DNA from: Arthrobacter wenxiniae | GTDB taxonomy: Bacteria > Actinomycetota > Actinomycetes > Actinomycetales > Micrococcaceae | NCBI RefSeq assembly: GCF_013376105.1 | Contig: NZ_JAAMFM010000001.1 | Span: 248,001 to 312,000, forward strand | Length of the DNA: 64,000 nucleotides | Reading direction: 5' to 3' | Shown: one piece after another, positions 1 to 64,000 of the stretch | Layout of the letters: each line of letters starts with the position of its first letter | How positions within the stretch are numbered: position 1 is the stretch's first letter | Program-made: the position numbers and the translations under genes | The notes under the pieces: generated by a model | Database searches by the model: none | What the model saw: the letters and a program-made list of their open reading frames with translations, nothing else | Told to the model about the DNA's origin: nothing

Positions 1-536
1 GAGCAGTCGCGGAACAGCCCGCCGGAGGTGGCCAGGAATTCGACCGGGGGCGGTGTCATGTCGCCCGTGATGGCGCGGAGGGAGTGGATCCAGCCCAGCT
101 CGCCGGCGTCGTAGGCGCGCTTGGCCTCCAGGTAGCCGGCGTCGAAGCGGCGCTGGTGCCCGATCTGGACCACGCCGCCGTGGTCGCGGATGTAGTCGAG
201 GACAGGCAACGACTCGGCCACGTTCACCCCGACGGGCTTCTCACAGAACACCGGGACACCCGCGTCAACGCCTGCCTTGATCAGCTCGGGGTGCGTGGCG
301 GTGCCGGTGGCGATGAGCAGCCCGTCAATCCCGGCGGCGAGCAGCCCGTTCACGGAGGGCACGAATTCGGCGCCGAGCCCGGCGGCAACGGTGCGGGCGT
401 GCTCCGCCGCGACGTCCGTGAGCTTGAGCTCAACGCGGACGCCGGGCGCCAGCGCCTTGTTGAGGGCGGCGATGTTGGTGGCGTGCATGACGCCGATCCG
501 CCCCACTCCGACCAGGCCCAGGGTGATGGTTTTCAT
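1..536 (-). CDS. Gfo/Idh/MocA family dehydrogenase, probable inositol 2-dehydrogenase (3' end outside window)
   Basis: NAD-dependent sugar/cyclitol dehydrogenase, N-terminal 178 residues only; the gene runs off the left edge. The start is ATG at 536, giving [19 protein letters not shown], a Rossmann GxGxxG motif, and further in a C-EKPVG motif with the catalytic-region lysine and a GHQRRFD segment typical of inositol dehydrogenases. The ATG overlaps the stop of the upstream permease gene by 4 bp (ATGA), so it is co-translated as the last visible gene of the iol operon. A second dehydrogenase of the same family lies at 2850-3863; which one oxidises myo-inositol and which handles scyllo-inositol or another isomer cannot be told from sequence. 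Family call is firm, substrate is inferred from context. Confidence 0.85.
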
Positions 537-1957
537 GCGGATTCCTTGCTCTTGAAGTAGTGTTCCAGCTCTTCCAGGGACTTGCCGCGTGTTTCCGGGA
601 CCACCTTCTTGACCCAGACGATGGCGCAGAGCTGCAGCGCCACGAAGATGAAGAAGGTGGCGGAGACGCCGATCCCGGACACGAGCTGGGGGAAGAAGAA
701 GCCGATCAGGAAGTTCACCATCCACAGCACGAACACGCAGATGCCCATGCCCACCCCGCGCACATGGAGCGGGAAGATCTCCGCCATGGTCAGCCAGGTG
801 ACGCAGCCGATGCATCCCTGCATGAACACCAGGAACACCACCATGCACAGCAGCACTAGGCAGCCGCGGAACAGGCTCTCGGGCACCACCAGGGAGACGG
901 CGGCGAGGGCGGCCAGGGAAGACGCCGTGCCGCCCAGCCCCGTGACCAGCATGGCCTTGCGCGGCAACCTGGACATGAAGTACATGCCCGCCACCACGGC
1001 GGCCACGGAGACCACGCCGTTGAGAACGTTGGCCATGAGGGCGCCCCGGTCGCCGAAGCCGGAGGAGGAGAGGATGGACGTGCCGTAGTACATGATGGCG
1101 TTGATGCCGCTGATCTGGTTGATGACGGCCATGCCCAGCCCCACGATGAAGATCCGCCGGATCCACGGTACGGCCAGGTCCTGCACCGTGCCCAGCTTGG
1201 CCTTGTAGTCTTCGCGGGCGGCGTCGCGGACCTCCTCGAATTCACCCTTGACGTCTTCCGGGGCGCGGCCCTTGCGAAGCACCTCCAGGACGTCCTCGAA
1301 GCGGCCGCCGGCCGCGAGCCAGCGGGGGCTTTCCGGCAGCACCAGCATCCCGAACCACAGGATGACGGCGGGCAGCGTGGCAATCACCAGCATGTAGCGC
1401 CAAATGTGGCCGGCCTCCGGGAACAGGTTGCCCAGCAGCGCGTTGAAGGTGAACGCCAGGAACTGACCGGTCACGATCATGAGCTCGTTTTGCGTCACGA
1501 TCCGCCCGCGCTGGGCGGCCGGGGACATCTCGGCCAGGTAGACCGGCACAATGACGGAGGCGCCGCCGACGGCGAGCCCCAGGACGGTGCGGGCGAGCAC
1601 CAGCAGCGCGGTGGTGGGGGAAAGTGAACATCCGATGGTGGCGGCGGTGAAGATGACGGCCAGGCCCATGATGGTCCTGCGCCGGCCGAAGCGGTCGGAG
1701 AGCCGCCCGGCCGTGATGGCGCCAAACGCGGCGCCGAGCAGCAGCGTGGACGTGACCAGTCCCTCGGTCAACGGCGTCAGGCCAAGATCACGCTGCATGA
1801 ACGGCAGGGCGCCGTTGATGACGCCGGTGTCGTAGCCAAACAGCAATCCGCCAAAGGTGGAGAACAGGGCCACCTTCCGCATGAACTTCCGCGGCGCCAC
1901 CTGCGGGGCATGCGCGGCGGGCGCCGGGGCTGCCTGGTCCGTGGGCGTCCCCGCCAT
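533..1957 (-). CDS. MFS sugar-porter permease, probable myo-inositol transporter
   Basis: Twelve-helix major facilitator of the sugar porter family, 474 residues, expected to import inositol by proton symport in the cytoplasmic membrane. Family signatures are clear: [16 protein letters not shown] in helix 1 (GYDTG at 41-45), [13 protein letters not shown] in the loop after helix 2, PESPRWL before the central loop, and [12 protein letters not shown] at the C terminus. The start is taken as ATG at 1957, whose A overlaps the upstream stop (TGATG); an in-frame TTG three bases earlier is less likely. Position inside the iol operon points to an IolT-type inositol carrier, but glucose or another polyol remains possible. 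Confidence 0.88.
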
Positions 1958-2841
1958 CAAAGCACGGCCTCCCGGGCCCGCGCGACCTGGCTGTTGATCG
2001 TCTGAAGCTGGTAGCGCGAGACGTTTTCGGCGTCGTCGTCCTCGGCGAAGACGCTGGAGACCATCACGGTGTCCTCCCGGTCCAGGAAGCCGATCTCCGC
2101 CAGGCCGGCAAAGAACTCGTCCCAGTTGACGTCGCCGTCGCCGATCTTCAGGTGCTGGTGCACGCGGACCGGGTTGCCGGGCGGGTTGGTGATGTAGCGC
2201 AGCCCGTGGGAGGCGTGGTGGTCCATGGTGTCGGCCACGTGCACCAGGCGCAGCCTGTCCCCCGCCGCCCGCATGATCTCCAGCGGCACGTCCTTCATGT
2301 GGAAGCTGTGCGAGGCCACGTAGACCAGGCCCACGTTGGGCGAGTTGACGCCGCGGATCATGCGGATGGCGGCCAGGCCCTCCTCGACGAAGTCGTCCGG
2401 GTGGGGGTCGATCAGCAGGTCGATGCCCTCCCGCTCAATGATGGGCAGCAGTTCCTCCATGGACCGGTAGAACGCCCGTTCGGACTCCTCCGCCTTCTCG
2501 GGCCGGCCGCTGAACTCGGTGTTCATGGTCCGCACGCCCAGGTCCACGGCGATCTGGATGGCACGCTTCCAGTAGCGGACGGCGGCCTCGCGGGCGTCCT
2601 CGTCGGGCCCGGACCAGCGCAGCACGGGCAGCACCGACGCGATCTGGATCCCCGCATCGGCCACGGCCTTCCGCAGCGAGGCGACCAGTGCGTCGTCGGC
2701 CTTGGGGTGGTTGTAAAAGGGGATGAAGTCCGGGTGCGGGGTCATCTGCATGAACTTGTACCCGAGGTCCGCCACGAGCTGCGGAAATTCGAGCAGGCCG
2801 TGGCTGTGGTGGAACGGCGTGGGGTCCAGGGCGATCTTCAT
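1957..2841 (-). CDS. TIM-barrel sugar phosphate isomerase/epimerase (IolH/IolE-like)
   Basis: Xylose-isomerase-like TIM-barrel protein of 294 residues, cytoplasmic, presumably metal dependent. It begins [20 protein letters not shown] and contains acidic and histidine metal-ligand segments such as [21 protein letters not shown] and [15 protein letters not shown]. Proteins of this type accompany inositol dehydrogenase genes in many Gram-positive iol operons, where IolE dehydrates scyllo-inosose and IolH/IolI act as isomerases. The gene sits 8 bp after the dehydrogenase at 2850-3863 and overlaps the permease start by one base. The exact reaction is not decided by sequence alone. Confidence 0.75.
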
Positions 2842-2849
2842 GGTGGTCC

Positions 2850-3863
2850 TTAGTTGTAGAGGTCCGGCTTCGCGGCAAGGACGACGGCGGTCTTCGCGCC
2901 GGTCTTCTGCGCCTCGACTCCCGCTTCACAACAGGCGGAGGTGGCGTAGCCGTCCCAGGCGGACGGCCCTCCGATTTCCCCGCGCAGGGCGGCGTCAACC
3001 CAGGCCTGGACCTCCACGTCATAGGCGGTGCCGAAGCGCTCCTCGAAGCCGGGGGTGATCCGCCCGCCCCAGCGGCCCTGCGTGCGGACGTACGGGCCGC
3101 CGTCGTTCCCGATGTTCACGATCCCGTCCTCGAAGGACGCCTGGGTTGCCACTTCGTAGCCAAAGCGGGCGTTGACGTAGATTTCAACGTCCGCCAGCAC
3201 GCCGGATTCGGTTTCAATCAGCACGTGCTGGGGATCGTGCTGGCCCTCGGGGGCGTTGCGGGTGGGCTTGCCCAGGCGCACCTGGACGGAGGCGATTTCC
3301 TCGCCGGTGAAGAAGCGGATCGCGTCAAACTCGTGCACCACGGAGTCGTTGATGAGCATCTCGTTGGTGAAGCCTGCCGGGGTGTCCGGGTTGCGGTGCT
3401 GGTGGTGGAGCACCAGCAGCTCGCCCAGGCCGCCCTCGGTGATGATTCCGCGGAGGGCGGCGTATTCGGCGTCGAAGCGGCGCATGAAGCCCACCTGGAT
3501 GCGCTTGCGGCCCAGCTTGGCCTCGGCCTGGACCACCGTCAGGGCGCTCGCGGCGTCCGGGGTCAGCGGCTTTTCGCACAGGATGGGGATGTCCCGCGCG
3601 AGAGCCTTGAACAGGATGTCCTCGTGCAGGAAGCCGGGGGTGGCGATCAGCACGGCGTTGACGTCGCCGTTGTCCAAGGCCTCCTCGGCACTGGCCAGGG
3701 CCACCGCGCCCGGGATGCCCTTGATGGCGGCCTCGGCCCGGGCCAGGTCGATGTCGACGACGGCGGCCACCTCGGCCCCGCTGATGCGGTGATGCAGGCG
3801 GTTGATGTGGTCCGCGCCCATGCGTCCGGCGCCGATGACGGCGACGCGAAGTTTTTCAGTCAT
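2850..3863 (-). CDS. iolG: inositol 2-dehydrogenase, Gfo/Idh/MocA family
   Basis: NAD-dependent dehydrogenase of 337 residues that should oxidise myo-inositol to scyllo-inosose, the first step of the pathway. The start is ATG at 3863 (MTEKLRVAVIGAGRMGADH); an open frame continues upstream but is translated there in the wrong compositional frame of the neighbouring gene. The nucleotide-binding GAGRMG is at residues 11-16, CEKPLTPDAA near 95 carries the conserved EKP lysine, and GFMRRFDAEY and NDSVVHEFDAIRFF match the substrate-site helices of the family. It lies 13 bp behind the iolE-like gene in the iol operon. Confidence 0.85.
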   Translation of the reverse strand: MTEKLRVAVIGAGRMGADHINRLHHRISGAEVAAVVDIDLARAEAAIKGIPGAVALASAEEALDNGDVNAVLIATPGFLHEDILFKALARDIPILCEKPLTPDAASALTVVQAEAKLGRKRIQVGFMRRFDAEYAALRGIITEGGLGELLVLHHQHRNPDTPAGFTNEMLINDSVVHEFDAIRFFTGEEIASVQVRLGKPTRNAPEGQHDPQHVLIETESGVLADVEIYVNARFGYEVATQASFEDGIVNIGNDGGPYVRTQGRWGGRITPGFEERFGTAYDVEVQAWVDAALRGEIGGPSAWDGYATSACCEAGVEAQKTGAKTAVVLAAKPDLYN

Positions 3864-3876
3864 GACGTGCTTCTTT

Positions 3877-4788
3877 CTAGTTGACGGTGGTGCGTGAGCC
3901 GCAGCCGAGCAGGTAGTTGCGGGTGCGCTTGGCGATCGGCATCGGGACGTCGAAGGCCACGGGGTACATGTCCTGCTCCACAATGCCAAAGATCGGCCGG
4001 CCAAGACCCTCCACTGCCTCTACGACGGCGCGCAGGTCCGGCAGGCCGTTCGGCGGCTCCACCATGACGCCGGCCAGGTTGGCCGCGGCCCAGGTCATGT
4101 TCTCGGCGTTGACGCGGGCCAGCACCTCGGGGTTGATCTGCTTCAGGTGCAGGTAGCCGATGCGTTCGGGGTATTTGCCGATGAGTTCCAGCGAACTGGC
4201 CCCGCAGTATTCGGCGTGCCCGGTGTCCAGGCACAGGTTCAGCAGTGCGGGGTCGGTCTCGGCGAGGAGGTGTTCGATGTCGGCCTGGGCGCCCACGTGG
4301 GAGTCGGCGTGCGAGTGGAACTGCTGCTTGAGCCCAAAGTCCTTGAGCAGGACCTCCCCCAACCTGTTGTGGCCCTCGAACAGGTCCGTCCACTGCCGCG
4401 CGTCCAGGGTGCCGCTTTCCACGGCCTCCCCGGTGACGTCGTCGCGCCACATGGCGGGAATGACGACGACGTTCTCCCCGCCCATGGCGGCCGTCAGTTC
4501 GGCCACCTTCCGGGCCGGCTCCCAGGCCTCCTCCCACTGGGCTGCGCCGCGGTGGAAGGCGGTGAAAACCGTCCCGGCAGTGACCTGCAGGTCCCGGTCC
4601 TTGAGCTCTTGGGCCAGGCGCGTTGGATCGTTGGGCAGGTACCCGTAAGGGCCCAGCTCAATCCATTTGTACCCTGACTCCGCCACCTCGTCGAGGAAGC
4701 GCTCCCAGGGGGTCTGCTTGGGATCGTCGGCAAACCAGACGCCCCAGGAGTCCGGCGCGGTGCCGATGATCAGCTTGTTTTCAGTCAT
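3877..4788 (-). CDS. TIM-barrel isomerase/dehydratase, probable inosose dehydratase (IolE/IolI family)
   Basis: Xylose-isomerase-like TIM barrel of 303 residues. The N terminus reads IIGTAPDSWGVWFADDPKQ, a form found in proteins of actinobacterial and proteobacterial inositol clusters annotated as inosose dehydratase or inosose isomerase. Metal-ligand-like segments include CLDTGHAEYCG, YLHLKQINP and FGIVEQDMYP. ATG at 4788 follows a GGAAAG ribosome site. Between this gene and iolA upstream lies a 163-bp gap (4789-4951) with short GC-rich inverted repeats but no gene. Dehydratase is the preferred reading because the pathway needs one between IolG and IolD and this is the better candidate of the two TIM-barrel genes. 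Confidence 0.72.
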   Translation of the reverse strand: MTENKLIIGTAPDSWGVWFADDPKQTPWERFLDEVAESGYKWIELGPYGYLPNDPTRLAQELKDRDLQVTAGTVFTAFHRGAAQWEEAWEPARKVAELTAAMGGENVVVIPAMWRDDVTGEAVESGTLDARQWTDLFEGHNRLGEVLLKDFGLKQQFHSHADSHVGAQADIEHLLAETDPALLNLCLDTGHAEYCGASSLELIGKYPERIGYLHLKQINPEVLARVNAENMTWAAANLAGVMVEPPNGLPDLRAVVEAVEGLGRPIFGIVEQDMYPVAFDVPMPIAKRTRNYLLGCGSRTTVN

Positions 4789-4951
4789 GAGGTTTCTTTC
4801 CGGGTCTCAAGGAAGCGGTCGGGATCGACCACCGGCGGCGGAGTCGGTGTTGCCGAAGGCGACGTCAAGGAGGCCTGAGGCCGCCAGCGGCCGATGGCCG
4901 GGAAGTCGCCGGGGGAATGCCGGCGCCGCCTGCGGGGCTGGACCACCGGGG

Positions 4952-6463
4952 CTAGTTGGAGGGGAAGTTGTAGCTGGCGTCGGAGGCGTGCTGCGGTTCG
5001 GGCCAGCGGGAGGTGACGACCTTGGCGCGCGTGTAGAACGCCACGCCTTCCTCGCCGTAGATGTGCTTGTCGCCAAAGAGCGAGTTCTTCCACCCGCCGA
5101 ACGAGTGGTAGGCCACGGGTACGGGGACGGGGACGTTGATGCCGATCATGCCCACGTGCACCCCGCGCTGGAACTTGCGCGCGTTCGCCCCGGAGGAGGT
5201 GAAGATCGCGGTGCCGTTGCCGTAGGGGTTGGCGTTGATCAGGGCGATGCCCTCCTCCACCGTCTCCACGCGCATCACGGCCAGCACGGGGCCGAAGATT
5301 TCCTCCGTGTAGGCGGTCATGTCCGCGGAGACGCCGTCCAGCAGGGTCGGGCCCACCCAGTAGCCGTCCTCCTTGCCGGGGACGGTGAAGTCCCGCCCGT
5401 CCACGACCAGGGTGGCGCCGGCGTCGGCCGCCTCCCCCACGATCTTCAGCACCCGGGCCTTGGAGGCGGCGGTGATGACCGGGCCCATGTCCGCCCCGGG
5501 CTCGGTGCCCTCGGCGACCTTGATGGCCTCGGCGCGCTCGCGCACCTTGCCCAGCAGCGTGTCCGCGGCACCGCCCACGGCAACGGCCACCGAGATCGCC
5601 ATGCAGCGCTCCCCGGCGGAGCCGAACGCGGCCGCGGAGAGGTGGTCGGCGGCGTTGTCCATGTCGGCGTCGGGCAGGATGATGGCGTGGTTCTTCGCCC
5701 CGCCCAGGGCCTGCACGCGCTTGCCGTGCGCCGTGGCGGTCTCGTGGACGTACTTCGCGATCGGGGTGGAGCCGACGAAGGAGATGGCGTCCACGTCCGG
5801 GTGGGTCAACAGCCCGTCCACGGTGTCCTTGCCCCCGTGCAGGACCTGGAACACGCCGTCCGGCAGGCCGGCTTCCTTCCACAGCCTGGCCAGCAGCATG
5901 GGGGCGGAGGGGTCGCGCTCGGAGGGCTTGAGGATGAACGCGTTGCCGGCGGCGATCGCTATCGGGCACATCCACAAAGGCACCATGACCGGGAAGTTGA
6001 ACGGCGTGATGCCGGCCACCACGCCCACGGGCTGGCGGAAGGAGAACACGTCGATGCCGGTCGAGGCCTGGTCCGAGTAGGCGCCCTTGAGCAGCTGGTT
6101 GATGCCGCAGGCAAACTCGATGACCTCCAGGCCGCGGCCGATCTCCCCGGCCGCGTCGGAGAGGACCTTGCCGTGCTCGGCGGTGACCAGGGCGGCCAGC
6201 TCGTCCACGTGGGAGGCCACCAGCTCGCGGAACTTGAACAGCACCGCGGTGCGCTTGGCCAGCGAGTACTCGCCCCACGTCGCCGCGGCGGCCTTCGCCG
6301 CGGCGACGGCGGCCTCCAGGTCCCCGCGGCCGGCCAGGTGCAGCCGGGCCGAGACGGCACCCGTGGCCGGGTTGTACACCGGCTGGGTCGCCCCGCCCGT
6401 GCCGGCGGTTTCGGCGCCGTTGATGAAGTGCTTGATGGTGGTCAGGGTTGGCGTTTCAGTCAT
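4952..6463 (-). CDS. iolA: CoA-acylating methylmalonate-semialdehyde dehydrogenase
   Basis: Aldehyde dehydrogenase superfamily enzyme of 503 residues, also called MmsA. It converts malonate semialdehyde to acetyl-CoA and CO2 at the end of inositol breakdown and methylmalonate semialdehyde to propionyl-CoA in valine breakdown. Signatures include the N-terminal HFINGAETAG, FNFPVMVPLWMCPIAIAAGN, KPSERDPSAP, FVGSTPIAKYV, GAKNHAIILPDAD and the catalytic cysteine in GSAGERCMA near residue 285, all characteristic of MmsA rather than general aldehyde dehydrogenases. It starts 31 bp after iolD ends. Confidence 0.93.
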   Translation of the reverse strand: MTETPTLTTIKHFINGAETAGTGGATQPVYNPATGAVSARLHLAGRGDLEAAVAAAKAAAATWGEYSLAKRTAVLFKFRELVASHVDELAALVTAEHGKVLSDAAGEIGRGLEVIEFACGINQLLKGAYSDQASTGIDVFSFRQPVGVVAGITPFNFPVMVPLWMCPIAIAAGNAFILKPSERDPSAPMLLARLWKEAGLPDGVFQVLHGGKDTVDGLLTHPDVDAISFVGSTPIAKYVHETATAHGKRVQALGGAKNHAIILPDADMDNAADHLSAAAFGSAGERCMAISVAVAVGGAADTLLGKVRERAEAIKVAEGTEPGADMGPVITAASKARVLKIVGEAADAGATLVVDGRDFTVPGKEDGYWVGPTLLDGVSADMTAYTEEIFGPVLAVMRVETVEEGIALINANPYGNGTAIFTSSGANARKFQRGVHVGMIGINVPVPVPVAYHSFGGWKNSLFGDKHIYGEEGVAFYTRAKVVTSRWPEPQHASDASYNFPSN

Positions 6464-6494
6464 GTCAGGTTCTTCTTTCCAAAGTGGGGGGAGG

Positions 6495-8453
6495 TCAGCC
6501 GAGCAGCGTGCGCTGGCGGTCCTTGTGCCCGGTGTACGTGGTGTAGGCCTGCTGCGTGGAGGCCAGGAGCGAGACTGATGAGACAGGCACGTCCCACCAG
6601 GATTCGGAGCTGGGTGCGTCCAGCAGGGGGTCCGATTCCACGTGGATCAGCACCGGCCCGCCGTCCTCGGGGGCGGCCTTGGCCGCCGTGACCGCGGCTT
6701 CCAGCTCCGCGACCACGTTCCCGCCCGGGGCCACGCGGATGACCTTCACGCCCAGGCTTTCGGCGTTCAGGGCCAGGTCGATCGGCAGCTTTTCGCCGTC
6801 GTCGAAGGTGTGGTGTTCGGCGTCGAGCGTGCGGTACTTGGTGCCGAAGCGCTGGGAGCCCAGCTGCTCGGACAGCGCCCCAATGGAGGCGTAGCCGTGG
6901 TTTTGGATCAGCACCACAATGAGCTTGATCCTCTCGGCGACGGCGGTGACGAGTTCGGTGTGCATCATCAGGTAGGAGCCGTCCCCCACCATGACGACGA
7001 CGTCGCGCCGGGTGCCGCCGCCGGCCGCCTCCGCGATGGCCGCCCGCTTGACGCCGAGCCCGCCGGGGATTTCATAGCCCATGCAGGAGTATGCGTATTC
7101 CACGTGGTAGCCGAAGGGGTCCCGGATGCGCCACATCTTGTGCAGGTCCCCGGGCAGGGAGCCGGCGGCGCAGATGACCACGTCGGCGGGGTCCATGGCG
7201 CGGTTGGTGGCGCCGATGATCTCGTTCTGCGAGGGCAGCGGGGTGTGGCGGGTGTCGAAGGCCTCATCGACGACGGCGTCCCAGCGCTTCTTCTGCGCGG
7301 CCACCGTCCGCTCCAGGTCGGCCCCGACGCGGTAGCCGCCCAGGGCGGCGTTCAACTTCAGGAGCGCCTTGCGGGCATCCGCGACGATGGGCAGCGAGGT
7401 GCCGTGCTTGTAGGCGTCCAGCGGGGCGACGTTGATGTTGATGAAGCGCACGTCCGGATTCTGGAAGGCCGTGCGGGAGGCCGTGGTGAAGTCCTCGTAG
7501 CGGGTCCCGATGCCAATGACCAGGTCGGCGCCGGCCGCGACGGCGTTGGCCGCCGTCGTGCCCGTGGAGCCGATGGCGCCCAATGACTGCGGATGGTTCC
7601 ACGGCAGCACGCCCACGCCCGCCTGGGTGTTGCCCACCGGGATGCCGGTGGCCTCGGCCAGCTTGGCGAGCTCGCCCTCGGCGTAGGCGTACAGGACGCC
7701 GCCGCCGGCCAGGATGAGCGGGTTTTTGGCCTCCCGGATGGCGTCGGCGGCGCGGCGGATGTCGTTGTCGTCCGCGTCCGGGCGGCGGATTCGCCACTCG
7801 CGCGGGGCCAGGAACTCCTCCGGCACGGCCAGCGCCTCGGCCTGGACGTCCTGCGGGAGGGAGATGGTCACGGCCCCGGTGTCCGCCGGGTCGGTGAGCA
7901 CGCGCAGGCCGTTCAGCAGCGCGGAGAACAGCTGCTCCGGGCGGGAGACCCGGTCAAAGTAGCGCGAGAGCGGGCGGAAGGCGTCGTTGACTGACACGTC
8001 ACAGGCGTCGGGGCGCTCGAGCTGCTGGAGCACGGGGTCCGCGGCGCGCGTGGCGAAGACGTCGCTGGGCAGCAGCAGCACGGGCAGCCTGTTGGTGGTG
8101 GCCAGCGCCGCGCCGGTGAGCAGGTTCGTGGAGCCCGGCCCCACGGAGGTGCTCACGGCAAAGGTGGCGCGGCGGCGGGTGTGCCGGGCATAGCCGGCGG
8201 CCTGGTGCGACTGCGCCTGCTCGTTGCGGCCCTGGTAGTAGGGCATGAGCGCGGGGTCGCTGACCTGGTACTGCTTGAGGGCCTGGCCCACCCCGGCCAC
8301 GTTGCCGTGCCCGAAGATGCCAAACATGCCGGGGATGAGCCGGCCGCGGTAGTCCCCGGTGCCCACCGAATCCGTGGTGAACTGGTTTCCCAGGAACTCC
8401 ACCACGGCCTGGGCCACCGTCATCGTGCGTGTTCCTGTTCCCATGTGTCTCAT
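6495..8453 (-). CDS. iolD: 3D-(3,5/4)-trihydroxycyclohexane-1,2-dione acylhydrolase
   Basis: Thiamine-diphosphate enzyme of 652 residues that opens the inositol-derived ring to 5-deoxy-glucuronate. Three ThDP-family domains are visible: N-terminal pyrimidine-binding part (VVEFLGNQF, FGHGNVAGVGQAL), central part, and the C-terminal cofactor part with GDGSYLMMHTELVTA and the downstream NHGYASIG that complete the Mg/ThDP motif. The start is ATG at 8453, which overlaps the aldolase stop by 4 bp; the conserved protein proper begins at MTVAQAVVEF eleven codons later, so a later start is possible. Confidence 0.93.
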   Translation of the reverse strand: MRHMGTGTRTMTVAQAVVEFLGNQFTTDSVGTGDYRGRLIPGMFGIFGHGNVAGVGQALKQYQVSDPALMPYYQGRNEQAQSHQAAGYARHTRRRATFAVSTSVGPGSTNLLTGAALATTNRLPVLLLPSDVFATRAADPVLQQLERPDACDVSVNDAFRPLSRYFDRVSRPEQLFSALLNGLRVLTDPADTGAVTISLPQDVQAEALAVPEEFLAPREWRIRRPDADDNDIRRAADAIREAKNPLILAGGGVLYAYAEGELAKLAEATGIPVGNTQAGVGVLPWNHPQSLGAIGSTGTTAANAVAAGADLVIGIGTRYEDFTTASRTAFQNPDVRFININVAPLDAYKHGTSLPIVADARKALLKLNAALGGYRVGADLERTVAAQKKRWDAVVDEAFDTRHTPLPSQNEIIGATNRAMDPADVVICAAGSLPGDLHKMWRIRDPFGYHVEYAYSCMGYEIPGGLGVKRAAIAEAAGGGTRRDVVVMVGDGSYLMMHTELVTAVAERIKLIVVLIQNHGYASIGALSEQLGSQRFGTKYRTLDAEHHTFDDGEKLPIDLALNAESLGVKVIRVAPGGNVVAELEAAVTAAKAAPEDGGPVLIHVESDPLLDAPSSESWWDVPVSSVSLLASTQQAYTTYTGHKDRQRTLLG

Positions 8454-9391
8454 TCCTGTCCTTCTGTGGTGCGGTTCAGCAGGGACGCCGCGATGGCAAC
8501 GGCCCCGGCAACGTCCCCGTCCTGGGGGTAAAGCAGGGTGCGGCCCACGGTCAGCCCCTGGACTCCGGGCAGCGCCAGGGCGGCGCCCCAGCTGGCGAAG
8601 ACCTCGTCGGGCCCGGCGTCCGGGTCCCCGCCCAGCAGCACGGTGGGCATGGTGGTGGCGGCCATGACGCGTTCCATGTCCGCCACCACGGGAAGCTTCA
8701 TCCAGGTGTAGGCGCTCGTGGATCCCAGCCCGGAGGCGATGGCCACGGACTTGATGACGGCGTCGGTGGAAAGGTCGTTGCGGACGCGGCCGTTTTCGCG
8801 CACCGACAGAAACGGCTCCACCATGGCGACGAGCTTGCGTTCGGCCAGCGAGTCGATGGCCTTGGCCGTGGCCTCCAGCAGCGCAACGGTGTCCGGGTCG
8901 CCCAGGGCGATGCGGGTGAGCATCTTGCCGCCGTCGGCCCCGAAGGCGGCAAGGGCCGCGGCCGTGTGCCCGGTGAAGCGGTCGTCAAGTTCATTGACCA
9001 GCCCGGCCAGGCCGCCGCGGTTCATGGACCCAAACACCAGCTTGCCCTCAAGCGCGCCGAGCAGCAGGAGGTCGTCCATGATGTCCGGCGAGGCGAGGAC
9101 GCCGTCCACGGCCGGGTTCGCCAGCGCGATTTGCAGCCGGTCCAGCAGTTCCCGCCGGTCCGCCATGGCCGTGGGGTTGTCCCCCACGGAGATGGCGCCG
9201 CGGGCCGGGTGGTCCGCGGCCACGATGAAGTTCTGCAGGCCTGACTTCGGCCCGGGGTGGCGGCGGCGGGCCTTCGCGGCCCGGGCCACTGCGCCCGGGT
9301 CCTCCAGGCGCAGGGTGGTCAGGTGGGCATAGCGGCGGGGATCGGTGTCCGCCCCGGTGGCAGCAGGGGCCGCGGCGGCAGGGGTGCTCAC
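8450..9391 (-). CDS. Cgl0158-family (beta/alpha)8-barrel aldolase
   Basis: Class I aldolase-like barrel of 313 residues. In actinobacterial iol operons this family sits between iolC and iolD and is the likely substitute for IolJ, which splits 2-deoxy-5-keto-gluconate 6-phosphate into dihydroxyacetone phosphate and malonate semialdehyde. The barrel carries NFIVAADHPARGAISVG, FGSMNRGGLAG, MVEPFLSVREN, YTWMKLPVV with the candidate Schiff-base lysine, and LLGGDPDAGPDE. It overlaps iolC and iolD by 4 bp on either side. The assignment to this step comes from position and family, not from a diagnostic residue. Confidence 0.8.
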   Translation of the reverse strand: MSTPAAAAPAATGADTDPRRYAHLTTLRLEDPGAVARAAKARRRHPGPKSGLQNFIVAADHPARGAISVGDNPTAMADRRELLDRLQIALANPAVDGVLASPDIMDDLLLLGALEGKLVFGSMNRGGLAGLVNELDDRFTGHTAAALAAFGADGGKMLTRIALGDPDTVALLEATAKAIDSLAERKLVAMVEPFLSVRENGRVRNDLSTDAVIKSVAIASGLGSTSAYTWMKLPVVADMERVMAATTMPTVLLGGDPDAGPDEVFASWGAALALPGVQGLTVGRTLLYPQDGDVAGAVAIAASLLNRTTEGQE

Positions 9392-10434
9392 TTGATGACC
9401 CCTGCCGTGGCTGCCCCGGATTCGGCGGCTTCGGGCGTCCCGGGAGCCGCGGTCCCGGGCACCAGCCGGCCGCGGTCGGCGAGCAGTGAGGTGACCTCTT
9501 CCGGCGTCGGCATCGCGTCGGCGCAGGAGAGGCGGGAGGCCACGATGGCGCCGGCGGCGTTGGCGTAGTCCAGGATCTGGGCCAGCGGCCAGCCGGCCAG
9601 CAGGCCGTGCACAAAGGCGCCGCCGAAGGAGTCGCCGGCGCCGAGGCCGTTGACGGTTTCCACGGGGACCGGGGCGGAGACCACGCGTTCGGTGGCGGTC
9701 TTGGCCATGACCCCTTCGGGGCCGAGCTTGACCACGGCGATCTCAACCCCGGCGGCCAGCAGCCGGTCCGCCTGTTCGTCCGGCGTCCCCACGCCCACGG
9801 CGACGGCGCATTCCTTGTCATTGCCGATGGCGACGGTGACGTGCGGGAGGATCCTGGCCACCTGTTCGCGGGCGTCCTCCTCGGAGTCCCAGAACATGGG
9901 CCGGTAGTCGAGGTCCAGGATGGTGTGCTGGCCCTCCCGCAGCGCGGCACGGGGGCGGGCCAGGTGCGCGGCGAGGTGCGCGCCGCGGCTGGGCTCCTGG
10001 CACAGGCCGGTGACGGTGGACCAAAAGACGCGGGCATCCCTGATGGCGGCAGTGTCCAATTCATCTGCGGCGATCTGCCAGTCCGGAGCTGTGGGGAGCC
10101 GTCCGTAGAAGTACAGCGGGAAGTCCTCCGGCGGCTTGATGGCGCAGAAGGTGACCGGTGTTTGCAGGCGGGCCACCGGGCAGACAAACGAATCGTACAC
10201 GTTGAACTTCTTCAGCTCGCGGTGGAGGTACCGGCCAAACGAGTCGTCGCCGGTCCGGGTGACGACGGCTGTTGCCCGGCCGTGCCGTGCGGCGGCGACG
10301 GCCACGTTGGTGGCGGAGCCGCCCAGGTATTTGCCGAAAGACGTGACGTCCTCCAGGTCCACGCCAATGTCATTGGGATAGATGTCGACGCTGATGCGCC
10401 CGATGGTAATCAAATCGTGGATCACGTTGATCAA
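9388..10434 (-). CDS. iolC: 5-dehydro-2-deoxygluconokinase, PfkB family
   Basis: Ribokinase-type sugar kinase, 348 residues, phosphorylating 2-deoxy-5-keto-gluconate. It shows the PfkB N-terminal motif as FGKYLGGSATNVAVAAARHG and the C-terminal motif with the catalytic aspartate as NGLGAGDSFGGAFVHGLL. First gene of the iol operon. The start is uncertain: TTG at 10434 lies 5 nt after GAAAGG, while an in-frame GTG at 10425 lies 14 nt after it. The promoter and operator region immediately upstream is described separately. Confidence 0.9.
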   Translation of the reverse strand: MINVIHDLITIGRISVDIYPNDIGVDLEDVTSFGKYLGGSATNVAVAAARHGRATAVVTRTGDDSFGRYLHRELKKFNVYDSFVCPVARLQTPVTFCAIKPPEDFPLYFYGRLPTAPDWQIAADELDTAAIRDARVFWSTVTGLCQEPSRGAHLAAHLARPRAALREGQHTILDLDYRPMFWDSEEDAREQVARILPHVTVAIGNDKECAVAVGVGTPDEQADRLLAAGVEIAVVKLGPEGVMAKTATERVVSAPVPVETVNGLGAGDSFGGAFVHGLLAGWPLAQILDYANAAGAIVASRLSCADAMPTPEEVTSLLADRGRLVPGTAAPGTPEAAESGAATAGVIK

Positions 10435-10529
10435 AAGGACCTTTCACTGGGGAACGCGCCTTGGTTTCAGGATGCTGCCGGGGTGGACCCCCGCGTTGCG
10501 CCCGCCGCGTGATGGCCGACACAGCTACT

Positions 10530-10573
10530 ACTTTGCATGAAATTTCATGTCCTGTCAAAGGTTTGTTCTGACA
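10530..10573 (-). promoter_or_regulatory. iol operon promoter with overlapping operator-like repeats
   Basis: On the minus strand a perfect -35 box TTGACA (10558-10553) is followed after 17 bp by CAAAGT (10535-10530), a weak -10. The -35 overlaps TGTCCTGTCA (10548-10557, plus strand), repeated as TGTTCTGACA at 10564-10573, sixteen bp away. The spacer holds a 14-bp perfect palindrome CATGAAATTTCATG (10536-10549). The decamers match nine of ten positions of the motif I recall for the GntR-type inositol regulator IolR of Corynebacterium. The rest of the 10435-10626 gap holds only the iolC leader. Confidence 0.6.
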
Positions 10574-10626
10574 TAAGCACATTAAGAATTACAGCCGTCC
10601 GCGGGGCGGCCGCGGACAGGTGGGGC

Positions 10627-11040
10627 TCAGGCCCCGGGGCCGGCCGGGATGGCAAGTTCGCCGGTGGCATACTGGGCGCGCCCAAAGCCGAAGGACCAGT
10701 CGTCCGCAGTGTTTTCGACGTAGCCGATGAACACATCCTGCCCGGGCACGCCCACCGCGGCAAGGCGTTCGGCGATGGCGGCAAAAAGCCCCTGCTTGGC
10801 CGCGGGCGGGCGCCCCTCCTGCGTGAAAATTTGGATCATGACCACGCCGCTGCCGCGCTCAAACCCCAGCCCGGCATCCTGGGCGACAAGCTGCCCCGCC
10901 TTGTGTTCACTGAGGATGTGGAAGTAGTCCCGCTCCGGAATGCCGTATTCGGCGAGGATGCCGTCATGAATGGCGCGGCTGAGCGCCCTCAGTTCCCCGG
11001 GCGTGCGGCCTTCATTGACATCAATGCGTACCAATGGCAT
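10627..11040 (-). CDS. tautomerase family protein (4-oxalocrotonate tautomerase-like)
   Basis: Tautomerase superfamily protein of 137 residues. ATG at 11040 is chosen because it places the catalytic proline second (MPLVRIDVNEGRTPGEL), so removal of Met exposes Pro1, and because AAAGGGG lies 7 nt upstream; a GTG two codons earlier would destroy both. The length is about twice the 62-residue 4-OT unit, and the second half (EGRPPAAKQGLFAAIAERL) resembles the helix of a fused second unit without its own start proline. The substrate is not known. It lies upstream of iolC with its own promoter carrying the same decamer as the iol promoter, so a role in processing a keto-sugar intermediate is suspected. 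Confidence 0.82.
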   Translation of the reverse strand: MPLVRIDVNEGRTPGELRALSRAIHDGILAEYGIPERDYFHILSEHKAGQLVAQDAGLGFERGSGVVMIQIFTQEGRPPAAKQGLFAAIAERLAAVGVPGQDVFIGYVENTADDWSFGFGRAQYATGELAIPAGPGA

Positions 11041-11050
11041 CTTCACACCC

Positions 11051-11082
11051 CTTTGATAGTTTGTCCTGTCATACTATCAAAG
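11051..11082 (-). promoter_or_regulatory. operator-like inverted repeat before the tautomerase gene
   Basis: Perfect 10-bp inverted repeat CTTTGATAGT (11051-11060) and ACTATCAAAG (11073-11082). The 12-nt centre contains TGTCCTGTCA (11062-11071), identical to the decamer at the iol promoter. On the minus strand TTGATA (11080-11075) and TATCAA (11058-11053), 16 bp apart, could be the -35 and -10 boxes, so a protein bound at the centre would block the promoter. Confidence 0.5.
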
Positions 11083-11109
11083 TTAATGAAATTTGCCATC
11101 CTTACCCAC

Positions 11110-11143
11110 AAAAGATCCCCGGAAGCGTCCGCTCCCGGGGATC
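11110..11143 (-). terminator. intrinsic terminator of the CoA/ABC operon
   Basis: GATCCCCGG (11114-11122) pairs with CCGGGGATC (11135-11143) around an 12-nt loop; read on the minus strand the stem is followed directly by TTTT (11113-11110). It lies 16 bp past the stop of the hydrolase gene and separates that operon from the tautomerase promoter. Confidence 0.75.
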
Positions 11144-11158
11144 GCCGTCTTCAAGCCG

Positions 11159-12138
11159 TTAGAAGGTTCCCCATGCTGCGATGCCGTCCATGGCCCCGGC
11201 TGCCCGCAGTTCCGCGGCGCGGGCCGGCGTCGCCAGCAGCGATTCGCCGTCCGCGGTGACAATTTCGCGTTCGCCCAGAAATGCCACGTCCGCGAGGATC
11301 TGGTCCCAATGCCGGTACTGGACGTCGTGCCCCTCACCGTCGTAGACCCGTTCATGCGCCACGCGGCGCAGCTGGGAGCGCCACCGCAGCCTGTGTTCGG
11401 CGGGCACCAGGGGGTCCGCCGAACCCCAGTAGAGGAATGACGGCGCGCAAACACTGGAGAGATCGGGCAGGGTCGCGCTGCGGTACAGCTCGAAGGCCTG
11501 CCGGAGGCCGTCGGGCGGGGTGTCCCGGCCAAGGGCAAATGAGCCCCGCACGGCCTCCTCGATGGCCGAATCGGTGAAGCCGGGGATGTGGTGGACGGAG
11601 CTTTCCGGCGGAAACGTCCACCAGTCAACGGGGTGTGCGGCGATCTTCCCGGCATCGAAGGATGCGGTGGTTCCCGCCCTGCCGTCCGAAAAGGCGCAGG
11701 CCAGGTGGAGGGAGCGGATTCGTTCCGGCTGCGCCGCGGCCAGATGGGCGGCGTAGGGCCCGCCGCCGGAAATGGCGACGACGGACGCCTCCGCGATGCC
11801 GAGCGCATCCAGCACGCTCCACACGTCCTCGGCGTATTCGGCAAAGCCCACGGCGGGGTCAAATGCCGTCCCACCCAAACCATTGCGTTCCACGGAGATG
11901 ACGCGCACGCCCAGTTCCTCGCGCAGTGTGCGTGCAAATTCCAGCAGCCCGAAAGCCCTTACGGTGGTCCCGGCACCGCCGAGGAACACCAGCGGCGTCC
12001 AGCCGGGCCGCCCTTCGTCGATGTAGTTGGCCAAGCGCCCTGAAGCAACGCGCATGCTGCGCAGCTGTGGGCCCAGCGGGTCGAAGTCCTTTTGCAGCAG
12101 CCGCGTCGCGTTCATTCCCGCATCCCCCTGTATCGAAT

Positions 12139-12142
<4 letters not shown>
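11159..12142 (-). CDS. alpha/beta hydrolase
   Basis: Alpha/beta-hydrolase fold protein of 327 residues, cytoplasmic. The oxyanion segment is PLVFLGGAGTT, the nucleophile elbow is VVAISGGGPYAAHL with Ser in a small-x-Ser-x-small turn, and the C-terminal part DGEGHDVQYRHWD supplies the catalytic histidine. ATG at 12142 overlaps the preceding dehydrogenase stop by 4 bp. As the last gene of the ABC/CoA operon it may hydrolyse an ester, lactone or C-C bond of the imported substrate or a CoA thioester product; sequence does not decide which. Confidence 0.8.
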
Positions 12143-12999
<857 letters not shown>

Positions 13000-13004
13000 G
13001 GCTG

Positions 13005-13736
13005 CTATCCGTCCGTCCGGTTCAGGGCCGCGTAGGCCAGCTGTTCGATCAAGAGCGATGACGCCGCGGAGGATTCCGCCACCGCGTCAATGGCCGCCTT
13101 GGTCCAGGCGACTGCCATGGCCGGTTGCGTGGCCAGGAAGGACGCCCGTTCCAGGGCCACCGCCAGGACCTCGGCCGGGGGGACCACCTCGCGCACCAGG
13201 CCCAGCCGATGGGCCTCGCCGGCCGGGAACCTCTCTCCGAACAGGATGATCTCCCGGGCCAGAGCCGGACCCAAGGCGCGGACCAGCCGGGTAAGCCCGC
13301 CAGAGCTGGGAAGGATGCCCAGCCCCACCTCGGGCAACCCGAATTGGGCCGTGTCCGCAGCCACCCGGATGTCGCAGGCCAGTGCCAGCTCAAAGCCGGC
13401 GCCCAGGCAGTAGCCCGAGACGGCGGCGAGGGTCGGCTGCGGGAGCCGGGACACGACGTCGTACACGGAACCGCTGCCCCGGTAGTAGGCGGCAATCCGG
13501 TCAGGGGTCATCTGGGGCAGCTCGGACGTGTCCGCGCCGGCGGAGAACGCCCGCTCGGAGCCGGCGAACACAATGGCGCGGGCGGCCCGGACCAGGGGCG
13601 TGTGGAGGGCGTCCAGCAGGGCCTGTTCCAGCCCGGTGGACAGTGCGTTCAGCTTGGCCGGGCGGTTGAGCCGCAGGACCACGACGGCGCCGTGCTCCTG
13701 CAGCTCAACCAGCGGCTCCGTGTCAGGGAATGTCAC
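13005..13736 (-). CDS. enoyl-CoA hydratase/isomerase family protein
   Basis: Crotonase-fold enzyme of 243 residues, hydrating trans-2-enoyl-CoA. Oxyanion-hole segments are FAGSERAFSAGADTSEL and GYCLGAGFELALACDI, and both catalytic glutamates of true hydratases are kept (GAGFELA and PEVGLG). The start is GTG at 13736 (VTFPDTEPLVELQ), which overlaps the acyl-CoA dehydrogenase stop as GTGA; the upstream open frame is not coding in this frame. Short for the family (about 255-260 usual) but complete. Confidence 0.87.
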   Translation of the reverse strand: MTFPDTEPLVELQEHGAVVVLRLNRPAKLNALSTGLEQALLDALHTPLVRAARAIVFAGSERAFSAGADTSELPQMTPDRIAAYYRGSGSVYDVVSRLPQPTLAAVSGYCLGAGFELALACDIRVAADTAQFGLPEVGLGILPSSGGLTRLVRALGPALAREIILFGERFPAGEAHRLGLVREVVPPAEVLAVALERASFLATQPAMAVAWTKAAIDAVAESSAASSLLIEQLAYAALNRTDG

Positions 13737-14905
13737 TGCGGGACGGCCCCGGCGTACCCGAGGAGTCCTTCGGCGCCGCGCTTGCTGATTTCGTTGCCGA
13801 TGATGACGGTCTGGATCTCCGAGGTGCCCTCCCAGATGCGGTCCACGCGCAGCTCGCGCCACAGCCGTTCCACAGGGTTCTCACGCATGTAGCCGCGGCC
13901 GCCGAAAATCTGCAGGGCGTTGTCCACGCAGCGGTTCGAGGCCTCGGACGCGCCCAGCTTGATGACGGCGGCCTTGGCATTGAGCAGCTTGCGGTCCATG
14001 CCCTGGTCGGCCTCCCACGCCACCTGGTAGGTCAGCACCCGGTTGGTCATGATGTCCACCGTGTTCTGGGCCAGCATGCGCTGAATGAGCTGGAAATCCA
14101 GGATGGGCTTGCCAAACTGCACGCGCTCCTTGGCAAAGTCAGCTGCCAGCAGGGTGGCACGCTCGGCGGCACCGATGGTGCGCGCGGCGATCATGAGGCG
14201 CTCCTCCACAAACCAGTCGCGAGTCAGCTCGTAGCCTTGGCCGATCTCGCCCAGGATCTTCTCAGCCCCAACCCGGACATCCTCAAACAGGAATTCCGGG
14301 TGCTCGTAGACAAAGGTGTGGGTGTAGCGGGGTGTGCGTTTGACGGAGACGCCGGGCAGGTCCTTGTCGACAAGGAACATCGTGGGTGCGCCATCCACGC
14401 TGGCCAGCAGCAGGATGAAGTCGGCCGCGTCGCCGACCGTGACAAACCACTTTTCGCCGTTGATGATGTAGGAGTCGCCGTCCTTGACGGCCTTGGTCTG
14501 GATGTTTTGCGGGTCCGAGCCGGCTTCGGGTTCGGTGATGGCGACGGCGTCGCGGCGTTCGCCGTTGATCTCGGGGATCAGGTACTCTTCGCGCTGGGCG
14601 GGCGTGCACGCCTTCAGCGCGTTGGCGGGCCGCCACATGGTGTCCCACAGGGCGCCTGTCAGTTTGCCGACTTCCTCCGAAACGATGGCGTGTTCCAGCG
14701 TGTTCAGCCCCGCGCCGCCCCATTCGGCGGGCATGTTGATGGCGGCAAGGCCGTGGTTCTTGATGAGCTGCCTGACCTTGTCATGCTGTTCGTCGGTGAG
14801 ACCGTTGTTCATTTCGCAGTCGAGTTCATACTGCTTCATCTCTTCGGTCCAGGCGATGGCGCGCTGCTTGAGTTCGATCTGGCGGGGGGTGAACCGGAAG
14901 TCCAT
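13733..14905 (-). CDS. acyl-CoA dehydrogenase
   Basis: FAD-dependent acyl-CoA dehydrogenase of 390 residues forming a 2,3-enoyl-CoA. FAD and substrate signatures include AITEPEAGSD, YIINGEKWFVT, REELLIPE-like loop around 110, and FQLIQRMLAQNTVDIM; the C terminus has RGYMRENPVERLWRE and the catalytic-base region IWEGTSEIQTVIIGNE. ATG at 14905 is 57 bp behind the synthetase gene, the widest gap inside the operon. Chain-length preference is not predictable here. Confidence 0.9.
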   Translation of the reverse strand: MDFRFTPRQIELKQRAIAWTEEMKQYELDCEMNNGLTDEQHDKVRQLIKNHGLAAINMPAEWGGAGLNTLEHAIVSEEVGKLTGALWDTMWRPANALKACTPAQREEYLIPEINGERRDAVAITEPEAGSDPQNIQTKAVKDGDSYIINGEKWFVTVGDAADFILLLASVDGAPTMFLVDKDLPGVSVKRTPRYTHTFVYEHPEFLFEDVRVGAEKILGEIGQGYELTRDWFVEERLMIAARTIGAAERATLLAADFAKERVQFGKPILDFQLIQRMLAQNTVDIMTNRVLTYQVAWEADQGMDRKLLNAKAAVIKLGASEASNRCVDNALQIFGGRGYMRENPVERLWRELRVDRIWEGTSEIQTVIIGNEISKRGAEGLLGYAGAVPQ

Positions 14906-14962
14906 GGTGTTCTGCTTTCTTCAGTGGCGGGTGGAATGGAAGTGCTGGGGACGTGGGAAGTG

Positions 14963-17047
14963 CTAGTCGAGGACGATGCGGGCGTCCAGGGCGATGGCCC
15001 GGTCCGGCAGCGCGGCGACAGGGTTGCATTCGATTTCGCTGATTTCGGGGTGTTCGGCAGCCAGCACGGACAGTCGGGCCACGACGTCGGCCGCCGCGTC
15101 CAGGTCCACGGGCGCCCGGCCGCGGGCCCCGGTCAGCAGGGCCGCGCCGCGCAGTGAAAGCAGCAGCCCGCGCGCCTGTTCCCGGGTCACCGGTCCCAGC
15201 GCGCACCGCACGTCCCGGAGGACTTCGGCGAACACGCCACCCAGTCCCACGAGAACGATCGGTCCGAAGCGCGGGTCCCGTCGGACGCCGACCAGCAGTT
15301 CCACGGCGCCGGAAAGGTTTGCCATCTCCTCCAGGGAGCACGACGACGGCGCGAGCCGGGCCTGCACGTCGTTCCAGGCGTCTTCGAGGGCGGGGGGGTC
15401 TGCGATGCCAAGCACCACACCGCCGCGGTCGCTCTTGTGTTCGTCGCCGAGCGCCTTGAGCACGAGCGGGTAGTTCAGCCCGCGGGCCGCTGACAGGAGG
15501 TCTTCCCGCGTGGCCACTTCGGCGGCCGGGACGAAGGGGATGCCGGCACCGGCCAGCAGCCTGCGCGAGAGGTGGTAGCCGGTGTCCTCGACGGGCGTGG
15601 CCGGCGCTGGGAGGCCCGGCACGCCAGTGGCCGGTTCCGTGCGGCGGCGGGCCAGCCGGCCCAGCACCCAGGCAGCCTCCTCGATGCCACGGTAGACCGG
15701 GACCCCGCCGTCACGCAGGGCATCGGCGGCGGCGGATTCCCAGTTCATGGTCTGGACCACCACGGTTCCGCCGCGCGCAGCCGTCGAGGAGGCCATCGCG
15801 TGTGCCGCGGTGATCTCCTTCGCCGCCAGTTCCGGGCCGTAGGAGCCGTAGCCGCCGAAGTACCCGCTCATGAGGGTGGCGTCGACGGCGTCGCTGGCGG
15901 TGAGGTGGTCCAGCACCCGGGCGAAGCACATGATGTCCTGCTCGCCGCCGCCGGCCACGTCCACCGGGTTGCTCACGGCAGCCGTGGGGGGCAGTTCCGC
16001 GGCCAGGGCGGCCTGCAGGTCCGCGGGAAATTCCACGACGTCGAGCCCTTGCGTGGCGGCACTGTCGCTGGCGACGGACGCCTGCCCGCCGCCGTCGGCG
16101 AAAACGGCGGTCCGGGACCCGGCCGGCACCTTGCTGCGGACAAGGGCCTGCAGCAGATGCGCCATCTGGGCCGGCGACGTGACCTGCTCGATCCCGGCGG
16201 CCCGGCAGGCGGCCTCGACAACGATCCCCGAGGACACCATGGCGCCCGTGTGGGACTTGGCGTTGCGCACCGACGCGTCGGTGGCGCCGACCGTGAGCAG
16301 GACAACCGGCTTCCCTGCGGCGGCGGCCTTCGCGGCGGCGCGGGCAAAGCGCCGGCCGTCGCGGAAGTCCTCGCAGTAGACGGCGATGGCGGCGGTGCCC
16401 TCGTGTCCGGCATAGGCCTCGATGAGGTCGGCGGCGTCCAGGTCCGCCTGGTTGCCGAGGCTCGCAAAACGCGAGACGCCCAAGCCGTGGTCCGCCAGGA
16501 GCGCACACAGCTCCAGGGCCAGGTTCCCGCTCTGCGAGATCACCCCGATGTTCCCTAGGGGGAATTCATTCGAGGCCAGCGTCAGTCCGGTGGTGTGGTC
16601 CAGGACGCCGAGGCAGTTGGGACCGAGCATGCGCGCTCCGGCTGCCAGCACCTTTGCGGTGATGCGCTGCTCCAGCGCGAGGCCCTCGCCGCCGGCTTCG
16701 CCCAAACCGGCGCTGATCCCCACGATTGCCTTGGCACCGGCGGCGAGCGCGTCGTCGACCGCCGCCTCAAAGCCGGCGGCCGGGACGGCGATGACGGCCA
16801 GGTCCACGGGGCTGCCGACTGCGCTGACGCTGGGCACGGTGGGCAGCCCCAGCACCGTGCTGCGGGTGCGGTTGACCAGGTGGACCGGGCGGGAGCCCTT
16901 CAGCGCCTGCACGGCAATCCAGTTGCCGTACTTGCGGATGTCGTCGCTGGCGCCGACGATCGCGACGGCGTTGGGGGAAAACAGCGCGTCCAGGCCGGAC
17001 GCCGAACCATGGCGGGCCGGGGCTGCGTTGTCGATGATGCTCGTCAT
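14963..17047 (-). CDS. acyl-CoA synthetase, ADP-forming (acetate-CoA ligase family, fused subunits)
   Basis: Protein of 694 residues combining the alpha part (CoA-binding Rossmann domain NAVAIVGASDDIRKYGN, then two succinyl-CoA-ligase-like domains with the phospho-histidine motif KSHTGAMVSS near 265) and the beta part (ATP-grasp: YPLVLKALGDEHKSDRGGVVLGI, ELLVGVRRDPRFGPIVLVGLGGV) in one chain. It would activate a carboxylic acid with CoA, ATP giving ADP and phosphate, the entry step for the beta-oxidation enzymes encoded after it. Start ATG at 17047 overlaps the SDR stop (TGATG) and has AAGGAG 5 nt upstream; an extended frame before it is rejected. Confidence 0.88.
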   Translation of the reverse strand: MTSIIDNAAPARHGSASGLDALFSPNAVAIVGASDDIRKYGNWIAVQALKGSRPVHLVNRTRSTVLGLPTVPSVSAVGSPVDLAVIAVPAAGFEAAVDDALAAGAKAIVGISAGLGEAGGEGLALEQRITAKVLAAGARMLGPNCLGVLDHTTGLTLASNEFPLGNIGVISQSGNLALELCALLADHGLGVSRFASLGNQADLDAADLIEAYAGHEGTAAIAVYCEDFRDGRRFARAAAKAAAAGKPVVLLTVGATDASVRNAKSHTGAMVSSGIVVEAACRAAGIEQVTSPAQMAHLLQALVRSKVPAGSRTAVFADGGGQASVASDSAATQGLDVVEFPADLQAALAAELPPTAAVSNPVDVAGGGEQDIMCFARVLDHLTASDAVDATLMSGYFGGYGSYGPELAAKEITAAHAMASSTAARGGTVVVQTMNWESAAADALRDGGVPVYRGIEEAAWVLGRLARRRTEPATGVPGLPAPATPVEDTGYHLSRRLLAGAGIPFVPAAEVATREDLLSAARGLNYPLVLKALGDEHKSDRGGVVLGIADPPALEDAWNDVQARLAPSSCSLEEMANLSGAVELLVGVRRDPRFGPIVLVGLGGVFAEVLRDVRCALGPVTREQARGLLLSLRGAALLTGARGRAPVDLDAAADVVARLSVLAAEHPEISEIECNPVAALPDRAIALDARIVLD

Positions 17048-17859
17048 CAGGGCTCCTTCGTGGGAACGGGACGGCCGGAGCCCCAAGCGTTGGCTCCGCC
17101 GTCAATGTCAATGGTGGTTCCGGTGATGTACCTGGCTGCGTCCGTGGCCAGGAACGCAATGACGTCGGAGACGTCTTCGGGGCGGCCCAGGCGCCCCAGC
17201 GGGACACCCTGCTCCCACCCCCGCCTGGCCTCGTCCGTGTACTGCTCCAGCCCTTCGCTTTCGATGCTGCCCGGTGCCACGGCGAGGGATCGGATGCCGT
17301 AACGGCTCCACTCCAAGGCCAGTCCCGAGGCAAGATTTTCGACGGCGGCGCGGGCCGCCGTCGCATGCACCATGCCGGGGATGCCGCGGTGCGGGGAGAA
17401 GGCCATGAAGACCAGCAGCCCGGAGCGGTTCGGGATCATGCTGCGCACGGCAACCTCGCGGGTGACGTTCCAGACGGCCTCAACGGAAAGCCGGTGGACG
17501 GCCCGCCATCCGTTGAGGCTGATGTCCTCCGCAGGGGCCTGAAACTGGCCGCCGGCATTGTTGACCAGCACGTCGATGCGCCCGTACTCTGCCAGCGCCC
17601 GGTCCACCAGCTCCGCCACCTGTTCAGCTTCGCGGATGTCCCCCGCCACGCAGATGGCCTCGGACCCGGCGGCACGGACGATGGCGGCCGTTTCCTCCAG
17701 CAGTGCCGCCCGGCGCCCGGCAAGGACCACCTTGGCGCCGGACCGCGCCATTGACAGGGCCGTGGCGCGGCCGATGCCCGTGCCCCCGCCCGTCACCAAG
17801 GCGATCCTGCCAGCCAGCGCCTCAGGATGGAGACTCGGGCCCTGCCCGCCACCGTTCAC
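17047..17859 (-). CDS. SDR family oxidoreductase resembling trans-2-enoyl-CoA / 2,4-dienoyl-CoA reductases
   Basis: Short-chain dehydrogenase of 270 residues with NADP-type motif VTGGGTGIGRATALSMA and NNAGG. The active-site region lacks the usual YxxxK: it reads HATAARAAVENLASGLALEW, which parallels the peroxisomal trans-2-enoyl-CoA reductase (PECR) family, as does VNNAGGQFQAPAEDISLNGW. That makes a CoA-ester reductase, useful for unsaturated substrates, more likely than an alcohol dehydrogenase. The start is GTG at 17859, overlapping the ATPase stop as GTGA. Family comparison is from memory, so the specific activity is provisional. Confidence 0.78.
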   Translation of the reverse strand: MNGGGQGPSLHPEALAGRIALVTGGGTGIGRATALSMARSGAKVVLAGRRAALLEETAAIVRAAGSEAICVAGDIREAEQVAELVDRALAEYGRIDVLVNNAGGQFQAPAEDISLNGWRAVHRLSVEAVWNVTREVAVRSMIPNRSGLLVFMAFSPHRGIPGMVHATAARAAVENLASGLALEWSRYGIRSLAVAPGSIESEGLEQYTDEARRGWEQGVPLGRLGRPEDVSDVIAFLATDAARYITGTTIDIDGGANAWGSGRPVPTKEP

Positions 17860-19661
17860 AGGGCCACCCCGTTTGGTTCGGCAGCGTAAACCTGACTGGG
17901 CAGCTGGAAGTTTGGCGTTGCGGACATGAGCGAGCGCGTATAGGCATGCTGCGGGTTCTCGAAAATGTCCGCCACGTCCCCGAACTCCACAATCCGGCCG
18001 CGCTCCAGGACCGCCACCTGCTGGGCGATGTTGCGCACCAGGGCGATGTTGTGGGTGATGAACAGCAGTGTCAGCCCCATTTCGGCCTGCAGTCCGCGCA
18101 GCAGGTCCACGAGGGAAGACTGTACCGAGACATCCAGGGCCGAGGTGATCTCATCGCAGATCAACACCTCCGGCTCGGTGGCCAGGGCCCGCGCAATGGC
18201 GACACGCTGGCGCTCTCCACCACTGAGCTGGTCCGGGTAGCGGCGGGCATGGTCCGGCCGCAGGGAGGCGCGTTCCAGCGCAGTGGCCACGATGTCCCTG
18301 GAGTTCTTCACCTTCCCGCGCACGGCCAGCACGGGCTGGAGGATCAGCTCCTCCACCGTGCGCCGGGGGTTGAGCGACTCGTAGGGGTTTTGGAAGATGT
18401 ACTGGACGCGCCGGCGCTGCTCCCTGGTGCGCTTAAAGCTGCTGGTCGCCAGGGGTTCACCGGAGAGTTCCAGGCCTCCGGTGAAGTTGTGGTGCAGCCC
18501 GGCAATGCAGCGGCTCAGCGTCGTCTTGCCGGAGCCGGATTCGCCCAGCAGCGCCACGCAGTCCCCGGAATATACGGACAGGTTGATGTCTTCCAGGACG
18601 GTGAAATTGCCGTAGCCGGCCTTCAGCCCGCTGATGTCAATGACGGGCTTGTCCCCGTCGGCGCGCACGGACCGTTGCTGCTGCGGGCGCGCGATGGCCG
18701 GCGGCAGCGCGTTCCCCGCCTTGTAGCAGCGCACCTTGTGCCCCTCCCCCACATCGGTGGCTTCCGGCGGTGCCACGGTGCAGCCGGTGTCGGCGATGGG
18801 GCACCGCGGTGCGAAGGCGCAGCCCTGCGGCCGGGCCAGGGGCGACGGCGCGTTCCCGGGGATGCCGACCATGGGCCGGAGGGCGTCCAGGTCCGGCACG
18901 GCCAACAGCAGGCGGCTGGTGTAGGGGTGGGAGGTGTGGCCCAGAACGTCGGCTGTCCTGCCGATCTCCACGATCCGGCCGGAGTACATGACGGCGATGC
19001 GGTCGGCCAGTTCGGCGACGACGGCCATGTCATGGCTGATGTACACGGCGGCACAGTCATAGGTCTTGCACATGTCGCGCACGGTGAGCAGGACGTGCTC
19101 CTGCGTGCTGACATCCAGGCCCGTGGTGGGTTCGTCCATGACGATCAGGGCAGGCCGGGCGGTGAATGCCATGGCAATGGCCACGCGCTGCTGCTGGCCG
19201 CCCGAAAGTTGGTGCGGGTATCTGGCCAGGAATTCGTCGCCGTCCGGCAGTGCCACCTCCCGCAGCACCTCGCGGACCCGCTCCAGTTTGGTGACCGCGT
19301 CGCCTGAAAGGCATTCGCGCAGTTGGGTGCCGACCCGCAGAGCGGGGTTAAGGGCCGACGCCGGTGATTGCGGGATGTAGGCGACAGTCCTCCCCCGAAG
19401 TTCCCGCACTTTGCGCCACGGCAGGGCTGCCAGGTCAAGGTCATGGATGCTCACGCTTCCGCCGTCGACCCTGGTCCCCTCCTTGCAGTAGTTCAGCAGG
19501 GACAGCCCCAGCGTGGTCTTGCCGGAGCCGGACTCGCCAACCACGCCCAGGATTTCCCCGGGATGCACCTCCAGTGTGAGCTGGTCGATGATGCTGGCCA
19601 TGGACGGGACGCCGACGATCTTAAGGGCGTCAACCACCAGGGTGGGTGCGACGGTGCTCAT
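17856..19661 (-). CDS. oligopeptide-type ABC importer, double ATP-binding protein
   Basis: Cytoplasmic ATPase of 601 residues in which the DppD-like and DppF-like subunits are fused. The first half has Walker [16 protein letters not shown], signature [14 protein letters not shown] and Walker [14 protein letters not shown]; after it comes the oligopeptide C-terminal motif ([27 protein letters not shown]) with cysteines. The second half has [31 protein letters not shown] and [12 protein letters not shown]. Partners are the two permeases and the lipoprotein upstream. It overlaps permease C by 4 bp and the SDR gene by 4 bp. Confidence 0.93.
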
Positions 19662-20557
19662 GCTTCGACTCCTTCGTCGCTGCCGATGGCAGCCTTGGCC
19701 AGGCCGTCGGTGACCAGGTTGGTGCCCACCGTCAGAAGCGCGATGGCGATGACGGGCAGGGCCACCGACCAGGGCGAAACGGTCAGGGCAACGCGATTTT
19801 CATTGATCATCAGGCCCCAGTCGGGGTTTGGCGGCTGCATGCCCAGACCCAGGAAGCTGAGACCGGCCACCAGGCCGATCGAGTAGGTCAGGCGGAGGCC
19901 GAATTCGACGGCGAGCGTGCTGCTCAGGTTGGGAACGATTTCCCCGACAATGATCTTCCAGCGCGGGATGCCGACGGATTCGGCGGCCTTGACGAAGTCA
20001 CGTTCGACGACGGACATGGCCGCGCCGCGGACCACGCGGGCCACGCGCGGCAGGTGGCCCAGGGCCACCATGAGCACCAGCAGCCACAGCTTGGGGCCGA
20101 TGATGGACAGGAACAGCAGGGCCAGCACGATCTGTGGAAAGGCGAGTGCAACGTCGCCGGTGCGCATGAGGGCCTCGTCCACCCAGCCGCGGCTGTACGC
20201 GGCCAGCACGCCGACCAGGGCGCCCAGCCCCACGCCGATCCCCGTGGCGAGCACCGAGAGGATCATCAGGGTTTGGCCGCCGGCCAGGAACCTGGAGAGC
20301 ACGTCCCGGCCCAGGTTGTCGGTGCCGAAGGGGCCGCCGACGCCTGCCGGCGAGAACGGCGCCCCCACGAACTCGGTCGGTGAGTGTGGAGCAATGTAGG
20401 GGCCCAGGAAGGCGAGGGCGAAGATGAGCACGCTCAAGGCCAGGCCGACCACCGTCCGCTTGGACCTCAAGGCCCGGCGCAGCAGTCCCTTCTTGCGTGG
20501 GCCCCGCACCCGGGTGCCGGCGCACGGCCCTGCCGGCTGTGTTGCAACGGTGCTCAT
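19658..20557 (-). CDS. ABC importer permease, DppC type
   Basis: Inner-membrane permease of 299 residues from the peptide/nickel importer family. After a basic N terminus comes a first helix (VVGLALSVLIFALAFLGPYI), a periplasmic loop with GTDNLGRDVLSRFLAG, which is the DppC family hallmark, and four or five further helices. The EAA coupling loop is GAAMSVVERDFVKAAESVGI. It overlaps both neighbours by 4 bp and should form the heterodimeric channel with the next upstream gene. Confidence 0.92.
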   Translation of the reverse strand: MSTVATQPAGPCAGTRVRGPRKKGLLRRALRSKRTVVGLALSVLIFALAFLGPYIAPHSPTEFVGAPFSPAGVGGPFGTDNLGRDVLSRFLAGGQTLMILSVLATGIGVGLGALVGVLAAYSRGWVDEALMRTGDVALAFPQIVLALLFLSIIGPKLWLLVLMVALGHLPRVARVVRGAAMSVVERDFVKAAESVGIPRWKIIVGEIVPNLSSTLAVEFGLRLTYSIGLVAGLSFLGLGMQPPNPDWGLMINENRVALTVSPWSVALPVIAIALLTVGTNLVTDGLAKAAIGSDEGVEA

Positions 20558-21525
20558 TGTGCCGTCCTAACTTTCGGGTTGGCCGCGAGCGTCACGACGT
20601 CGGCCAGCAGGTTCACGATGACGTAGAAGAGGGCGATGATGATGACCAGCGCCTGAATGACCGGCAGGTCCCTGTTGGTGACAGAGTCGATGAGTTCAAA
20701 GCCGATCCCCGGGAAGCGGAACAGGTATTCCACGATCACCACGCCGCCGATCAGCCACGCCAGCTGAAGGGCAATGACCTGGGCCACGGGGCCGATCGCG
20801 TTGGGGATGGCGCGGCGCCAGATCACTGTGCGCTCCGGCAGGCCCTTCAGGCGCGCCTGCTGGACGTACTGGCTGTCCAGGACCTCCAGCATGGTGGCCC
20901 GCATGATCCTGATGATGTATGGGGAGACGGCCAGCACCAGGGTGAGTACGGGAAGGACCAGCTGGTCCGGATGGCTCCAGACCTGCTCGCCGGGAATCTG
21001 CACGAACACCGCCGGGAAGAGGTGCAGCAGGCCGGTTGAAAGCAGAAGGACCAGCAGCACGCCGACCACGAATTCCGGCAGGGAGGCGAGCACCAAGGTG
21101 ACGACACCCGTCACGTGGTCCATGGCGGTGTCCTTCTTCAGCGCACTCCAGGTGCCGATGACAATGGCCAGCGGGATGGCGATCACGGCGGAGGCAAACA
21201 TGAGGACGGTGGAATTAAGAACCATCGGGCCAATGGTGCTGACGACCGGGTTGCCGCTGGCGAGGGAGGATCCCATGTTGAAGGTAACCACGTGGCCAAG
21301 CCAGCTGAAGTACTGTTCCGGCAGTGAACCCCCCAAGTGGAGCTGCGCACGCAGGGCCGCGAGCCGCTCCGGGGTGGCCTCGCGGCCCAGGATGGCCTGG
21401 GCAGCGTCGCCCGGAAGTGCCTGCGTGGCCAGGAAGACGACGATCGAGACAATCCACAGGGTAAAGAGACCAAACAGCGAGCGCCTGAACAGCATCCGGC
21501 TCATGCCGCCACCCTTGCGGGTCAT
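20554..21525 (-). CDS. ABC importer permease, DppB type
   Basis: Inner-membrane permease of about 323 residues. Helix 1 is FGLFTLWIVSIVVFLATQ, followed by ALPGDAAQAILGREATPE and PEQYFSWLGHVVTFNMGSSLASG, which is the characteristic DppB external loop; the EAA loop is RATMLEVLDSQYVQQARLKG. Start choice: ATG at 21525 gives an ATGA overlap with the lipoprotein gene; an ATG at 21504 has a better ribosome site (AAGGG, 7 nt) and would give the more usual short N terminus. Confidence 0.9.
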   Translation of the reverse strand: MTRKGGGMSRMLFRRSLFGLFTLWIVSIVVFLATQALPGDAAQAILGREATPERLAALRAQLHLGGSLPEQYFSWLGHVVTFNMGSSLASGNPVVSTIGPMVLNSTVLMFASAVIAIPLAIVIGTWSALKKDTAMDHVTGVVTLVLASLPEFVVGVLLVLLLSTGLLHLFPAVFVQIPGEQVWSHPDQLVLPVLTLVLAVSPYIIRIMRATMLEVLDSQYVQQARLKGLPERTVIWRRAIPNAIGPVAQVIALQLAWLIGGVVIVEYLFRFPGIGFELIDSVTNRDLPVIQALVIIIALFYVIVNLLADVVTLAANPKVRTAQ

Positions 21526-23087
21526 TTGTTCATCCAAACGCTCCGGAAACCGAATGACGTAAGCGGGATGCCGCTCTTGTCCGGGCTGAATCCCTGGACT
21601 GCGGCGGAATACGCGTCAACGCTGTTGGGGAAGCCCCAGATGATGTAGCCGCCGTCGTTGAACTCGATCTGCTGGGCCTGCTGGATGAGCGCGCAGCGCG
21701 CCGTCATGTCGACGGTGGCGCTGGCCTTGTTGACCAGCTCGGACCAGACTTTGTTGTCCCAGTGCGTCTCGTTGTAAGGGGAATTGGTGAAGCCTGAAGC
21801 GGCTGTCTGGGGCAGGAAGTCACGCGTGAACCAGAAGTCCTGGGAGAAGTTCCACTGCAGGTACTTGTCGCCGTAGAACTCGCCGGGGTCCACCTTCTTG
21901 ACGTTGACGGTGACGCCGGCCGCCTTGGCCTGCTGGGCGAAGACCTGTGCCGCCTCCACCATGCCGGCGGCGGCCGAGGACGTCACCAGATCCACGCTCA
22001 GGTTGGACTTGCCCGCCTCGGCGAGCAACTGCTTTGCCTTGGCGATGTCCTGGCTGCGCTGGGGGATGCCCTTGGGGTAGCAGGTGTCAAAGGGTGCGTA
22101 CAGGTCGTTGCCGATGGTGCCATGGCCGCCGAGGACCTGGTCCACCATCTGCTTGCGGTCCACTATCAGCCGGAAGGCCTGGCGGACCTTGGGGTCGTTG
22201 AACGGCGGCTGGTCCACGCGCATGGTGAACGGCACCCAAGAGCCGGTGGCTGATTCAAGCACCTTCAGCGCCGGGTTGGCCTTGACAATGTTGATCTGGC
22301 CCAGCGGCAGCTGGTCGATGGCGTCCACCTGGCCGCCCAAAAGGGCATTGACGCGGGCGGTGTCATCGGGGAAGTCGATGATGGTGACGGCAGCCAGGTG
22401 GGGCTCGCCCTTGCGCCAGTAGTTCGGATTCTTGACAAATGTGCTCTGCTGGCCCGCGGTGAAGTCCTTCATCATGAAGGGGCCCGAACTGACGGGGTTC
22501 TTGGGGTCATAGCCCACTGGCACGATTCCGGTGCTGTACTGGGCCACGTTGTCCGGGAACGTGGCAAAGGGGGACTTGAAGGGGAAAACAATGGTTTGGG
22601 CATCCACGGCCTTCAGGCCGTCCCGGTTCAGGGTGGACAGGGCGCTGGCTCCGGCCATGGGGGCCTTTGGGTCCGTGATGCGCTTGAACGTAAAGATGAC
22701 GTCGTTGGCCGTAATCGGCTTGTTGTTGCTGAATTTCAATCCGTCACGCAGGTGGACGGTCCAGGTCTTGGCGTCGGCGGAGGGCGTGATCTTGTCCGCC
22801 AGCGCCATCTCCACTTTGTGGTTGACGTCATAGGTGGCAAGCGTTTCGTAAAGTTGTATGACGCGCGCCTCGTCCGGATGGGTCACAGGAGAGTGGGCGT
22901 CGAGGCTGTCCTTGGCTGATCCCCCGACGATGCCCACCCGCAGGGTGCCCCCGTCCTTCGGAGTGGAATTGACGGCGGCGGCGGACGTGCCGGGGGCGGA
23001 TGAGCAGCCGGCCAGGCCTATCATCGCGGCCGCCAAAAGGGTGGCTGTAACGGTGCGTAAAGTCTTGGGGCGCCGGGGAGCGGTCAT
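21522..23087 (-). CDS. ABC importer substrate-binding lipoprotein (family 5)
   Basis: Solute-binding protein of 521 residues, first gene of the operon. The N terminus is basic and then hydrophobic, ending in the lipobox LAGCS, so it is anchored to the outer face of the membrane by a lipidated cysteine. The body has the cluster C (DppA/OppA-like) pattern: GGTLRVGIVGG, LYETLATYDVNHKVEMALADK, WTVHLRDGLKFSNNKPITANDV, and YWRKGEPHLAAVTIIDFPDD. ATG at 23087 follows GCAGGAG by 9 nt and is preferred over an upstream TTG. Ligand cannot be read from sequence; nearby CoA enzymes suggest an acid or conjugate rather than a peptide. Confidence 0.9.
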   Translation of the reverse strand: MTAPRRPKTLRTVTATLLAAAMIGLAGCSSAPGTSAAAVNSTPKDGGTLRVGIVGGSAKDSLDAHSPVTHPDEARVIQLYETLATYDVNHKVEMALADKITPSADAKTWTVHLRDGLKFSNNKPITANDVIFTFKRITDPKAPMAGASALSTLNRDGLKAVDAQTIVFPFKSPFATFPDNVAQYSTGIVPVGYDPKNPVSSGPFMMKDFTAGQQSTFVKNPNYWRKGEPHLAAVTIIDFPDDTARVNALLGGQVDAIDQLPLGQINIVKANPALKVLESATGSWVPFTMRVDQPPFNDPKVRQAFRLIVDRKQMVDQVLGGHGTIGNDLYAPFDTCYPKGIPQRSQDIAKAKQLLAEAGKSNLSVDLVTSSAAAGMVEAAQVFAQQAKAAGVTVNVKKVDPGEFYGDKYLQWNFSQDFWFTRDFLPQTAASGFTNSPYNETHWDNKVWSELVNKASATVDMTARCALIQQAQQIEFNDGGYIIWGFPNSVDAYSAAVQGFSPDKSGIPLTSFGFRSVWMNK

Positions 23088-23136
23088 AGCATTTGACTCC
23101 TGCAACAGTGAAGGAAAACTTGGGTCTCGTCACGTC

Positions 23137-23190
23137 TGACTGACGCGTCGATCATTTAGACAGCATTGTGGTTCCCATCACAGATGTCAA
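23137..23190 (-). promoter_or_regulatory. promoter of the ABC/CoA operon with TetR operator-like site
   Basis: On the minus strand TTGACA (23190-23185), a 17-bp spacer and AATGCT (23167-23162) form a plausible promoter. Directly downstream lies TGACTGACGCGTC (23137-23149), which recurs with one change at 23262-23274 before the divergent tetR gene. A repressor here would sit on the transcription start. Confidence 0.55.
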
Positions 23191-23260
23191 GAGTTAGCCG
23201 AAATATGGCGTTAGCCTGGGAATCAGAGTGGAATTTTACGTTCGAAAAGATTGCCATGAT

Positions 23261-23277
23261 TTGACTGATGCGTCAGT
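23261..23277 (+). promoter_or_regulatory. TetR operator-like palindrome before tetR
   Basis: ACTGATGCGTCAGT (23264-23277) is an inverted repeat with 5-bp arms and a TGCG centre. It overlaps TTGACT (23261-23266), a possible -35 for the tetR gene 56 bp further on. It shares TGACTGAYGCGTC with the site at 23137, as expected for an autoregulated divergent TetR system. Confidence 0.55.
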
Positions 23278-23332
23278 TTCACGAATGGACTAGAGTCATC
23301 TCACAAGCATCCGCCGCGGTGAAGGATTTCTC

Positions 23333-23983
23333 ATGAATGAAGCAATTGAAGCCCGAGGGAAGCCGGACCGCCGCAATGCGATCCTGGAGGCGGCGTGGCC
23401 GCTGATCGCCGAACGCGGCTACCACCACGTCCGCGTCCAGGACATCGCCGCGATCTGCGGAACCAGCACGGGGACCATCCACTACTACTTCCCGGGCAAG
23501 GACGACGTCCTGCGGGAGGCGTTGCGTTTCTGCGTGGACCAAGCTTTCATCCGGCAGGGGGCGGCGATGCGCCAGATCGACAACGCACGCAAGCGCCTCC
23601 TGGCGCTGATTGAGATGCAGCTGCCGGCAGGCGTGCAAGTGCGCAATGAATGGTCCATTTGGCTGCAGTTCTGGACCGAGACCTGCCTGAACCCCGAGCT
23701 CAGGTCGCTGCACAACGACTTTTACGAGCGGTGGCTGGACGCCGTGGAGCGCACCGTCCGCCGCGGCCAGCGACAGGGGATCTTCCGCGAGACCGATCCC
23801 GTCGTGTTTGCCCGCCTGTTGACATCGGCCACGGACGGCGCTGCCATCAAGATCCTGACGGGCGCCCCCAACATGAGCGTAGATTCCATGCGCCAAATGT
23901 TGGTCAATATCATTGACACCCACCTGGGCCTCCAGCAAACAGGCAGCGCCTTGGCCGAGCCCGCTGCCTCCGGAACGGCATGA
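23333..23983 (+). CDS. TetR/AcrR family transcriptional regulator
   Basis: DNA-binding regulator of 216 residues. The N-terminal helix-turn-helix spans about residues 14-60 (RRNAILEAAWPLIAERGY, VQDIAAICGTSTGTIHYYF), followed by an all-helical ligand-binding domain. It is transcribed away from the ABC/CoA operon across a 245-bp AT-richer gap holding two matching operator-like sites, so it most likely represses that operon and itself until a CoA ester or the imported substrate binds. Its stop overlaps the ATG of the Nudix gene. Confidence 0.92.
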   Translation: MNEAIEARGKPDRRNAILEAAWPLIAERGYHHVRVQDIAAICGTSTGTIHYYFPGKDDVLREALRFCVDQAFIRQGAAMRQIDNARKRLLALIEMQLPAGVQVRNEWSIWLQFWTETCLNPELRSLHNDFYERWLDAVERTVRRGQRQGIFRETDPVVFARLLTSATDGAAIKILTGAPNMSVDSMRQMLVNIIDTHLGLQQTGSALAEPAASGTA

Positions 23984-24615
23984 TGGCGTTCCCGGCCGCC
24001 ACGCAGGCGGCGTGGGCGGAGCTGCGCGCACGCACCGCCGCCCGCCTGACGGCGTGGAAAAGGGAAGCGGTGCCGGACTTCGACGGCATCCGGCGCGCTG
24101 CCGTGGCCATCACACTCTACGAAAGGAACGGCCAGCCTCACTTCCTGATGATCAAGCGCACCTCCCGCGGTTCCAATCCCGGCCAGTGGGCGCTGCCCGG
24201 AGGGAAGCTGGATCCCGGCGAGACGCTGGTGGAAACGGCGCTGCGCGAACTACGGGAGGAGACAGGCCTGCAGGCCTCTGCCGATGACGTGGTGGGGCTG
24301 CTGGACGATTTCAGCGCATCGCGCGGAATGGTCATCACACCCGTCGTGGTCAGCCTGAACGGACCGCAGCGTGCGCGACGCAACCCAACTGAAGTGGCCT
24401 CGCTCCACCCCGTGCCGCTGGCCCGGCTGCACGCCCCTGGGGTGCCCCGTTGGAAGGACACAGCGGACGGCCCTCTTCTACAGATGCCGTTGCGTCACGA
24501 CATGGTGGTCCATGCCCCCACCGGTGCCATATTGTGGCAGTTTGCCTCGGTCTGCCTGAAAGGCGAATGCCTCCGCGTCCACGCGACACTCGAGCCGGCC
24601 TTCACCGCGAACTAA
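23980..24615 (+). CDS. Nudix hydrolase (CoA pyrophosphatase-like)
   Basis: Nudix-fold hydrolase of 211 residues with a complete Nudix box at about 74-96 (GGKLDPGETLVETALREL, then REETGL), which binds Mg and cleaves nucleoside diphosphates linked to another group. Upstream residues KRTSRGSNPGQWALPGGK resemble CoA-diphosphatases of the NudL/YeaB type, which would fit the neighbouring CoA-ester pathway, but that subfamily is not proven. ATG at 23980 overlaps the tetR stop by 4 bp, so the two are co-translated. Confidence 0.85.
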   Translation: MMAFPAATQAAWAELRARTAARLTAWKREAVPDFDGIRRAAVAITLYERNGQPHFLMIKRTSRGSNPGQWALPGGKLDPGETLVETALRELREETGLQASADDVVGLLDDFSASRGMVITPVVVSLNGPQRARRNPTEVASLHPVPLARLHAPGVPRWKDTADGPLLQMPLRHDMVVHAPTGAILWQFASVCLKGECLRVHATLEPAFTAN

Positions 24616-24636
24616 AGCCCCTAAACCGCTTGCCCA

Positions 24637-24652
24637 GGTTAACAAGTTAACC
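24637..24652. promoter_or_regulatory. 16-bp palindrome upstream of ABC exporter genes
   Basis: GGTTAACAAGTTAACC: two 7-bp arms around AA, with no T-run, so more likely an operator than a terminator. A TAGGCT hexamer at 24687-24692 could be the -10 box of the exporter transcript. Confidence 0.35.
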
Positions 24653-24754
24653 GTGTGCCGCGCCGCGGCCCGGGCCACCCCGGGCGTAGGCTGGACGTCT
24701 CGGATGAAGTATCGATTCAATGGGCAGTTAAGGTTGGGCAGTCACAGCAACGCC

Positions 24755-26629
24755 ATGACAGACGCAGACACCACCGCGGACAACGCCACCCTCCTGGCAT
24801 CACTGGGCCGGCTTTCCCCGCAATTGAGAACAATCTTTTGGCCCCTCATGTGGGGCCTGCTCAGCGCACTGGCCGCCAGCGTCGTGGCCCTCCTGGTCCC
24901 GCAGGTGTACCGCGTGCTCGTCAACTCGGCCCTGCAGCCGGGCAACGGGACGAAGGGGTTGTGGACGGGGGCCGCTGTCGTGCTTGGCCTGGGCATCCTG
25001 GAGGCCGGGCTCATCGCGCTGCGCCGGCAGTTCGTCATTGTCCCCGCCACCACTGTGGAAACGCGCATGCGCACCGGCTTCTACCGGCACCTGCAGTCCC
25101 TCGCCGTGGAATTCCACGACCGCTGGGGCTCCGGGCAGCTCCTCAGCCGCGCCATGAGCGATTTGAACTTCATGCGCCGCTGGCTCGCGTTCGGGGCAAT
25201 CATGCTGGTGGTCACGGCCCTGACGGTGGCGATTGGCGTGGCCCTCATGTTTGCCATGAGCTGGGAGCTGGGACTGATCTTCGTGGCCGCGGCCGCGCCG
25301 ATCGTGGTCTTCGGCTTCAGGTTCCGGCAGTCCTACGGGCTGGTGAGCCGCAGGAGCCAGGACCAGGCGGGCGACCTCGCCACGGCCGTGGAGGAATCCG
25401 TCCACGGCATCCGCGTGCTCAAGGCGTTCGGGCGCGGCCGCGAGGCGCTTGACGCCTTCGCCGGGCAGGCGCAGGAGCTTCAGGCCACCGAAATCCACAA
25501 GGCCAAGTCCCTGGCCGTGTTCTCGCTGGTGGTCACACTCCTGCCCGAGCTGGCCCTGGGCGCCGGCCTGGTGGTCGGCATCCTGTTGGTGTCCGGCGGC
25601 AGGCTCGACGTCGGCGCCCTCGTTGCGTTTTTCGCCACGGCTGCCGTCGTGGCCGGGCCCGTGGAGTCGATGGGCCCGCTCATGGCCATGACGCTGGCCG
25701 CCAAGACCTCCCTGGACCGGCACTTCGAGGTCATGGACGCCGTCAACACCATCGCGGATCCGGCCGCGCCGGTCCGGCTGGGTGCGGTCCGCGGCGCCCT
25801 CGAATTCCACGGCGTCCACTTCCACTACCCCGACACCCCTCCGGGCGCGAAGGACCTGCTGGACGGCATTGACCTCAAGCTCCGCCCGGGCGAAACCATG
25901 GCCCTGGTGGGCGTGACAGGCTGCGGCAAGAGCTCGCTGCTGAGCCTGGTGCCCCGGCTGTTCGACGTCACCGCGGGCCAGGTCCTGCTGGACGGCACCG
26001 ACATCCGCCGCCTGTCCCTGGCCGAGCTGCGCCGGCACGTGTCCGTCGCCTTTGAGGACACCACGCTGTTCTCCAACTCCGTGCGCGAGAACGTCCTGCT
26101 CGGTGCCGCGGACCACCCGGGCCTCTCCCCCGAGGACGTCCTGGCCCAGGCCTTGGACGCCGCCCAGGCCGGCTTTGCCTACGCCCTGCCCGACGGCGTG
26201 GACACCCTCATCGGCGAGGAGGGCCTGAGCCTCTCCGGCGGGCAGCGCCAGAGAATTGCCCTGGCCCGCGCCATCGCCGCCCGCCCCGCCGTGCTGGTCC
26301 TGGACGACCCCCTCTCCGCCCTTGACGTGAACACCGAGGAGCGGGTGTCCAGCCGGCTGCGGGCCGTGCTGGCGGGGACCACAACGCTGATCGTGGCCCA
26401 CCGCCCCTCCACCGTGGCCATGGCCGACCGCGCGGCACTGCTGCAGGACGGCCGGATCACGGCCGTCGGCACCCATGCCGAATTGCTCGCCGGCAACGAG
26501 CACTACCGCTACGTCCTGGCCAGCCTCACGGAGGAGCCCCGCGACCTGGACACGGGCCTGGACGACGAGCTGCCGGAGGACTTCGGGACCGGGCCGCTGC
26601 AAACCGTGCAGAAGGGGGCCCCGGCGTGA
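24755..26629 (+). CDS. ABC exporter half-transporter, degenerate-site subunit
   Basis: Fused membrane-plus-ATPase protein of 624 residues. Six-helix exporter domain (about 1-340) and an ATPase with Walker [16 protein letters not shown]-loop, signature [15 protein letters not shown] and Walker [13 protein letters not shown]. The position after Walker B is Asp instead of the catalytic Glu, so this chain forms the non-hydrolysing site of a heterodimer with the next gene, as in TM287/288-type exporters. ATG at 24755 is chosen over ATG 24704 because the intervening codons (TTA, AGG, CGA) are unlike the gene. Substrate unknown; multidrug or lipid export is typical. Confidence 0.9.
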
Positions 26630-28515
26630 GCCGCGGCGAAAAGCGCAGGCCCGTTCCGGCGTCGAACATCACGGACGGTCCGCAGGGCACAGCCAACGAG
26701 GACCGCGTGGACCTCAGCCGCGCGGACAGCCGGGCCGTGCGCCGCCGATCGGTGCGCCTGCTGGGCACGCTGCTGCGCCCGGTGCGCCTCCGGTTTGCGG
26801 TCACGGTGGCGCTGGTGGTGCTGTCGCAGGCGGCGAAGGTGGCCGGCCCGCTGCTCATTGCGTACGGAATTGATTCCGCCCTGCCCGCGCTGAAAGGTGG
26901 AAACCGGCTGCCGCTTCTCGTCACGGGCGGCGGCTACGTGGTGGCGGCGCTGGCGGCGTCCTGGCTCACGGCCGCCTACCTGACGGCCACGGCCCGGCTG
27001 AGCCAGGCGATGCTGCTGGACCTGCGCATCCAGGTGTTCCGGCACACGCAGCGGCTGAGCATGGAATTCCACGAGAGCTACACGTCCGGACGGATCATTT
27101 CACGCCAGACCTCGGACCTGGAGGCGCTGCGCGAACTGCTTGACTCCGGCATTTCCTCACTCGCCTCCGGGCTGATCTTCATGGCGCTGACGGCGGTCAG
27201 CATCTTTTCCCTCGACTGGATCACCGGGTTTTTGGTCATGGCCTCCGCGGTCCCCATGTACGTCCTCTCGCGCTGGTACCAGAAGCGTTCGCAGGCCGCC
27301 TACCGGTCCTCGCGCGTGGTGTCGGCGCGGCTCATTGTCCACTTCATCGAAACCATGACCGGCATCCGCGCGGTGAAGGCGTTCCGCCGGGAGGAGGACA
27401 ATGCCGCCCGCTACGACGAGCTGGCCGAGGACTACCGGCGCGTCACCGTCACTTCCATCAACCTCAACGGCGTGTTCCAGCCCGGCCTGGTCTTCATCGG
27501 CAATGTGGCCGTGGCGATGGTGCTGCTGGTGGGCGGCTTCCGCGTGCTGGGAGGCGCCCTGGAAGTGGGCGCGCTGCTGGCCCTGCTGCTCGCCACCAAG
27601 CGATTCTTCCAGCCCGTCAGCCAGATGGCCATGTTTTACAACTCCTTCCAGTCCGCCCAGGCCGCCCTGGAAAAGGTGTCCGGGCTGCTCGAGGAGGTTC
27701 CCACAGTGCGTCCCCCGCGCAACCCGGTCCCGCTGCCGGCCGCGCGCGGCGAGATCCGCTTCACCGGCGCCGAATTTGCCTACGGCAACGGGCCCATGGT
27801 CCTGCACCGCCTGGACCTGCACATCCCCGCCGGCCAGACCGTGGCCGTGGTCGGGGCCACGGGCGCCGGCAAGTCCACGCTGGCCAAGCTCCTGGCCCGT
27901 TTCTACGACGTTTCCTCCGGCTCCCTGACGCTCGACGGCGTGGAGTTGCGAGACCTGTCCACCGCGGACCTGCGCCGTGCCGTGGTGATGGTCACCCAGG
28001 AGGCCTTCCTGTTCAGCGGGACCGTGGCGGAGAATATCGCGCTGGGCAACCCCGCCGCCAGCCGGGCCGAGATTGAGGCGGCGGCCCGCGAGGTGGGCGC
28101 CGACGTGTTCATCCGCTCCCTGCCGGACGGCTACGACACCGACGTCAACAAGCGCGGGGGGCGGGTTTCGGCCGGGCAGCGCCAGCTCATTTCCTTTGCC
28201 CGGGCCTTTCTGGCCAACCCGGCGGTGCTGATCCTGGACGAGGCAACATCCTCGCTGGACATTCCCTCGGAACGGCTGGTGCAAAGCGGGCTGCACAGGC
28301 TGCTGGGAGCCTCCGCCGGGGCCGGCTCCCACGGCGCCGGTCCGGGGCGGACGGCGTTGATCATCGCCCACCGCCTCTCCACGGTGGCCATCGCGGACCG
28401 CGTCCTGGTGGTGCACGACGGCCGCGTCGTGGAGGACGGCACGCCGGCGGAGCTGATCGCCGGCGGCGGCCGGTTTGCCGACCTCCACGGGGCGTGGCAG
28501 GACTCCCTGGTTTAG
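26626..28515 (+). CDS. ABC exporter half-transporter, catalytic subunit
   Basis: Membrane-ATPase fusion of 629 residues and partner of the preceding gene, with which it overlaps as GTGA (GTG start at 26626). A hydrophilic N-terminal extension of about 45 residues precedes the six-helix domain. The ATPase has Walker [15 protein letters not shown], signature [15 protein letters not shown] and a canonical Walker B with catalytic glutamate ([12 protein letters not shown]), then the switch histidine in [15 protein letters not shown] glycine/serine-rich insert ([14 protein letters not shown]) sits between Walker B and the H-loop. Confidence 0.92.
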
Positions 28516-28615
28516 CCGCGGCGGGTTTGCCAGGCGATTTCGCGTAACCGGCATCCGTCCGCTATTCTTGAGAGGTTGCTTTTCCAGACCTCAGTGTCAT
28601 GGAAGCGCAATGGAT

Positions 28616-28694
<79 letters not shown>

Positions 28695-28702
28695 GAGCTT
28701 GA

Positions 28703-28730
28703 GGCAGTGTCCACGCGGACACTGCCTTTT
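28703..28730 (+). terminator. intrinsic terminator after tRNA-Pro
   Basis: Ten-base perfect stem GGCAGTGTCC (28703-28712) and GGACACTGCC (28717-28726) with loop ACGC, followed by TTTT. It begins 10 bp past the CCA end. The remaining gap to 28932 holds no gene; TAGAGT at 28895-28900 is a candidate -10 box for the permease. Confidence 0.9.
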
Positions 28731-28932
28731 GTGTTTCCCACACGTTTCCCACGGCTGTATCCCGCCCGGCTGACATGCCGCACGCGGCGAACATGGTGAA
28801 GCCCCCCACACAACACCATGAATGTGCTGACATTTTTCTAGGCAAATACCCAGAAGACTCACTCACGGCTGTCAAGGCGGGGGCGTAGTTTGCTTAGAGT
28901 AACGAAGAAACCGCCAAAGGAGATGGTTTTCC

Positions 28933-30621
28933 ATGACCGCAGCAACTGAAAGCAGACCCCAGGAAGGGTTTCCCAAACCAGCAACCAAACTCAAGCGGCA
29001 TCTGGGACCCGTGGGGCTCCTCTTTACCGCCATCGGCTCCATCATCGGCTCGGGCTGGCTGTTCGGAGCCTACAACGCCTCCCAGATTGCCGGGCCCGCG
29101 GCAATATTTTCCTGGCTGATCGCCGGACTCATGGTTCTGATGATCGGCCTGTGCTATGCCGAGCTGGGGCCCATGTTCCCGATCTCCGGCGGCGTGGTCA
29201 GGTACCCCCACCTGGTGTGGGGGTCCTTCGCAAGCTACTCGCTGGGCTTCATCACCTGGGTCAGCTCCGCCGCCGTCCCGGCCATTGAGGTCATGGGCGC
29301 GCTGACCTATGCCACCAAGTACGCCCCGTTCACCATCGCCCAACGCGTGGACAACACCACGGTGCACACCCTGACGCCATGGGGAATTGTGGTTGCCGTG
29401 GTGCTGATGGCGGTCTTTGTGGCCATCAACTACTACGGTGTGCGCCTTTTTGCCCAGATCAACAACGTCCTGGTCTGGTGGAAGCTGTTCATCATCCTGC
29501 TGGTGATCGCCACGTTCCTCATCATGGCGTTTGGCACCACCCAGATGGGGACGCTGAACAACTTCACGTCGCTGGGCTTCGCGCCCTCCGGGACCGCCGC
29601 GATCTTCACCTGCATTGCCACGGCGGGGATCACCTTCTCCTTCCTGGGCTTCCGCCAGGGCATTGAGCTGGCCGGGGAAACGTCCAATCCAAAGCGGAAC
29701 ATCCCCTTCGCCATCATCGGCTCGGTAGGCATCACGGCCGTCATCTACGCGCTCCTCCAGGTCGCCTTCACCATGGGCATCCCCGAGCACGTGCTGCAGA
29801 GCTCCGGCAGCTGGTCGCACCTGTCCTTCACCAACGACTTCGGCCCGCTGGCGGCCCTCGCCACCACGGGCGGCCTGGCCTGGCTGGCCTACCTGCTGTA
29901 CGCTGACGCGATCATCTCGCCCACCGACACCGGCCTGATCTACACCACCATTGCCGCCCGGGTCTCCTATGCACAGGGCCGCAACGGCAATGCCCCGCAA
30001 TGGCTGGCGCGCACCAACAAGCACGGCGTGCCGCACTGGAGCCTCTTCCTGACCTTCCTGGTGGGGCTGGTCATGTTCCTGCCGTTCCCGAGCTGGCAGC
30101 AGCTGGTGGGCTTCATCACCTCCGCAACGGTGCTGTCCTTCGGTTCCGGCCCCCTGGTGGTGGCCGCGCTGCGCCGCCAAATGGGCGGGCGGGTCCGCCC
30201 CTTCAGACTGCCTGGAGGCCACACCATCCCCCTGATCGCCTTCTACTGCGCCAACCTGATCGTGTTCTGGGGCGGCTGGGGCACCAACTCAAAGATGTTC
30301 ATCACCATCCTGCTCGGCTACCTGGTGCTGGTTCTCTTCCAATTCACCGGCGACCGCAGGAGCAAGCCAAAGCTGGACTTCAAGGCCGGTGCGGCCTGGC
30401 TTCTCCCGTGGCTGGTGATGGTCGGTTTCCAGAGCTGGCTGATGGACCCGGCCTCGCATCCACGCCTGTTCTGGTGGGCCTTCCTCACCAACGCCGCCAT
30501 CACCGTGGTGGTGTTCGTCCTGGCCCTGAACTCGCACCTGCCGCTCGCCAAGGTCCAGCAGTACATTGACGACGCCGAGGAGGAATCGCGCGAGGAAGAA
30601 GGGGAGGAACTGGCCATCTAG
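28933..30621 (+). CDS. APC family amino acid permease
   Basis: Amino acid-polyamine-organocation transporter of 562 residues with about twelve membrane helices. Helix 1 has the family's substrate-site motif (FTAIGSIIGSGWLFGAYNAS), followed by GPAAIFSWLIAGLMVL, and helix 6 carries FTCIATAGITFSFLGFRQG and the conserved loop ELAGETSNPKRNIPFAI. The C-terminal tail is acidic (DDAEEESREEEGEE) and cytoplasmic. AAAGGAG lies 8-10 nt before ATG 28933. Substrate is unknown; no biosynthetic or catabolic partner adjoins it. Confidence 0.9.
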   Translation: MTAATESRPQEGFPKPATKLKRHLGPVGLLFTAIGSIIGSGWLFGAYNASQIAGPAAIFSWLIAGLMVLMIGLCYAELGPMFPISGGVVRYPHLVWGSFASYSLGFITWVSSAAVPAIEVMGALTYATKYAPFTIAQRVDNTTVHTLTPWGIVVAVVLMAVFVAINYYGVRLFAQINNVLVWWKLFIILLVIATFLIMAFGTTQMGTLNNFTSLGFAPSGTAAIFTCIATAGITFSFLGFRQGIELAGETSNPKRNIPFAIIGSVGITAVIYALLQVAFTMGIPEHVLQSSGSWSHLSFTNDFGPLAALATTGGLAWLAYLLYADAIISPTDTGLIYTTIAARVSYAQGRNGNAPQWLARTNKHGVPHWSLFLTFLVGLVMFLPFPSWQQLVGFITSATVLSFGSGPLVVAALRRQMGGRVRPFRLPGGHTIPLIAFYCANLIVFWGGWGTNSKMFITILLGYLVLVLFQFTGDRRSKPKLDFKAGAAWLLPWLVMVGFQSWLMDPASHPRLFWWAFLTNAAITVVVFVLALNSHLPLAKVQQYIDDAEEESREEEGEELAI

Positions 30622-30630
30622 GCCCCCGGC

Positions 30631-30636
30631 TAGAAT
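30631..30636 (+). promoter_or_regulatory. -10 box TAGAAT, leaderless start of micro-ORF
   Basis: TAGAAT followed by six bases and then ATG at 30643, the spacing seen at the other leaderless genes of this window. Confidence 0.5.
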
Positions 30637-30642
30637 GGGCGC

Positions 30643-30720
30643 ATGAGTGAGACACTGCCGCCGTGCCCCGAATGCTCCGGCCCGATGAAGCTCAAGTCCA
30701 GCGGCGTGGCGAAGGTCTAG
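30643..30720 (+). CDS. 25-residue micro-ORF with CPEC motif
   Basis: The frame encodes MSETLPPCPECSGPMKLKSS and ends in GVAKV before TAG. One CxxC pair with the PPCPEC context resembles the first half of a small zinc-ribbon protein (PhnA/zinc-ribbon type), but the second knuckle is absent, so it is either a micro-protein or the remnant of a longer gene. Its start is supported by a TAGAAT hexamer exactly six bases upstream. No homologue can be named. Confidence 0.35.
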   Translation: MSETLPPCPECSGPMKLKSSGVAKV

Positions 30721-30759
30721 GCGCCCGGACATCAACCACACCAGTTCCGCGGCACCGCC

Positions 30760-32754
30760 GTGACGTCTTGGCTCGAGGCTGTGCCCGCGTTCGCCGTGGC
30801 ACTGCTGCTCCTTGCCGTGCCCGGTGTCGCCGTGATGCTCGCGCTGCGCATCCGCGGCCTGGCGGCACTGTGCCTCACGCCGGCAGTGTCCGTTTCGGTC
30901 GTGTCCGCCAGCGCGGTGGTGGCCCCGCTCCTCCACCTGCCGTGGGGCTGGCCGGTGCTGCTGCTGGGCACGGCCGTCGCGGCGGCGGCCGCCTGGCTGG
31001 CCCGCCGCTTCATCCCCGCCCTGCAGGCCGCGGGACCGGCGGCCCCGCACCGGCGCCACGCGACCCGCGGGATAACGCCCGCAGCCGTCACGGGCGTCCT
31101 CACGGCCCTCGCCGTGACGGTCGTGTTCCTCGTCGTGGTCTCGCCCAGCCCCGAACAGTTCACGCAGGGCTACGATTCCGTGTTCCACCTGAATGCGACC
31201 GAATACGCAGTCCAGACCAGGAATGCTTCCTCCTTTTCCATCTCGGGCTTCATCCTGCCGTCAGGCAAGTCGGTGTTTTACCCGGCTGCGTGGCACGGGC
31301 TGGCGAGCCTGCTGGTGATCCTGACCGGCATCAGCATCCCCGCGGCCATGAATGTCCTCACGCTGGCGGTGGCGGGGCTGGTGTGGCCGTTGTCCTGCGT
31401 GTTCTTTGCCCGCACGCTGTTTGGGGAAAAGCGCACGGTGCTGCTGGCGGCCGGCGCCCTGTCCGCAGCCTTTCCGGCGTTCCCCTACCTGCTCCTGCAA
31501 TACGGCTCCGCCTACCCCAACCTGCTCTCCAACGCGATGGTTCCCGCCGGCGCGGCCCTGGTGCTGCTGATCATCCGCCCGCCCGCACGCCCGCCGCTGG
31601 AGCCGGCCATGGCCCTGGCGATGGTCGTGCTGTTCCTGCCCGGGACCGCCATGGCCCAGCCCAACGGCGTCTTCAGCATCCTGCTGGTCCTGACCCCGCT
31701 GCTGGCCCATCGCGTCTACGTGTGGCTGCGGACCGGGTTTGCGCTGAGCCGGCGCAGGGGGTGGCTCCGGGGCGGCGTGGTGCTGGCGGCCGCCGGCGCC
31801 GTGGCCGGCATCCTCCTTTCGCTGCCGCAGTTTCGAAGCCTGTTCAACTACACCAGCCCGGCCTTCCTGCCGTTTCCGCTGGCGTTCCTGCGCAACCTGA
31901 CCCAGGCGCCGGACCCCATCTGGTTCCCGGCCGCCGCCCTGACGCTGCTCGCACTGGCCGGTGCGTGGGCCGCCGCCCGAAGGCGCGGACTGCGCTGGCT
32001 TCCGGCGTCGCTGTTGCTGGTCAGCTTCACCTACCCGCTGGCCGCCGGGACCAACCTGCCCGTGGCCAATGTGGTCATGGCGCCCTGGTGGGACAACCCC
32101 GAACGCATCGCGGCCCTCATGCCGCTGGTCGCGGTCCCGCTGGCCGCCCTCGGGCTGGCCGGCCTGGTGGGCTGGCTCCGGACCAGGTTCCCCACGTCCC
32201 GCCTGGTCTCCACACGCAGGGGAACGGCGACGGCGGCAGCCGTCCTCGCCGTCGTCCTCGCCTTCTCAAACCCCGGCTTCTGGCAGATGGCCGGCGCCGT
32301 GGGGCAGATGTACAGCGTGCCGGCCAAGCCGGACAGCCTGGCCCAGGTGGACGCGCAGGAACTGGCGCTGATCCACCGGCTCGACTCGCTCACCACGGCC
32401 CGTGACGTCATTGCCAACAACCCGTACAACGGCTCAGCGCTGGCCATGGCGCTGGCGGGGCGGCACATGCTGTTCCCGTACAGTTCCCAAGGCGACCTCA
32501 CCGCGGACCAGTACACGCTGCGTTTCTGGCTCAACCGGGTGGGCAGCGACCAGGCCGTGTGCGCCGCCGCCAAGCGGCTGGGCGTGACGTACCTCTTGGA
32601 CTTTGGCACCGACTACATCCCGGCCTTCAACAATCCCAGGTCGCTGTATCCGGGCGTGACGCTGGCCGCCGGCACGGAGGGCTTCACGCTGGTGGCACGG
32701 GAGGGGCATGCCTCCCTGTACAAGCTCACGCTGTGCGCAGGGGTGCCGCAGTAG
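30760..32754 (+). CDS. polytopic membrane protein, DUF6541-like
   Basis: Integral membrane protein of 664 residues with roughly 12-14 hydrophobic segments, beginning VPAFAVALLLLAVPGVAVML. The large first external loop contains YDSVFHLNATEYAVQTRNAS and LPSGKSVFYPAAWHGL, a pattern I recognise from DUF6541 proteins, which look like GT-C glycosyltransferases (acidic residue in the first loop, helices, soluble C-terminal domain from about 540). A role in cell-wall or surface glycan assembly is plausible but not shown. The start is GTG at 30760. It stands alone, with the XRE-TPR regulator 170 bp downstream. Confidence 0.7.
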   Translation: MTSWLEAVPAFAVALLLLAVPGVAVMLALRIRGLAALCLTPAVSVSVVSASAVVAPLLHLPWGWPVLLLGTAVAAAAAWLARRFIPALQAAGPAAPHRRHATRGITPAAVTGVLTALAVTVVFLVVVSPSPEQFTQGYDSVFHLNATEYAVQTRNASSFSISGFILPSGKSVFYPAAWHGLASLLVILTGISIPAAMNVLTLAVAGLVWPLSCVFFARTLFGEKRTVLLAAGALSAAFPAFPYLLLQYGSAYPNLLSNAMVPAGAALVLLIIRPPARPPLEPAMALAMVVLFLPGTAMAQPNGVFSILLVLTPLLAHRVYVWLRTGFALSRRRGWLRGGVVLAAAGAVAGILLSLPQFRSLFNYTSPAFLPFPLAFLRNLTQAPDPIWFPAAALTLLALAGAWAAARRRGLRWLPASLLLVSFTYPLAAGTNLPVANVVMAPWWDNPERIAALMPLVAVPLAALGLAGLVGWLRTRFPTSRLVSTRRGTATAAAVLAVVLAFSNPGFWQMAGAVGQMYSVPAKPDSLAQVDAQELALIHRLDSLTTARDVIANNPYNGSALAMALAGRHMLFPYSSQGDLTADQYTLRFWLNRVGSDQAVCAAAKRLGVTYLLDFGTDYIPAFNNPRSLYPGVTLAAGTEGFTLVAREGHASLYKLTLCAGVPQ

Positions 32755-32924
32755 CCCGGCGCGCGGCTGCCAAGTGCCGTGCCGGACCACGTCCGCGACG
32801 AGTCCAGTTGACAAGATCTGTAGATAGTTATCACAAACTAGTCATAGCGCTTAGAGTTGTGACTGCGGATTCTTTTCCGCATGGTGGTTTGACCAGCGCG
32901 GCAGTTTGCAGGAGGAGTGGGACA

Positions 32925-34181
32925 GTGGGCAGCAGTTTTGGCGATCGACTTCGGCAGGAACGCCTGGCGCGGAGCCTCACCCAGGCGGAACTGGGCGGGG
33001 CGCTGTACTCGGCCAGCTACATCTCGCTGCTCGAAAACGGCCGGCGTGAACCCACCGTTGAAATAATCAAGCAGCTCTCCCGCCAGCTGCAGCTCGCGCC
33101 GCACTCCATTGAGGAGTGGGTGCAGCCCATCTCCTCGGAGGAAAGCGGCTACCTCATCGCCTCGCTCTACGCCCGGCAGTGCTGGGACACCCGCGACTAC
33201 GTGGGAGCCGCCCAAAGCGCAGGGTCCGCGGCGGAAAAGGCCATTGCCAGCCACGATTCGGTCACCTGGTGGAACATGGCCTACCTGCAGGCCAACTCGC
33301 TGCTGCGCTGCGGCGGCCAGGCGGAGGCGCTGGACGTGCTGAAGAAGCTGCTCAACCACGCCCTGACCGCGGACAGCGACGCCCTGACGCTGCGCACCCG
33401 CCAAACCATGGCCGCCGCGCTGCTGAGCATGGGCCGCCTGCCCGAGGCCATCGAGGAAGCCACGCTCGCCATCGAGATCGGTTCCGGGGACACCGACGAG
33501 GAATACGCCGCCTACCTCATCGCCCTGCAAACACTCGTGGGGGCGCTCGCCGAGGCAGGCGACCTCGAGGGGGCGTGGCAGCACTGCCTGACCTTGGCCG
33601 ACGCGGTCACCGATTCCACCCCGACCCAGCTGGCCGGGGAGATCCACTGGGTGATCGGCAACGTGGCGTTCATCCGGCAGGACGTGAACACCGGCCTGTT
33701 CCACCACGCCCAGGCCGGCCGGCTGCTCTCGCCCACCCAGGACCTGTCCCGCTGGGCCCAGTTCAACAAGGCCACGGCGTGGGTGCGCCTGGCCGCAGGC
33801 GTGGTGGAGCCGGCCACGCTGGAAGCGATCGAGCGCAGCGAACTGGCGCACTCCGTGGTGGGCGCCACCCGCACCGAGGCCTTGGAGGTCTCGCTGCTGC
33901 GCGCCCGCTGGCTCTACCTCAACGGCGACATGCCCGCGGCCCTGGCCCTGCTGGAAAGCATCGGCTCCGAGCGCGAAGCCCTCGCCACCCACATCGCCGG
34001 CGACACCGCCCTGCTGCTGGGCAAGGTGCTCAAGGCCCAGGGCCGCATGGAGGACGCCCTGGCCGCGTTCAATGAGGCGAAGTCCATGTTCACCGACGCC
34101 GGTGCCACCGAGCGGATTTCCCAGGCCATGGAGAGCATTGTGGAGATCGAGTCGCTGCGCCGTTCGGGAACCCGGACCTAG
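32925..34181 (+). CDS. XRE-type helix-turn-helix regulator with TPR-like repeats
   Basis: Protein of 418 residues: N-terminal Cro/C1-type HTH (residues 3-60, FGDRLRQERLARSLTQAEL, SYISLLENGRREPT) followed by a long array of tetratricopeptide-like helical repeats, the layout of peptide- or stage-responsive regulators. The start is GTG 32925 with GGAGGAG 7 nt upstream; the much longer frame before it overlaps the membrane protein gene and is not real. The 170-bp upstream gap is AT-rich and has TTGACA at 32808-32813. Its stop is 3 bp from the end of the convergent purC, leaving no room for a terminator. Target genes unknown. Confidence 0.85.
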   Translation: MGSSFGDRLRQERLARSLTQAELGGALYSASYISLLENGRREPTVEIIKQLSRQLQLAPHSIEEWVQPISSEESGYLIASLYARQCWDTRDYVGAAQSAGSAAEKAIASHDSVTWWNMAYLQANSLLRCGGQAEALDVLKKLLNHALTADSDALTLRTRQTMAAALLSMGRLPEAIEEATLAIEIGSGDTDEEYAAYLIALQTLVGALAEAGDLEGAWQHCLTLADAVTDSTPTQLAGEIHWVIGNVAFIRQDVNTGLFHHAQAGRLLSPTQDLSRWAQFNKATAWVRLAAGVVEPATLEAIERSELAHSVVGATRTEALEVSLLRARWLYLNGDMPAALALLESIGSEREALATHIAGDTALLLGKVLKAQGRMEDALAAFNEAKSMFTDAGATERISQAMESIVEIESLRRSGTRT

Positions 34182-34184
34182 CGC

Positions 34185-35198
34185 CTAGCTGAACGTGCTG
34201 CCCGTGAGGCGCTCGTAGGCCTCCACGTAGCGGGCGCGGGTGCGTTCCACGACGCCGGCAGGCAGCGCCGGGGGCGGCGTCCCGCCGTTCCTGTCCCAGC
34301 CTGATTCCGCGCTGGTCAGCCAGTCGCGCACATACTGCTTGTCAAAGCTGGGCTGCGCCCGGCCCGGGGACCACAGCTCCGCATCCCAGAAGCGGGAGGA
34401 GTCCGGCGTGAGGACTTCGTCGCCCAGCGTGATTGCACCGGTGGCCGGATCCGTGCCGAACTCGACCTTGGTGTCCGCCAGGATGATGCCGCGCCCGCGC
34501 GCGATCCCCTCCGCCCTGGAATAGATCTCCAGCGTCAGTCTGCGCAAGGTGTCGGCAGCTTCCGCGCCGACGGTGCCGGCCATGGCTTCAAAGGTGATGT
34601 TTTCATCGTGGGTGCCCACTTCGGCCTTGGCCGACGGCGAGAAGATGGCCGCCTCCAGCCGGGATCCGTCCTGAAGCCCGGACGGCAGCGGCAGCCCGCA
34701 CACGGTCTGCTGCCGGCGGTATTCCAGCAGTCCCGAACCAGTCAGGTAGCCGCGCGCAATGCACTCGATGGGGAACATGTCCAGCTTCCTGCACACCATG
34801 GCCCGCCCCGCAACCTCTGCGGGAACGCCCCCTCCCACCGTGGTGGCCACCAGGTGATTGGGGACATCGAGCTGCTCAAACCACCACAGGCTCAGCTGCG
34901 TCAGGACCCGCCCCTTGTCCGGGATCTCGCTGGCCAGGATGGAGTCAAAGGCGCTGATCCGGTCGCTGGCCACCACCAGGACCACGTCGGTCCGCCCGGC
35001 GAAGGGGGTTCCGGTGCTTGAGCCTGGCGAGCCCTGGGTCCCGACATGGGGCCCCGGCCGCGAAGGGGCCCCAGCGGAGCTTGCGAGGCCGGGGAGCGTC
35101 TGGGGATCGACCACCGGGATGTAGAGGTCTCGGACCTTGCCGGAGTAGACGTGTTTCCAGCCCGGCAGGGCGGGAGCGGTGCTTGGTGCCAAAGTCAT
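34185..35198 (-). CDS. purC: phosphoribosylaminoimidazole-succinocarboxamide synthase (SAICAR synthetase)
   Basis: Purine biosynthesis ligase of 337 residues joining aspartate to CAIR with ATP. Core motifs are present: SGKVRDLYIP, VVASDRISAFDSIL, NHLVAT, PIECIARGYLTGSG, ILADTKVEFG, LTPDSSRFWDAE and FDKQYVRDWL. ATG at 35198 (MTLAPSTAPALPGWKHVY) has AAGGA 7 nt upstream, just past the purD stop. Odd feature: between LYIPVV and TDVVLVVASDR is a Gly/Pro/Ser-rich insertion of about 35 residues (LPGLASSAGAPSRPG onward) encoded by an inverted-repeat stretch at 35001-35100, making the protein longer than usual. Confidence 0.93.
   Translation of the reverse strand: MTLAPSTAPALPGWKHVYSGKVRDLYIPVVDPQTLPGLASSAGAPSRPGPHVGTQGSPGSSTGTPFAGRTDVVLVVASDRISAFDSILASEIPDKGRVLTQLSLWWFEQLDVPNHLVATTVGGGVPAEVAGRAMVCRKLDMFPIECIARGYLTGSGLLEYRRQQTVCGLPLPSGLQDGSRLEAAIFSPSAKAEVGTHDENITFEAMAGTVGAEAADTLRRLTLEIYSRAEGIARGRGIILADTKVEFGTDPATGAITLGDEVLTPDSSRFWDAELWSPGRAQPSFDKQYVRDWLTSAESGWDRNGGTPPPALPAGVVERTRARYVEAYERLTGSTFS
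35047..35073. repeat. GC-rich inverted repeat inside purC
   Basis: TGGGGCCCC (35047-35055) and GGGGCCCCA (35065-35073), nine-base inverted arms around GGCCGCGAA, each containing the palindrome GGGGCCCC. The flanks (GGAGCTTGCGAGGCC at 35076-35090) look like dispersed intergenic repeats of actinobacteria, yet here the stretch is read in frame as part of PurC. Confidence 0.55.
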
Positions 35199-35208
35199 TG
35201 CTTGTTCC

Positions 35209-36501
35209 TTATGCCTGGGCGGCCGGGCCGGCCACCGTGATGCCGCCGCGCGCGGCCTTGGCTGCGATGTCCGTCCGGTACTGGCCGCCTTCCAGGGAGA
35301 TCTCCGCGATGCCCGCGTACGCCTTTTCGCGCGCGTCTTCCAGGTCGGCGCCCACGCCCACCACGGCGAGGACGCGGCCGCCCGCGCTGACGGTGTTGCC
35401 GTCGTCGTCCACGGCCGTGCCGGCGTGCAGCACATGCACGCCGTCGACGCGCCGGGCCTTCTTCAGCCCGCGGATGCGGTCCCCGGTGCGCGGAGTGCCG
35501 GGGTAGTTGGCGCTGGCCAGGACCACGGCGACTGCCGTCTCGGGTGCCCAGCGGAGCTCGTCCACCTCGTCAAGCTGGCCCTTGGCGGCCGCCAGCAGGA
35601 GGCTGCCCAGGGGCGTCTTGAGGCGGGCCAGGACCGCCTGCGTTTCGGGGTCGCCGAAACGGGCGTTGAACTCGATGACCCGCATGCCGCGGCTGGTCAG
35701 GGCCAGCCCGCAGTACAGGACTCCCGTGAACGGGGTTCCGCGGCGGGCCATTTCGTCAATGGTGGGCTGGGCCACGCGGTCCACGACGTCCTTGACCAGG
35801 CCTGCCGGAACCCATTCCAGCGGCGAGTAGGCGCCCATTCCACCGGTGTTGGGGCCCTCGTCGCCGTCGAAGATGCGCTTGAAGTCCTGTGCGGGTGCCA
35901 GGGGGACCACGGTCCGGCCGTCGGCCAGCACGAAGAGGGAAACTTCCGGGCCGTCGAGATACTCCTCAATGACCACCGTTCCGCCGGCGTCAAAACAGGC
36001 TTGGGCGTGGGCCACGGCCTCGCCGCGGTCGCTGGTGACCACCACGCCCTTGCCGGCTGCCAGGCCGTCGTCCTTGACCACGTACGGGGCGCCGAAAGCG
36101 TCCAGGGCATCGGACGCCTCCTCCGCCGTGGCCGCGACCCTGGCCATGGCGGTGGGCACCTGGGCCTCGGCCATAACCACCTTCGCAAATGCCTTGGAGG
36201 CCTCCAGTCGGGCGGCCTCGCGGCTGGGTCCAAAGACGGGGATGCCGGCGGCCTGCACGGCGTCGGCCACGCCGGCGGCCAGGGGCGCCTCGGGGCCCAC
36301 CACCACAAGGTCGCTCTCCAGCCTCACGGCAAGGGCCGCCACGGCGGCGGGACTGTTGGCGTCAATGCTGTGCGTGGGCACAATTTCGGCGATTCCGGCG
36401 TTGCCGGGTGCCGCGTGGACCTCCGTCACGATGGGGTCACGCAGCAACGATCGGACAATGGCATGTTCGCGGCCGCCGGGGCCAATCACTAGGACCTTCA
36501 C
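35209..36501 (-). CDS. purD: phosphoribosylamine-glycine ligase (GAR synthetase)
   Basis: ATP-grasp ligase of 430 residues for the second step of purine synthesis. The start is GTG at 36501, giving VKVLVIGPGGREHAIVRSLL, the standard N terminus, and is confirmed by a TACGCT hexamer six bases upstream (leaderless). Motifs: AAPGNAGIAE, VGPEAPLAAGVADA, VKDDGLAAGKGV, EEYLDGPEVSLFVL, NTGGMGAYSP, GVLYCGLALT, EFNARFGDPETQ. The gene is followed after 10 bp by purC, so the two form a purine operon. Upstream frame extension is rejected. Confidence 0.95.
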   Translation of the reverse strand: MKVLVIGPGGREHAIVRSLLRDPIVTEVHAAPGNAGIAEIVPTHSIDANSPAAVAALAVRLESDLVVVGPEAPLAAGVADAVQAAGIPVFGPSREAARLEASKAFAKVVMAEAQVPTAMARVAATAEEASDALDAFGAPYVVKDDGLAAGKGVVVTSDRGEAVAHAQACFDAGGTVVIEEYLDGPEVSLFVLADGRTVVPLAPAQDFKRIFDGDEGPNTGGMGAYSPLEWVPAGLVKDVVDRVAQPTIDEMARRGTPFTGVLYCGLALTSRGMRVIEFNARFGDPETQAVLARLKTPLGSLLLAAAKGQLDEVDELRWAPETAVAVVLASANYPGTPRTGDRIRGLKKARRVDGVHVLHAGTAVDDDGNTVSAGGRVLAVVGVGADLEDAREKAYAGIAEISLEGGQYRTDIAAKAARGGITVAGPAAQA

Positions 36502-36507
36502 GCTACA

Positions 36508-36513
36508 AGCGTA
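36508..36513 (-). promoter_or_regulatory. -10 box TACGCT of leaderless purD
   Basis: Read on the minus strand TACGCT is followed by TGTAGC and then the GTG start, leaving no room for a ribosome site. Confidence 0.65.
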
Positions 36514-36783
36514 CTTGGCGCGGCGGCGGGGCCCGTAAACAGCGGTGCTGCATGGAACCGGCCCCCCGTAACAGGGGCAGCTCCTGCCCCTGGACCTGGC
36601 CCCTCCCTGCGTAACACACGGCGCGGGCGCCGCCTGCCATTGCCCGCCCAAAATCCACTTGATAGCGTGACGAGGGTCGGGCGCCCCGGCACGGTCATGC
36701 CGGCGCAACCGCCGTCGCACTTGCATTGCCGCTCACTCGACCAGCACCGTCAGCCCGGCCACACCTTCAAGGGGAACAAGTAC

Positions 36784-38985
36784 ATGCAAGCAACCACGCG
36801 GGCATTCCTTAGGCGCGCGGGGGCGGCCTGCGCCGCAGCTGCGATTCTGGGCGGCGGCACCTTTGCCGCAGGCGCGGCCTCCGCGGCGCCCTTCAGCGAA
36901 CCGGCGCCAACAGTTCAGTCCAGCGCCGCACCGTCCAGCGCGTCCGCACCGGCCGCCAGCGCCTCCCCGTCTGCCGCCAGTGCATCCCCGTCTGCCGGGG
37001 CGCAGCCCGCAGGGCTGGAAGCGGCGCTCAAGCGCGACCTTGGCCAGACGGTTGCCGGCTTTGAGGCCAACGGTGAGCTGGCCGCGAAGGCTGCCACCAT
37101 CGATGCCGAGGTCAAGAAGGCGGATCCCAACGCCGCCGTCTCCGTGGCCGGGGACACCATCAAGGTGGTGACCTCGGTCCCCGCCGCGGCCCATCAGGCC
37201 GCCAAACAGGCCGGCGTCAACACCAAGGTCTCCATCGCCCCCGTCCAGGCGGCCCCCGCCTACATGGTTGGCGTGAAAAAGAAGGACGCCGACGCGAAAA
37301 CCCTGCTTGCCGCGTACGTCCACGCCTTTGGCGCCAGGAACCTGCAGTCCATCATGGTCAACGCGGCCGGCCAACACGTCATCCGCACCAGCGACCCCGC
37401 CAACGGATCCACCACCCCGTCGTTCCGGTCCTTTGCGGCGGCGTCACAGGAGTCCGTGACGGACTTTGCGGCGAAATACAACAACGTGGTGGTCGAGGCG
37501 GCAGACGGGCCGGCCGCCACCTATGGAGGCGACGTGGTGAACGGTCAGGGCTACGCCAGCCAGGTCTCCGGCAACCACTACGAAACGTGTTCGATCGGCT
37601 GGAACGGCTTTGACAGGTCAGGGCGGCCCGCCGTCATTTCCGCCGGGCACTGCACCGCGGACGGGGCCCTGAAGGACCCAATGCTCACCGACCCGGTGCA
37701 TGACGCTGCCGGCAGGCCGGCAGGTCCCGGCATCGCGCTGCTGGGCAGCCTGGGCACCTTTGGCTTCTCCCAGTTCGGCGGACCCGGCAACAGCCCTGTC
37801 ACCGGGCTCACGCCGACCTCCGACCCCGGTGACCTCGGCAACATTGGAACCGACGTTTCCGTCATTGACAACATCGCCCCGGGCCTGACTCAGCTTCCCC
37901 TCGCCACACACTGGACCGATCCGTCCAACCTTCCCGCAACGGCCACCAGGGTCACCGGCGTGTCCACTGCCGTGGTGGGCGCTGAAATTTGCAAGTCGGC
38001 GCGCACCACCGGATGGACCTGCGGCACCGTCACGGAGGTCGGCATCTTCCTGGTCGGCGGCGTCCCGGACCCCACGAACCCCGCTGATGTTCGGGCCGTG
38101 TGGGGCTTCGGTTCAGACAACATGGTAAGCGGCCCCGGCGATTCCGGCGGCGCCGTCATCTCCGGCACCACAGCAGTCGGCATGATCAGCGCAGGGGGCA
38201 CGGACGGGGATGGGACGGCCTGGACCTTCAGCACGGACCTGGTGGACGCACTGGCCCACACGAACGGCTACACGGTCAAGATCTTCCTCAATTCCCCCAC
38301 GCTGACGAGCCCCGCCAACAACGGCACCGTCCACCGCTCAGCCCCCATCACGGGAAAGGTTGCCGGCGCCCCTGCGGGAACCACCGTGACCGCCACCGTG
38401 GGCGGGCGAACCAGCACGGTTCCGGTTGGCGCCAACGGCACATGGGCCATCAAGGCCCCCACCACGTTCGGCAGCTTCACGCTCACGGCCCGGGCCGGGA
38501 GCGGATTCAGCACCTCGGCGAAGGCCACGTTCAAGGTCACTGTCATCAGGCAGACGCTGGCCGCACCGGCCTTCACGTCCCCGGCACCGAACGGCTCGGC
38601 AACTGCCCCTGTCACGGCCGTCTCAGGCACCGGTAAGCCCGGAGCCACGGTGGTGCTGAGCGGCAGCGTCACCGGCACGGCCGTTGTGGGCGCCGGCGGC
38701 CGCTGGTCCGTGGCGGCGTCCCCGGCACTGACCGCGGGGCGCTATTCGGTCACGGCCAGGCAGACCCTGGCGGACTGGAACGACTCCGCCGCGGCGACCG
38801 CCGCGTTCAGGGTTGCCCTTCCGGCCCCGCCGGCGGCAGCCGCACTCCTGGGCCACGTCGATGGCGGCGGCCTGGCGGAAACCGGCGTCCCGGGCACGGC
38901 GGCCACAGTCGGTGCTGCCGGCGCACTGCTGCTGCTGGCCGGCGCGGCATTCCTGTTGTTTGGCCGCCGCAAGAGGGCACACTGA
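36784..38985 (+). CDS. secreted S1-family serine protease with LAETG wall anchor
   Basis: Chymotrypsin-fold extracellular protease of 733 residues. A signal peptide (RRAGAACAAAAILGGGTFAAG, cut near ASA-AP) is followed by an Ala/Ser/Pro linker, a pro-region, then the catalytic domain: His289 in SAGHCTAD, Asp357 in GTDVSVID, Ser454 in GDSGGAVISG, with cysteines nearby as in alpha-lytic/streptogrisin enzymes. Two Ig-like domains (from LTSPANNGTVHRSAP and FTSPAPNGSATAPV) come next. The C terminus is a sorting signal: LAETG (697-701), hydrophobic helix and RRKRAH, the LAxTG form used by class E sortases. ATG at 36784 follows AAGGGG. Neighbour at 39064 may be its partner. Confidence 0.88.
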   Translation: MQATTRAFLRRAGAACAAAAILGGGTFAAGAASAAPFSEPAPTVQSSAAPSSASAPAASASPSAASASPSAGAQPAGLEAALKRDLGQTVAGFEANGELAAKAATIDAEVKKADPNAAVSVAGDTIKVVTSVPAAAHQAAKQAGVNTKVSIAPVQAAPAYMVGVKKKDADAKTLLAAYVHAFGARNLQSIMVNAAGQHVIRTSDPANGSTTPSFRSFAAASQESVTDFAAKYNNVVVEAADGPAATYGGDVVNGQGYASQVSGNHYETCSIGWNGFDRSGRPAVISAGHCTADGALKDPMLTDPVHDAAGRPAGPGIALLGSLGTFGFSQFGGPGNSPVTGLTPTSDPGDLGNIGTDVSVIDNIAPGLTQLPLATHWTDPSNLPATATRVTGVSTAVVGAEICKSARTTGWTCGTVTEVGIFLVGGVPDPTNPADVRAVWGFGSDNMVSGPGDSGGAVISGTTAVGMISAGGTDGDGTAWTFSTDLVDALAHTNGYTVKIFLNSPTLTSPANNGTVHRSAPITGKVAGAPAGTTVTATVGGRTSTVPVGANGTWAIKAPTTFGSFTLTARAGSGFSTSAKATFKVTVIRQTLAAPAFTSPAPNGSATAPVTAVSGTGKPGATVVLSGSVTGTAVVGAGGRWSVAASPALTAGRYSVTARQTLADWNDSAAATAAFRVALPAPPAAAALLGHVDGGGLAETGVPGTAATVGAAGALLLLAGAAFLLFGRRKRAH

Positions 38986-39022
38986 CAGCACCACCTTGCA
39001 GCCTGAAAGCTGCAGCGGGCGA

Positions 39023-39054
39023 ATTGTTCAACGGCTTGATTGTTCAACGGCTTG
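39023..39054 (+). repeat. perfect 16-bp tandem duplication
   Basis: ATTGTTCAACGGCTTG occurs twice head to tail (39023-39038, 39039-39054) in the 78-bp gap between the protease and the lipoprotein gene, ending just before the lipoprotein's GGAGG ribosome site. Confidence 0.9.
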
Positions 39055-39063
39055 GAGGATGGG

Positions 39064-39693
39064 ATGAACGGCAGGAAGATCGCATTGGTCATCGCCGCCG
39101 CCACCATGACAGGTGCGCTGGGCATGAGCGGATGCGTGCCGGACCGGTCCCCGGGCACCCCTCCGGCGGCAACGCCGTCGGGCGGACCGCCACCGGGCGG
39201 GTCCACACAGACCGCCCGGCAGTCCACCGATTTGCTCAAGCTCAACGACACGCTGAAATCGAAGCTCGGCAGCGCCTATGCCGACTCCTGGATCGAAGGC
39301 GGCCGGCTGCACGTGGCGGTCACCACCAAGGAGGCGAAAGAGGTTGTCTCCAGGACCGGCGCCGTGCCGAAACTGGTCGCCTTTGACGCCGTACAGCTGG
39401 CGGCCGCGGTGCGGGCCGTCGCCGCCTGGCAGGCATCGCTGCCGCCGGAACAGGCCGCCTCGATCCACAGGATCATCAGCGACGGACGCACCGGCACGGT
39501 CACCATCTACGTGGCCGCCGCACACATGGACGCCATTTCCGCCGCCGCGGCGAAGGCCGCCCCCGCCGGAAAGGTCCCCCTGGCCGTCAAGCTTTCGCCG
39601 GGACTGGCCACACCCTTCCAGGCAGGTCCGTCAAGTGGTCACCAGCCGCCCGGCCCGCCGCACCGCCAGGGAGCGCAGATGTCGCTAGGATGA
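39064..39693 (+). CDS. lipoprotein resembling a free-standing alpha-lytic-type protease prodomain
   Basis: Secreted lipoprotein of 209 residues: signal peptide ending LGMSGC with the lipidated Cys24, a Pro/Gly-rich linker, then a folded part of about 120 residues. The stretch LKSKLGSAYADSWIEGGRLH followed by VAVTTKEA and RTGAVPKLVAFDAVQLAAAV looks like the prodomain of alpha-lytic/streptogrisin proteases, which folds and inhibits the enzyme; a second related half follows (HRIISDGRTGTVTIYVAA). No protease domain is attached. ATG 39064 has GGAGG 5 nt upstream. Being next to a wall-anchored protease of that class, it may act in trans as foldase or inhibitor. The resemblance is by eye and needs a profile search. 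Confidence 0.7.
   Translation: MNGRKIALVIAAATMTGALGMSGCVPDRSPGTPPAATPSGGPPPGGSTQTARQSTDLLKLNDTLKSKLGSAYADSWIEGGRLHVAVTTKEAKEVVSRTGAVPKLVAFDAVQLAAAVRAVAAWQASLPPEQAASIHRIISDGRTGTVTIYVAAAHMDAISAAAAKAAPAGKVPLAVKLSPGLATPFQAGPSSGHQPPGPPHRQGAQMSLG
39686..39691 (+). promoter_or_regulatory. -10 box TAGGAT of leaderless asparaginase gene
   Basis: TAGGAT, six bases, then ATG 39698; the hexamer lies inside the last codons of the lipoprotein gene. Confidence 0.6.
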
Positions 39694-39697
39694 CACC

Positions 39698-40702
39698 ATG
39701 ATCCAGACCTTCCGGGCGCACGACGCCGTTGAACTCGCCGTCCTGGAACGCAGCGGGTTTGTGGAGTCCCGGCACGTCGGATCGGCCGTGGTGGTGGCGG
39801 CAGACGGCTCGGTGGTGACGTCCCTGGGCGCCATCGACTCCCCCATCTTTCCGCGGTCGGCCGTCAAGCCCTTCCAGGCACTCGCCGCCATGCAGTCGGG
39901 GGTGCCGCTGCGCGGCCCGCAGGTGGCCATCGCGGCCGGCAGCCATGCCGGCTCACTGGAGCACATGGACGTGGTGGACGGGATGCTCAAGGCGGCCGGC
40001 CTGAGCGAGAACCACCTGCGCTGCCCCGCCGCGTGGCCCGCCGATCCCGAAGCCCGTGCCTGGCGGGTGCGCACCGACCGCGGCAAGTCCAGGATCGCCA
40101 TGAACTGCTCCGGAAAACATGCGGCGTTCCTGTGGGCCTGCACCGAAAATGGCTGGGACACCGCCGGGTACCTGGAACCCAACCACCCCATGCAGCGCGC
40201 GGTGCGCAGGGTCCTGGAGGAATACACGGGCCAGCCCGTCCGGCACACGGGCATTGACGGGTGCGGCGCGCCTGTCATGTCCGTCACGCTCAAGGGCCTG
40301 GCGCGAGCCTTCAGCACGCTGGCCAAGGCGCCGTCGGACACGTCCGCCAACGCCCGGGCCGCCACAGTGGCCACGTCCATGCTCGACTACCCGTGGGCCG
40401 TGGAGGGCCACGGCCGCCCCAACACAGTGGTCATGGAGGAGCTGGGCGTCCTCGCCAAATTGGGTGCCGAGGGCGTCCTGGCGATGGCCGCGCCCTCCGG
40501 CGCCTCAGTGGCCGTGAAGATGCTCGACGGCAACGGCCGCGCCGCCACCCTGGTGGCGCTGACGCTGCTGGCGGCCTGCGGGGCCCTGGACGTCCCGGCA
40601 GTGGCGGCCGTCCTGGCCAAGGTGGTCCCGCCCATCATGGGCGGCACCCACCCCGCCGGGAGCCTCCGCCTGGGCAACGCCGTCAGTGCCCTCCTGGATT
40701 GA
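39698..40702 (+). CDS. asparaginase (L-asparaginase II family, PF06089 type)
   Basis: Hydrolase of 334 residues releasing ammonia from L-asparagine. It belongs to the rhizobial-type asparaginase family, seen in SAVKPFQALAAMQSG, IAAGSHAGSLEHMDVVDGML, MNCSGKHAAFLWACTENGW, the cysteine-containing GIDGCGAPVMSVTLKGLARA, and MGGTHPAGSLRLGNA at the end. No signal peptide, so cytoplasmic. The ATG has no ribosome site and appears leaderless. It starts 4 bp after the lipoprotein stop. Confidence 0.9.
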   Translation: MIQTFRAHDAVELAVLERSGFVESRHVGSAVVVAADGSVVTSLGAIDSPIFPRSAVKPFQALAAMQSGVPLRGPQVAIAAGSHAGSLEHMDVVDGMLKAAGLSENHLRCPAAWPADPEARAWRVRTDRGKSRIAMNCSGKHAAFLWACTENGWDTAGYLEPNHPMQRAVRRVLEEYTGQPVRHTGIDGCGAPVMSVTLKGLARAFSTLAKAPSDTSANARAATVATSMLDYPWAVEGHGRPNTVVMEELGVLAKLGAEGVLAMAAPSGASVAVKMLDGNGRAATLVALTLLAACGALDVPAVAAVLAKVVPPIMGGTHPAGSLRLGNAVSALLD

Positions 40703-40714
40703 CGGGCACACGCC

Positions 40715-41071
40715 GTGGCTTCCCGACGCCGGATTGACATTGCCGAGGGCAGGGCGGCCCTGGACGCCTGGGCCCGCGGGGACACCGCACGCAGCGTGAC
40801 GGCCATGGCCGTGCGCTACTCCCTGGAGGAACTCTCCGCCCGGGCCCCCGGGAACTCCGTCGAGGTGCGGGTGCCTCCCTTCGGCGTCACCCAGTGCATT
40901 GCGGGCCCGCGGCACACGCGCGGCACCCCGCCCAATGTGGTGGAGTGCGACGCCGGAACCTGGCTGGCGCTGGTGACCGGACAGACCGGCTGGGGTGACG
41001 CCGTCGATCGCGGCCTGGTGGCGGCTTCCGGGCTGCGGGCCGACCTCTCGGGGGAACTGCCCCTGGGGTAG
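40715..41071 (+). CDS. sterol-carrier-like family protein
   Basis: Small protein of 118 residues with GTG start at 40715 ([20 protein letters not shown]). The pattern [27 protein letters not shown] and [17 protein letters not shown] matches the actinobacterial proteins annotated as sterol carrier (SCP2-like) family and commonly found near purF. Function unknown; a lipid-binding fold is presumed from the family name only. It follows the asparaginase stop by 12 bp. Confidence 0.7.
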
Positions 41072-41077
41072 GGCAGG

Positions 41078-41083
41078 TACCCT
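41078..41083 (+). promoter_or_regulatory. -10 box TACCCT of leaderless membrane-protein gene
   Basis: TACCCT, seven bases, then ATG 41091. Confidence 0.5.
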
Positions 41084-41090
41084 TGTAGTT

Positions 41091-41429
41091 ATGACTTCCC
41101 AGCCCGTTGACCCCGCAGCCGGTGCCGCGCAGGCACCTGCCCAGCGCCGCCGACTCACGGTTCGCCGCGCACCCAAGTACGTTCCCTTCATGGTGGCCGG
41201 CGCCCTGGTGGGCGTCATCGTGGCCGGCGCCCTGACCCTCATGTCCAACGGGACGGAGCAATTTGACGCCGGCAGCGTATTCGGCTTTTTTGCCGTGCTG
41301 CTGATGCTTCCCGGGATCGGTCTGGGCGCCGTGGCGGCCCTCGTCATTGACCGCCGCAGCGTCCGGCGCGCCGGCACGGCGGTGGTGGAGTCCGTCCCGG
41401 AGGACGAATCCGGGCACGCGGGAGCCTGA
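41091..41429 (+). CDS. small membrane protein of unknown function
   Basis: Protein of 112 residues with a basic N-terminal region (RRRLTVRRAPK) and two clear transmembrane helices (FMVAGALVGVIVAGALTLM and GFFAVLLMLPGIGLGAVAAL), then a charged C-terminal tail with Arg after the second helix and Glu/Asp at the end. Both termini are predicted inside. It stands directly upstream of purF, an arrangement common in actinobacteria, but nothing in the sequence ties it to purine synthesis. ATG at 41091 lacks a ribosome site and has TACCCT seven bases before it. Confidence 0.75.
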   Translation: MTSQPVDPAAGAAQAPAQRRRLTVRRAPKYVPFMVAGALVGVIVAGALTLMSNGTEQFDAGSVFGFFAVLLMLPGIGLGAVAALVIDRRSVRRAGTAVVESVPEDESGHAGA

Positions 41430-41468
41430 GCGCGCGGACGGGCGTCAGAGCCCGTTGCCATTACGTGA

Positions 41469-41474
41469 GATAAT
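41469..41474 (+). promoter_or_regulatory. -10 box GATAAT of leaderless purF
   Basis: GATAAT, then TTTCTC preceded by T (six bases), then GTG 41481. The only AT-rich hexamer in the gap 41430-41480. Confidence 0.55.
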
Positions 41475-41480
41475 TTTCTC

Positions 41481-43046
41481 GTGGCTCGCGGAGACGGAAA
41501 ACTATCACATGACCTTTTGCCCGGCGAAAAGGGACCCCAGGACGCGTGCGGTGTCCTAGGGATCTGGGCGCCCGGCGAAGAAGTGGCAAAACTGACCTAT
41601 TACGGGCTGTATTCGCTGCAGCACCGCGGCCAGGAATCGGCGGGCATCGCCACCAGCGACGGCGCGCGGATCAGCGTCTACAAGGACATGGGGCTTGTTT
41701 CCCAGGTTTTTGACGAATCCACGCTGAACACGCTGACCGGGCACATTGCCGTGGGCCACTGCCGGTATTCGACCACCGGCTCCTCCAACTGGGCCAACGC
41801 CCAGCCCACGCTGGGCGCCACCGGCAGCGGCACCGTCGCCCTGGCACACAACGGCAACCTGACCAACTCGGCCGAACTCTACGACATGGTCGTGGCGAAG
41901 GACGGGGTTCCCACCTCCGGGGAAATGGCCCAGGGAAACACCTCGGACACCGCGCTGGTCACCACCTTGCTCAAGGGTGAGGCGGGCCGCTCGCTCGAGG
42001 ACACTGCCATCGAGCTGCTCCCCAGGGTCCACGGAGCGTTTTGCTTTGTTTTCATGGACGAGCACACCCTCTACGCCGCCCGCGACCCCCACGGCGTCCG
42101 CCCCCTGGTTTTGGGCCGCCTGGAAAACGGCTGGGTGGTCGCTTCCGAAGGTGCCGCCCTGGCCACGATGGGCGCGAGCTTCATCCGTGAAATTGAGCCC
42201 GGTGAATTCATCGCCATCGACGAGGACGGCGTGCGCACCCAGCGCTTCGCCCCGGCCACGCCCGCCGGCTGTGTCTTTGAATACGTGTACCTGGCCCGCC
42301 CGGACGCCACCATCGCCGGCCGGTCCGTGTACGAGTCCCGCGTGGAGATGGGCCGCCAGCTGGCCCGCGAAAACAGCGCCGAGGCGGACCTGGTCATCCC
42401 GGTCCCCGAGTCAGGCACCCCGGCCGCCATTGGCTACGCCGAGCAGTCGGGCATCCCGTTTGCCCACGGCTTCGTCAAGAACGCCTACGTTGGGCGCACC
42501 TTCATCCAGCCCAGCGAGACGCTGCGCAAGCTTGGCATCCGGCTCAAGCTCAACGCCCTGGAGTCGGTGATCCGCGGGAAGCGGATCGTGGTGGTTGACG
42601 ACTCCATTGTCCGCGGCAATACCCAGCGCGCCGTGGTGCGGATGCTGCGCGAAGCCGGCGCCGCCGCAGTCCACGTGAAAATCTCCTCCCCGCCCGTACG
42701 CTGGCCTTGCTTTTACGGCATCGACTTTGCCTCCCGGGCCGAACTGATTGCCAACGGCGCCGCCGTGGACGAGATCAGCAAGTCGATCGGCGCCGACTCG
42801 CTCGCGTACATCTCCGAGGACGGCATGATCAACGCCACCCTGCAGCCGCGCGAACGGCTGTGCACGGCCTGCTTCACCGGCACGTATCCGATTGAGCTGC
42901 CGTCCAGCGACCGCCTGGGCAAGAACCTGCTCGAACGCACCGCGCCCGGCGACGCCACCGCGTCCACCGGCTGCGACCCGGGCCCGGATGCCGAGCTGGA
43001 ATCCCTCCTGACTGACCAAGACCGCTCTGCCGCAGATGGCTCCTAA
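41481..43046 (+). CDS. purF: amidophosphoribosyltransferase
   Basis: First committed enzyme of purine synthesis, 521 residues, making phosphoribosylamine from PRPP and glutamine. A 22-residue propeptide precedes Cys23 (DACGVLGIW), the glutaminase nucleophile exposed by cleavage. Glutaminase motifs are LQHRGQESAGIA and GHCRYSTTGSS; the PRPP site is VVVDDSIVRGNTQRAVV. Cysteines in RWPCFYGIDF and RLCTACFTG match the Fe-S cluster ligands of the Bacillus-type enzyme. The GTG start at 41481 fits a leaderless transcript. purM follows after 22 bp. Confidence 0.96.
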   Translation: MARGDGKLSHDLLPGEKGPQDACGVLGIWAPGEEVAKLTYYGLYSLQHRGQESAGIATSDGARISVYKDMGLVSQVFDESTLNTLTGHIAVGHCRYSTTGSSNWANAQPTLGATGSGTVALAHNGNLTNSAELYDMVVAKDGVPTSGEMAQGNTSDTALVTTLLKGEAGRSLEDTAIELLPRVHGAFCFVFMDEHTLYAARDPHGVRPLVLGRLENGWVVASEGAALATMGASFIREIEPGEFIAIDEDGVRTQRFAPATPAGCVFEYVYLARPDATIAGRSVYESRVEMGRQLARENSAEADLVIPVPESGTPAAIGYAEQSGIPFAHGFVKNAYVGRTFIQPSETLRKLGIRLKLNALESVIRGKRIVVVDDSIVRGNTQRAVVRMLREAGAAAVHVKISSPPVRWPCFYGIDFASRAELIANGAAVDEISKSIGADSLAYISEDGMINATLQPRERLCTACFTGTYPIELPSSDRLGKNLLERTAPGDATASTGCDPGPDAELESLLTDQDRSAADGS

Positions 43047-43068
43047 GTACTTCCCAGAAAGAGACGCC

Positions 43069-44214
43069 ATGACCAACGCCTCCCAGGAATCCGCCACCGC
43101 CATCACCTACGCCAGCGCCGGCGTTGACACCGAGGCCGGGGACCGCGCCGTCGAACTCATGAAGGAAGCCGTCAAGGCCACGCACGGCCCGTCAGTGGTG
43201 GGCGGGTTCGGCGGCTTCGCCGGGCTGTACGACGTCTCCAAGCTGCTCACGTACAAGAAGCCGTATCTGGCCACGTCCACGGACGGCGTGGGCACCAAGG
43301 TGGCCATCGCCCAGGCCATGGACATCCATGACACCATCGGCTTCGACCTGGTCGGCATGGTGGTGGACGACATCGTGGTGGTGGGCGCGGAACCGCTGTT
43401 CATGACCGACTACATTGCCACCGGCAAGGTTGTCCCGGAGCGCGTGGCGGACATTGTCCGCGGCATCGCCTCCGCGTGCACGGTGGCCGGAACCGCGCTG
43501 GTGGGCGGGGAGACGGCCGAGCACCCGGGCCTGCTGGCCCCCGACGAGTACGACGTCGCCGGTGCCTGCACCGGCGTGGTCGAGGCCGAGCTGCTGCTGG
43601 GACCTGCGCGCGTGCGCGCCGGCGACGTCATCATCGGCATGGCCTCCTCCGGCCTGCACTCCAACGGCTACTCGCTGGTCCGGCGCGTCATCAACCACGC
43701 CGGCTGGGCCCTGGACCGCCAGGTCTCCGAGTTTGGCCGGACCTTGGGCGAGGAGCTCCTGGAACCCACCCGCGTGTACGCCGCGGACTGCCTTGACCTG
43801 GCACGCTTCCTGCCGGTCACGCAGGAAGCGGCCGTTCATGGCTTCAGCCACGTCACCGGCGGCGGCCTCGCCGCGAATCTCGCCCGGGTCCTGCCGCAGG
43901 GCCTCCTTGCCACGGTGGACCGATCCACCTGGAGCCTGCCGGCCATCTTCAGCCTGGTTTCGCAGCTGGGCAATGTGCCGCTGGCCGACCTGGAGCGCAC
44001 GCTGAACCTGGGCGTTGGCATGGTGGCAGTCGTCTCGGCCGGCGCCGCCGACGCCGCGGTGGAGCGCCTGAATGCCCGCGGCCTGCCGTCGTGGGTCATG
44101 GGCACTGTCACCGCTGAGGCGTCCCACGCGGACCGTTCCGGTTCCGACTACACGCAGGGCGCCAAGGGCGTCGACGGCGGTGCCGTCCGGCTGGTCGGCG
44201 ACTACGCGCTGTAA
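43069..44214 (+). CDS. purM: phosphoribosylformylglycinamidine cyclo-ligase (AIR synthetase)
   Basis: ATP-dependent ring-closing enzyme of 381 residues. Motifs: ITYASAGVDTEAGDRAVELM, GGFGGFAG, STDGVGTKVAIAQ, DLVGMVVDDIVVVGAEPLFM, GGETAEHPG, GMASSGLHSNGYSLVRRV, HVTGGGLAANLARVLP. ATG 43069 with AGAAAGAG a few bases upstream starts the conserved part; an upstream in-frame ATG at 43036 would overlap purF by 11 bp and adds a non-conserved MAPKYFPERDA. Last gene of the purF-purM pair, closed by a large terminator. Confidence 0.95.
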   Translation: MTNASQESATAITYASAGVDTEAGDRAVELMKEAVKATHGPSVVGGFGGFAGLYDVSKLLTYKKPYLATSTDGVGTKVAIAQAMDIHDTIGFDLVGMVVDDIVVVGAEPLFMTDYIATGKVVPERVADIVRGIASACTVAGTALVGGETAEHPGLLAPDEYDVAGACTGVVEAELLLGPARVRAGDVIIGMASSGLHSNGYSLVRRVINHAGWALDRQVSEFGRTLGEELLEPTRVYAADCLDLARFLPVTQEAAVHGFSHVTGGGLAANLARVLPQGLLATVDRSTWSLPAIFSLVSQLGNVPLADLERTLNLGVGMVAVVSAGAADAAVERLNARGLPSWVMGTVTAEASHADRSGSDYTQGAKGVDGGAVRLVGDYAL

Positions 44215-44233
44215 CCTCTCTCTTCTCACGAAG

Positions 44234-44302
44234 AATGCCGCCGCTCCCGCAAAATGCCACCGCTATACCGGCGGCATAATGCGGGAGCGGCGGCATTTTT
44301 TT
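44234..44302 (+). terminator. large nested intrinsic terminator after purM
   Basis: An 18-bp perfect outer stem (44234-44251 with 44280-44297) encloses a second hairpin, ATGCCACCG (44254-44262) with CGGCGGCAT (44269-44277), one mismatch. A run of seven T (44296-44302) follows. The rest of the gap to 44400 shows nothing. Confidence 0.88.
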
Positions 44303-44400
44303 GCTGGGGCAGCAGGGAACAACAAAATCCCCGCCCGCCGCCTGAGCTTTCCAGCTCCTGCGTCGTGCAGGGTTTGTCGCGTTTGGCGGGCTAAGCGCTC

Positions 44401-44631
44401 CTAGCCGATGCGGCGGGAGTCAGCCTCGTCGTCGTCCCCAAACTGATCCGCATATTTATCTTCATATGCCGAGTAATCAGGCTCTGCAGGAACCTCCATG
44501 TGGCGGCTCGGGGCTCGCCGAGTGGTTCCACCGAGCTCTTTCTGCAGAGCTGAATAGTCAGTGTTCGGGGAGTAGTACTTGATGTCCCGAGCCTGCTTGG
44601 TTGCCTTCGCCTTTTGACGGCCGCGCCCCAT
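44401..44631 (-). CDS. DUF3073 family protein
   Basis: Small, highly charged protein of 76 residues: MGRGRQKAKATKQARDIKYY, SPNTDYSALQKELGG and a C-terminal acidic region (DKYADQFGDDDEADSRR). This is the actinobacteria-specific DUF3073 family, function unknown; the basic head and acidic tail suggest nucleic-acid or ribosome association, which is only a guess. ATG 44631. It faces purM and is divergent from the septum-formation gene. Confidence 0.9.
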   Translation of the reverse strand: MGRGRQKAKATKQARDIKYYSPNTDYSALQKELGGTTRRAPSRHMEVPAEPDYSAYEDKYADQFGDDDEADSRRIG

Positions 44632-44691
44632 GGCGTGACCCCCTTTTTACACTTGGACCGGAGGTGGCCGCTCGGGCTGAGAGCGAGGCTC

Positions 44692-44822
44692 CGGAATATT
44701 CGGTCAATTTGTCGTACTCCTAGATTACATGAGTTCGGCGGTGGCTGCGCCCGCCCCCGAATCGTCCTGCCCACGCCCCGGCCAATAATATTCCGTTACG
44801 GCCGCGGAATATTCGATAGAGT
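44692..44822. promoter_or_regulatory. divergent promoter region with three CGGAATATT copies
   Basis: The 317-bp gap 44632-44948 is AT-rich for this genome. CGGAATATT occurs at 44692-44700 and 44805-44813 and inverted (AATATTCCG) at 44787-44795, the last two forming an inverted repeat with 9-bp arms. TAGAGT at 44817-44822 may be the -10 box of the septum gene, so a protein bound to the repeat would overlap the promoter. Confidence 0.5.
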
Positions 44823-44948
44823 CAAGAAGACGGGGAGTTGTCTCCCGCAGGCGGAACCACATTTGCGCCATCGGCGAAGCCCTTTTCCTTTTGTCCAGGC
44901 AGTAGAAAACGTGCCGGCAGCCGGCGCAGCAGGGAAGGCCAGTTCTTC

Positions 44949-46310
44949 ATGAACGAACACGAGCAGGCAAACGGGCACCCGGCCGGGGAGCCGCCCACGG
45001 GCGGCAAGGCACCGGATGCGGATGCCGCCGACACGGCCGCCGCCCGCGTGGAACCTGCGGTTTCCGGGGTCGACTTCGAGCTCTCCGAACCGGAGCTTGG
45101 CGAGGCCAGGATCAGCGCGGAGGCGGCCGACAGCGTGGAGCTGGAAAAGGTCGAGGCCGAGACCGCTGAAGTTGAACGTGAGGCCGAACGCTCCACCCAG
45201 CTCGGCGCCGCGGAAGTCATCTCCTCCATCGCCCCCGCCGCCGTGGACTTCGAAGTGCCGGAACGCCAGCGTAACTGGAAGGCTGACGAAACCAACGTTC
45301 TGCGGACGGCCGGGGCAACCGTCCCACAGGCTCCGGAGGCACACGAGGCTCCGGAGGCACACGACGACGGCCGGCCGGGCGCGCCGGAGGCCGGCCCGCA
45401 CCGCGTCGGACGCGGGATTGACGACGGATCCGGCTGGCGCCGCCCGGAGACGCCGTGGCAGCAGTCGTCCACACCGTGGCAGCAGTCCTCCACACCCTGG
45501 CAGCCGAAGGCCAACGCCTGGCAGTCACCGGCGCAGCATGCCCAGGGCGAAGCGGACGCCGCGGCGGCCGGCGCTGCCGCCATCAAGGCTGCCGAGGGCG
45601 CCGAGGGCGCCGTTGGCGGCGCCCAGCCGGTGGCACCTGCCGGGCGGCACCAGGACCAGCCTGGCCTCCCACCCATCCCGCCCGCGCCCGGCCAGCCGGG
45701 CTACAGCAGCAAGCCTGATGTGAGCCGGGCGGGCGCCAGCCAGCCCTGGGAGCAGGGCCGCCTCCCCGACGGAGCCGGACAGCAGGGAACGCGCGGCAAA
45801 TTGATCATTGTCGTCGGCGTGGTCATTGTGGCGCTCATTCTGGTGGCGCTCTTGATTTGGCTGGTGCTGGGCATCGCCACGGGCGGCAACAAGGCCGCCG
45901 CACCCGCCGTGGACGCAACCACTTCGGCCGCGACCGCAAATCCGGCGGACGTCATCGCGCCACGGGCCTCGCCGGAGGACTGGCTGGCGGGCGACTGCCT
46001 GCGCGGCTATGCCGGCATCAACCAGGCCGCCGATGTGGTGGTCTGCAACAGCCCGCATTCGGCCCAGGTGGTGGGATCCACCCGTCTCACGGAGTCGGCG
46101 CCCTTCCCGGGCGACGATGTGCTCAAGGCGCAGGCCGCCGCGGTCTGCCAGTCCGTCCAGTACACGGATGCCACCAAGTCCTACAAGGGCCTGAAGGAAT
46201 TCAAGGCCTACCCGTCAGAAACCACATGGGACACCGCCAACGACCGTCGGGTTGACTGCATCGTTACCGACCCGACGGGCGATCACCTGTTGACTTCACT
46301 GATCCCGTAG
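44949..46310 (+). CDS. septum formation family membrane protein
   Basis: Protein of 453 residues: a long acidic, low-complexity cytoplasmic part (1-280) with Glu-rich helices and small tandem repeats (APEAHEAPEAHD; TPWQQSS twice), one transmembrane helix at about 284-312 (LIIVVGVVIVALILVALLIW), and an extracellular C-terminal domain with four cysteines (GDCLRG, VVCNSPHSAQVVG, AAVCQS, VDCIVTDPTG), which is the pattern of the 'septum formation' family PF13845. ATG 44949 is preceded by GGGAAGG; a longer frame from a TTG at 44838 is not supported. Probably an envelope protein linked to cell division; the role is inferred from the family name. Confidence 0.75.
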   Translation: MNEHEQANGHPAGEPPTGGKAPDADAADTAAARVEPAVSGVDFELSEPELGEARISAEAADSVELEKVEAETAEVEREAERSTQLGAAEVISSIAPAAVDFEVPERQRNWKADETNVLRTAGATVPQAPEAHEAPEAHDDGRPGAPEAGPHRVGRGIDDGSGWRRPETPWQQSSTPWQQSSTPWQPKANAWQSPAQHAQGEADAAAAGAAAIKAAEGAEGAVGGAQPVAPAGRHQDQPGLPPIPPAPGQPGYSSKPDVSRAGASQPWEQGRLPDGAGQQGTRGKLIIVVGVVIVALILVALLIWLVLGIATGGNKAAAPAVDATTSAATANPADVIAPRASPEDWLAGDCLRGYAGINQAADVVVCNSPHSAQVVGSTRLTESAPFPGDDVLKAQAAAVCQSVQYTDATKSYKGLKEFKAYPSETTWDTANDRRVDCIVTDPTGDHLLTSLIP

Positions 46311-46323
46311 CAACCGGATCCAG

Positions 46324-46367
46324 CCGTGCCCAGGGGGTGCACAGGCCGTGCCCAGGGGGTGCACAGG
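46324..46367. repeat. perfect 22-bp tandem duplication
   Basis: A 22-bp unit beginning CCGTGCCCAGGGGGTGC is present twice in immediate tandem (46324-46345, 46346-46367) between the convergent septum and clpB genes. Its right end runs into the terminator stem. Confidence 0.9.
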
Positions 46368-46406
46368 GGCTGCACCGGGCGAGACGTTCCGACCGGTGCA
46401 GCCCCT
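46365..46406. terminator. bidirectional hairpin between septum gene and clpB
   Basis: Fourteen-base perfect stem AGGGGCTGCACCGG (46365-46378) with CCGGTGCAGCCCCT (46393-46406), loop 14 nt. No T-run on either strand, so termination strength is uncertain. Confidence 0.6.
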
Positions 46407-46431
46407 GCCGTCCCAGATACGTGCCGCGCAG

Positions 46432-49050
46432 CTACTTCCGGCGCACGGTGAGCCCCGACTCACCAGCGGGCACCTTATCCATGGCGAGCTCGTCGAAGTC
46501 CGTGGCCGTGTCCACCAGGACCGTGTCCCCGTCCCCGATGGTGCCGGCCAGCAGCTCGCGGGCCAGGCGGTCGCCGATCTGCCGCTGGACCAGCCGGCGC
46601 AGCGGACGGGCACCGTACGCGGGGTCGTAGCCGGAGAGGGCCAGCCAGGCCCGGGCCGAGTCCGTCACCTCCAGCGCCAGGCGGCGCCCGGCAAGGCGTG
46701 AAGCCAACGACTGCACCTGCAGGTCCACAATCTGGGACAGCTCGTCCACACTCAGCGCGTCAAACATGACGATCTCGTCCAGGCGGTTCAGGAACTCGGG
46801 CTTGAACGACGCCTCCACGATCGACATGACGGCCTTGTGCTTCTGGTCGTCGGACAGCGACGGGTCCACCAGGAACTGCGAGCCCAGGTTGGAGGTCAGC
46901 ACCACAATGACGTTGCGGAAGTCAACGGTGCGTCCCTGTCCGTCGGTGAGGCGTCCGTCGTCGAACACCTGGAGCAGGATGTCAAAGACCTCCGGGTGGG
47001 CCTTTTCCACCTCGTCCAGCAGCACCACCGAGTAGGGACGGCGGCGGACGGCCTCCGTGAGCTGGCCGCCCTCGTCGTAGCCCACATAGCCGGGAGGGGC
47101 ACCCACCAGCCGGGAGACCGAGTGCTTCTCGGAGTATTCACTCATGTCGATGCGGATCATGGCGCGTTCGTCGTCGAAGAGGAAGTCCGCCAGGGCCTTT
47201 GCGAGCTCGGTCTTGCCCACGCCCGTGGGTCCCAGGAACAGGAAGGATCCCGTGGGGCGGTCCGGGTCGCTGATGCCGGCACGCGCGCGGCGGACCGCGT
47301 CCGAGACAGCCGCCACGGCCTTGGCCTGGCCAATCAGGCGCGCCCCGAGCACCTGCTCCATGTTCAGCAGTTTCTGGCTTTCGCCCTGCAACATGCGCCC
47401 GGCGGGAATGCCGGTCCAGGCCGAGATGACCTCGGCAATGTCGTCGGCGGTAACCTCCTCGGCCACCATCAGGTCCTTCTTCTCGGTCTGCTCCTCGGCG
47501 GCCGCGGCGTCCAGTTCGTGCTGCAGCGCGGGCAGTTCGCCGTAGAGGATCCGTGAGGCGAGTTCCAGGTCGCCGTCGCGCTGCGCCTTGTCCGCCACGG
47601 AACGGCGCTCGTCCAGCTTCGCCTTGAGTTCTCCCACGCGGTTCAGGCCCGCCTTCTCGGCCTCCCAGCGCGCATTGAGGCTGGCCAGCTCCTCCTTCTT
47701 GTCCGCCATGTCGGCGCGCAGGGTCTCGAGCCGTTCCGCGGAGGCTTCGTCGGTTTCCCCGGACAGCGCCAGTTCCTCCATGGTCAACCGGTCCACGGCG
47801 CGGCGGAGCTGGTCGATCTCCTCCGGCGCCGAATCGATCTCCATGCGCAGGCGGGACGCGGCCTCGTCCACCAGGTCGATTGCCTTGTCCGGCAGCTGCC
47901 GGCCCGAGATGTAGCGGTTGGAAAGCGTGGCGGCCGCCACCAGGGCCGAGTCGGCGATTTGGACCTTGTGGTGGGCCTCGTAGCGTTCCTTCAGGCCGCG
48001 CAGGATCCCGATGGTGTCGTCCACGCTGGGCTCGCCCACGTAAACCGGCTGGAAGCGGCGCTCCAGCGCCGGGTCCTTCTCAATGTTTTCGCGGTACTCA
48101 TCCAGCGTGGTGGCCCCGATGAGGCGCAGCTCGCCGCGTGCCAGCATGGGCTTGAGCATGTTGCCGGCGTCCATGGACCCTTCGGACGCGCCGGCGCCCA
48201 CCACGGTGTGCAGCTCGTCAATGAAGGTGACGATCTGCCCGTCGGAGGACTTGATTTCCTCCAGCACGGCCTTGAGGCGTTCTTCGAATTCGCCGCGGTA
48301 TTTGGCCCCGGCCACCATCGAAGCCAGGTCCAGGCTGATGAGGGACTTCCCGCGCAGGGATTCGGGGACGTCGCCGGCCACCATGCGCTGGGCCAGGCCC
48401 TCGACGACGGCGGTCTTCCCCACGCCGGGCTCGCCAATGAGCACCGGGTTGTTCTTGGTGCGGCGGCTGAGCACCTGAATGAGGCGCCGGATTTCGGAGT
48501 CGCGGCCAATGACCGGGTCCAACTTGCCGGAGCGGGCCACGGCCGTCATGTCCAGGCCGTACTGCTCCAGCGCCTTGAACGTGTTTTCCGGGTCCGGGCT
48601 CGTGACCTTCCCCTCGCCGCGGACGCTGGGCAGCGCCGCATCGAGCGCCTGGCGGGTGGCACCCGCCTGGCGGAGGGCACCCCCCGTCGCGCCGGCGTCG
48701 TCCGCCAGGCCCAGGAGGAGGTGCTCCGTGGAGACGAAGCTGTCCCCCATGCGCTCGGCGGCCTGCTGCGCGGCCTGCACGGCCAGCAGGGTGTTGCGGC
48801 CCAGCTGGGCCTGTGCCACCGAGGTTCCGGACGACGCCGGGAGGTTGCGGATGGCGGTGCTCGCCGCGACGCTGACCACGTCCGGGTCGACGCCGGCCGC
48901 CTTCAGGAGGGCGACGGCGACACCCTGGCGCTGGTCCATGAGGGCCTTGAGCAGGTGGGCGGGCTCCACCGTGGGGTTGCCGGCCGTGGAGGCGTTCATG
49001 GCTGCGGCGGAAAGAGCCTCCTGGCTCTTAGTGGTGAATTTGGCGTCCAA
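46432..49050 (-). CDS. clpB: ATP-dependent disaggregase ClpB
   Basis: Hsp100 chaperone of 872 residues that rescues aggregated proteins with DnaK. Order of parts: N-terminal repeat domain ([20 protein letters not shown]), first AAA+ with Walker A GEPGVGKT near 203 and Walker B TFIDELHT, the coiled-coil middle domain (about 390-520, rich in Glu/Lys/Arg), second AAA+ with GPTGVGKT near 603 and [14 protein letters not shown], and the C-terminal domain. The start is TTG at 49050 (LDAKF), with GAAAGGA 6 nt upstream; a TTG five codons earlier lacks a site. An HspR-type inverted repeat lies 43 bp upstream. Confidence 0.95.
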
Positions 49051-49092
49051 GAGAGGTCCTTTCAAGGGCTGCGTGGAAGCGATGGTGTCAGA

Positions 49093-49113
49093 GTTGAGTC
49101 TAATACGCTCAAC
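49093..49113 (-). promoter_or_regulatory. HAIR-type (HspR) operator before clpB
   Basis: GTTGAGT-N7-GCTCAAC: arms TTGAGT (49094-49099) and GCTCAA (49107-49112). The known HAIR consensus is CTTGAGT-N7-ACTCAAG, so 11 of 14 positions agree and symmetry is kept. Places clpB under the actinobacterial heat-shock repressor HspR. Confidence 0.7.
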
Positions 49114-49165
49114 TTCATAGATGGGCGTTTGCGCCCGGGTTTTTTTCCCACGGCGAAATTCCCGC

Positions 49166-49196
49166 TTGACCTTGACGTTGCGTCAACCTTTAGAGT
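49166..49196 (+). promoter_or_regulatory. MerR-type promoter with 19-bp spacer and operator
   Basis: TTGACC (49166-49171), 19 bp, TAGAGT (49191-49196), then seven bases to ATG 49204. The spacer contains the inverted repeat TTGACGTTGCGTCAA (49172-49186). Overlong spacing with a central dyad is the hallmark of promoters that MerR proteins activate by untwisting. Confidence 0.75.
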
Positions 49197-49203
49197 CGGT
49201 GGC

Positions 49204-49971
49204 ATGGAGGAAACCGATTGGGCCATTCACCGCATTGCCGCCCTGGCCGGCACCACCAGCCGGACGCTGCGGCACTACGATTCGGTGGGGCTGCTGACGC
49301 CGAGCAGGGTCGCCGGCAACGGCTACCGGCACTACGACCAGGCGGCCCTGGTCCGCCTGCAGCGGATCCTGCTGCTGCGGGAACTTGGCCTGGGCCTGCC
49401 GGCGATTGCCGCCGTCCTGGAACATCAGGAGTCGGCCGTGGCTGCGCTCGAGGCGCACGTGGGCTGGCTGCGGTCCGAGCAGGAGCGGCTGGCCCGGCAG
49501 ATTGCCTCCGTGGAAGAGACCATTGCGTCAGTGCTGAAAGGAAAAAACATCATGGCCGAGAACATGTTTGATGGCTTTGACCACACGCAATACCGGGACG
49601 AGGTGGAGGAACGCTGGGGCAAGGACGCCTACGCCCGCGGCGATTCCTGGTGGCGCGGGCTGGGCGCCACAGCGCGGGCGGATTGGAAGGAACGCCAGGC
49701 GGCGTTGAACCGCGACTGGATCGCGGCCGCTGCCGGCGGAGCCTCCGCGTCCTCCCCCGGGGCGCAGGAGCTGGCCCGCCGCCACGTCGAGTGGCTGGCA
49801 TCCATTCCGGGCACGCCCGCCTCCGCCCCCGGCGGGGACGTGCGCGGCTACGTGACTGGCCTGGGCGCAATGTACGTGGCCGATCCCCGCTTTGGCGCGA
49901 ACTACGGCGGCGAGGCGGGCGCAACGTTTGTCCGCGACGCCCTGGCCCTCTACGCGGAGCAAAACCTCTAG
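49204..49971 (+). CDS. MerR family regulator with TipAS-like domain (TipAL type)
   Basis: Regulator of 255 residues. N-terminal winged HTH (IHRIAALAGTTSRTLRHYDS, VGLLTPSRVAGNGYRHYD), a long dimerisation coil (about 80-112), then the TipAS antibiotic-recognition domain starting MAENMFDGFDHTQYRDEVEE, with SWWRGLG, RHVEWLASIPG and DPRFGANYGG. The TipAS fold binds thiopeptide and other large drugs. The gene is autoregulated by a MerR-type promoter directly upstream and is leaderless. An internal ribosome site may also yield the drug-binding domain alone, as in Streptomyces tipA. Its promoter lies 90 bp from clpB's, back to back. Confidence 0.9.
   Translation: MEETDWAIHRIAALAGTTSRTLRHYDSVGLLTPSRVAGNGYRHYDQAALVRLQRILLLRELGLGLPAIAAVLEHQESAVAALEAHVGWLRSEQERLARQIASVEETIASVLKGKNIMAENMFDGFDHTQYRDEVEERWGKDAYARGDSWWRGLGATARADWKERQAALNRDWIAAAAGGASASSPGAQELARRHVEWLASIPGTPASAPGGDVRGYVTGLGAMYVADPRFGANYGGEAGATFVRDALALYAEQNL
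49536..49554 (+). other. internal ribosome site and start for a free TipAS-like domain
   Basis: GAAAGGA (49536-49542) lies 9 nt before an in-frame ATG at 49552, exactly at the boundary between coil and TipAS domain. Translation from here would give a 139-residue drug-binding protein without the DNA-binding part. Confidence 0.55.
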
Positions 49972-50052
49972 ACCCGCCGCGTCCACCGACGCCCGGTTGC
50001 AACCGGGGCACTTCCCACCAACGCTCCCGCACTACCCGGGGAGGGACCGGCC

Positions 50053-50058
50053 TAAGCT
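50053..50058 (+). promoter_or_regulatory. -10 box TAAGCT of leaderless DUF4031-HD gene
   Basis: TAAGCT, six bases, then ATG 50065. Confidence 0.6.
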
Positions 50059-50064
50059 GGGGCC

Positions 50065-50949
50065 ATGATCTTGATCGATCCGCCGCTCTGGCCGGCCCAT
50101 GGGACGGTCTTCTCGCACCTGGTGTCGGACACCTCCCTGGCCGAGCTCCACGAGTTTGCCACGGCGGCCGGCGTGAGTGGGCGGGCCTTCGACCTGGACC
50201 ACTACGACGTTCCGGAACGGATCTACCGGGACCTGGTCGCAGCAGGGGCCCGGCCGGTTTCGGGCAGGGACCTGGTCCGGGCCCTGGCCGCATCGGGTCT
50301 GCGCATCAGGGCCCGGCACCGCAGCAAGTCCGTCGGAACGGCCCTGCAGTACCGCTGGGATTCACTCCTGCCATCCGCGCCGGGCTTGGGCGCCGAGCTG
50401 CTGGCCCGTTGGAACGAACCCCACCGGCACTACCACTCCGCCACCCATTTGCTGGCCGTGTTGGAGGCGCTTGACCTTCTCACTGACGGCGACCCGCCCC
50501 GGCCCGTGGTCCTGGCGGCATGGTTCCACGACGCCGTCCATAACGGCACGGCCGGACGCGATGAGGAGGATTCGGCCTTGTTGGCACAAGCGCGCTTAGA
50601 AGGACAGGTCCCCGCCATGGAGTTCGCGGAGGTGCCGCGGCTGGTCCGCCTGACCGCCACCCACTCCCCCAGCATCACGGACGACGCCGGAGCCCTCCTT
50701 TGTGACGCGGACCTCGCCGTCCTCGGGGGGTCGCCGGACGCGTATGTACGCTATCTTGCAGGGGTCCGCGCGGACTATGCGCACATACCGCCAGCCAATT
50801 TCGACATCGGGAGGACGGCCGTCGTGCGCCAGCTGCTGGCGCTCGAACCGCTCTTCCACACCCCACGGGGCAGGGAATTGTGGGCCGGCCAGGCTGCGCT
50901 GAACCTCCACGGGGAATTAGCACAGCTGCTGCAAATAGGCGGAACGTAG
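50065..50949 (+). CDS. DUF4031-HD hydrolase fusion protein
   Basis: Protein of 294 residues with two parts. Residues 1-85 (MILIDPPLWPAHGTVFSHLV, then SDTSLAELHEFA and YDVPERIYRDLVAAGARPVS) are the DUF4031 domain, normally a separate small protein. The rest is a predicted metal-dependent HD-fold hydrolase: YHSATHLLAVLEALD, AAWFHDAVHNG with the HD pair, LVRLTATHSP and LCDADLAVLGG. Proteins like the second part are annotated as predicted HD-superfamily phosphohydrolases. The fusion hints that the two act on the same substrate. Leaderless ATG. Confidence 0.82.
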   Translation: MILIDPPLWPAHGTVFSHLVSDTSLAELHEFATAAGVSGRAFDLDHYDVPERIYRDLVAAGARPVSGRDLVRALAASGLRIRARHRSKSVGTALQYRWDSLLPSAPGLGAELLARWNEPHRHYHSATHLLAVLEALDLLTDGDPPRPVVLAAWFHDAVHNGTAGRDEEDSALLAQARLEGQVPAMEFAEVPRLVRLTATHSPSITDDAGALLCDADLAVLGGSPDAYVRYLAGVRADYAHIPPANFDIGRTAVVRQLLALEPLFHTPRGRELWAGQAALNLHGELAQLLQIGGT

Positions 50950-50952
50950 GCT
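50947..50952 (+). promoter_or_regulatory. -10 box TAGGCT overlapping a stop codon
   Basis: TAGGCT begins with the TAG stop of the preceding gene; six bases later is ATG 50959 of the ASCH gene. Confidence 0.6.
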
Positions 50953-50958
50953 GGCCAC

Positions 50959-51384
50959 ATGACGGATTACAGCCAACTGCCGATCGCCGAGTTTGCCTTC
51001 CCGGGCCCCCTGCGGGACCAGCTGGTGGCCGCAATTCTCGACGGTTCCAAGACGTCGACCACGGGTACCGCCCTTGAGCATGAGGTGGAGCAGGAGGACC
51101 TGCCGGTGGCCGGCGACCGGAAAGTGGTGGTGGACTCCAAGGGGAACAAGGTGGCCGTCATCGAGGTCACGGAGGTGCGCCTCGCGCGGCTCGCCGACGT
51201 GGACCTGCAGCACGCCCTGGACGAAGGTGAGGGCTGCACCACCGTGGCCGAGTGGCGCGCGGTGCATGAAGAATTCTGGCATTCACCGGACATGCGCCGC
51301 GCCCTCAACGATCCCGAATTCACCGTCACGGACAGCACCCTGTTGGTGCTCCAGCGCTTCCGCCTGATCCAACGGCTGCCGTGA
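50959..51384 (+). CDS. ASCH domain protein
   Basis: Small protein of 141 residues with the ASCH beta-barrel related to PUA RNA-binding domains. Visible parts: AEFAFPGPLRDQLVAAILDG, SKTSTTGTALEHEVEQEDLP (the conserved K-T loop), DRKVVVDSKGNKVAVIEVTEV and the C-terminal WRAVHEEFWHSPDM. ASCH proteins are thought to bind RNA or modified nucleosides; some hydrolyse N4-acetylcytidine, but this one is longer than that class. Leaderless ATG, ten bases behind the preceding stop. Function not assigned. Confidence 0.8.
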   Translation: MTDYSQLPIAEFAFPGPLRDQLVAAILDGSKTSTTGTALEHEVEQEDLPVAGDRKVVVDSKGNKVAVIEVTEVRLARLADVDLQHALDEGEGCTTVAEWRAVHEEFWHSPDMRRALNDPEFTVTDSTLLVLQRFRLIQRLP

Positions 51385-51575
51385 GCAGCCACGGCATTGT
51401 CCGCAGCTGGCCGGCGGGGCAGGGCGCCGTCGGGGCCGCGCCGCAAGCTCCGGACGGAATGCATTTGTCAACGCTGGCCATCCGCTTCGACGATGAAACG
51501 GAAGGGGCATCTGGCGGCGGGCCCAACATGAGGGGAAATGGTTGGCAAAAATCAGCCGGAACCGCCGCTCGGTAG
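51381..51575 (+). CDS. small hypothetical ORF, GTGA-coupled to the ASCH gene
   Basis: Frame of 64 residues whose GTG overlaps the ASCH stop by 4 bp. The segment GIVRSWPAGQGAVGAAPQAP followed by DGMHLSTLAIRFDDE is faintly like a cold-shock domain (RSW..GxG..PDGxxxHxS.L) but has lost the aromatic RNA-binding motifs. It could be a degraded cold-shock-like gene or chance. Its end lies 9 bp before the start of the next gene and spans that gene's -10 box. Confidence 0.3.
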   Translation: MSSHGIVRSWPAGQGAVGAAPQAPDGMHLSTLAIRFDDETEGASGGGPNMRGNGWQKSAGTAAR

Positions 51576-51578
51576 GCT
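51573..51578 (+). promoter_or_regulatory. -10 box TAGGCT of leaderless pentapeptide-like gene
   Basis: TAGGCT, six bases, then ATG 51585; the TAG is also the stop of the small frame before it. Confidence 0.6.
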
Positions 51579-51584
51579 TGGGCC

Positions 51585-52244
51585 ATGGCCCCCAAATCCA
51601 CGCCCCGCCCGCCCCGCCTTGATCCCGTCCAACTGAACAACCTGGTGAAAAACGAGGACGCCTTCTTCGGCCCGGGCGGCACCTACGACGGCCAGCACTT
51701 CATCCGCCCCTCCTTCGACGGCGTGGACCTGAGTTCCACGGATTTTTTGGAATGCCAGCTTGACGCCCCCACCTTCAACGGCGCTGAACTCCGTGGCACC
51801 AGATTCCGCGACACGCGGCTCACGGACAGCTTCGCCCCCGTGCTGAAGGCCTCGCGCACCAGCTGGCGGGACGTGGAAATCACCACGCCGCGCTGGGGAT
51901 CGGCCGAGCTCTACGACAGCACCTGGGCCAACGTGCGCATCGACGGCGGCAAACTGGATTTCCTCAACCTGCGCGCCGCCAAGGTCACGGACCTGCAGAT
52001 CAGCGACTGCATCATTGGCGAACTGGACCTGGGGGGCGCCGCCGTCACCCGCCTGGCCCTGATTAACTGCCGCATCGGCACGCTGGACATCCAGCAGGCA
52101 ACGCTGAAGGACGTGGACCTGCGCAGCACCGGCTTCCGCACGCTGCACGGCGTCGGCTCGCTGGCCGGTGCGGTGATCGACGAGTTCCAGCTCGGCCTGC
52201 TGGCCCCCATCCTGGCCGCCCACCTGGGCATCACCGTCGCCTGA
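51585..52244 (+). CDS. pentapeptide-repeat-like protein
   Basis: Protein of 219 residues. From about residue 35 to 190 it shows pentapeptide-like repeats of the A(D/N)LXX kind: FDGVDLSSTDFLECQLDAPT, FNGAELRGTRFRDTRLTD, GELDLGGAAVTRLALINC, ATLKDVDLRSTGFRTL. Such repeats form a right-handed quadrilateral helix. Some members protect DNA gyrase, but no function can be read off. No signal peptide. Leaderless ATG; the 176-bp gap after it holds nothing recognisable. Confidence 0.8.
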   Translation: MAPKSTPRPPRLDPVQLNNLVKNEDAFFGPGGTYDGQHFIRPSFDGVDLSSTDFLECQLDAPTFNGAELRGTRFRDTRLTDSFAPVLKASRTSWRDVEITTPRWGSAELYDSTWANVRIDGGKLDFLNLRAAKVTDLQISDCIIGELDLGGAAVTRLALINCRIGTLDIQQATLKDVDLRSTGFRTLHGVGSLAGAVIDEFQLGLLAPILAAHLGITVA

Positions 52245-52420
52245 CCGCCCAGCCCGGGCCGCCCGCCGTCGACCGCCCTCAAACCGGACTGCCAGCGAAC
52301 TGCCAGCCGCACACCCCTTGCACCGGGAGCGCATCTGCAGGAACATTCTGATGGACCCACCAGCCCGGAACACGTCCGCCAGGGCAGTTCCGGGCCATCC
52401 ACACCAAAGGCAGGAGCACC

Positions 52421-53404
<984 letters not shown>

Positions 53405-53439
53405 GGTGCCGCGGGGGCGACCCGCCACGGGAAAGCCCC

Positions 53440-53445
53440 TACGCT
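53440..53445 (+). promoter_or_regulatory. -10 box TACGCT of leaderless sialidase gene
   Basis: TACGCT, seven bases, then ATG 53453. Confidence 0.6.
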
Positions 53446-53452
53446 GGTAGGC

Positions 53453-55063
53453 ATGACTTCCCGCCCCGAACACGTCCTGGCCCGCCGCGGCACGGGCGGC
53501 CACCGCCAGTACCGCATCCCCGCGCTGGCGGTGTCCACCCGCGGCACGCTCCTGGCCGCCTATGACGGACGCCCCAACCTCGACGACCTCCCCAACCCCA
53601 TCGACCTGCTCCTGCGCCGCAGCACCGACAACGGCCACACGTGGGGACCGCAGCAAACCGTGCGCACCGGCACGGGCCTGGACGGCTACGGCGACCCGAG
53701 CCTGCTCGTCGACACAGGGACCGGCCGCATCTTCCTGTTCCACGCCGCGGGCACGCACGCCGGCTTCTTCGAGGCGGCGGAGGGCCTCGGCGACGAGGAC
53801 GCCATCCAGCACGCGGACCTCAGCTTTTCCGACGACGACGGCGCCACCTGGGAACACCGCCGCCTCACCCCCATGCTCAAACGTGCGGGCATCACCGGCC
53901 TGTTTGCCGCCGCCGGCGCCGGCATCCAGATCCACACCGGGCCCTTCGAAGGCCGCCTGGTCCAGCAGTTCGTGGTTCTCCACAGGGGCGGCATCAAGGC
54001 GGCGAGCGCGTACAGCGACGACCACGGCGGGACGTGGACCCTGGGTGAATTCGTCCCCACCGCCGGCCAGACGAGCGCCAACGAAAACAAGGCCGCCGCC
54101 CTCGCCGACGGCACCCTGCTGCTGCACTCGCGCGCCACCCCGCACCGGCTCACCGCGCTCTCCACGGATGGCGGCCACAGCTACACCCCCGCCCTGCCGC
54201 ACCCGGAGCTGCCGGACCCCAGCGACAACGGCTCCCTGGCCCGCTTCGACGGCCTCCCCAACGTCACCGGCCTGACCACGCCGGAAACGCAAAACTGGCT
54301 CATCGCCACCCATAACCACGACTCCCAGCTCCGCCGCAACACCCTCCTCAAGCTCTCGCAGGACAACGGCGCAACGTGGCCCTTCGCCGTCGTGCTGTGC
54401 CCGGGGAGTTCGGAATACTCCACGGCGGCACGCCTCCCCGACGGCCGCGTCGGCGTGCTTTACGAGCGCCAGGGCTACCAGGAAATCGTGTTCACCACCG
54501 TCGAGCCGCGGGAACTCCTCGCCTCACCGGCGGCAGCCCTGACGCACGACGGCGGCACCGCCTTCGCCGGCCGCCTCGCCCTGGACGTGGTGTTGCGTTC
54601 GGTCACGCCCGCGCGGCCGGCCGTGTGGCGCAGCATTGGCGAAAGCCACACGCTGGCCCAGACCGACGGCGGCTGGGACGCATCCGCCTGGAAGGAGGTG
54701 GGGCAAGGCTACACGGCGGAGGCGCCGCAGGTGCTCTCCAACCGCGCATCCCAGGACCTCAACTACGGGCCCGCCGCCCCGGGCCACCAGGCCGGGGACC
54801 TCCTGGCCTTCAGCGGCAGGGTGGAAAACCGGGGCGCCGCGGCGGCCGGCCTTGCGGTCCGGGTGGACGGTGCCGCGGTGGCGGGTGCGGAAGCGCTGGC
54901 CTCGGGCGCCAGCCTGGCGTTCACGGCGAACCACACCGTGACGGCTGCGGAGCTGGCCGCCGGGCGGGCCGAAGTGGTGTTCACCCTTGTCTCCGGTTCC
55001 GAGACAGCCGCCAGATCCTTCGCCTTCAACACGACCACCGGGGACGTCACCGAGTCCAGCTAG
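53453..55063 (+). CDS. exo-alpha-sialidase family protein without signal peptide
   Basis: Six-bladed beta-propeller glycosidase of 536 residues. It has the arginine motif HRQYRIPAL (Arg21 in YRIP) and five Asp-box repeats: STDNGHTW, SDDDGATW, SDDHGGTW, STDGGHSY and SQDNGATW. VGVLYERQGYQEIVF near 350 holds the Glu/Tyr catalytic pair region. The last 150 residues form an Ig/CARDB-like domain (SGRVENRGAAAAGLAVRVDG). No secretion signal precedes the propeller and the gene is leaderless, so it would act in the cytoplasm on imported sugar unless exported otherwise. Its stop overlaps that of the convergent gene in the palindrome CTAG. Confidence 0.85.
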   Translation: MTSRPEHVLARRGTGGHRQYRIPALAVSTRGTLLAAYDGRPNLDDLPNPIDLLLRRSTDNGHTWGPQQTVRTGTGLDGYGDPSLLVDTGTGRIFLFHAAGTHAGFFEAAEGLGDEDAIQHADLSFSDDDGATWEHRRLTPMLKRAGITGLFAAAGAGIQIHTGPFEGRLVQQFVVLHRGGIKAASAYSDDHGGTWTLGEFVPTAGQTSANENKAAALADGTLLLHSRATPHRLTALSTDGGHSYTPALPHPELPDPSDNGSLARFDGLPNVTGLTTPETQNWLIATHNHDSQLRRNTLLKLSQDNGATWPFAVVLCPGSSEYSTAARLPDGRVGVLYERQGYQEIVFTTVEPRELLASPAAALTHDGGTAFAGRLALDVVLRSVTPARPAVWRSIGESHTLAQTDGGWDASAWKEVGQGYTAEAPQVLSNRASQDLNYGPAAPGHQAGDLLAFSGRVENRGAAAAGLAVRVDGAAVAGAEALASGASLAFTANHTVTAAELAAGRAEVVFTLVSGSETAARSFAFNTTTGDVTESS

Positions 55064-55578
55064 TGGTCCGGTCGGGGTTCCTGCAGGTCCTTCAGCGACC
55101 GGGCGATGGTGTGCCGGGCGTCGGCCGCGGCCTGGGCGGCCTTGAGCGTCTCGGCCGTGACGTTGAAGCCGGCAACCCGGGCCTGCAGCTGGGCCAGCTC
55201 GGCGGTCAGCATCGATTCCTGCTCGGCCAGGGCGTCACGCTGGGACACGAGGTCGCCGTATTGTTCGCCCATGATGGTGAGCCGGGCGCGGGCCGACCCT
55301 GCCGCCCCCGCATCACCGGCGGCCGCCGACGCCTGCGACTCGAGCGAGTCCATGGCCTTCCTGAGGTCCGCGGCCTGAAGGTCCAGGCGCTGCCGGCTGA
55401 TCGAAACATCCGCCACGCCGCGGCGCATCCGGGAGAGCACGGCCAGCTGCTTGAGCTGCGCGGCGCCCAGGGTGAGCTGGCCGGCGTCGGACGGATCGGC
55501 GTCGCGCTTCACCGCGGCCTCCTTAACGGCGGCGGGCCTGCGCCGGAAGGCGCCGGAGAGCCTGCCAAGGATTCCCAT
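55060..55578 (-). CDS. coiled-coil protein, PspA-like in outline
   Basis: Soluble protein of 172 residues, MGILGRLSGAFRRRP then Lys/Asp-rich linker, followed by long helices rich in Ala, Leu, Arg and Glu (LKQLAVLSRMRRGVADVSIS, QRDALAEQESMLTAELAQLQ) with heptad spacing. The amphipathic N terminus (GILGRLSGAF) could touch membranes, as in PspA/IM30 proteins, but the family match is not certain. Six bases separate it from the upstream membrane gene, with which it forms a two-gene operon. Function unknown. Confidence 0.65.
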   Translation of the reverse strand: MGILGRLSGAFRRRPAAVKEAAVKRDADPSDAGQLTLGAAQLKQLAVLSRMRRGVADVSISRQRLDLQAADLRKAMDSLESQASAAAGDAGAAGSARARLTIMGEQYGDLVSQRDALAEQESMLTAELAQLQARVAGFNVTAETLKAAQAAADARHTIARSLKDLQEPRPDH

Positions 55579-55584
55579 GGCGGA

Positions 55585-56160
55585 TCAGGATTCGCCAAGG
55601 TCCGTGTACGTGGCGGACCAGTTCTTCAGCATGGTGGCCTCGATTTCCAGCGTGCGCGTGAGGTCCTTGACGTCGACGTCGGTCATCGGCGCGGCGGCAG
55701 CGGCCAGGGCGCTGCGGATGCCGGTGGAGGTTTGGATGACCTGCGCGACCTGCCCGCCAAGCGTCTGGGCGTAGGCGGCCTGCACGGCCGGGTCCGGCTC
55801 CCTTTGCGCCACGAGCAGCTGGTTCTCCAGCACCGTGCCGGCCTGCCGGAGGGTGCCGAAGATGGAGTCCAGGTTGCCCGTGTACTGGCGCGTGCTTTGG
55901 GCCACGGCCAGGCTGCGCTGGGTGGCCTCGAGGGATTCCTGGAGCCGGATCCGCTGCTTCATGACGTCGCCCAGGGGACCGGCCGTGGACTGGGCCCGGA
56001 CCTTGAAGGCGTTGCGCTTGGCGAGCTCGTACTTGGGCTTGGACTTGTTGACCAGGCTCAGGACGCCGCGGGAAATGAGCACGGCAAGCGTGACGCCCAC
56101 GCCCACCACTACGGCGATGGCCACCAGGGCGATGATCAAGATAACGGTGCCAAAATCCAT
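55585..56160 (-). CDS. membrane-anchored coiled-coil protein
   Basis: Protein of 191 residues: N-terminal transmembrane helix (VILIIALVAIAVVVGVGVTL), basic stop-transfer region (NKSKPKYELAKR), then helical regions with coiled-coil character (MKQRIRLQESLEATQRSLAV, GTLRQAGTVLENQLLVAQRE). No known domain recognised. It is the first gene of a pair with the coiled-coil protein at 55060-55578 and the two probably bind each other at the membrane. ATG 56160 gives a natural N terminus directly before the helix. Confidence 0.65.
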   Translation of the reverse strand: MDFGTVILIIALVAIAVVVGVGVTLAVLISRGVLSLVNKSKPKYELAKRNAFKVRAQSTAGPLGDVMKQRIRLQESLEATQRSLAVAQSTRQYTGNLDSIFGTLRQAGTVLENQLLVAQREPDPAVQAAYAQTLGGQVAQVIQTSTGIRSALAAAAAPMTDVDVKDLTRTLEIEATMLKNWSATYTDLGES

Positions 56161-56289
56161 GGCTTGTGCGTTCCTTAACTGTGCAGCGGGGAATCACGTT
56201 CGGTGCAAATCAGCGTAGCACCGGCTGCGCGGCCAAAGATCAGGGATCCGCTCAGGGTGATCCCTGATGCGTTCCCGCGCCCGCCGGGG

Positions 56290-56295
56290 CAGAAT
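56290..56295 (+). promoter_or_regulatory. -10 box CAGAAT of leaderless YccF gene
   Basis: CAGAAT, six bases, then GTG 56302. Confidence 0.5.
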
Positions 56296-56301
56296 GGAAG
56301 C

Positions 56302-56703
56302 GTGAAGACAATCCTCAACATCATCTGGCTGGTTTTTGGCGGCCTGTGGCTGGCGCTGGGCTATTTCCTGGCCGGCATCGTCTGCTGCGCCCTCATCATC
56401 ACGATCCCGTGGGGGATCGCATCCTTCCGGATCGCCGGTTACGCGCTGTGGCCGTTTGGCCGGACCGTGGTGGACAAGCCCGGCGGCACGGGCCTGGCCA
56501 GCACGCTCGGAAACGTCGTGTGGATCCTGGTGGCCGGCATCTGGATTGCGATCGGCCACGTCGCCACGGCCATCGCCATGGCGCTCACCATCATCGGAAT
56601 CCCGCTGGCCATCGCCAACATCAAGCTGATCCCGGTCTCCCTCATGCCCTTGGGCAAGCAGATTGTGCCGACCGGCCGGCCGTTTGCCGGTTCCTACCGG
56701 TAA
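56302..56703 (+). CDS. YccF domain membrane protein
   Basis: Inner-membrane protein of 133 residues containing two copies of the YccF motif: ILNIIWLVFGGLWLALGYF with IPWGIASFRIAGYALWPFG, then LGNVVWILVAGIWIAIGHV with IIGIPLAIANIKLIPVSLMP. About four helices. The family is widespread and of unknown function. GTG 56302 is supported by the CAGAAT hexamer six bases upstream and by the natural N terminus. Confidence 0.88.
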   Translation: MKTILNIIWLVFGGLWLALGYFLAGIVCCALIITIPWGIASFRIAGYALWPFGRTVVDKPGGTGLASTLGNVVWILVAGIWIAIGHVATAIAMALTIIGIPLAIANIKLIPVSLMPLGKQIVPTGRPFAGSYR

Positions 56704-56766
56704 TTTTCCCGCTCCCGGGGCCCCGGCGGGCATGGCGGCGGACGCTCCTGCGGACGTGGCGCGGTC

Positions 56767-56772
56767 TACGCT
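56767..56772 (+). promoter_or_regulatory. -10 box TACGCT of leaderless aldo/keto reductase gene
   Basis: TACGCT, six bases, then ATG 56779. Confidence 0.6.
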
Positions 56773-56778
56773 TGACCC

Positions 56779-57804
56779 ATGCACAAGATCCTGCTTGGAG
56801 ACACTCTTGAAGTGGGCCCGCTGGGCTTTGGCGGCATGGCGCTCACCCCCGTTTATGGCAAGGTTGACCCGGCCGAGGCCCTGAAGACCCTGCACCACGC
56901 GGTGGACGTGGGCGTGACGTTCATTGACACGGCGAACATCTACGGCGCCGGCTCCAACGAGGAACTGATCGCCCGGCTGCTCAAAACGAGGCGGGGCGAG
57001 GTCCAGCTGGCCACCAAGTTTGCCCTGGTGGGCAGCCCGGCCACGGGCTATTCGGAGATCCGCGGCGACGCCGCCCACGTCAGGGAGTCCATCGACCAGT
57101 CGCTCCGGCGGCTCGGCACGGACCATGTCGACCTCTACTACATGCACCGCCGCGACGTCCGCGTGCCCCTCGAGGAGACCGTCGGCGCCATGGCGGAGCT
57201 GGTGGCCGCCGGAAAGGTCCGCCACCTGGGCCTGTCCGAGGTCACGGCCGACGAACTCCGCTCCGCGCACGCGGTCCACCCCATCGCCGCGGTGCAAAGC
57301 GAATGGTCCATTTGGAGCCGCGACGTGGAAGCGCACGTTGTCCCGGCCGCCGCGGAGCTGGGGGTGGGCATGGTCCCCTACTCCCCCTTGGGCCGCGGCT
57401 TCCTCACCGGCACGGTCCACGCCCGGGACCTGGGCCCCGGCGACTTCCGCCACACCATCCCCCGCTTTGCCAGCGGCGCCATCGACGCCAACCAGGCCGT
57501 GGTCGACGCCGTCCGCCAGGTCGCGGAGGAACTCACCGGGGCCCTGGGCCGGGAGGCGACGCCGGCGCAGGTGGCCTTGGCGTGGCTGTACGCGCAGGGC
57601 CGCACCCTCCATGCCACGGTGGTGCCAATTCCCGGCACCCGCAGGGCCGCACGCATCGACGAGAACCTCGGCGCACTCGCCCTTGACCTCACCCCGGCGC
57701 AACTGGACGTGCTGGGCAAGGCGGCGGACGGTGTCGTCGGTTCCCGGGCGAAGGACCCCTCCTGGGTGTCGCAGGGCCGGGAGCAGCAGGCGCCGGGCGC
57801 GTAA
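56779..57804 (+). CDS. aldo/keto reductase
   Basis: NADPH-dependent TIM-barrel oxidoreductase of 341 residues, distinct from the one at 52421. Catalytic residues: Asp and Tyr in FIDTANIYGAGSNEE, Lys in LATKFALVG, His in DLYYMHRRDVRVPLEE. The cofactor-binding end reads VVPIPGTRRAARIDENLGAL. Both reductases are of the same general group and may be paralogues. Leaderless ATG 56779; the stop TAA forms the first half of the next gene's -10 box. Confidence 0.9.
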   Translation: MHKILLGDTLEVGPLGFGGMALTPVYGKVDPAEALKTLHHAVDVGVTFIDTANIYGAGSNEELIARLLKTRRGEVQLATKFALVGSPATGYSEIRGDAAHVRESIDQSLRRLGTDHVDLYYMHRRDVRVPLEETVGAMAELVAAGKVRHLGLSEVTADELRSAHAVHPIAAVQSEWSIWSRDVEAHVVPAAAELGVGMVPYSPLGRGFLTGTVHARDLGPGDFRHTIPRFASGAIDANQAVVDAVRQVAEELTGALGREATPAQVALAWLYAQGRTLHATVVPIPGTRRAARIDENLGALALDLTPAQLDVLGKAADGVVGSRAKDPSWVSQGREQQAPGA

Positions 57805-57807
57805 GCT
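57802..57807 (+). promoter_or_regulatory. -10 box TAAGCT overlapping a stop codon
   Basis: TAAGCT begins with the TAA stop of the aldo/keto reductase gene; six bases later is ATG 57814. Confidence 0.6.
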
Positions 57808-57813
57808 TGCCGT

Positions 57814-58047
57814 ATGCGTAAAAAAGCCGATTGGCTGGACATCACGGTCCAGTTCGCCAGTTTCGCGGCCATGTGCCTGGTGCTGTCGCTGGCCCGCTTC
57901 GGCCTGCCCCTGAAGATTGTGCTGGCGTTTGGCGTCTCGATCGCCATTTCCGGCGCCTGGGCGTACTACAAGAAGCAGGCGCGCAGGCGGAAGGCCGAGC
58001 CCAAGCGCGTGCACGTGTACAGCATCAGGAATGTGGACGAAAAATAG
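57814..58047 (+). CDS. small membrane protein (DUF4229-like)
   Basis: Protein of 77 residues with two transmembrane helices (VQFASFAAMCLVLSLARFG and LKIVLAFGVSIAISGAWAYY) and a basic C-terminal tail (KKQARRRKAEPKR). The topology and size are like DUF4229 proteins of actinobacteria, but the identification is tentative. Leaderless ATG. Its TAG stop shares a G with the GTG of the HutD gene. Confidence 0.65.
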   Translation: MRKKADWLDITVQFASFAAMCLVLSLARFGLPLKIVLAFGVSIAISGAWAYYKKQARRRKAEPKRVHVYSIRNVDEK

Positions 58048-58658
58048 TGGAGATTGTTCGCTACGCCTCCCTCACGCCGGCGCCATGGGCCAACGGCGGC
58101 GGGACCACCCGCCAGATCGCGGCCGGCACCGCGGGCTCCATCACGCTCGGCTCCGGCGCCAAGGGCGATCCCTGGGACTGGCGCATCAGCATCGCCGAAG
58201 TGGCCAAGGCCGGCCCCTTCTCGGTGCTCCCCGGCATTGACCGGATCCTGACCATCATCGACGGCGACCTCATCGCCCTGACCGTTGACCGCACCGAACA
58301 AGCCCTGGAAAAGTTCCGCCCCTTCCGCTTCTCCGGCGATTCCAGCACCTCCGCCACCCTCCCCACAGGTTCCCTCATGGACCTGAACCTGATGACCCGC
58401 CGCGGCGTGTTCAAGGGCTACGCCACCATCCTCGAGCTGTCCAGGAAGCGCCCGCACCCGTTATTTGCCGGCCAGTTCGCCGTGCTCCTGCAGGGCAGCG
58501 CGGACGTGGTCCAGGAAGGGACGGACGGCTCCGGCAACCCCTCAGGCGCCCATGTCACCGACATCTTGGGCAGGTTCGACGCCGTGGCGGGCGCCAAAAA
58601 CATGCCGCACCTATCCGGCCGCGGGTTCCTTGCCGTGCTGAGCGTCGACCCCGCCTGA
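58047..58658 (+). CDS. HutD/Ves family protein
   Basis: Cupin-like protein of 203 residues. It starts GTG 58047 (VEIVRYASLTPAPWANGGGT), with the family hallmark WANGGGTTRQIA, then WDWRISIAEVAKAGPFSVLP, GIDRILTIIDGDLIAL and FSGD, ending in LMTRRGVFKGYATILEL. HutD occurs with histidine-utilisation genes in some bacteria and Ves is a cold-induced Escherichia coli protein; no hut genes are near here. The stop-start overlap (TAGTG) suggests coupling to the small membrane gene. The 3' end overlaps the convergent gene by 48 bp. Confidence 0.85.
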   Translation: MEIVRYASLTPAPWANGGGTTRQIAAGTAGSITLGSGAKGDPWDWRISIAEVAKAGPFSVLPGIDRILTIIDGDLIALTVDRTEQALEKFRPFRFSGDSSTSATLPTGSLMDLNLMTRRGVFKGYATILELSRKRPHPLFAGQFAVLLQGSADVVQEGTDGSGNPSGAHVTDILGRFDAVAGAKNMPHLSGRGFLAVLSVDPA

Positions 58659-58904
58659 CGCGGCGGCGGGCGCGTCGTGCCGTTGGGCAGTTTGAGGCGC
58701 CCTGGGCGCGTCGTCCTTCTCCCACACGACACGGATTTTAACGCCTCCGCGGGCCGTGTGGTCCACGTGGGACTTGATCTCCCCGGGCCGCGCGCCCATC
58801 TCGGCGATCTTGCGCTCGTAGCCCCTGACCAGATCGGCCAGTGACTCCTGCGTCCATTCGCCTTCGGGGACAAGTGTTGAAATTTCCACGTCGCCTGCAG
58901 CCAT
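58611..58904 (-). CDS. small conserved hypothetical protein
   Basis: Protein of 97 residues starting at ATG 58904 (MAAGDVEISTLVPEGEWTQE), with SLADLVRGYERKIAEMGARP and VRIVWEKDD-like strand, then a low-complexity tail. A longer frame upstream is noncoding. The last 16 codons lie opposite the 3' end of the HutD gene, so the tail may be a readthrough extension. No family recognised. Confidence 0.55.
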   Translation of the reverse strand: MAAGDVEISTLVPEGEWTQESLADLVRGYERKIAEMGARPGEIKSHVDHTARGGVKIRVVWEKDDAPRAPQTAQRHDAPAAASGGVDAQHGKEPAAG

Positions 58905-59028
58905 GGCCCTAGCTCCCGTCAACAGATGCGCCAGCACGCGGGGCGCGGTGGCTGTTGAGTCCACGCTAAATCCTCGGGCGCGCGCGTGCAATAGTCTATG
59001 AACCACCATCACGTTCCAGGAGGCGGGC

Positions 59029-60177
59029 ATGGGATTTCCGGGGTTGGCCCTGATCTGCGTGGCCGCGCTGCTGGGGCCGCTGCTGGCCCTGCCGCGCCGC
59101 TGGCACGTGCCCGTGGTGGTGGGCGAGCTGCTGGCCGGCATCGTCCTGGGCCGCGCCGGGCTTGCCCTCGTGGACCCGGCCGAGCCGACCTTCACGTTCC
59201 TGGCGGACATGGGCTTTGCGCTGGTCATGTTCGTGGCCGGAACCCAGGTGCCCGTGCGGGACCGGCACATCCGCTCCGCGCTGGGCAGCGGGGCGCTGCG
59301 CCTTCTGGCGGTCGCCGCCGCGGCGGCCGCGGCGGGGATCGGACTCGCGGCATTGTTCGGCGGCGGCCACGCGGTCCTCTACGCCGTGCTGCTGGCATCC
59401 TCGTCCGCGGCCCTGGTGCTGCCGATCGTCGGCTCGCTGCGGCTGACCGGGCCCGGCGTCCTGGCCATGACCGCCCAGGTGGCCATCGCGGACACCCTGG
59501 CCATCGTCGCCCTGCCGCTGGCACTCAACCCGGCCACGGCCGGCAGGGCCGCGCTGGGCTCCCTGGCCGTCCTGGCCTGTTCCGGCGCCGTGTACTTCAT
59601 CCTGCGCGGGGCGGACAGCTCCCGCGCCCGGCGGCGCATCCACCGCCTGTCCGAGGAGCGGAAATTTGCCCTGGAACTGCGCATCCAGCTCGCCATCCTG
59701 TTCGCGCTGGCCGGCCTGGCCGTCTGGAGCCACGTGTCGATCATGCTGGCAGGATTCGCGTTCGGCCTGGCGGTGTCGGCCGTGGGCGAGCCCCGGCGCC
59801 TCGCACACCAGCTGTTCGCCATCACCGAGGGGTTCCTCGGCCCGCTGTTCTTCCTGTGGCTGGGCGCCTCCCTGAACCTGCACGAGCTTGCCGCCCACCC
59901 GGCCATGATCGTCCTCGGCCTTGCCCTGGGCGCTGCGGCCATTGCCGTTCACGCGCTCATGCGGCTCTTCGGGCTGCCCCTGCCGCTTGGCGTGCTGTCC
60001 GCCTCGCAGCTGGGCGTGCCCATCGCCGCCGCGACCATCGGCCTGCACGAAAACCTGCTGGCACCGGGCGAACCCGCGGCCCTGATCCTGGGCGCCCTGG
60101 TCACGATCGCCGCCGCCACTGCCGCCTCGGGCGGGTTCGCCGCCACCGCTGCGGCACCCGCCCCTCCGCGGGGGTAG
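59029..60177 (+). CDS. cation:proton antiporter (CPA2-like)
   Basis: Membrane protein of 382 residues with about 11-12 helices, resembling Na+/H+ or K+/H+ exchangers: VPVVVGELLAGIVLGRAGL, ADMGFALVMFVAGTQVPVRD, LASSSAALVLPIVGSLRLTG, MTAQVAIADTLAIVALPLAL. The conserved acidic residue of the ion site is in the VAIADTLAI helix. There is no C-terminal RCK/TrkA-N domain, so it is the short form. AGGAGG lies 5 nt before ATG 59029. Confidence 0.85.
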   Translation: MGFPGLALICVAALLGPLLALPRRWHVPVVVGELLAGIVLGRAGLALVDPAEPTFTFLADMGFALVMFVAGTQVPVRDRHIRSALGSGALRLLAVAAAAAAAGIGLAALFGGGHAVLYAVLLASSSAALVLPIVGSLRLTGPGVLAMTAQVAIADTLAIVALPLALNPATAGRAALGSLAVLACSGAVYFILRGADSSRARRRIHRLSEERKFALELRIQLAILFALAGLAVWSHVSIMLAGFAFGLAVSAVGEPRRLAHQLFAITEGFLGPLFFLWLGASLNLHELAAHPAMIVLGLALGAAAIAVHALMRLFGLPLPLGVLSASQLGVPIAAATIGLHENLLAPGEPAALILGALVTIAAATAASGGFAATAAAPAPPRG

Positions 60178-60280
60178 GGCGCCAGCCCTCCGGAGCGGGA
60201 ACACGGCAGTTCGACCGGCGCTTGCCGCCCAAAATTTGCAACATCGATCCCGCGCCGCACCCTGTGGCCCCTTAAAGTGC

Positions 60281-60311
60281 GACGCCGGCACCCACCCTGG
60301 GTGCCGGCGTC
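60281..60311. terminator. hairpin between antiporter and helicase genes
   Basis: Fourteen-base perfect stem GACGCCGGCACCCA (60281-60294) with TGGGTGCCGGCGTC (60298-60311), loop CCC. Towards the helicase side (minus strand) it is followed by GCACTTTAAG, only a weak U-tract; towards the plus side there is none. Serves the two convergent genes. Confidence 0.6.
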
Positions 60312-60389
60312 GTCCCCACCCGCTCCTAACCTCGTTCCCCGGTCAGGGAACCCTGCGGGCGTGGGCCCCTCGCGGTGGGGTGGCGCGGA

Positions 60390-62069
60390 TCAGCGCCCGC
60401 GGCGCTGGTTCGAGGCGGGTGCCGAGGCGCGGCGTGCGCCGCCGGCGCGGGCCGGGCGGCCGGAGCCACCGCTGGTGGCGTTGAAGCTGCCGCCGGACGT
60501 GCCGCCGGTGGTGGAGGACCACACGGCGCCGGAGCCCGTGGAGCGGGGGGCGCTGCGGGGGGCGTCGTTGCGGTGCGTGGAGCCCTGCGGGGCGCGCTTG
60601 CCGCGGGCCACGTCGCCGTCGCGGGCGGGGCGGCCCTCGCCGGCGGCGCGGGCCGGGCGGCCGGAGCCACCGAAGCGGGCACCCTGCGGCTGGCCTTCGC
60701 GGCGCTCGGAACGGTTGCCCTCGGCGGGGGCGTCGGCAGACACACGGCCGCGCCCTCCGCGCCCGCCACGTCCCCCGGCGACGGGGGCGGCACCGCGCCG
60801 GGCGCGCTTGCGCTCGGCGTTGGCGCCCGTGGACTGGCCGGCACCCTGTGCCGGAGCCTTGGCTGCCAGCAGCGCGGCGCGGGTGCGGGGGTCAATCTTG
60901 CCGGCAACCTCGCCCACCAGAGCGGCCACGGACGGCGACGAGGCGGTGACGCGCTCAAAGTTCACGTCGACGCCCGCCGCCCGCATGAGCTTCTTGACGT
61001 CGCTCTGCTGCTCGGGGAGCGTCAGGGTGACCACCACGCCGTCGGACCCGGCGCGGGCCGTGCGGCCGGAACGGTGCAGGTACGCCTTGTGCTCCGTGGG
61101 CGGATCGACGTGGATGACCAGTTCAATGTCGTCGACGTGCACGCCGCGGGCGGCGACGTCGGTGGCCACCAGGACGCGGACGCCGCCGGTGGAGAACTCG
61201 GCCAGGTTCCTGTCGCGGGCGTTCTGCGAAAGGTTCCCGTGGAGGTCGACGGCGGGGATGCCGGCGTCGGTCAGGGTCTTGGCGAGCTTGCGGGCGTGGT
61301 GCTTGGTGCGCATGAACAGGATGCGGCGCCCGGCACCCGAAGCCAGTTCCACGAGGACCTGCTTCTTGACGGTCTGGTCATTGACCACCAGGACGTGGTG
61401 CTCCATGGTGGACACGGCAGCCGTGGCCTCGTCCACCGAGTGCGTGAGCGGGTTGGAGAGGTAACGCTGGACGATCTTGTCCACGCCGTTGTCCAGGGTG
61501 GCGGAGAACAGCATGCGCTGGCCCTTGCTCGGGGTGGTGTCCAGCAGGCGCTTGACGACGGGCAGGAAGCCGAGGTCGGCCATGTGGTCGGCCTCGTCCA
61601 GGACCGTGATCTCCACGCTTTCCAGCGACACGATGCGCTGCTTCATGAGGTCCTCGAGGCGGCCCGGGCAGGCAATGACGATGTCCACGCCGGCGCGCAG
61701 CGCCTTTTCCTGGCGGGCCTGGGACACGCCGCCGTAGATGACGGTGGTGTTCAGGCCCATGGCCTTGGCCAGCGGCTCGATGGTGTTGTTCAGCTGGGTG
61801 GCCAGCTCGCGGGTCGGTGCCAGGACCAGGCCCATGGGGCGGCCGGGCTTGCGGAAGTAGGGCGCCTCGCGCTCGGCCAGGCGGGCCACAAGCGGGATGG
61901 CGAAGGCGATGGTCTTGCCGGAGCCGGTGCGGCCGCGGCCCAGGACGTCGCGGCCGGCCAGGGTGTCCGGCAGCGTCTTGACCTGGATGGGGAATGCTTC
62001 CTCAATGCCGTTGGAGGCAAGCGAGGCAACAATTTCCTTGGGCGCGCCAAGGGCAGCAAAAGTAGTCAT
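60390..62069 (-). CDS. DEAD-box RNA helicase
   Basis: ATP-dependent RNA helicase of 559 residues. Core motifs: Q-motif region (GIEEAFPIQVKTLPDTLAG), Walker A GRTGSGKT, PTRELA, VLDEADHM, SAT, and in the second RecA domain RGVHVDDIELVIHVD and HRSGRTARAG. After residue 375 follows a long Arg/Gly/Ala-rich, basic tail (RGGRGGRGR, NDAPRSAPRST) for RNA binding, as in cold-shock and ribosome-assembly helicases. ATG 62069 has AGAAGGA 12 nt upstream. A 277-bp untranslated region with an inverted repeat precedes it. Confidence 0.92.
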   Translation of the reverse strand: MTTFAALGAPKEIVASLASNGIEEAFPIQVKTLPDTLAGRDVLGRGRTGSGKTIAFAIPLVARLAEREAPYFRKPGRPMGLVLAPTRELATQLNNTIEPLAKAMGLNTTVIYGGVSQARQEKALRAGVDIVIACPGRLEDLMKQRIVSLESVEITVLDEADHMADLGFLPVVKRLLDTTPSKGQRMLFSATLDNGVDKIVQRYLSNPLTHSVDEATAAVSTMEHHVLVVNDQTVKKQVLVELASGAGRRILFMRTKHHARKLAKTLTDAGIPAVDLHGNLSQNARDRNLAEFSTGGVRVLVATDVAARGVHVDDIELVIHVDPPTEHKAYLHRSGRTARAGSDGVVVTLTLPEQQSDVKKLMRAAGVDVNFERVTASSPSVAALVGEVAGKIDPRTRAALLAAKAPAQGAGQSTGANAERKRARRGAAPVAGGRGGRGGRGRVSADAPAEGNRSERREGQPQGARFGGSGRPARAAGEGRPARDGDVARGKRAPQGSTHRNDAPRSAPRSTGSGAVWSSTTGGTSGGSFNATSGGSGRPARAGGARRASAPASNQRRGR

Positions 62070-62197
62070 GTAAAGAGGGAATCCTTCTAAAGGCGGTTCA
62101 ACGGCCCACGATCAGTTTTGACCGCGGGTTCGCCGATTCAATGCCAGAGCGTGTCAACCGCAGATGCTTTGCAGCAAATCCAATGCGGGACAAGTTG

Positions 62198-62235
62198 AAT
62201 GCGTTCATCGACGCAGAATGCGCTGGAAACGCATT
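62198..62235 (-). promoter_or_regulatory. inverted repeat in the helicase upstream region
   Basis: AATGCGTT (62198-62205) and AACGCATT (62228-62235), 8-bp arms 22 bp apart, with a further AATGCG between them, about 130 bp before the helicase start. Could be an operator or a stem in a long leader; no gene occurs in 62070-62346. Confidence 0.35.
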
Positions 62236-62346
62236 AAGTCCTCACAGTCTAGCAGTGGCACGACGCCGGACGGTCACCTGGGTGGGTCATCTCACCTTTC
62301 ACCACCTGGCACGTGGCGCGCCGCCAGGGTCCAATCGGGCTCCACG

Positions 62347-63345
62347 TCATGGGGTCACCGCCTCCAGCGCCGTCCCGTCCAGGCGCAGCTTCCTGCCCAC
62401 CCGCTTGGCGCAGGCCAGCATCACCACGGTTTCCTGCAATTCGATGCCGGGGATGTCCTGCTGCAGCGTCAGTTCCACGTCCATGATGTCCGCCACGGAT
62501 CTCAGCCACATGATGATGGTGAAGTTGCTTGACCCCGTCGTCGAGGCGATGAACCTGACGTAGGGAAGCCGCCGAAGGGCCGCGGCGGCTGCCTCGTGCC
62601 GGCCGGCAGGCACCTTGGCAAACCATTGGCAGGTCACCGGATAGCCGGAGAGCGGCTGGGCCATGTCGCAGCGCAGGGACAGGGCGCCTGAGGCGAGGAC
62701 CCTGTTCAGCTGCCGCTGCACCGTTGCCGGCGTCCGCCCCAGTTCGCGGGCCATCGCGGCCGCGGTGGCCCGGCCGTCGCGGGCCAGGGGCGGCAGCAGG
62801 GCCAAGTGGCTTTGCGGCAGGTGTCCGGGCACGGGCTCCGTCCGGGCCAGTGCCCGGAGTTGCTGCTGCTGGCCCCGGGAGAGCACATTCAGCCGCCAGG
62901 AGCTGCCGTTGAAGTGCTGGCGCGTGCAGAGCGATACGTTGTAGCCGAGGACGCCGTCAATGGCGCGGATGCGTGGGATGACATCCCCGCTGAGCTGGGC
63001 CATGGACTCCGTGATGACTGTCAGGATGAGCGCGCGGCTGCTCGCGGTCTGCTCCACCGTGATGACCTCGCCAATGGCGCACAGCTCCTCCACCACGTGG
63101 CCCTGGCCTTCCATGACGGCATCCACGCCGATGAAGGACAACGACACTTCCTGGGGGTCCCCCATCGGGTGGGCCGTCACCCAGGCGGCGCCCGAGGTCG
63201 CCAGGCGCTCCCAGCGGGCCGCCGCGCTGGTGGGGTGGACGCGCAAGACGGCGCCGACGTCGGTCCAGCCGGCGCGCGGGGCAATTTGCAGGGCCTGGAT
63301 GAGTGCCAGGTCCTCTTCACTCAAGGGTGCACGAGAATTCGCCAT
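62347..63345 (-). CDS. Lrp/AsnC family regulator, double-length
   Basis: Regulator of 332 residues, about twice the usual size, because two Lrp units are fused: first HTH (EEDLALIQALQIAPRAGWTD, PTSAAARWERL) with its effector-like domain (ALILTVITESMAQLSGDVIP), and second HTH (LLPPLARDGRATAAAMAREL, TPATVQRQLNRVL) with its domain (YVRFIASTTGSSNFTIIMWL). It is divergent from the amidohydrolase gene, which it probably controls. ATG 63345. Confidence 0.85.
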   Translation of the reverse strand: MANSRAPLSEEDLALIQALQIAPRAGWTDVGAVLRVHPTSAAARWERLATSGAAWVTAHPMGDPQEVSLSFIGVDAVMEGQGHVVEELCAIGEVITVEQTASSRALILTVITESMAQLSGDVIPRIRAIDGVLGYNVSLCTRQHFNGSSWRLNVLSRGQQQQLRALARTEPVPGHLPQSHLALLPPLARDGRATAAAMARELGRTPATVQRQLNRVLASGALSLRCDMAQPLSGYPVTCQWFAKVPAGRHEAAAAALRRLPYVRFIASTTGSSNFTIIMWLRSVADIMDVELTLQQDIPGIELQETVVMLACAKRVGRKLRLDGTALEAVTP

Positions 63346-63438
63346 TTACACCAACTTTTACATAATTCCATGGATTTAGACAGCTGTGATGCATCTCACC
63401 TCACACTGGAGGGACAGTCAACCGCTACAGGAGCCCCC
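63346..63438. promoter_or_regulatory. divergent lrp/amidohydrolase control region
   Basis: AT-rich 93-bp gap. It holds the palindrome GATGCATC at 63388-63395 inside the near-symmetric GTGATGCATCTCAC, a candidate operator for the Lrp-type regulator. Overlapping promoters cannot be separated by eye. Confidence 0.35.
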
Positions 63439-64000
63439 ATGCCGCTTTCCCCCGCAGACCTCACCCCGGACTTGGTCCGGTTCCGCCACGACATGCACCA
63501 ACATCCGGAGATCGGCCTGGACCTGCCGCGCACCCAGGAGCGCGTGCTCAAGGCCCTGGACGGACTGGGCTACGAGATTACGCTGGGCACGGACACCACC
63601 TCGGTCACCGCCGTGCTCCGCGGCGGCGGCCAGGGGCCGGTGCGGGGCCCGGCCCCGGACGCCGTCAAGCCGGTGGTCCTGCTCCGCGCCGACATGGACG
63701 CCCTGCCGGTCCAGGAACGCAGCGGCGTCGCCTACACCTCCCGCGTTGACGGCGCCATGCACGCCTGCGGCCACGACCTCCACACGGCCATGCTCACCGG
63801 CGCGGCCACCCTCCTGGCGGACCGGCGCGAGCACCTTGCCGGCGATGTGGTCCTGATGTTCCAGCCGGGCGAGGAAGGGCTCGACGGCGCATCCGTCATG
63901 ATCCGCGAGGGCGTCCTGGATGCCGCCGGGCGCCGCGCCGACGCCGCGTTCGGCATGCATGTCTTCTCCGCGATCGCGCCCCACGGCCAGTTCGTCACCA
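63439..64000 (+). CDS. M20 family amidohydrolase (3' end outside window)
   Basis: N-terminal 187 residues of a hippurate-hydrolase/IAA-amino-acid-hydrolase-like metallopeptidase; the gene continues past the window. Motifs visible: RFRHDMHQHPEIGLDLPRTQ at the start, VVLLRADMDALPVQERSG, the metal-binding MHACGHDLHTAMLTGAA and VLMFQPGEEG with catalytic Glu. It hydrolyses N-acyl amino acids or related amides in the cytoplasm. ATG 63439 follows CAGGAG by 6 nt. A GC-rich insert (GGGQGPVRGPAPDAVKP) sits between the first strand and RADMD. Divergent from the Lrp gene. Confidence 0.88.
   Translation, partial: MPLSPADLTPDLVRFRHDMHQHPEIGLDLPRTQERVLKALDGLGYEITLGTDTTSVTAVLRGGGQGPVRGPAPDAVKPVVLLRADMDALPVQERSGVAYTSRVDGAMHACGHDLHTAMLTGAATLLADRREHLAGDVVLMFQPGEEGLDGASVMIREGVLDAAGRRADAAFGMHVFSAIAPHGQFVT

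Follow-up and report, generated by a model that had tools for sequence, protein, structure and literature searches.

Why would a secreted serine protease that already carries a pro-region of its own, and so has no evident need of another prodomain, be followed by a separate lipoprotein gene that resembles one? This question is raised by two ORFs on the forward strand of a 64,000-nucleotide stretch of the Arthrobacter wenxiniae genome (the window), a protease gene at 36784-38985 and a lipoprotein gene at 39064-39693 whose start lies 78 nt past the protease stop; the positions and strand of both were confirmed in our analysis. A preliminary description had read them as a wall-anchored S1 protease and a free-standing prodomain-like lipoprotein which could act on it in trans.

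The protease gene encodes a preproenzyme of 733 aa, comprising a signal peptide (approximately 36784-36888, placed by eye), a pro-region in cis (approximately 37015-37524), the S1 catalytic domain (37525-38283), Ig-like repeats resembling Big_13 and Ca_tandemer (approximately 38290-38820, both models below their curated cut-offs), and a C-terminal sorting signal (38872-38985). None of the Pfam S1 models matches this protein at E<=0.001. From a phmmer search of PDB, however, the best match was 2oua (E 3.9e-8), with alpha-lytic protease, a member of S1E, at 8.7e-6, and the motifs AGHC with H289 (37648-37650) and GPGDSGG with S454 (38143-38145) contain the GHC and GDSGG characteristic of S1E, which places the enzyme in the alpha-lytic/streptogrisin-type S1 class. 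The LAETG motif occupies residues 697-701, with a hydrophobic segment and then a basic tail behind it, an L[AP]xTG motif was found within the last 70 aa of all 67 paired proteases, and the genome carries two sortase genes (PF04203, over cut-off). The anchored S1 protease of the preliminary description is thus upheld as a predicted sortase-anchored wall protein. With the catalytic domain as query, one S1 protease of this kind was found in the own genome (E<=1e-10, this kind of S1 only), and the domain was matched in 134 of 395 genomes of the family.

The lipoprotein (209 aa) begins with a signal peptide and lipobox MSGC (39064-39135; Cys24 codon at 39133-39135), continues through a Ser/Pro/Thr/Gly-rich linker delimited by alignment (39136-39231) into a prodomain-like domain of two lobes with the C-terminal tail SPGLATPF (39232-39618), and ends with extra residues and the stop (39619-39693) that are missing from most same-genus relatives. 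These add 24 residues beyond the usual GLATPF end, right after which 13 of 16 same-genus copies stop; the tail consensus is x-G-[LPIM]-A-[TS]-P-x, its last residue often being L, F or Y in the genus of the window. Cys24 is invariant across the 18 rows of the lipoprotein alignment, and a loose lipobox pattern occurs in 67 of 71 copies, with a 68th (G532, LCGC) recognised by eye; it was not seen in the copies of G508 and G442, the latter also being incomplete. Judged from this signal peptide and lipobox cysteine pattern, the protein is predicted to be lipid-anchored. In eight hand-picked pairs of lipoprotein genes, dN/dS could be computed for seven and ranged from 0.10 to 0.49 (G001/G022 had zero synonymous change), which is indicative of purifying selection.

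The profile search proposed in the preliminary description was negative, as PF02983 gave no match to the window lipoprotein at E<=10 or to 18 family members at E<=1 (both within HMMER's filters). Nothing in the own genome exceeded the PF02983 cut-off, scanning the lipoprotein against Pfam and NCBIfam brought up nothing relevant, and the signal came solely from family profiles. Against 177,635 PDB sequences, the best match of the lipoprotein family profile was the PRO region of alpha-lytic protease (2pro, E 1.6e-4), and in a profile-profile comparison by hhalign with 29 canonical prodomains (of 30; L086, with no recognisable end, was omitted) it scored 95.7 (E 1.8e-15, 120 columns), the best of 100 column-shuffles reaching 19.8. 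This alignment spans both lobes and the C-terminal tail, reaching the cleavage end. The lipoprotein HMM also matched 28 of the 29 supplied canonical prodomains, and its genome-wide matches, for which the best 8 or 9 first-look candidates were scored per genome, fall on prodomains of S1 proteases. Alignment A1 comprised 18 of 20 copies (G001 dropped as near-identical to G022, G005 for ambiguous bases), and A2 the window with 16 of 17 named loci (L065 omitted). In the relatives L206 and L207, a lipoprotein-like prodomain is fused to a catalytic domain related to that of the window protease; here the lipoprotein is a separate gene, not covalently N-terminal to an S1 catalytic domain. The proposed prodomain similarity was therefore recovered by family-profile comparison, and by this criterion the lipoprotein is a homologue of alpha-lytic/streptogrisin prodomains that lacks a protease domain.

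The pro-region in cis is of another make. It ends in GPAATY, after which the putative mature enzyme starts with GGDVVNGQGY (the cleavage point being placed by inference), and its N-terminal RDLG segment resembles canonical prodomains (score 43.1 by hhalign at E 3.9e-6, the highest of 100 column-shuffled controls being 16.5), while the rest, its C-half, has no significant similarity to them by hhalign. These comparisons used a cis profile of 28 of 32 rows (G082 twice, G031 and G005 left out) and agree with the divergent pro-region noted earlier. Direct comparison of the lipoprotein with the cis pro-region was not significant (score 17.5, E 0.05); as this and the C-half comparison are both non-significant, we do not claim from sequence that these are simply two copies of one domain. 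Seven proteases lack the RDLG pattern, and in the four same-genus ones covered by an alignment check (G001, G022, G005, G007) the N-segment is absent and the lipoprotein present in all. We also compared the lipoprotein tail with the partner pro-region in 67 of 71 pairs: the best 9-residue match averaged 20.2 vs 17.1 for shuffled tails (n=67), and in 36 of the 62 pairs with a located mature N-terminus motif, vs 113 of 496 with shuffled tails, it stopped 1-10 residues short of that motif, statistics that rest on related, non-independent sequences. In the window's own pair, the best tail match lies elsewhere than at the expected place (empirical p 0.30).

The synteny of the two genes was borne out. 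The lipoprotein lies directly downstream of an S1 protease ORF (GHC and GDSG motifs, same contig) in 66 of 71 copies, the others being at contig ends (3) or behind a damaged protease gene (2). The situation that would have spoken against the pairing, a lipoprotein conserved without the protease, was not encountered, as none of the 68 copies with a visible neighbour has a foreign gene upstream. Within the 395 family genomes, the lipoprotein occurs in 69, from several genera, and 68 of these also have the protease; G015 carries two separate pairs, and G423, the one such genome in which the catalytic domain is lost, has a lipoprotein cut to its C-terminal half. The protease, on the other hand, is alone in 66 of the 134 protease-bearing genomes, with no detectable full lipoprotein, which indicates that it can do without it; in G003 and G014, a protease ORF that looks whole adjoins a decayed lipoprotein remnant. 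Since only the best first-look candidates were scored per genome (8 or 9 for the lipoprotein, 6 for the catalytic domain), weak matches can be missed in these counts. A scan of named genomes with the lipoprotein alignment returned 17 loci and one with a single lipoprotein returned nothing. Sixteen regions downstream of proteases without the lipoprotein were inspected for a divergent version of it, ten belonging to genus g10, of which no genome in the sample has the lipoprotein, and none was found; the one weak HMM match (G606, E 0.0014) was recognised by eye as the signal part of another lipoprotein. In this inspection no protease ORF was recovered for G030 and G031, where the view was limited to 1.5-kb flanks of earlier loci. 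A promoter scan around the pair found none, and terminator-like sites numbered 2 vs 2.1 expected; from the 78-nt gap, the genes may form an operon. Among Arthrobacter-related soil bacteria, the two genes form a conserved unit, and by these sequence searches the dependence is one-way: the lipoprotein accompanies the protease, whereas the protease also occurs by itself.

The reading we favour, with a probability of roughly 0.6, is that the lipoprotein would be a membrane-tethered prodomain which acts in trans on the upstream protease as an inhibitor, and perhaps as a folding helper, until sorting. On leaving Sec, the protease would stay held at the membrane by its sorting signal, where the prodomain of the lipoprotein, tethered by lipid on the outer side of the membrane, could bind its catalytic domain, with the C-terminal tail occupying the active site much as a propeptide does with its cleaved end. 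The bound protease would be kept inactive, and perhaps aided in folding, until sortase transfer to the wall carried it out of reach of the tether and so rendered it active. What the sequences offer for this is prodomain homology, a lipobox, a sorting signal, gene linkage, purifying selection and one-way dependence, besides an own genome with one S1 protease of the kind and no PF02983 match over cut-off; binding, inhibition and release on sorting we infer. The above-shuffle tail matches, the joint decay in G423, the two pairs in G015 and the fusions in L206 and L207 also speak for this reading. Against it stand the protease genomes that lack a full lipoprotein, the pro-region already present in cis, the non-significant direct comparison, the displaced tail match and 24 extra residues of the window's own copy, and the copies of G508 and G442 in which no lipobox was seen.

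The same observations could suit an obligate foldase, in which the lipoprotein supplies in trans the prodomain body lost from the cis pro-region, the protease would be unfoldable without it, and inhibition is secondary. The cis pro-region does resemble canonical prodomains in its N-segment only, the lipoprotein covering the rest, and the four same-genus proteases devoid of this segment all keep the lipoprotein; contacts between the pro-region C-terminus and the active site are reportedly critical for folding, to go by the title of a 1998 study by Peters and colleagues, cited in PMC2829044. However, an indispensable role is disfavoured by the 66 protease genomes lacking a detectable full lipoprotein, two with a remnant beside a whole-looking protease ORF, and by the 16 inspected regions in which no lipoprotein was found downstream. 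Because the dependence is one-way, a regulator fits better than an obligate chaperone, and we consider the latter rather unlikely.

The weak similarity between lipoprotein and cis pro-region could also mean a true prodomain relative with another target, such as another secreted protease, whether made by the cell itself or by a competitor, in which case the two genes would be linked through common regulation alone. Adjacency in nearly all copies, decay together with the catalytic domain, the two pairs in G015, and the fact that a search of the own genome at E<=1e-10 showed no second S1 protease of the kind make this improbable. Decaying copies (the remnants in G003 and G014, the half copy in G423, the incomplete one in G442) could suggest an evolutionary leftover, a duplicated protease minus its catalytic domain and devoid of present function, but a lipoprotein spread over several genera, with dN/dS below 0.5 in all computed pairs and the lipobox kept in 68 copies, renders that scarcely credible.

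For the tethered inhibitor, we tentatively extend the proposal to a two-gene, two-anchor zymogen control, in which a tethered S1 prodomain might hold and/or fold the protease in trans, sortase transfer might activate it (spatial licensing), and a divergent pro-region might be what was left in cis.

The closest known relative is the alpha-lytic/streptogrisin prodomain (PF02983 class, PDB 2pro/3pro/4pro), which the lipoprotein resembles by profile homology over both lobes and tail, and from which it differs in being encoded alone, lipid-anchored, without a catalytic domain and below Pfam detection. Alpha-lytic protease is a textbook example of a protein that needs its prodomain to fold. Of functional analogues, the subtilisin propeptide has a fold unrelated to the alpha-lytic-class prodomain, Spi resembles the propeptide of the protease SpeB, and Lif, whose gene adjoins that of its lipase, has a fold unrelated to the prodomain. 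The alpha-lytic prodomain is discussed as a same-chain part in the portion of the literature consulted (PMC2829044). Stand-alone subtilisin-propeptide inhibitors (MEROPS I9) include SUB1-ProM of Plasmodium, TgMIC5 and Pleurotus peptidase A inhibitor 1; SUB1-ProM is free-standing, propeptide-like, encoded beside subtilisin-like genes and inhibits the protease, but these belong to the subtilisin (S8) class, the named examples are eukaryotic, and the sections consulted mention no lipid anchor (PMC6993865). In Streptococcus pyogenes, the gene of the protease SpeB and that of its inhibitor Spi share an mRNA, but SpeB is a cysteine protease and Spi is described, in the part consulted, as acting inside the cell (PMC5613712). 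Lif of Burkholderia glumae is a membrane-based steric chaperone for an enzyme separately made and secreted (PMC3352829), but its client is a lipase and its host Gram-negative.

No free-standing S1 prodomain of the alpha-lytic class was found in the literature searched. To our knowledge, the lipoprotein would be the first of this class. If true, a natural and conserved prodomain in trans would make it possible to ask directly which job, folding or inhibition, survives uncoupling from the chain, and by what means Gram-positive bacteria silence a wall protease before it is in position.

The protease gene of the pair (36784-38985, + strand) encodes a precursor of 733 residues with a signal peptide, a pro-region, a catalytic domain, Ig-like repeats (matches below curated cut-offs) and an LAETG sorting signal; the own pro-region and anchor signal of the preliminary description were both read in it. 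The best solved relatives of its catalytic domain were 2oua (E 3.9e-8) and alpha-lytic protease (E 8.7e-6). After a gap of 78 nt, the lipoprotein gene (39064-39693, + strand) encodes 209 residues: a lipobox (MSGC) and a linker lead into a domain of roughly 130 residues, which is followed by a tail. The pair is flanked by purD (- strand) on one side and an L-asparaginase II gene on the other, with purC and purF close by, in a high-GC genome that has two sortases. By eye, an ORF adjoining purC (32559-34181) combines an XRE-like helix-turn-helix with a C-terminal part rich in repeats; it is a possible regulator.

The PF02983 (Pro_Al_protease) search proposed in the preliminary description for 39064-39693 gave no match, and a Pfam scan of the lipoprotein and its family members returned no prodomain. 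The proposed kinship with alpha-lytic/streptogrisin prodomains was nevertheless borne out by more sensitive profile comparisons. Relatives of the lipoprotein were gathered from genomes and aligned (18 copies), and the best match of this profile among all PDB sequences was the alpha-lytic protease PRO region (E 1.6e-4; 2pro and two more entries), profile positions 61-178 aligning to 39-161 of the 166-residue PRO-region chain; the runner-up was an engineered repeat protein (E 5.4e-3). To build a canonical set, 197 genomes of the class were scanned for PF02983, the best 30 loci were taken and 29 prodomains were aligned. Against this set the lipoprotein profile scored 95.7 in hhalign (E 1.8e-15, 120 columns), compared with at most 19.8 for 100 column-shuffled lipoprotein alignments, and the alignment stops at the end of the canonical propeptide. 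In the reverse search, the lipoprotein HMM recovered 28 of the 29 canonical prodomains, as well as L206 and L207, two loci that had entered the comparison via this HMM itself.

We then consider where the domain stands alone. Over a phylum sample of 396 genomes, the HMM gave 14 matches besides the window's genome, all within ORFs bearing GHC and GDSG, and 11 of these overlap PF02983 matches in coordinates. Over 376 genomes of the order there were 16 matches outside the family, of which 15 were read as loci (the 16th, a second match in genome G1194, was assigned no locus): 12 lie in ORFs with S1 motifs and three in other lipoproteins, where they cover only the first 72 profile positions. Among the best 8 or 9 candidates scored per genome in these two samples, the free-standing domain was seen only in the window's own family. 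The own genome has a weak second match (L189, G000:C45:14428-14616, E 7e-4) spanning profile positions 7-74, chiefly signal and linker.

L206 and L207 (genomes G198 and G126, from another family of the class) hold a prodomain (49.3 and 40.2 bits with the lipoprotein HMM) and an S1 catalytic domain in a single chain, the latter related to that of the window protease. By BLAST they outrank every other protease compared from beyond the family (E 6e-20 and 1e-21, against 1.9e-17 for the next), with a small lead by phmmer (E 2.5e-14 and 7.6e-16; next 9.3e-14). In sequence they resemble a fused version of the pair. Against the lipoprotein HMM, though, the canonical prodomain L106 scores higher (54.1 bits), so a specific descent from L206 and L207 does not follow.

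The two genes are closely linked. Strong lipoprotein matches were found in 19 of 98 relatives (20 copies, E <=1.9e-15) and protease-protein matches in 25, that of G006 covering only the Ig-like part. A family search of 395 genomes found the lipoprotein in 69 (E <=6.3e-22), the weakest being G442, whose copy is incomplete. Synteny in relatives, suggested earlier as a check, was found in 66 of 71 copies examined (19 of the 20 from the first set and 47 of the 51 from the second), where the lipoprotein lies directly downstream of a same-contig protease ORF bearing GHC and GDSG, at gaps reaching about 200 nt. The contig ends beside the copies in G008, G465 and G480, and in G554 the upstream protease frame is broken. 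An additional half-length copy, beyond the 69, occurs in G423; here only the C-terminal half of the lipoprotein is left, and the protease gene (L184, G423:C16, about 3009-4799 of the reversed locus) keeps its signal peptide and Ig-like repeats and has lost its catalytic domain. Among 17 loci in named genomes, many of which are strains already counted here, 14 have the protease directly upstream; two are at contig ends and the last, L065 (Arthrobacter sp. ATA002), has a broken-frame protease. The genome of G015 carries the pair twice, at two distinct locations.

The dependence runs one way. The protease was found in 134 of the 395 family genomes, including 68 of the 69 with the lipoprotein (in the 69th, G465, the contig stops just upstream), and in 66 protease genomes no full lipoprotein was detected. 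A divergent lipoprotein was sought in 16 such protease regions (10 of one genus, g10, and six others) and none was found. In G003 and G014 the protease looks whole and a decayed lipoprotein remnant retaining the GLATPL tail lies between it and the asparaginase gene (L188, 3427-3558; L187, reversed, 3469-3603). On a catalytic-domain tree of 89 sequences (67 with the lipoprotein, 20 without, two with a remnant), which has some long branches of unsure placement, lipoprotein presence requires 6 changes, against 19.7 in shuffles. This is compatible with an old association that was lost several times. Three proteases without the lipoprotein (L199, L202 and L203 in G430, G340 and G456), in a genus otherwise carrying the pair, lie directly upstream of a gene that, by eye, resembles signal peptidase I.

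The protease's own pro-region is divergent, as had been described: its match to canonical prodomains is confined to the N-terminal RDLG segment (43.1, against scores of <=16.5 in shuffles), and in hhalign neither its second half against canonical prodomains nor the pro-region against the lipoprotein showed significant similarity. The RDLG segment is absent from four same-genus proteases (L041, L042, L043 and L039 in G001, G022, G005 and G007), all four with the lipoprotein. Lipoprotein dN/dS was 0.10-0.49 in hand-picked pairs (computable in seven of eight). The lipoprotein C-terminus bears a recurrent motif, x-G-[LPIM]-A-[TS]-P-x, which is the chain end in 13 of 16 same-genus copies, 12 of these with L, F or Y as last residue. 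A similar motif closes some of the partner pro-regions, immediately ahead of the mature N-terminus, e.g., DSSGPATPL against the lipoprotein's ESSGPATPL in G532. Among related, non-independent sequences, the best 9-residue tail/pro-region matches averaged 20.2 (n=67; shuffles, 17.1), and the match ended 1-10 residues ahead of the mature motif in 36 of 62 pairs, as it did in 113 of 496 cases when the tails were shuffled; for the window's own pair the tail match was not significant.

The pro region of alpha-lytic protease acts as a folding catalyst and pairs with a protease hairpin as a beta-sheet; the junction between pro region and enzyme sits over the active site (PMC2829044). For subtilisins, propeptide inhibitors that stand alone have been described (PMC6993865); SpeB has a co-transcribed inhibitor, Spi (PMC5613712), and the steric chaperone Lif is membrane-based (PMC3352829). 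Our literature search, with most subscription papers outside its scope, found no free-standing S1-class prodomain, and a 2008 survey of prokaryotic serine proteases mentions PF02983 a single time, among the co-existing domains that it lists (PMC2605481). With its lipid anchor, its tail resembling a cleavage end and its gene beside that of a protease that would await sortase in the membrane, the lipoprotein is best read, from sequence, as a trans-acting holder or inhibitor of the neighbouring protease, possibly also a folding helper. The one-way dependence, with the protease often alone, favours a regulator over an obligate chaperone. While the protease waits in the membrane for sortase, the lipid-anchored prodomain would bind and inhibit it in trans, perhaps aiding its folding, and anchoring to the wall would then free the enzyme from the lipoprotein.
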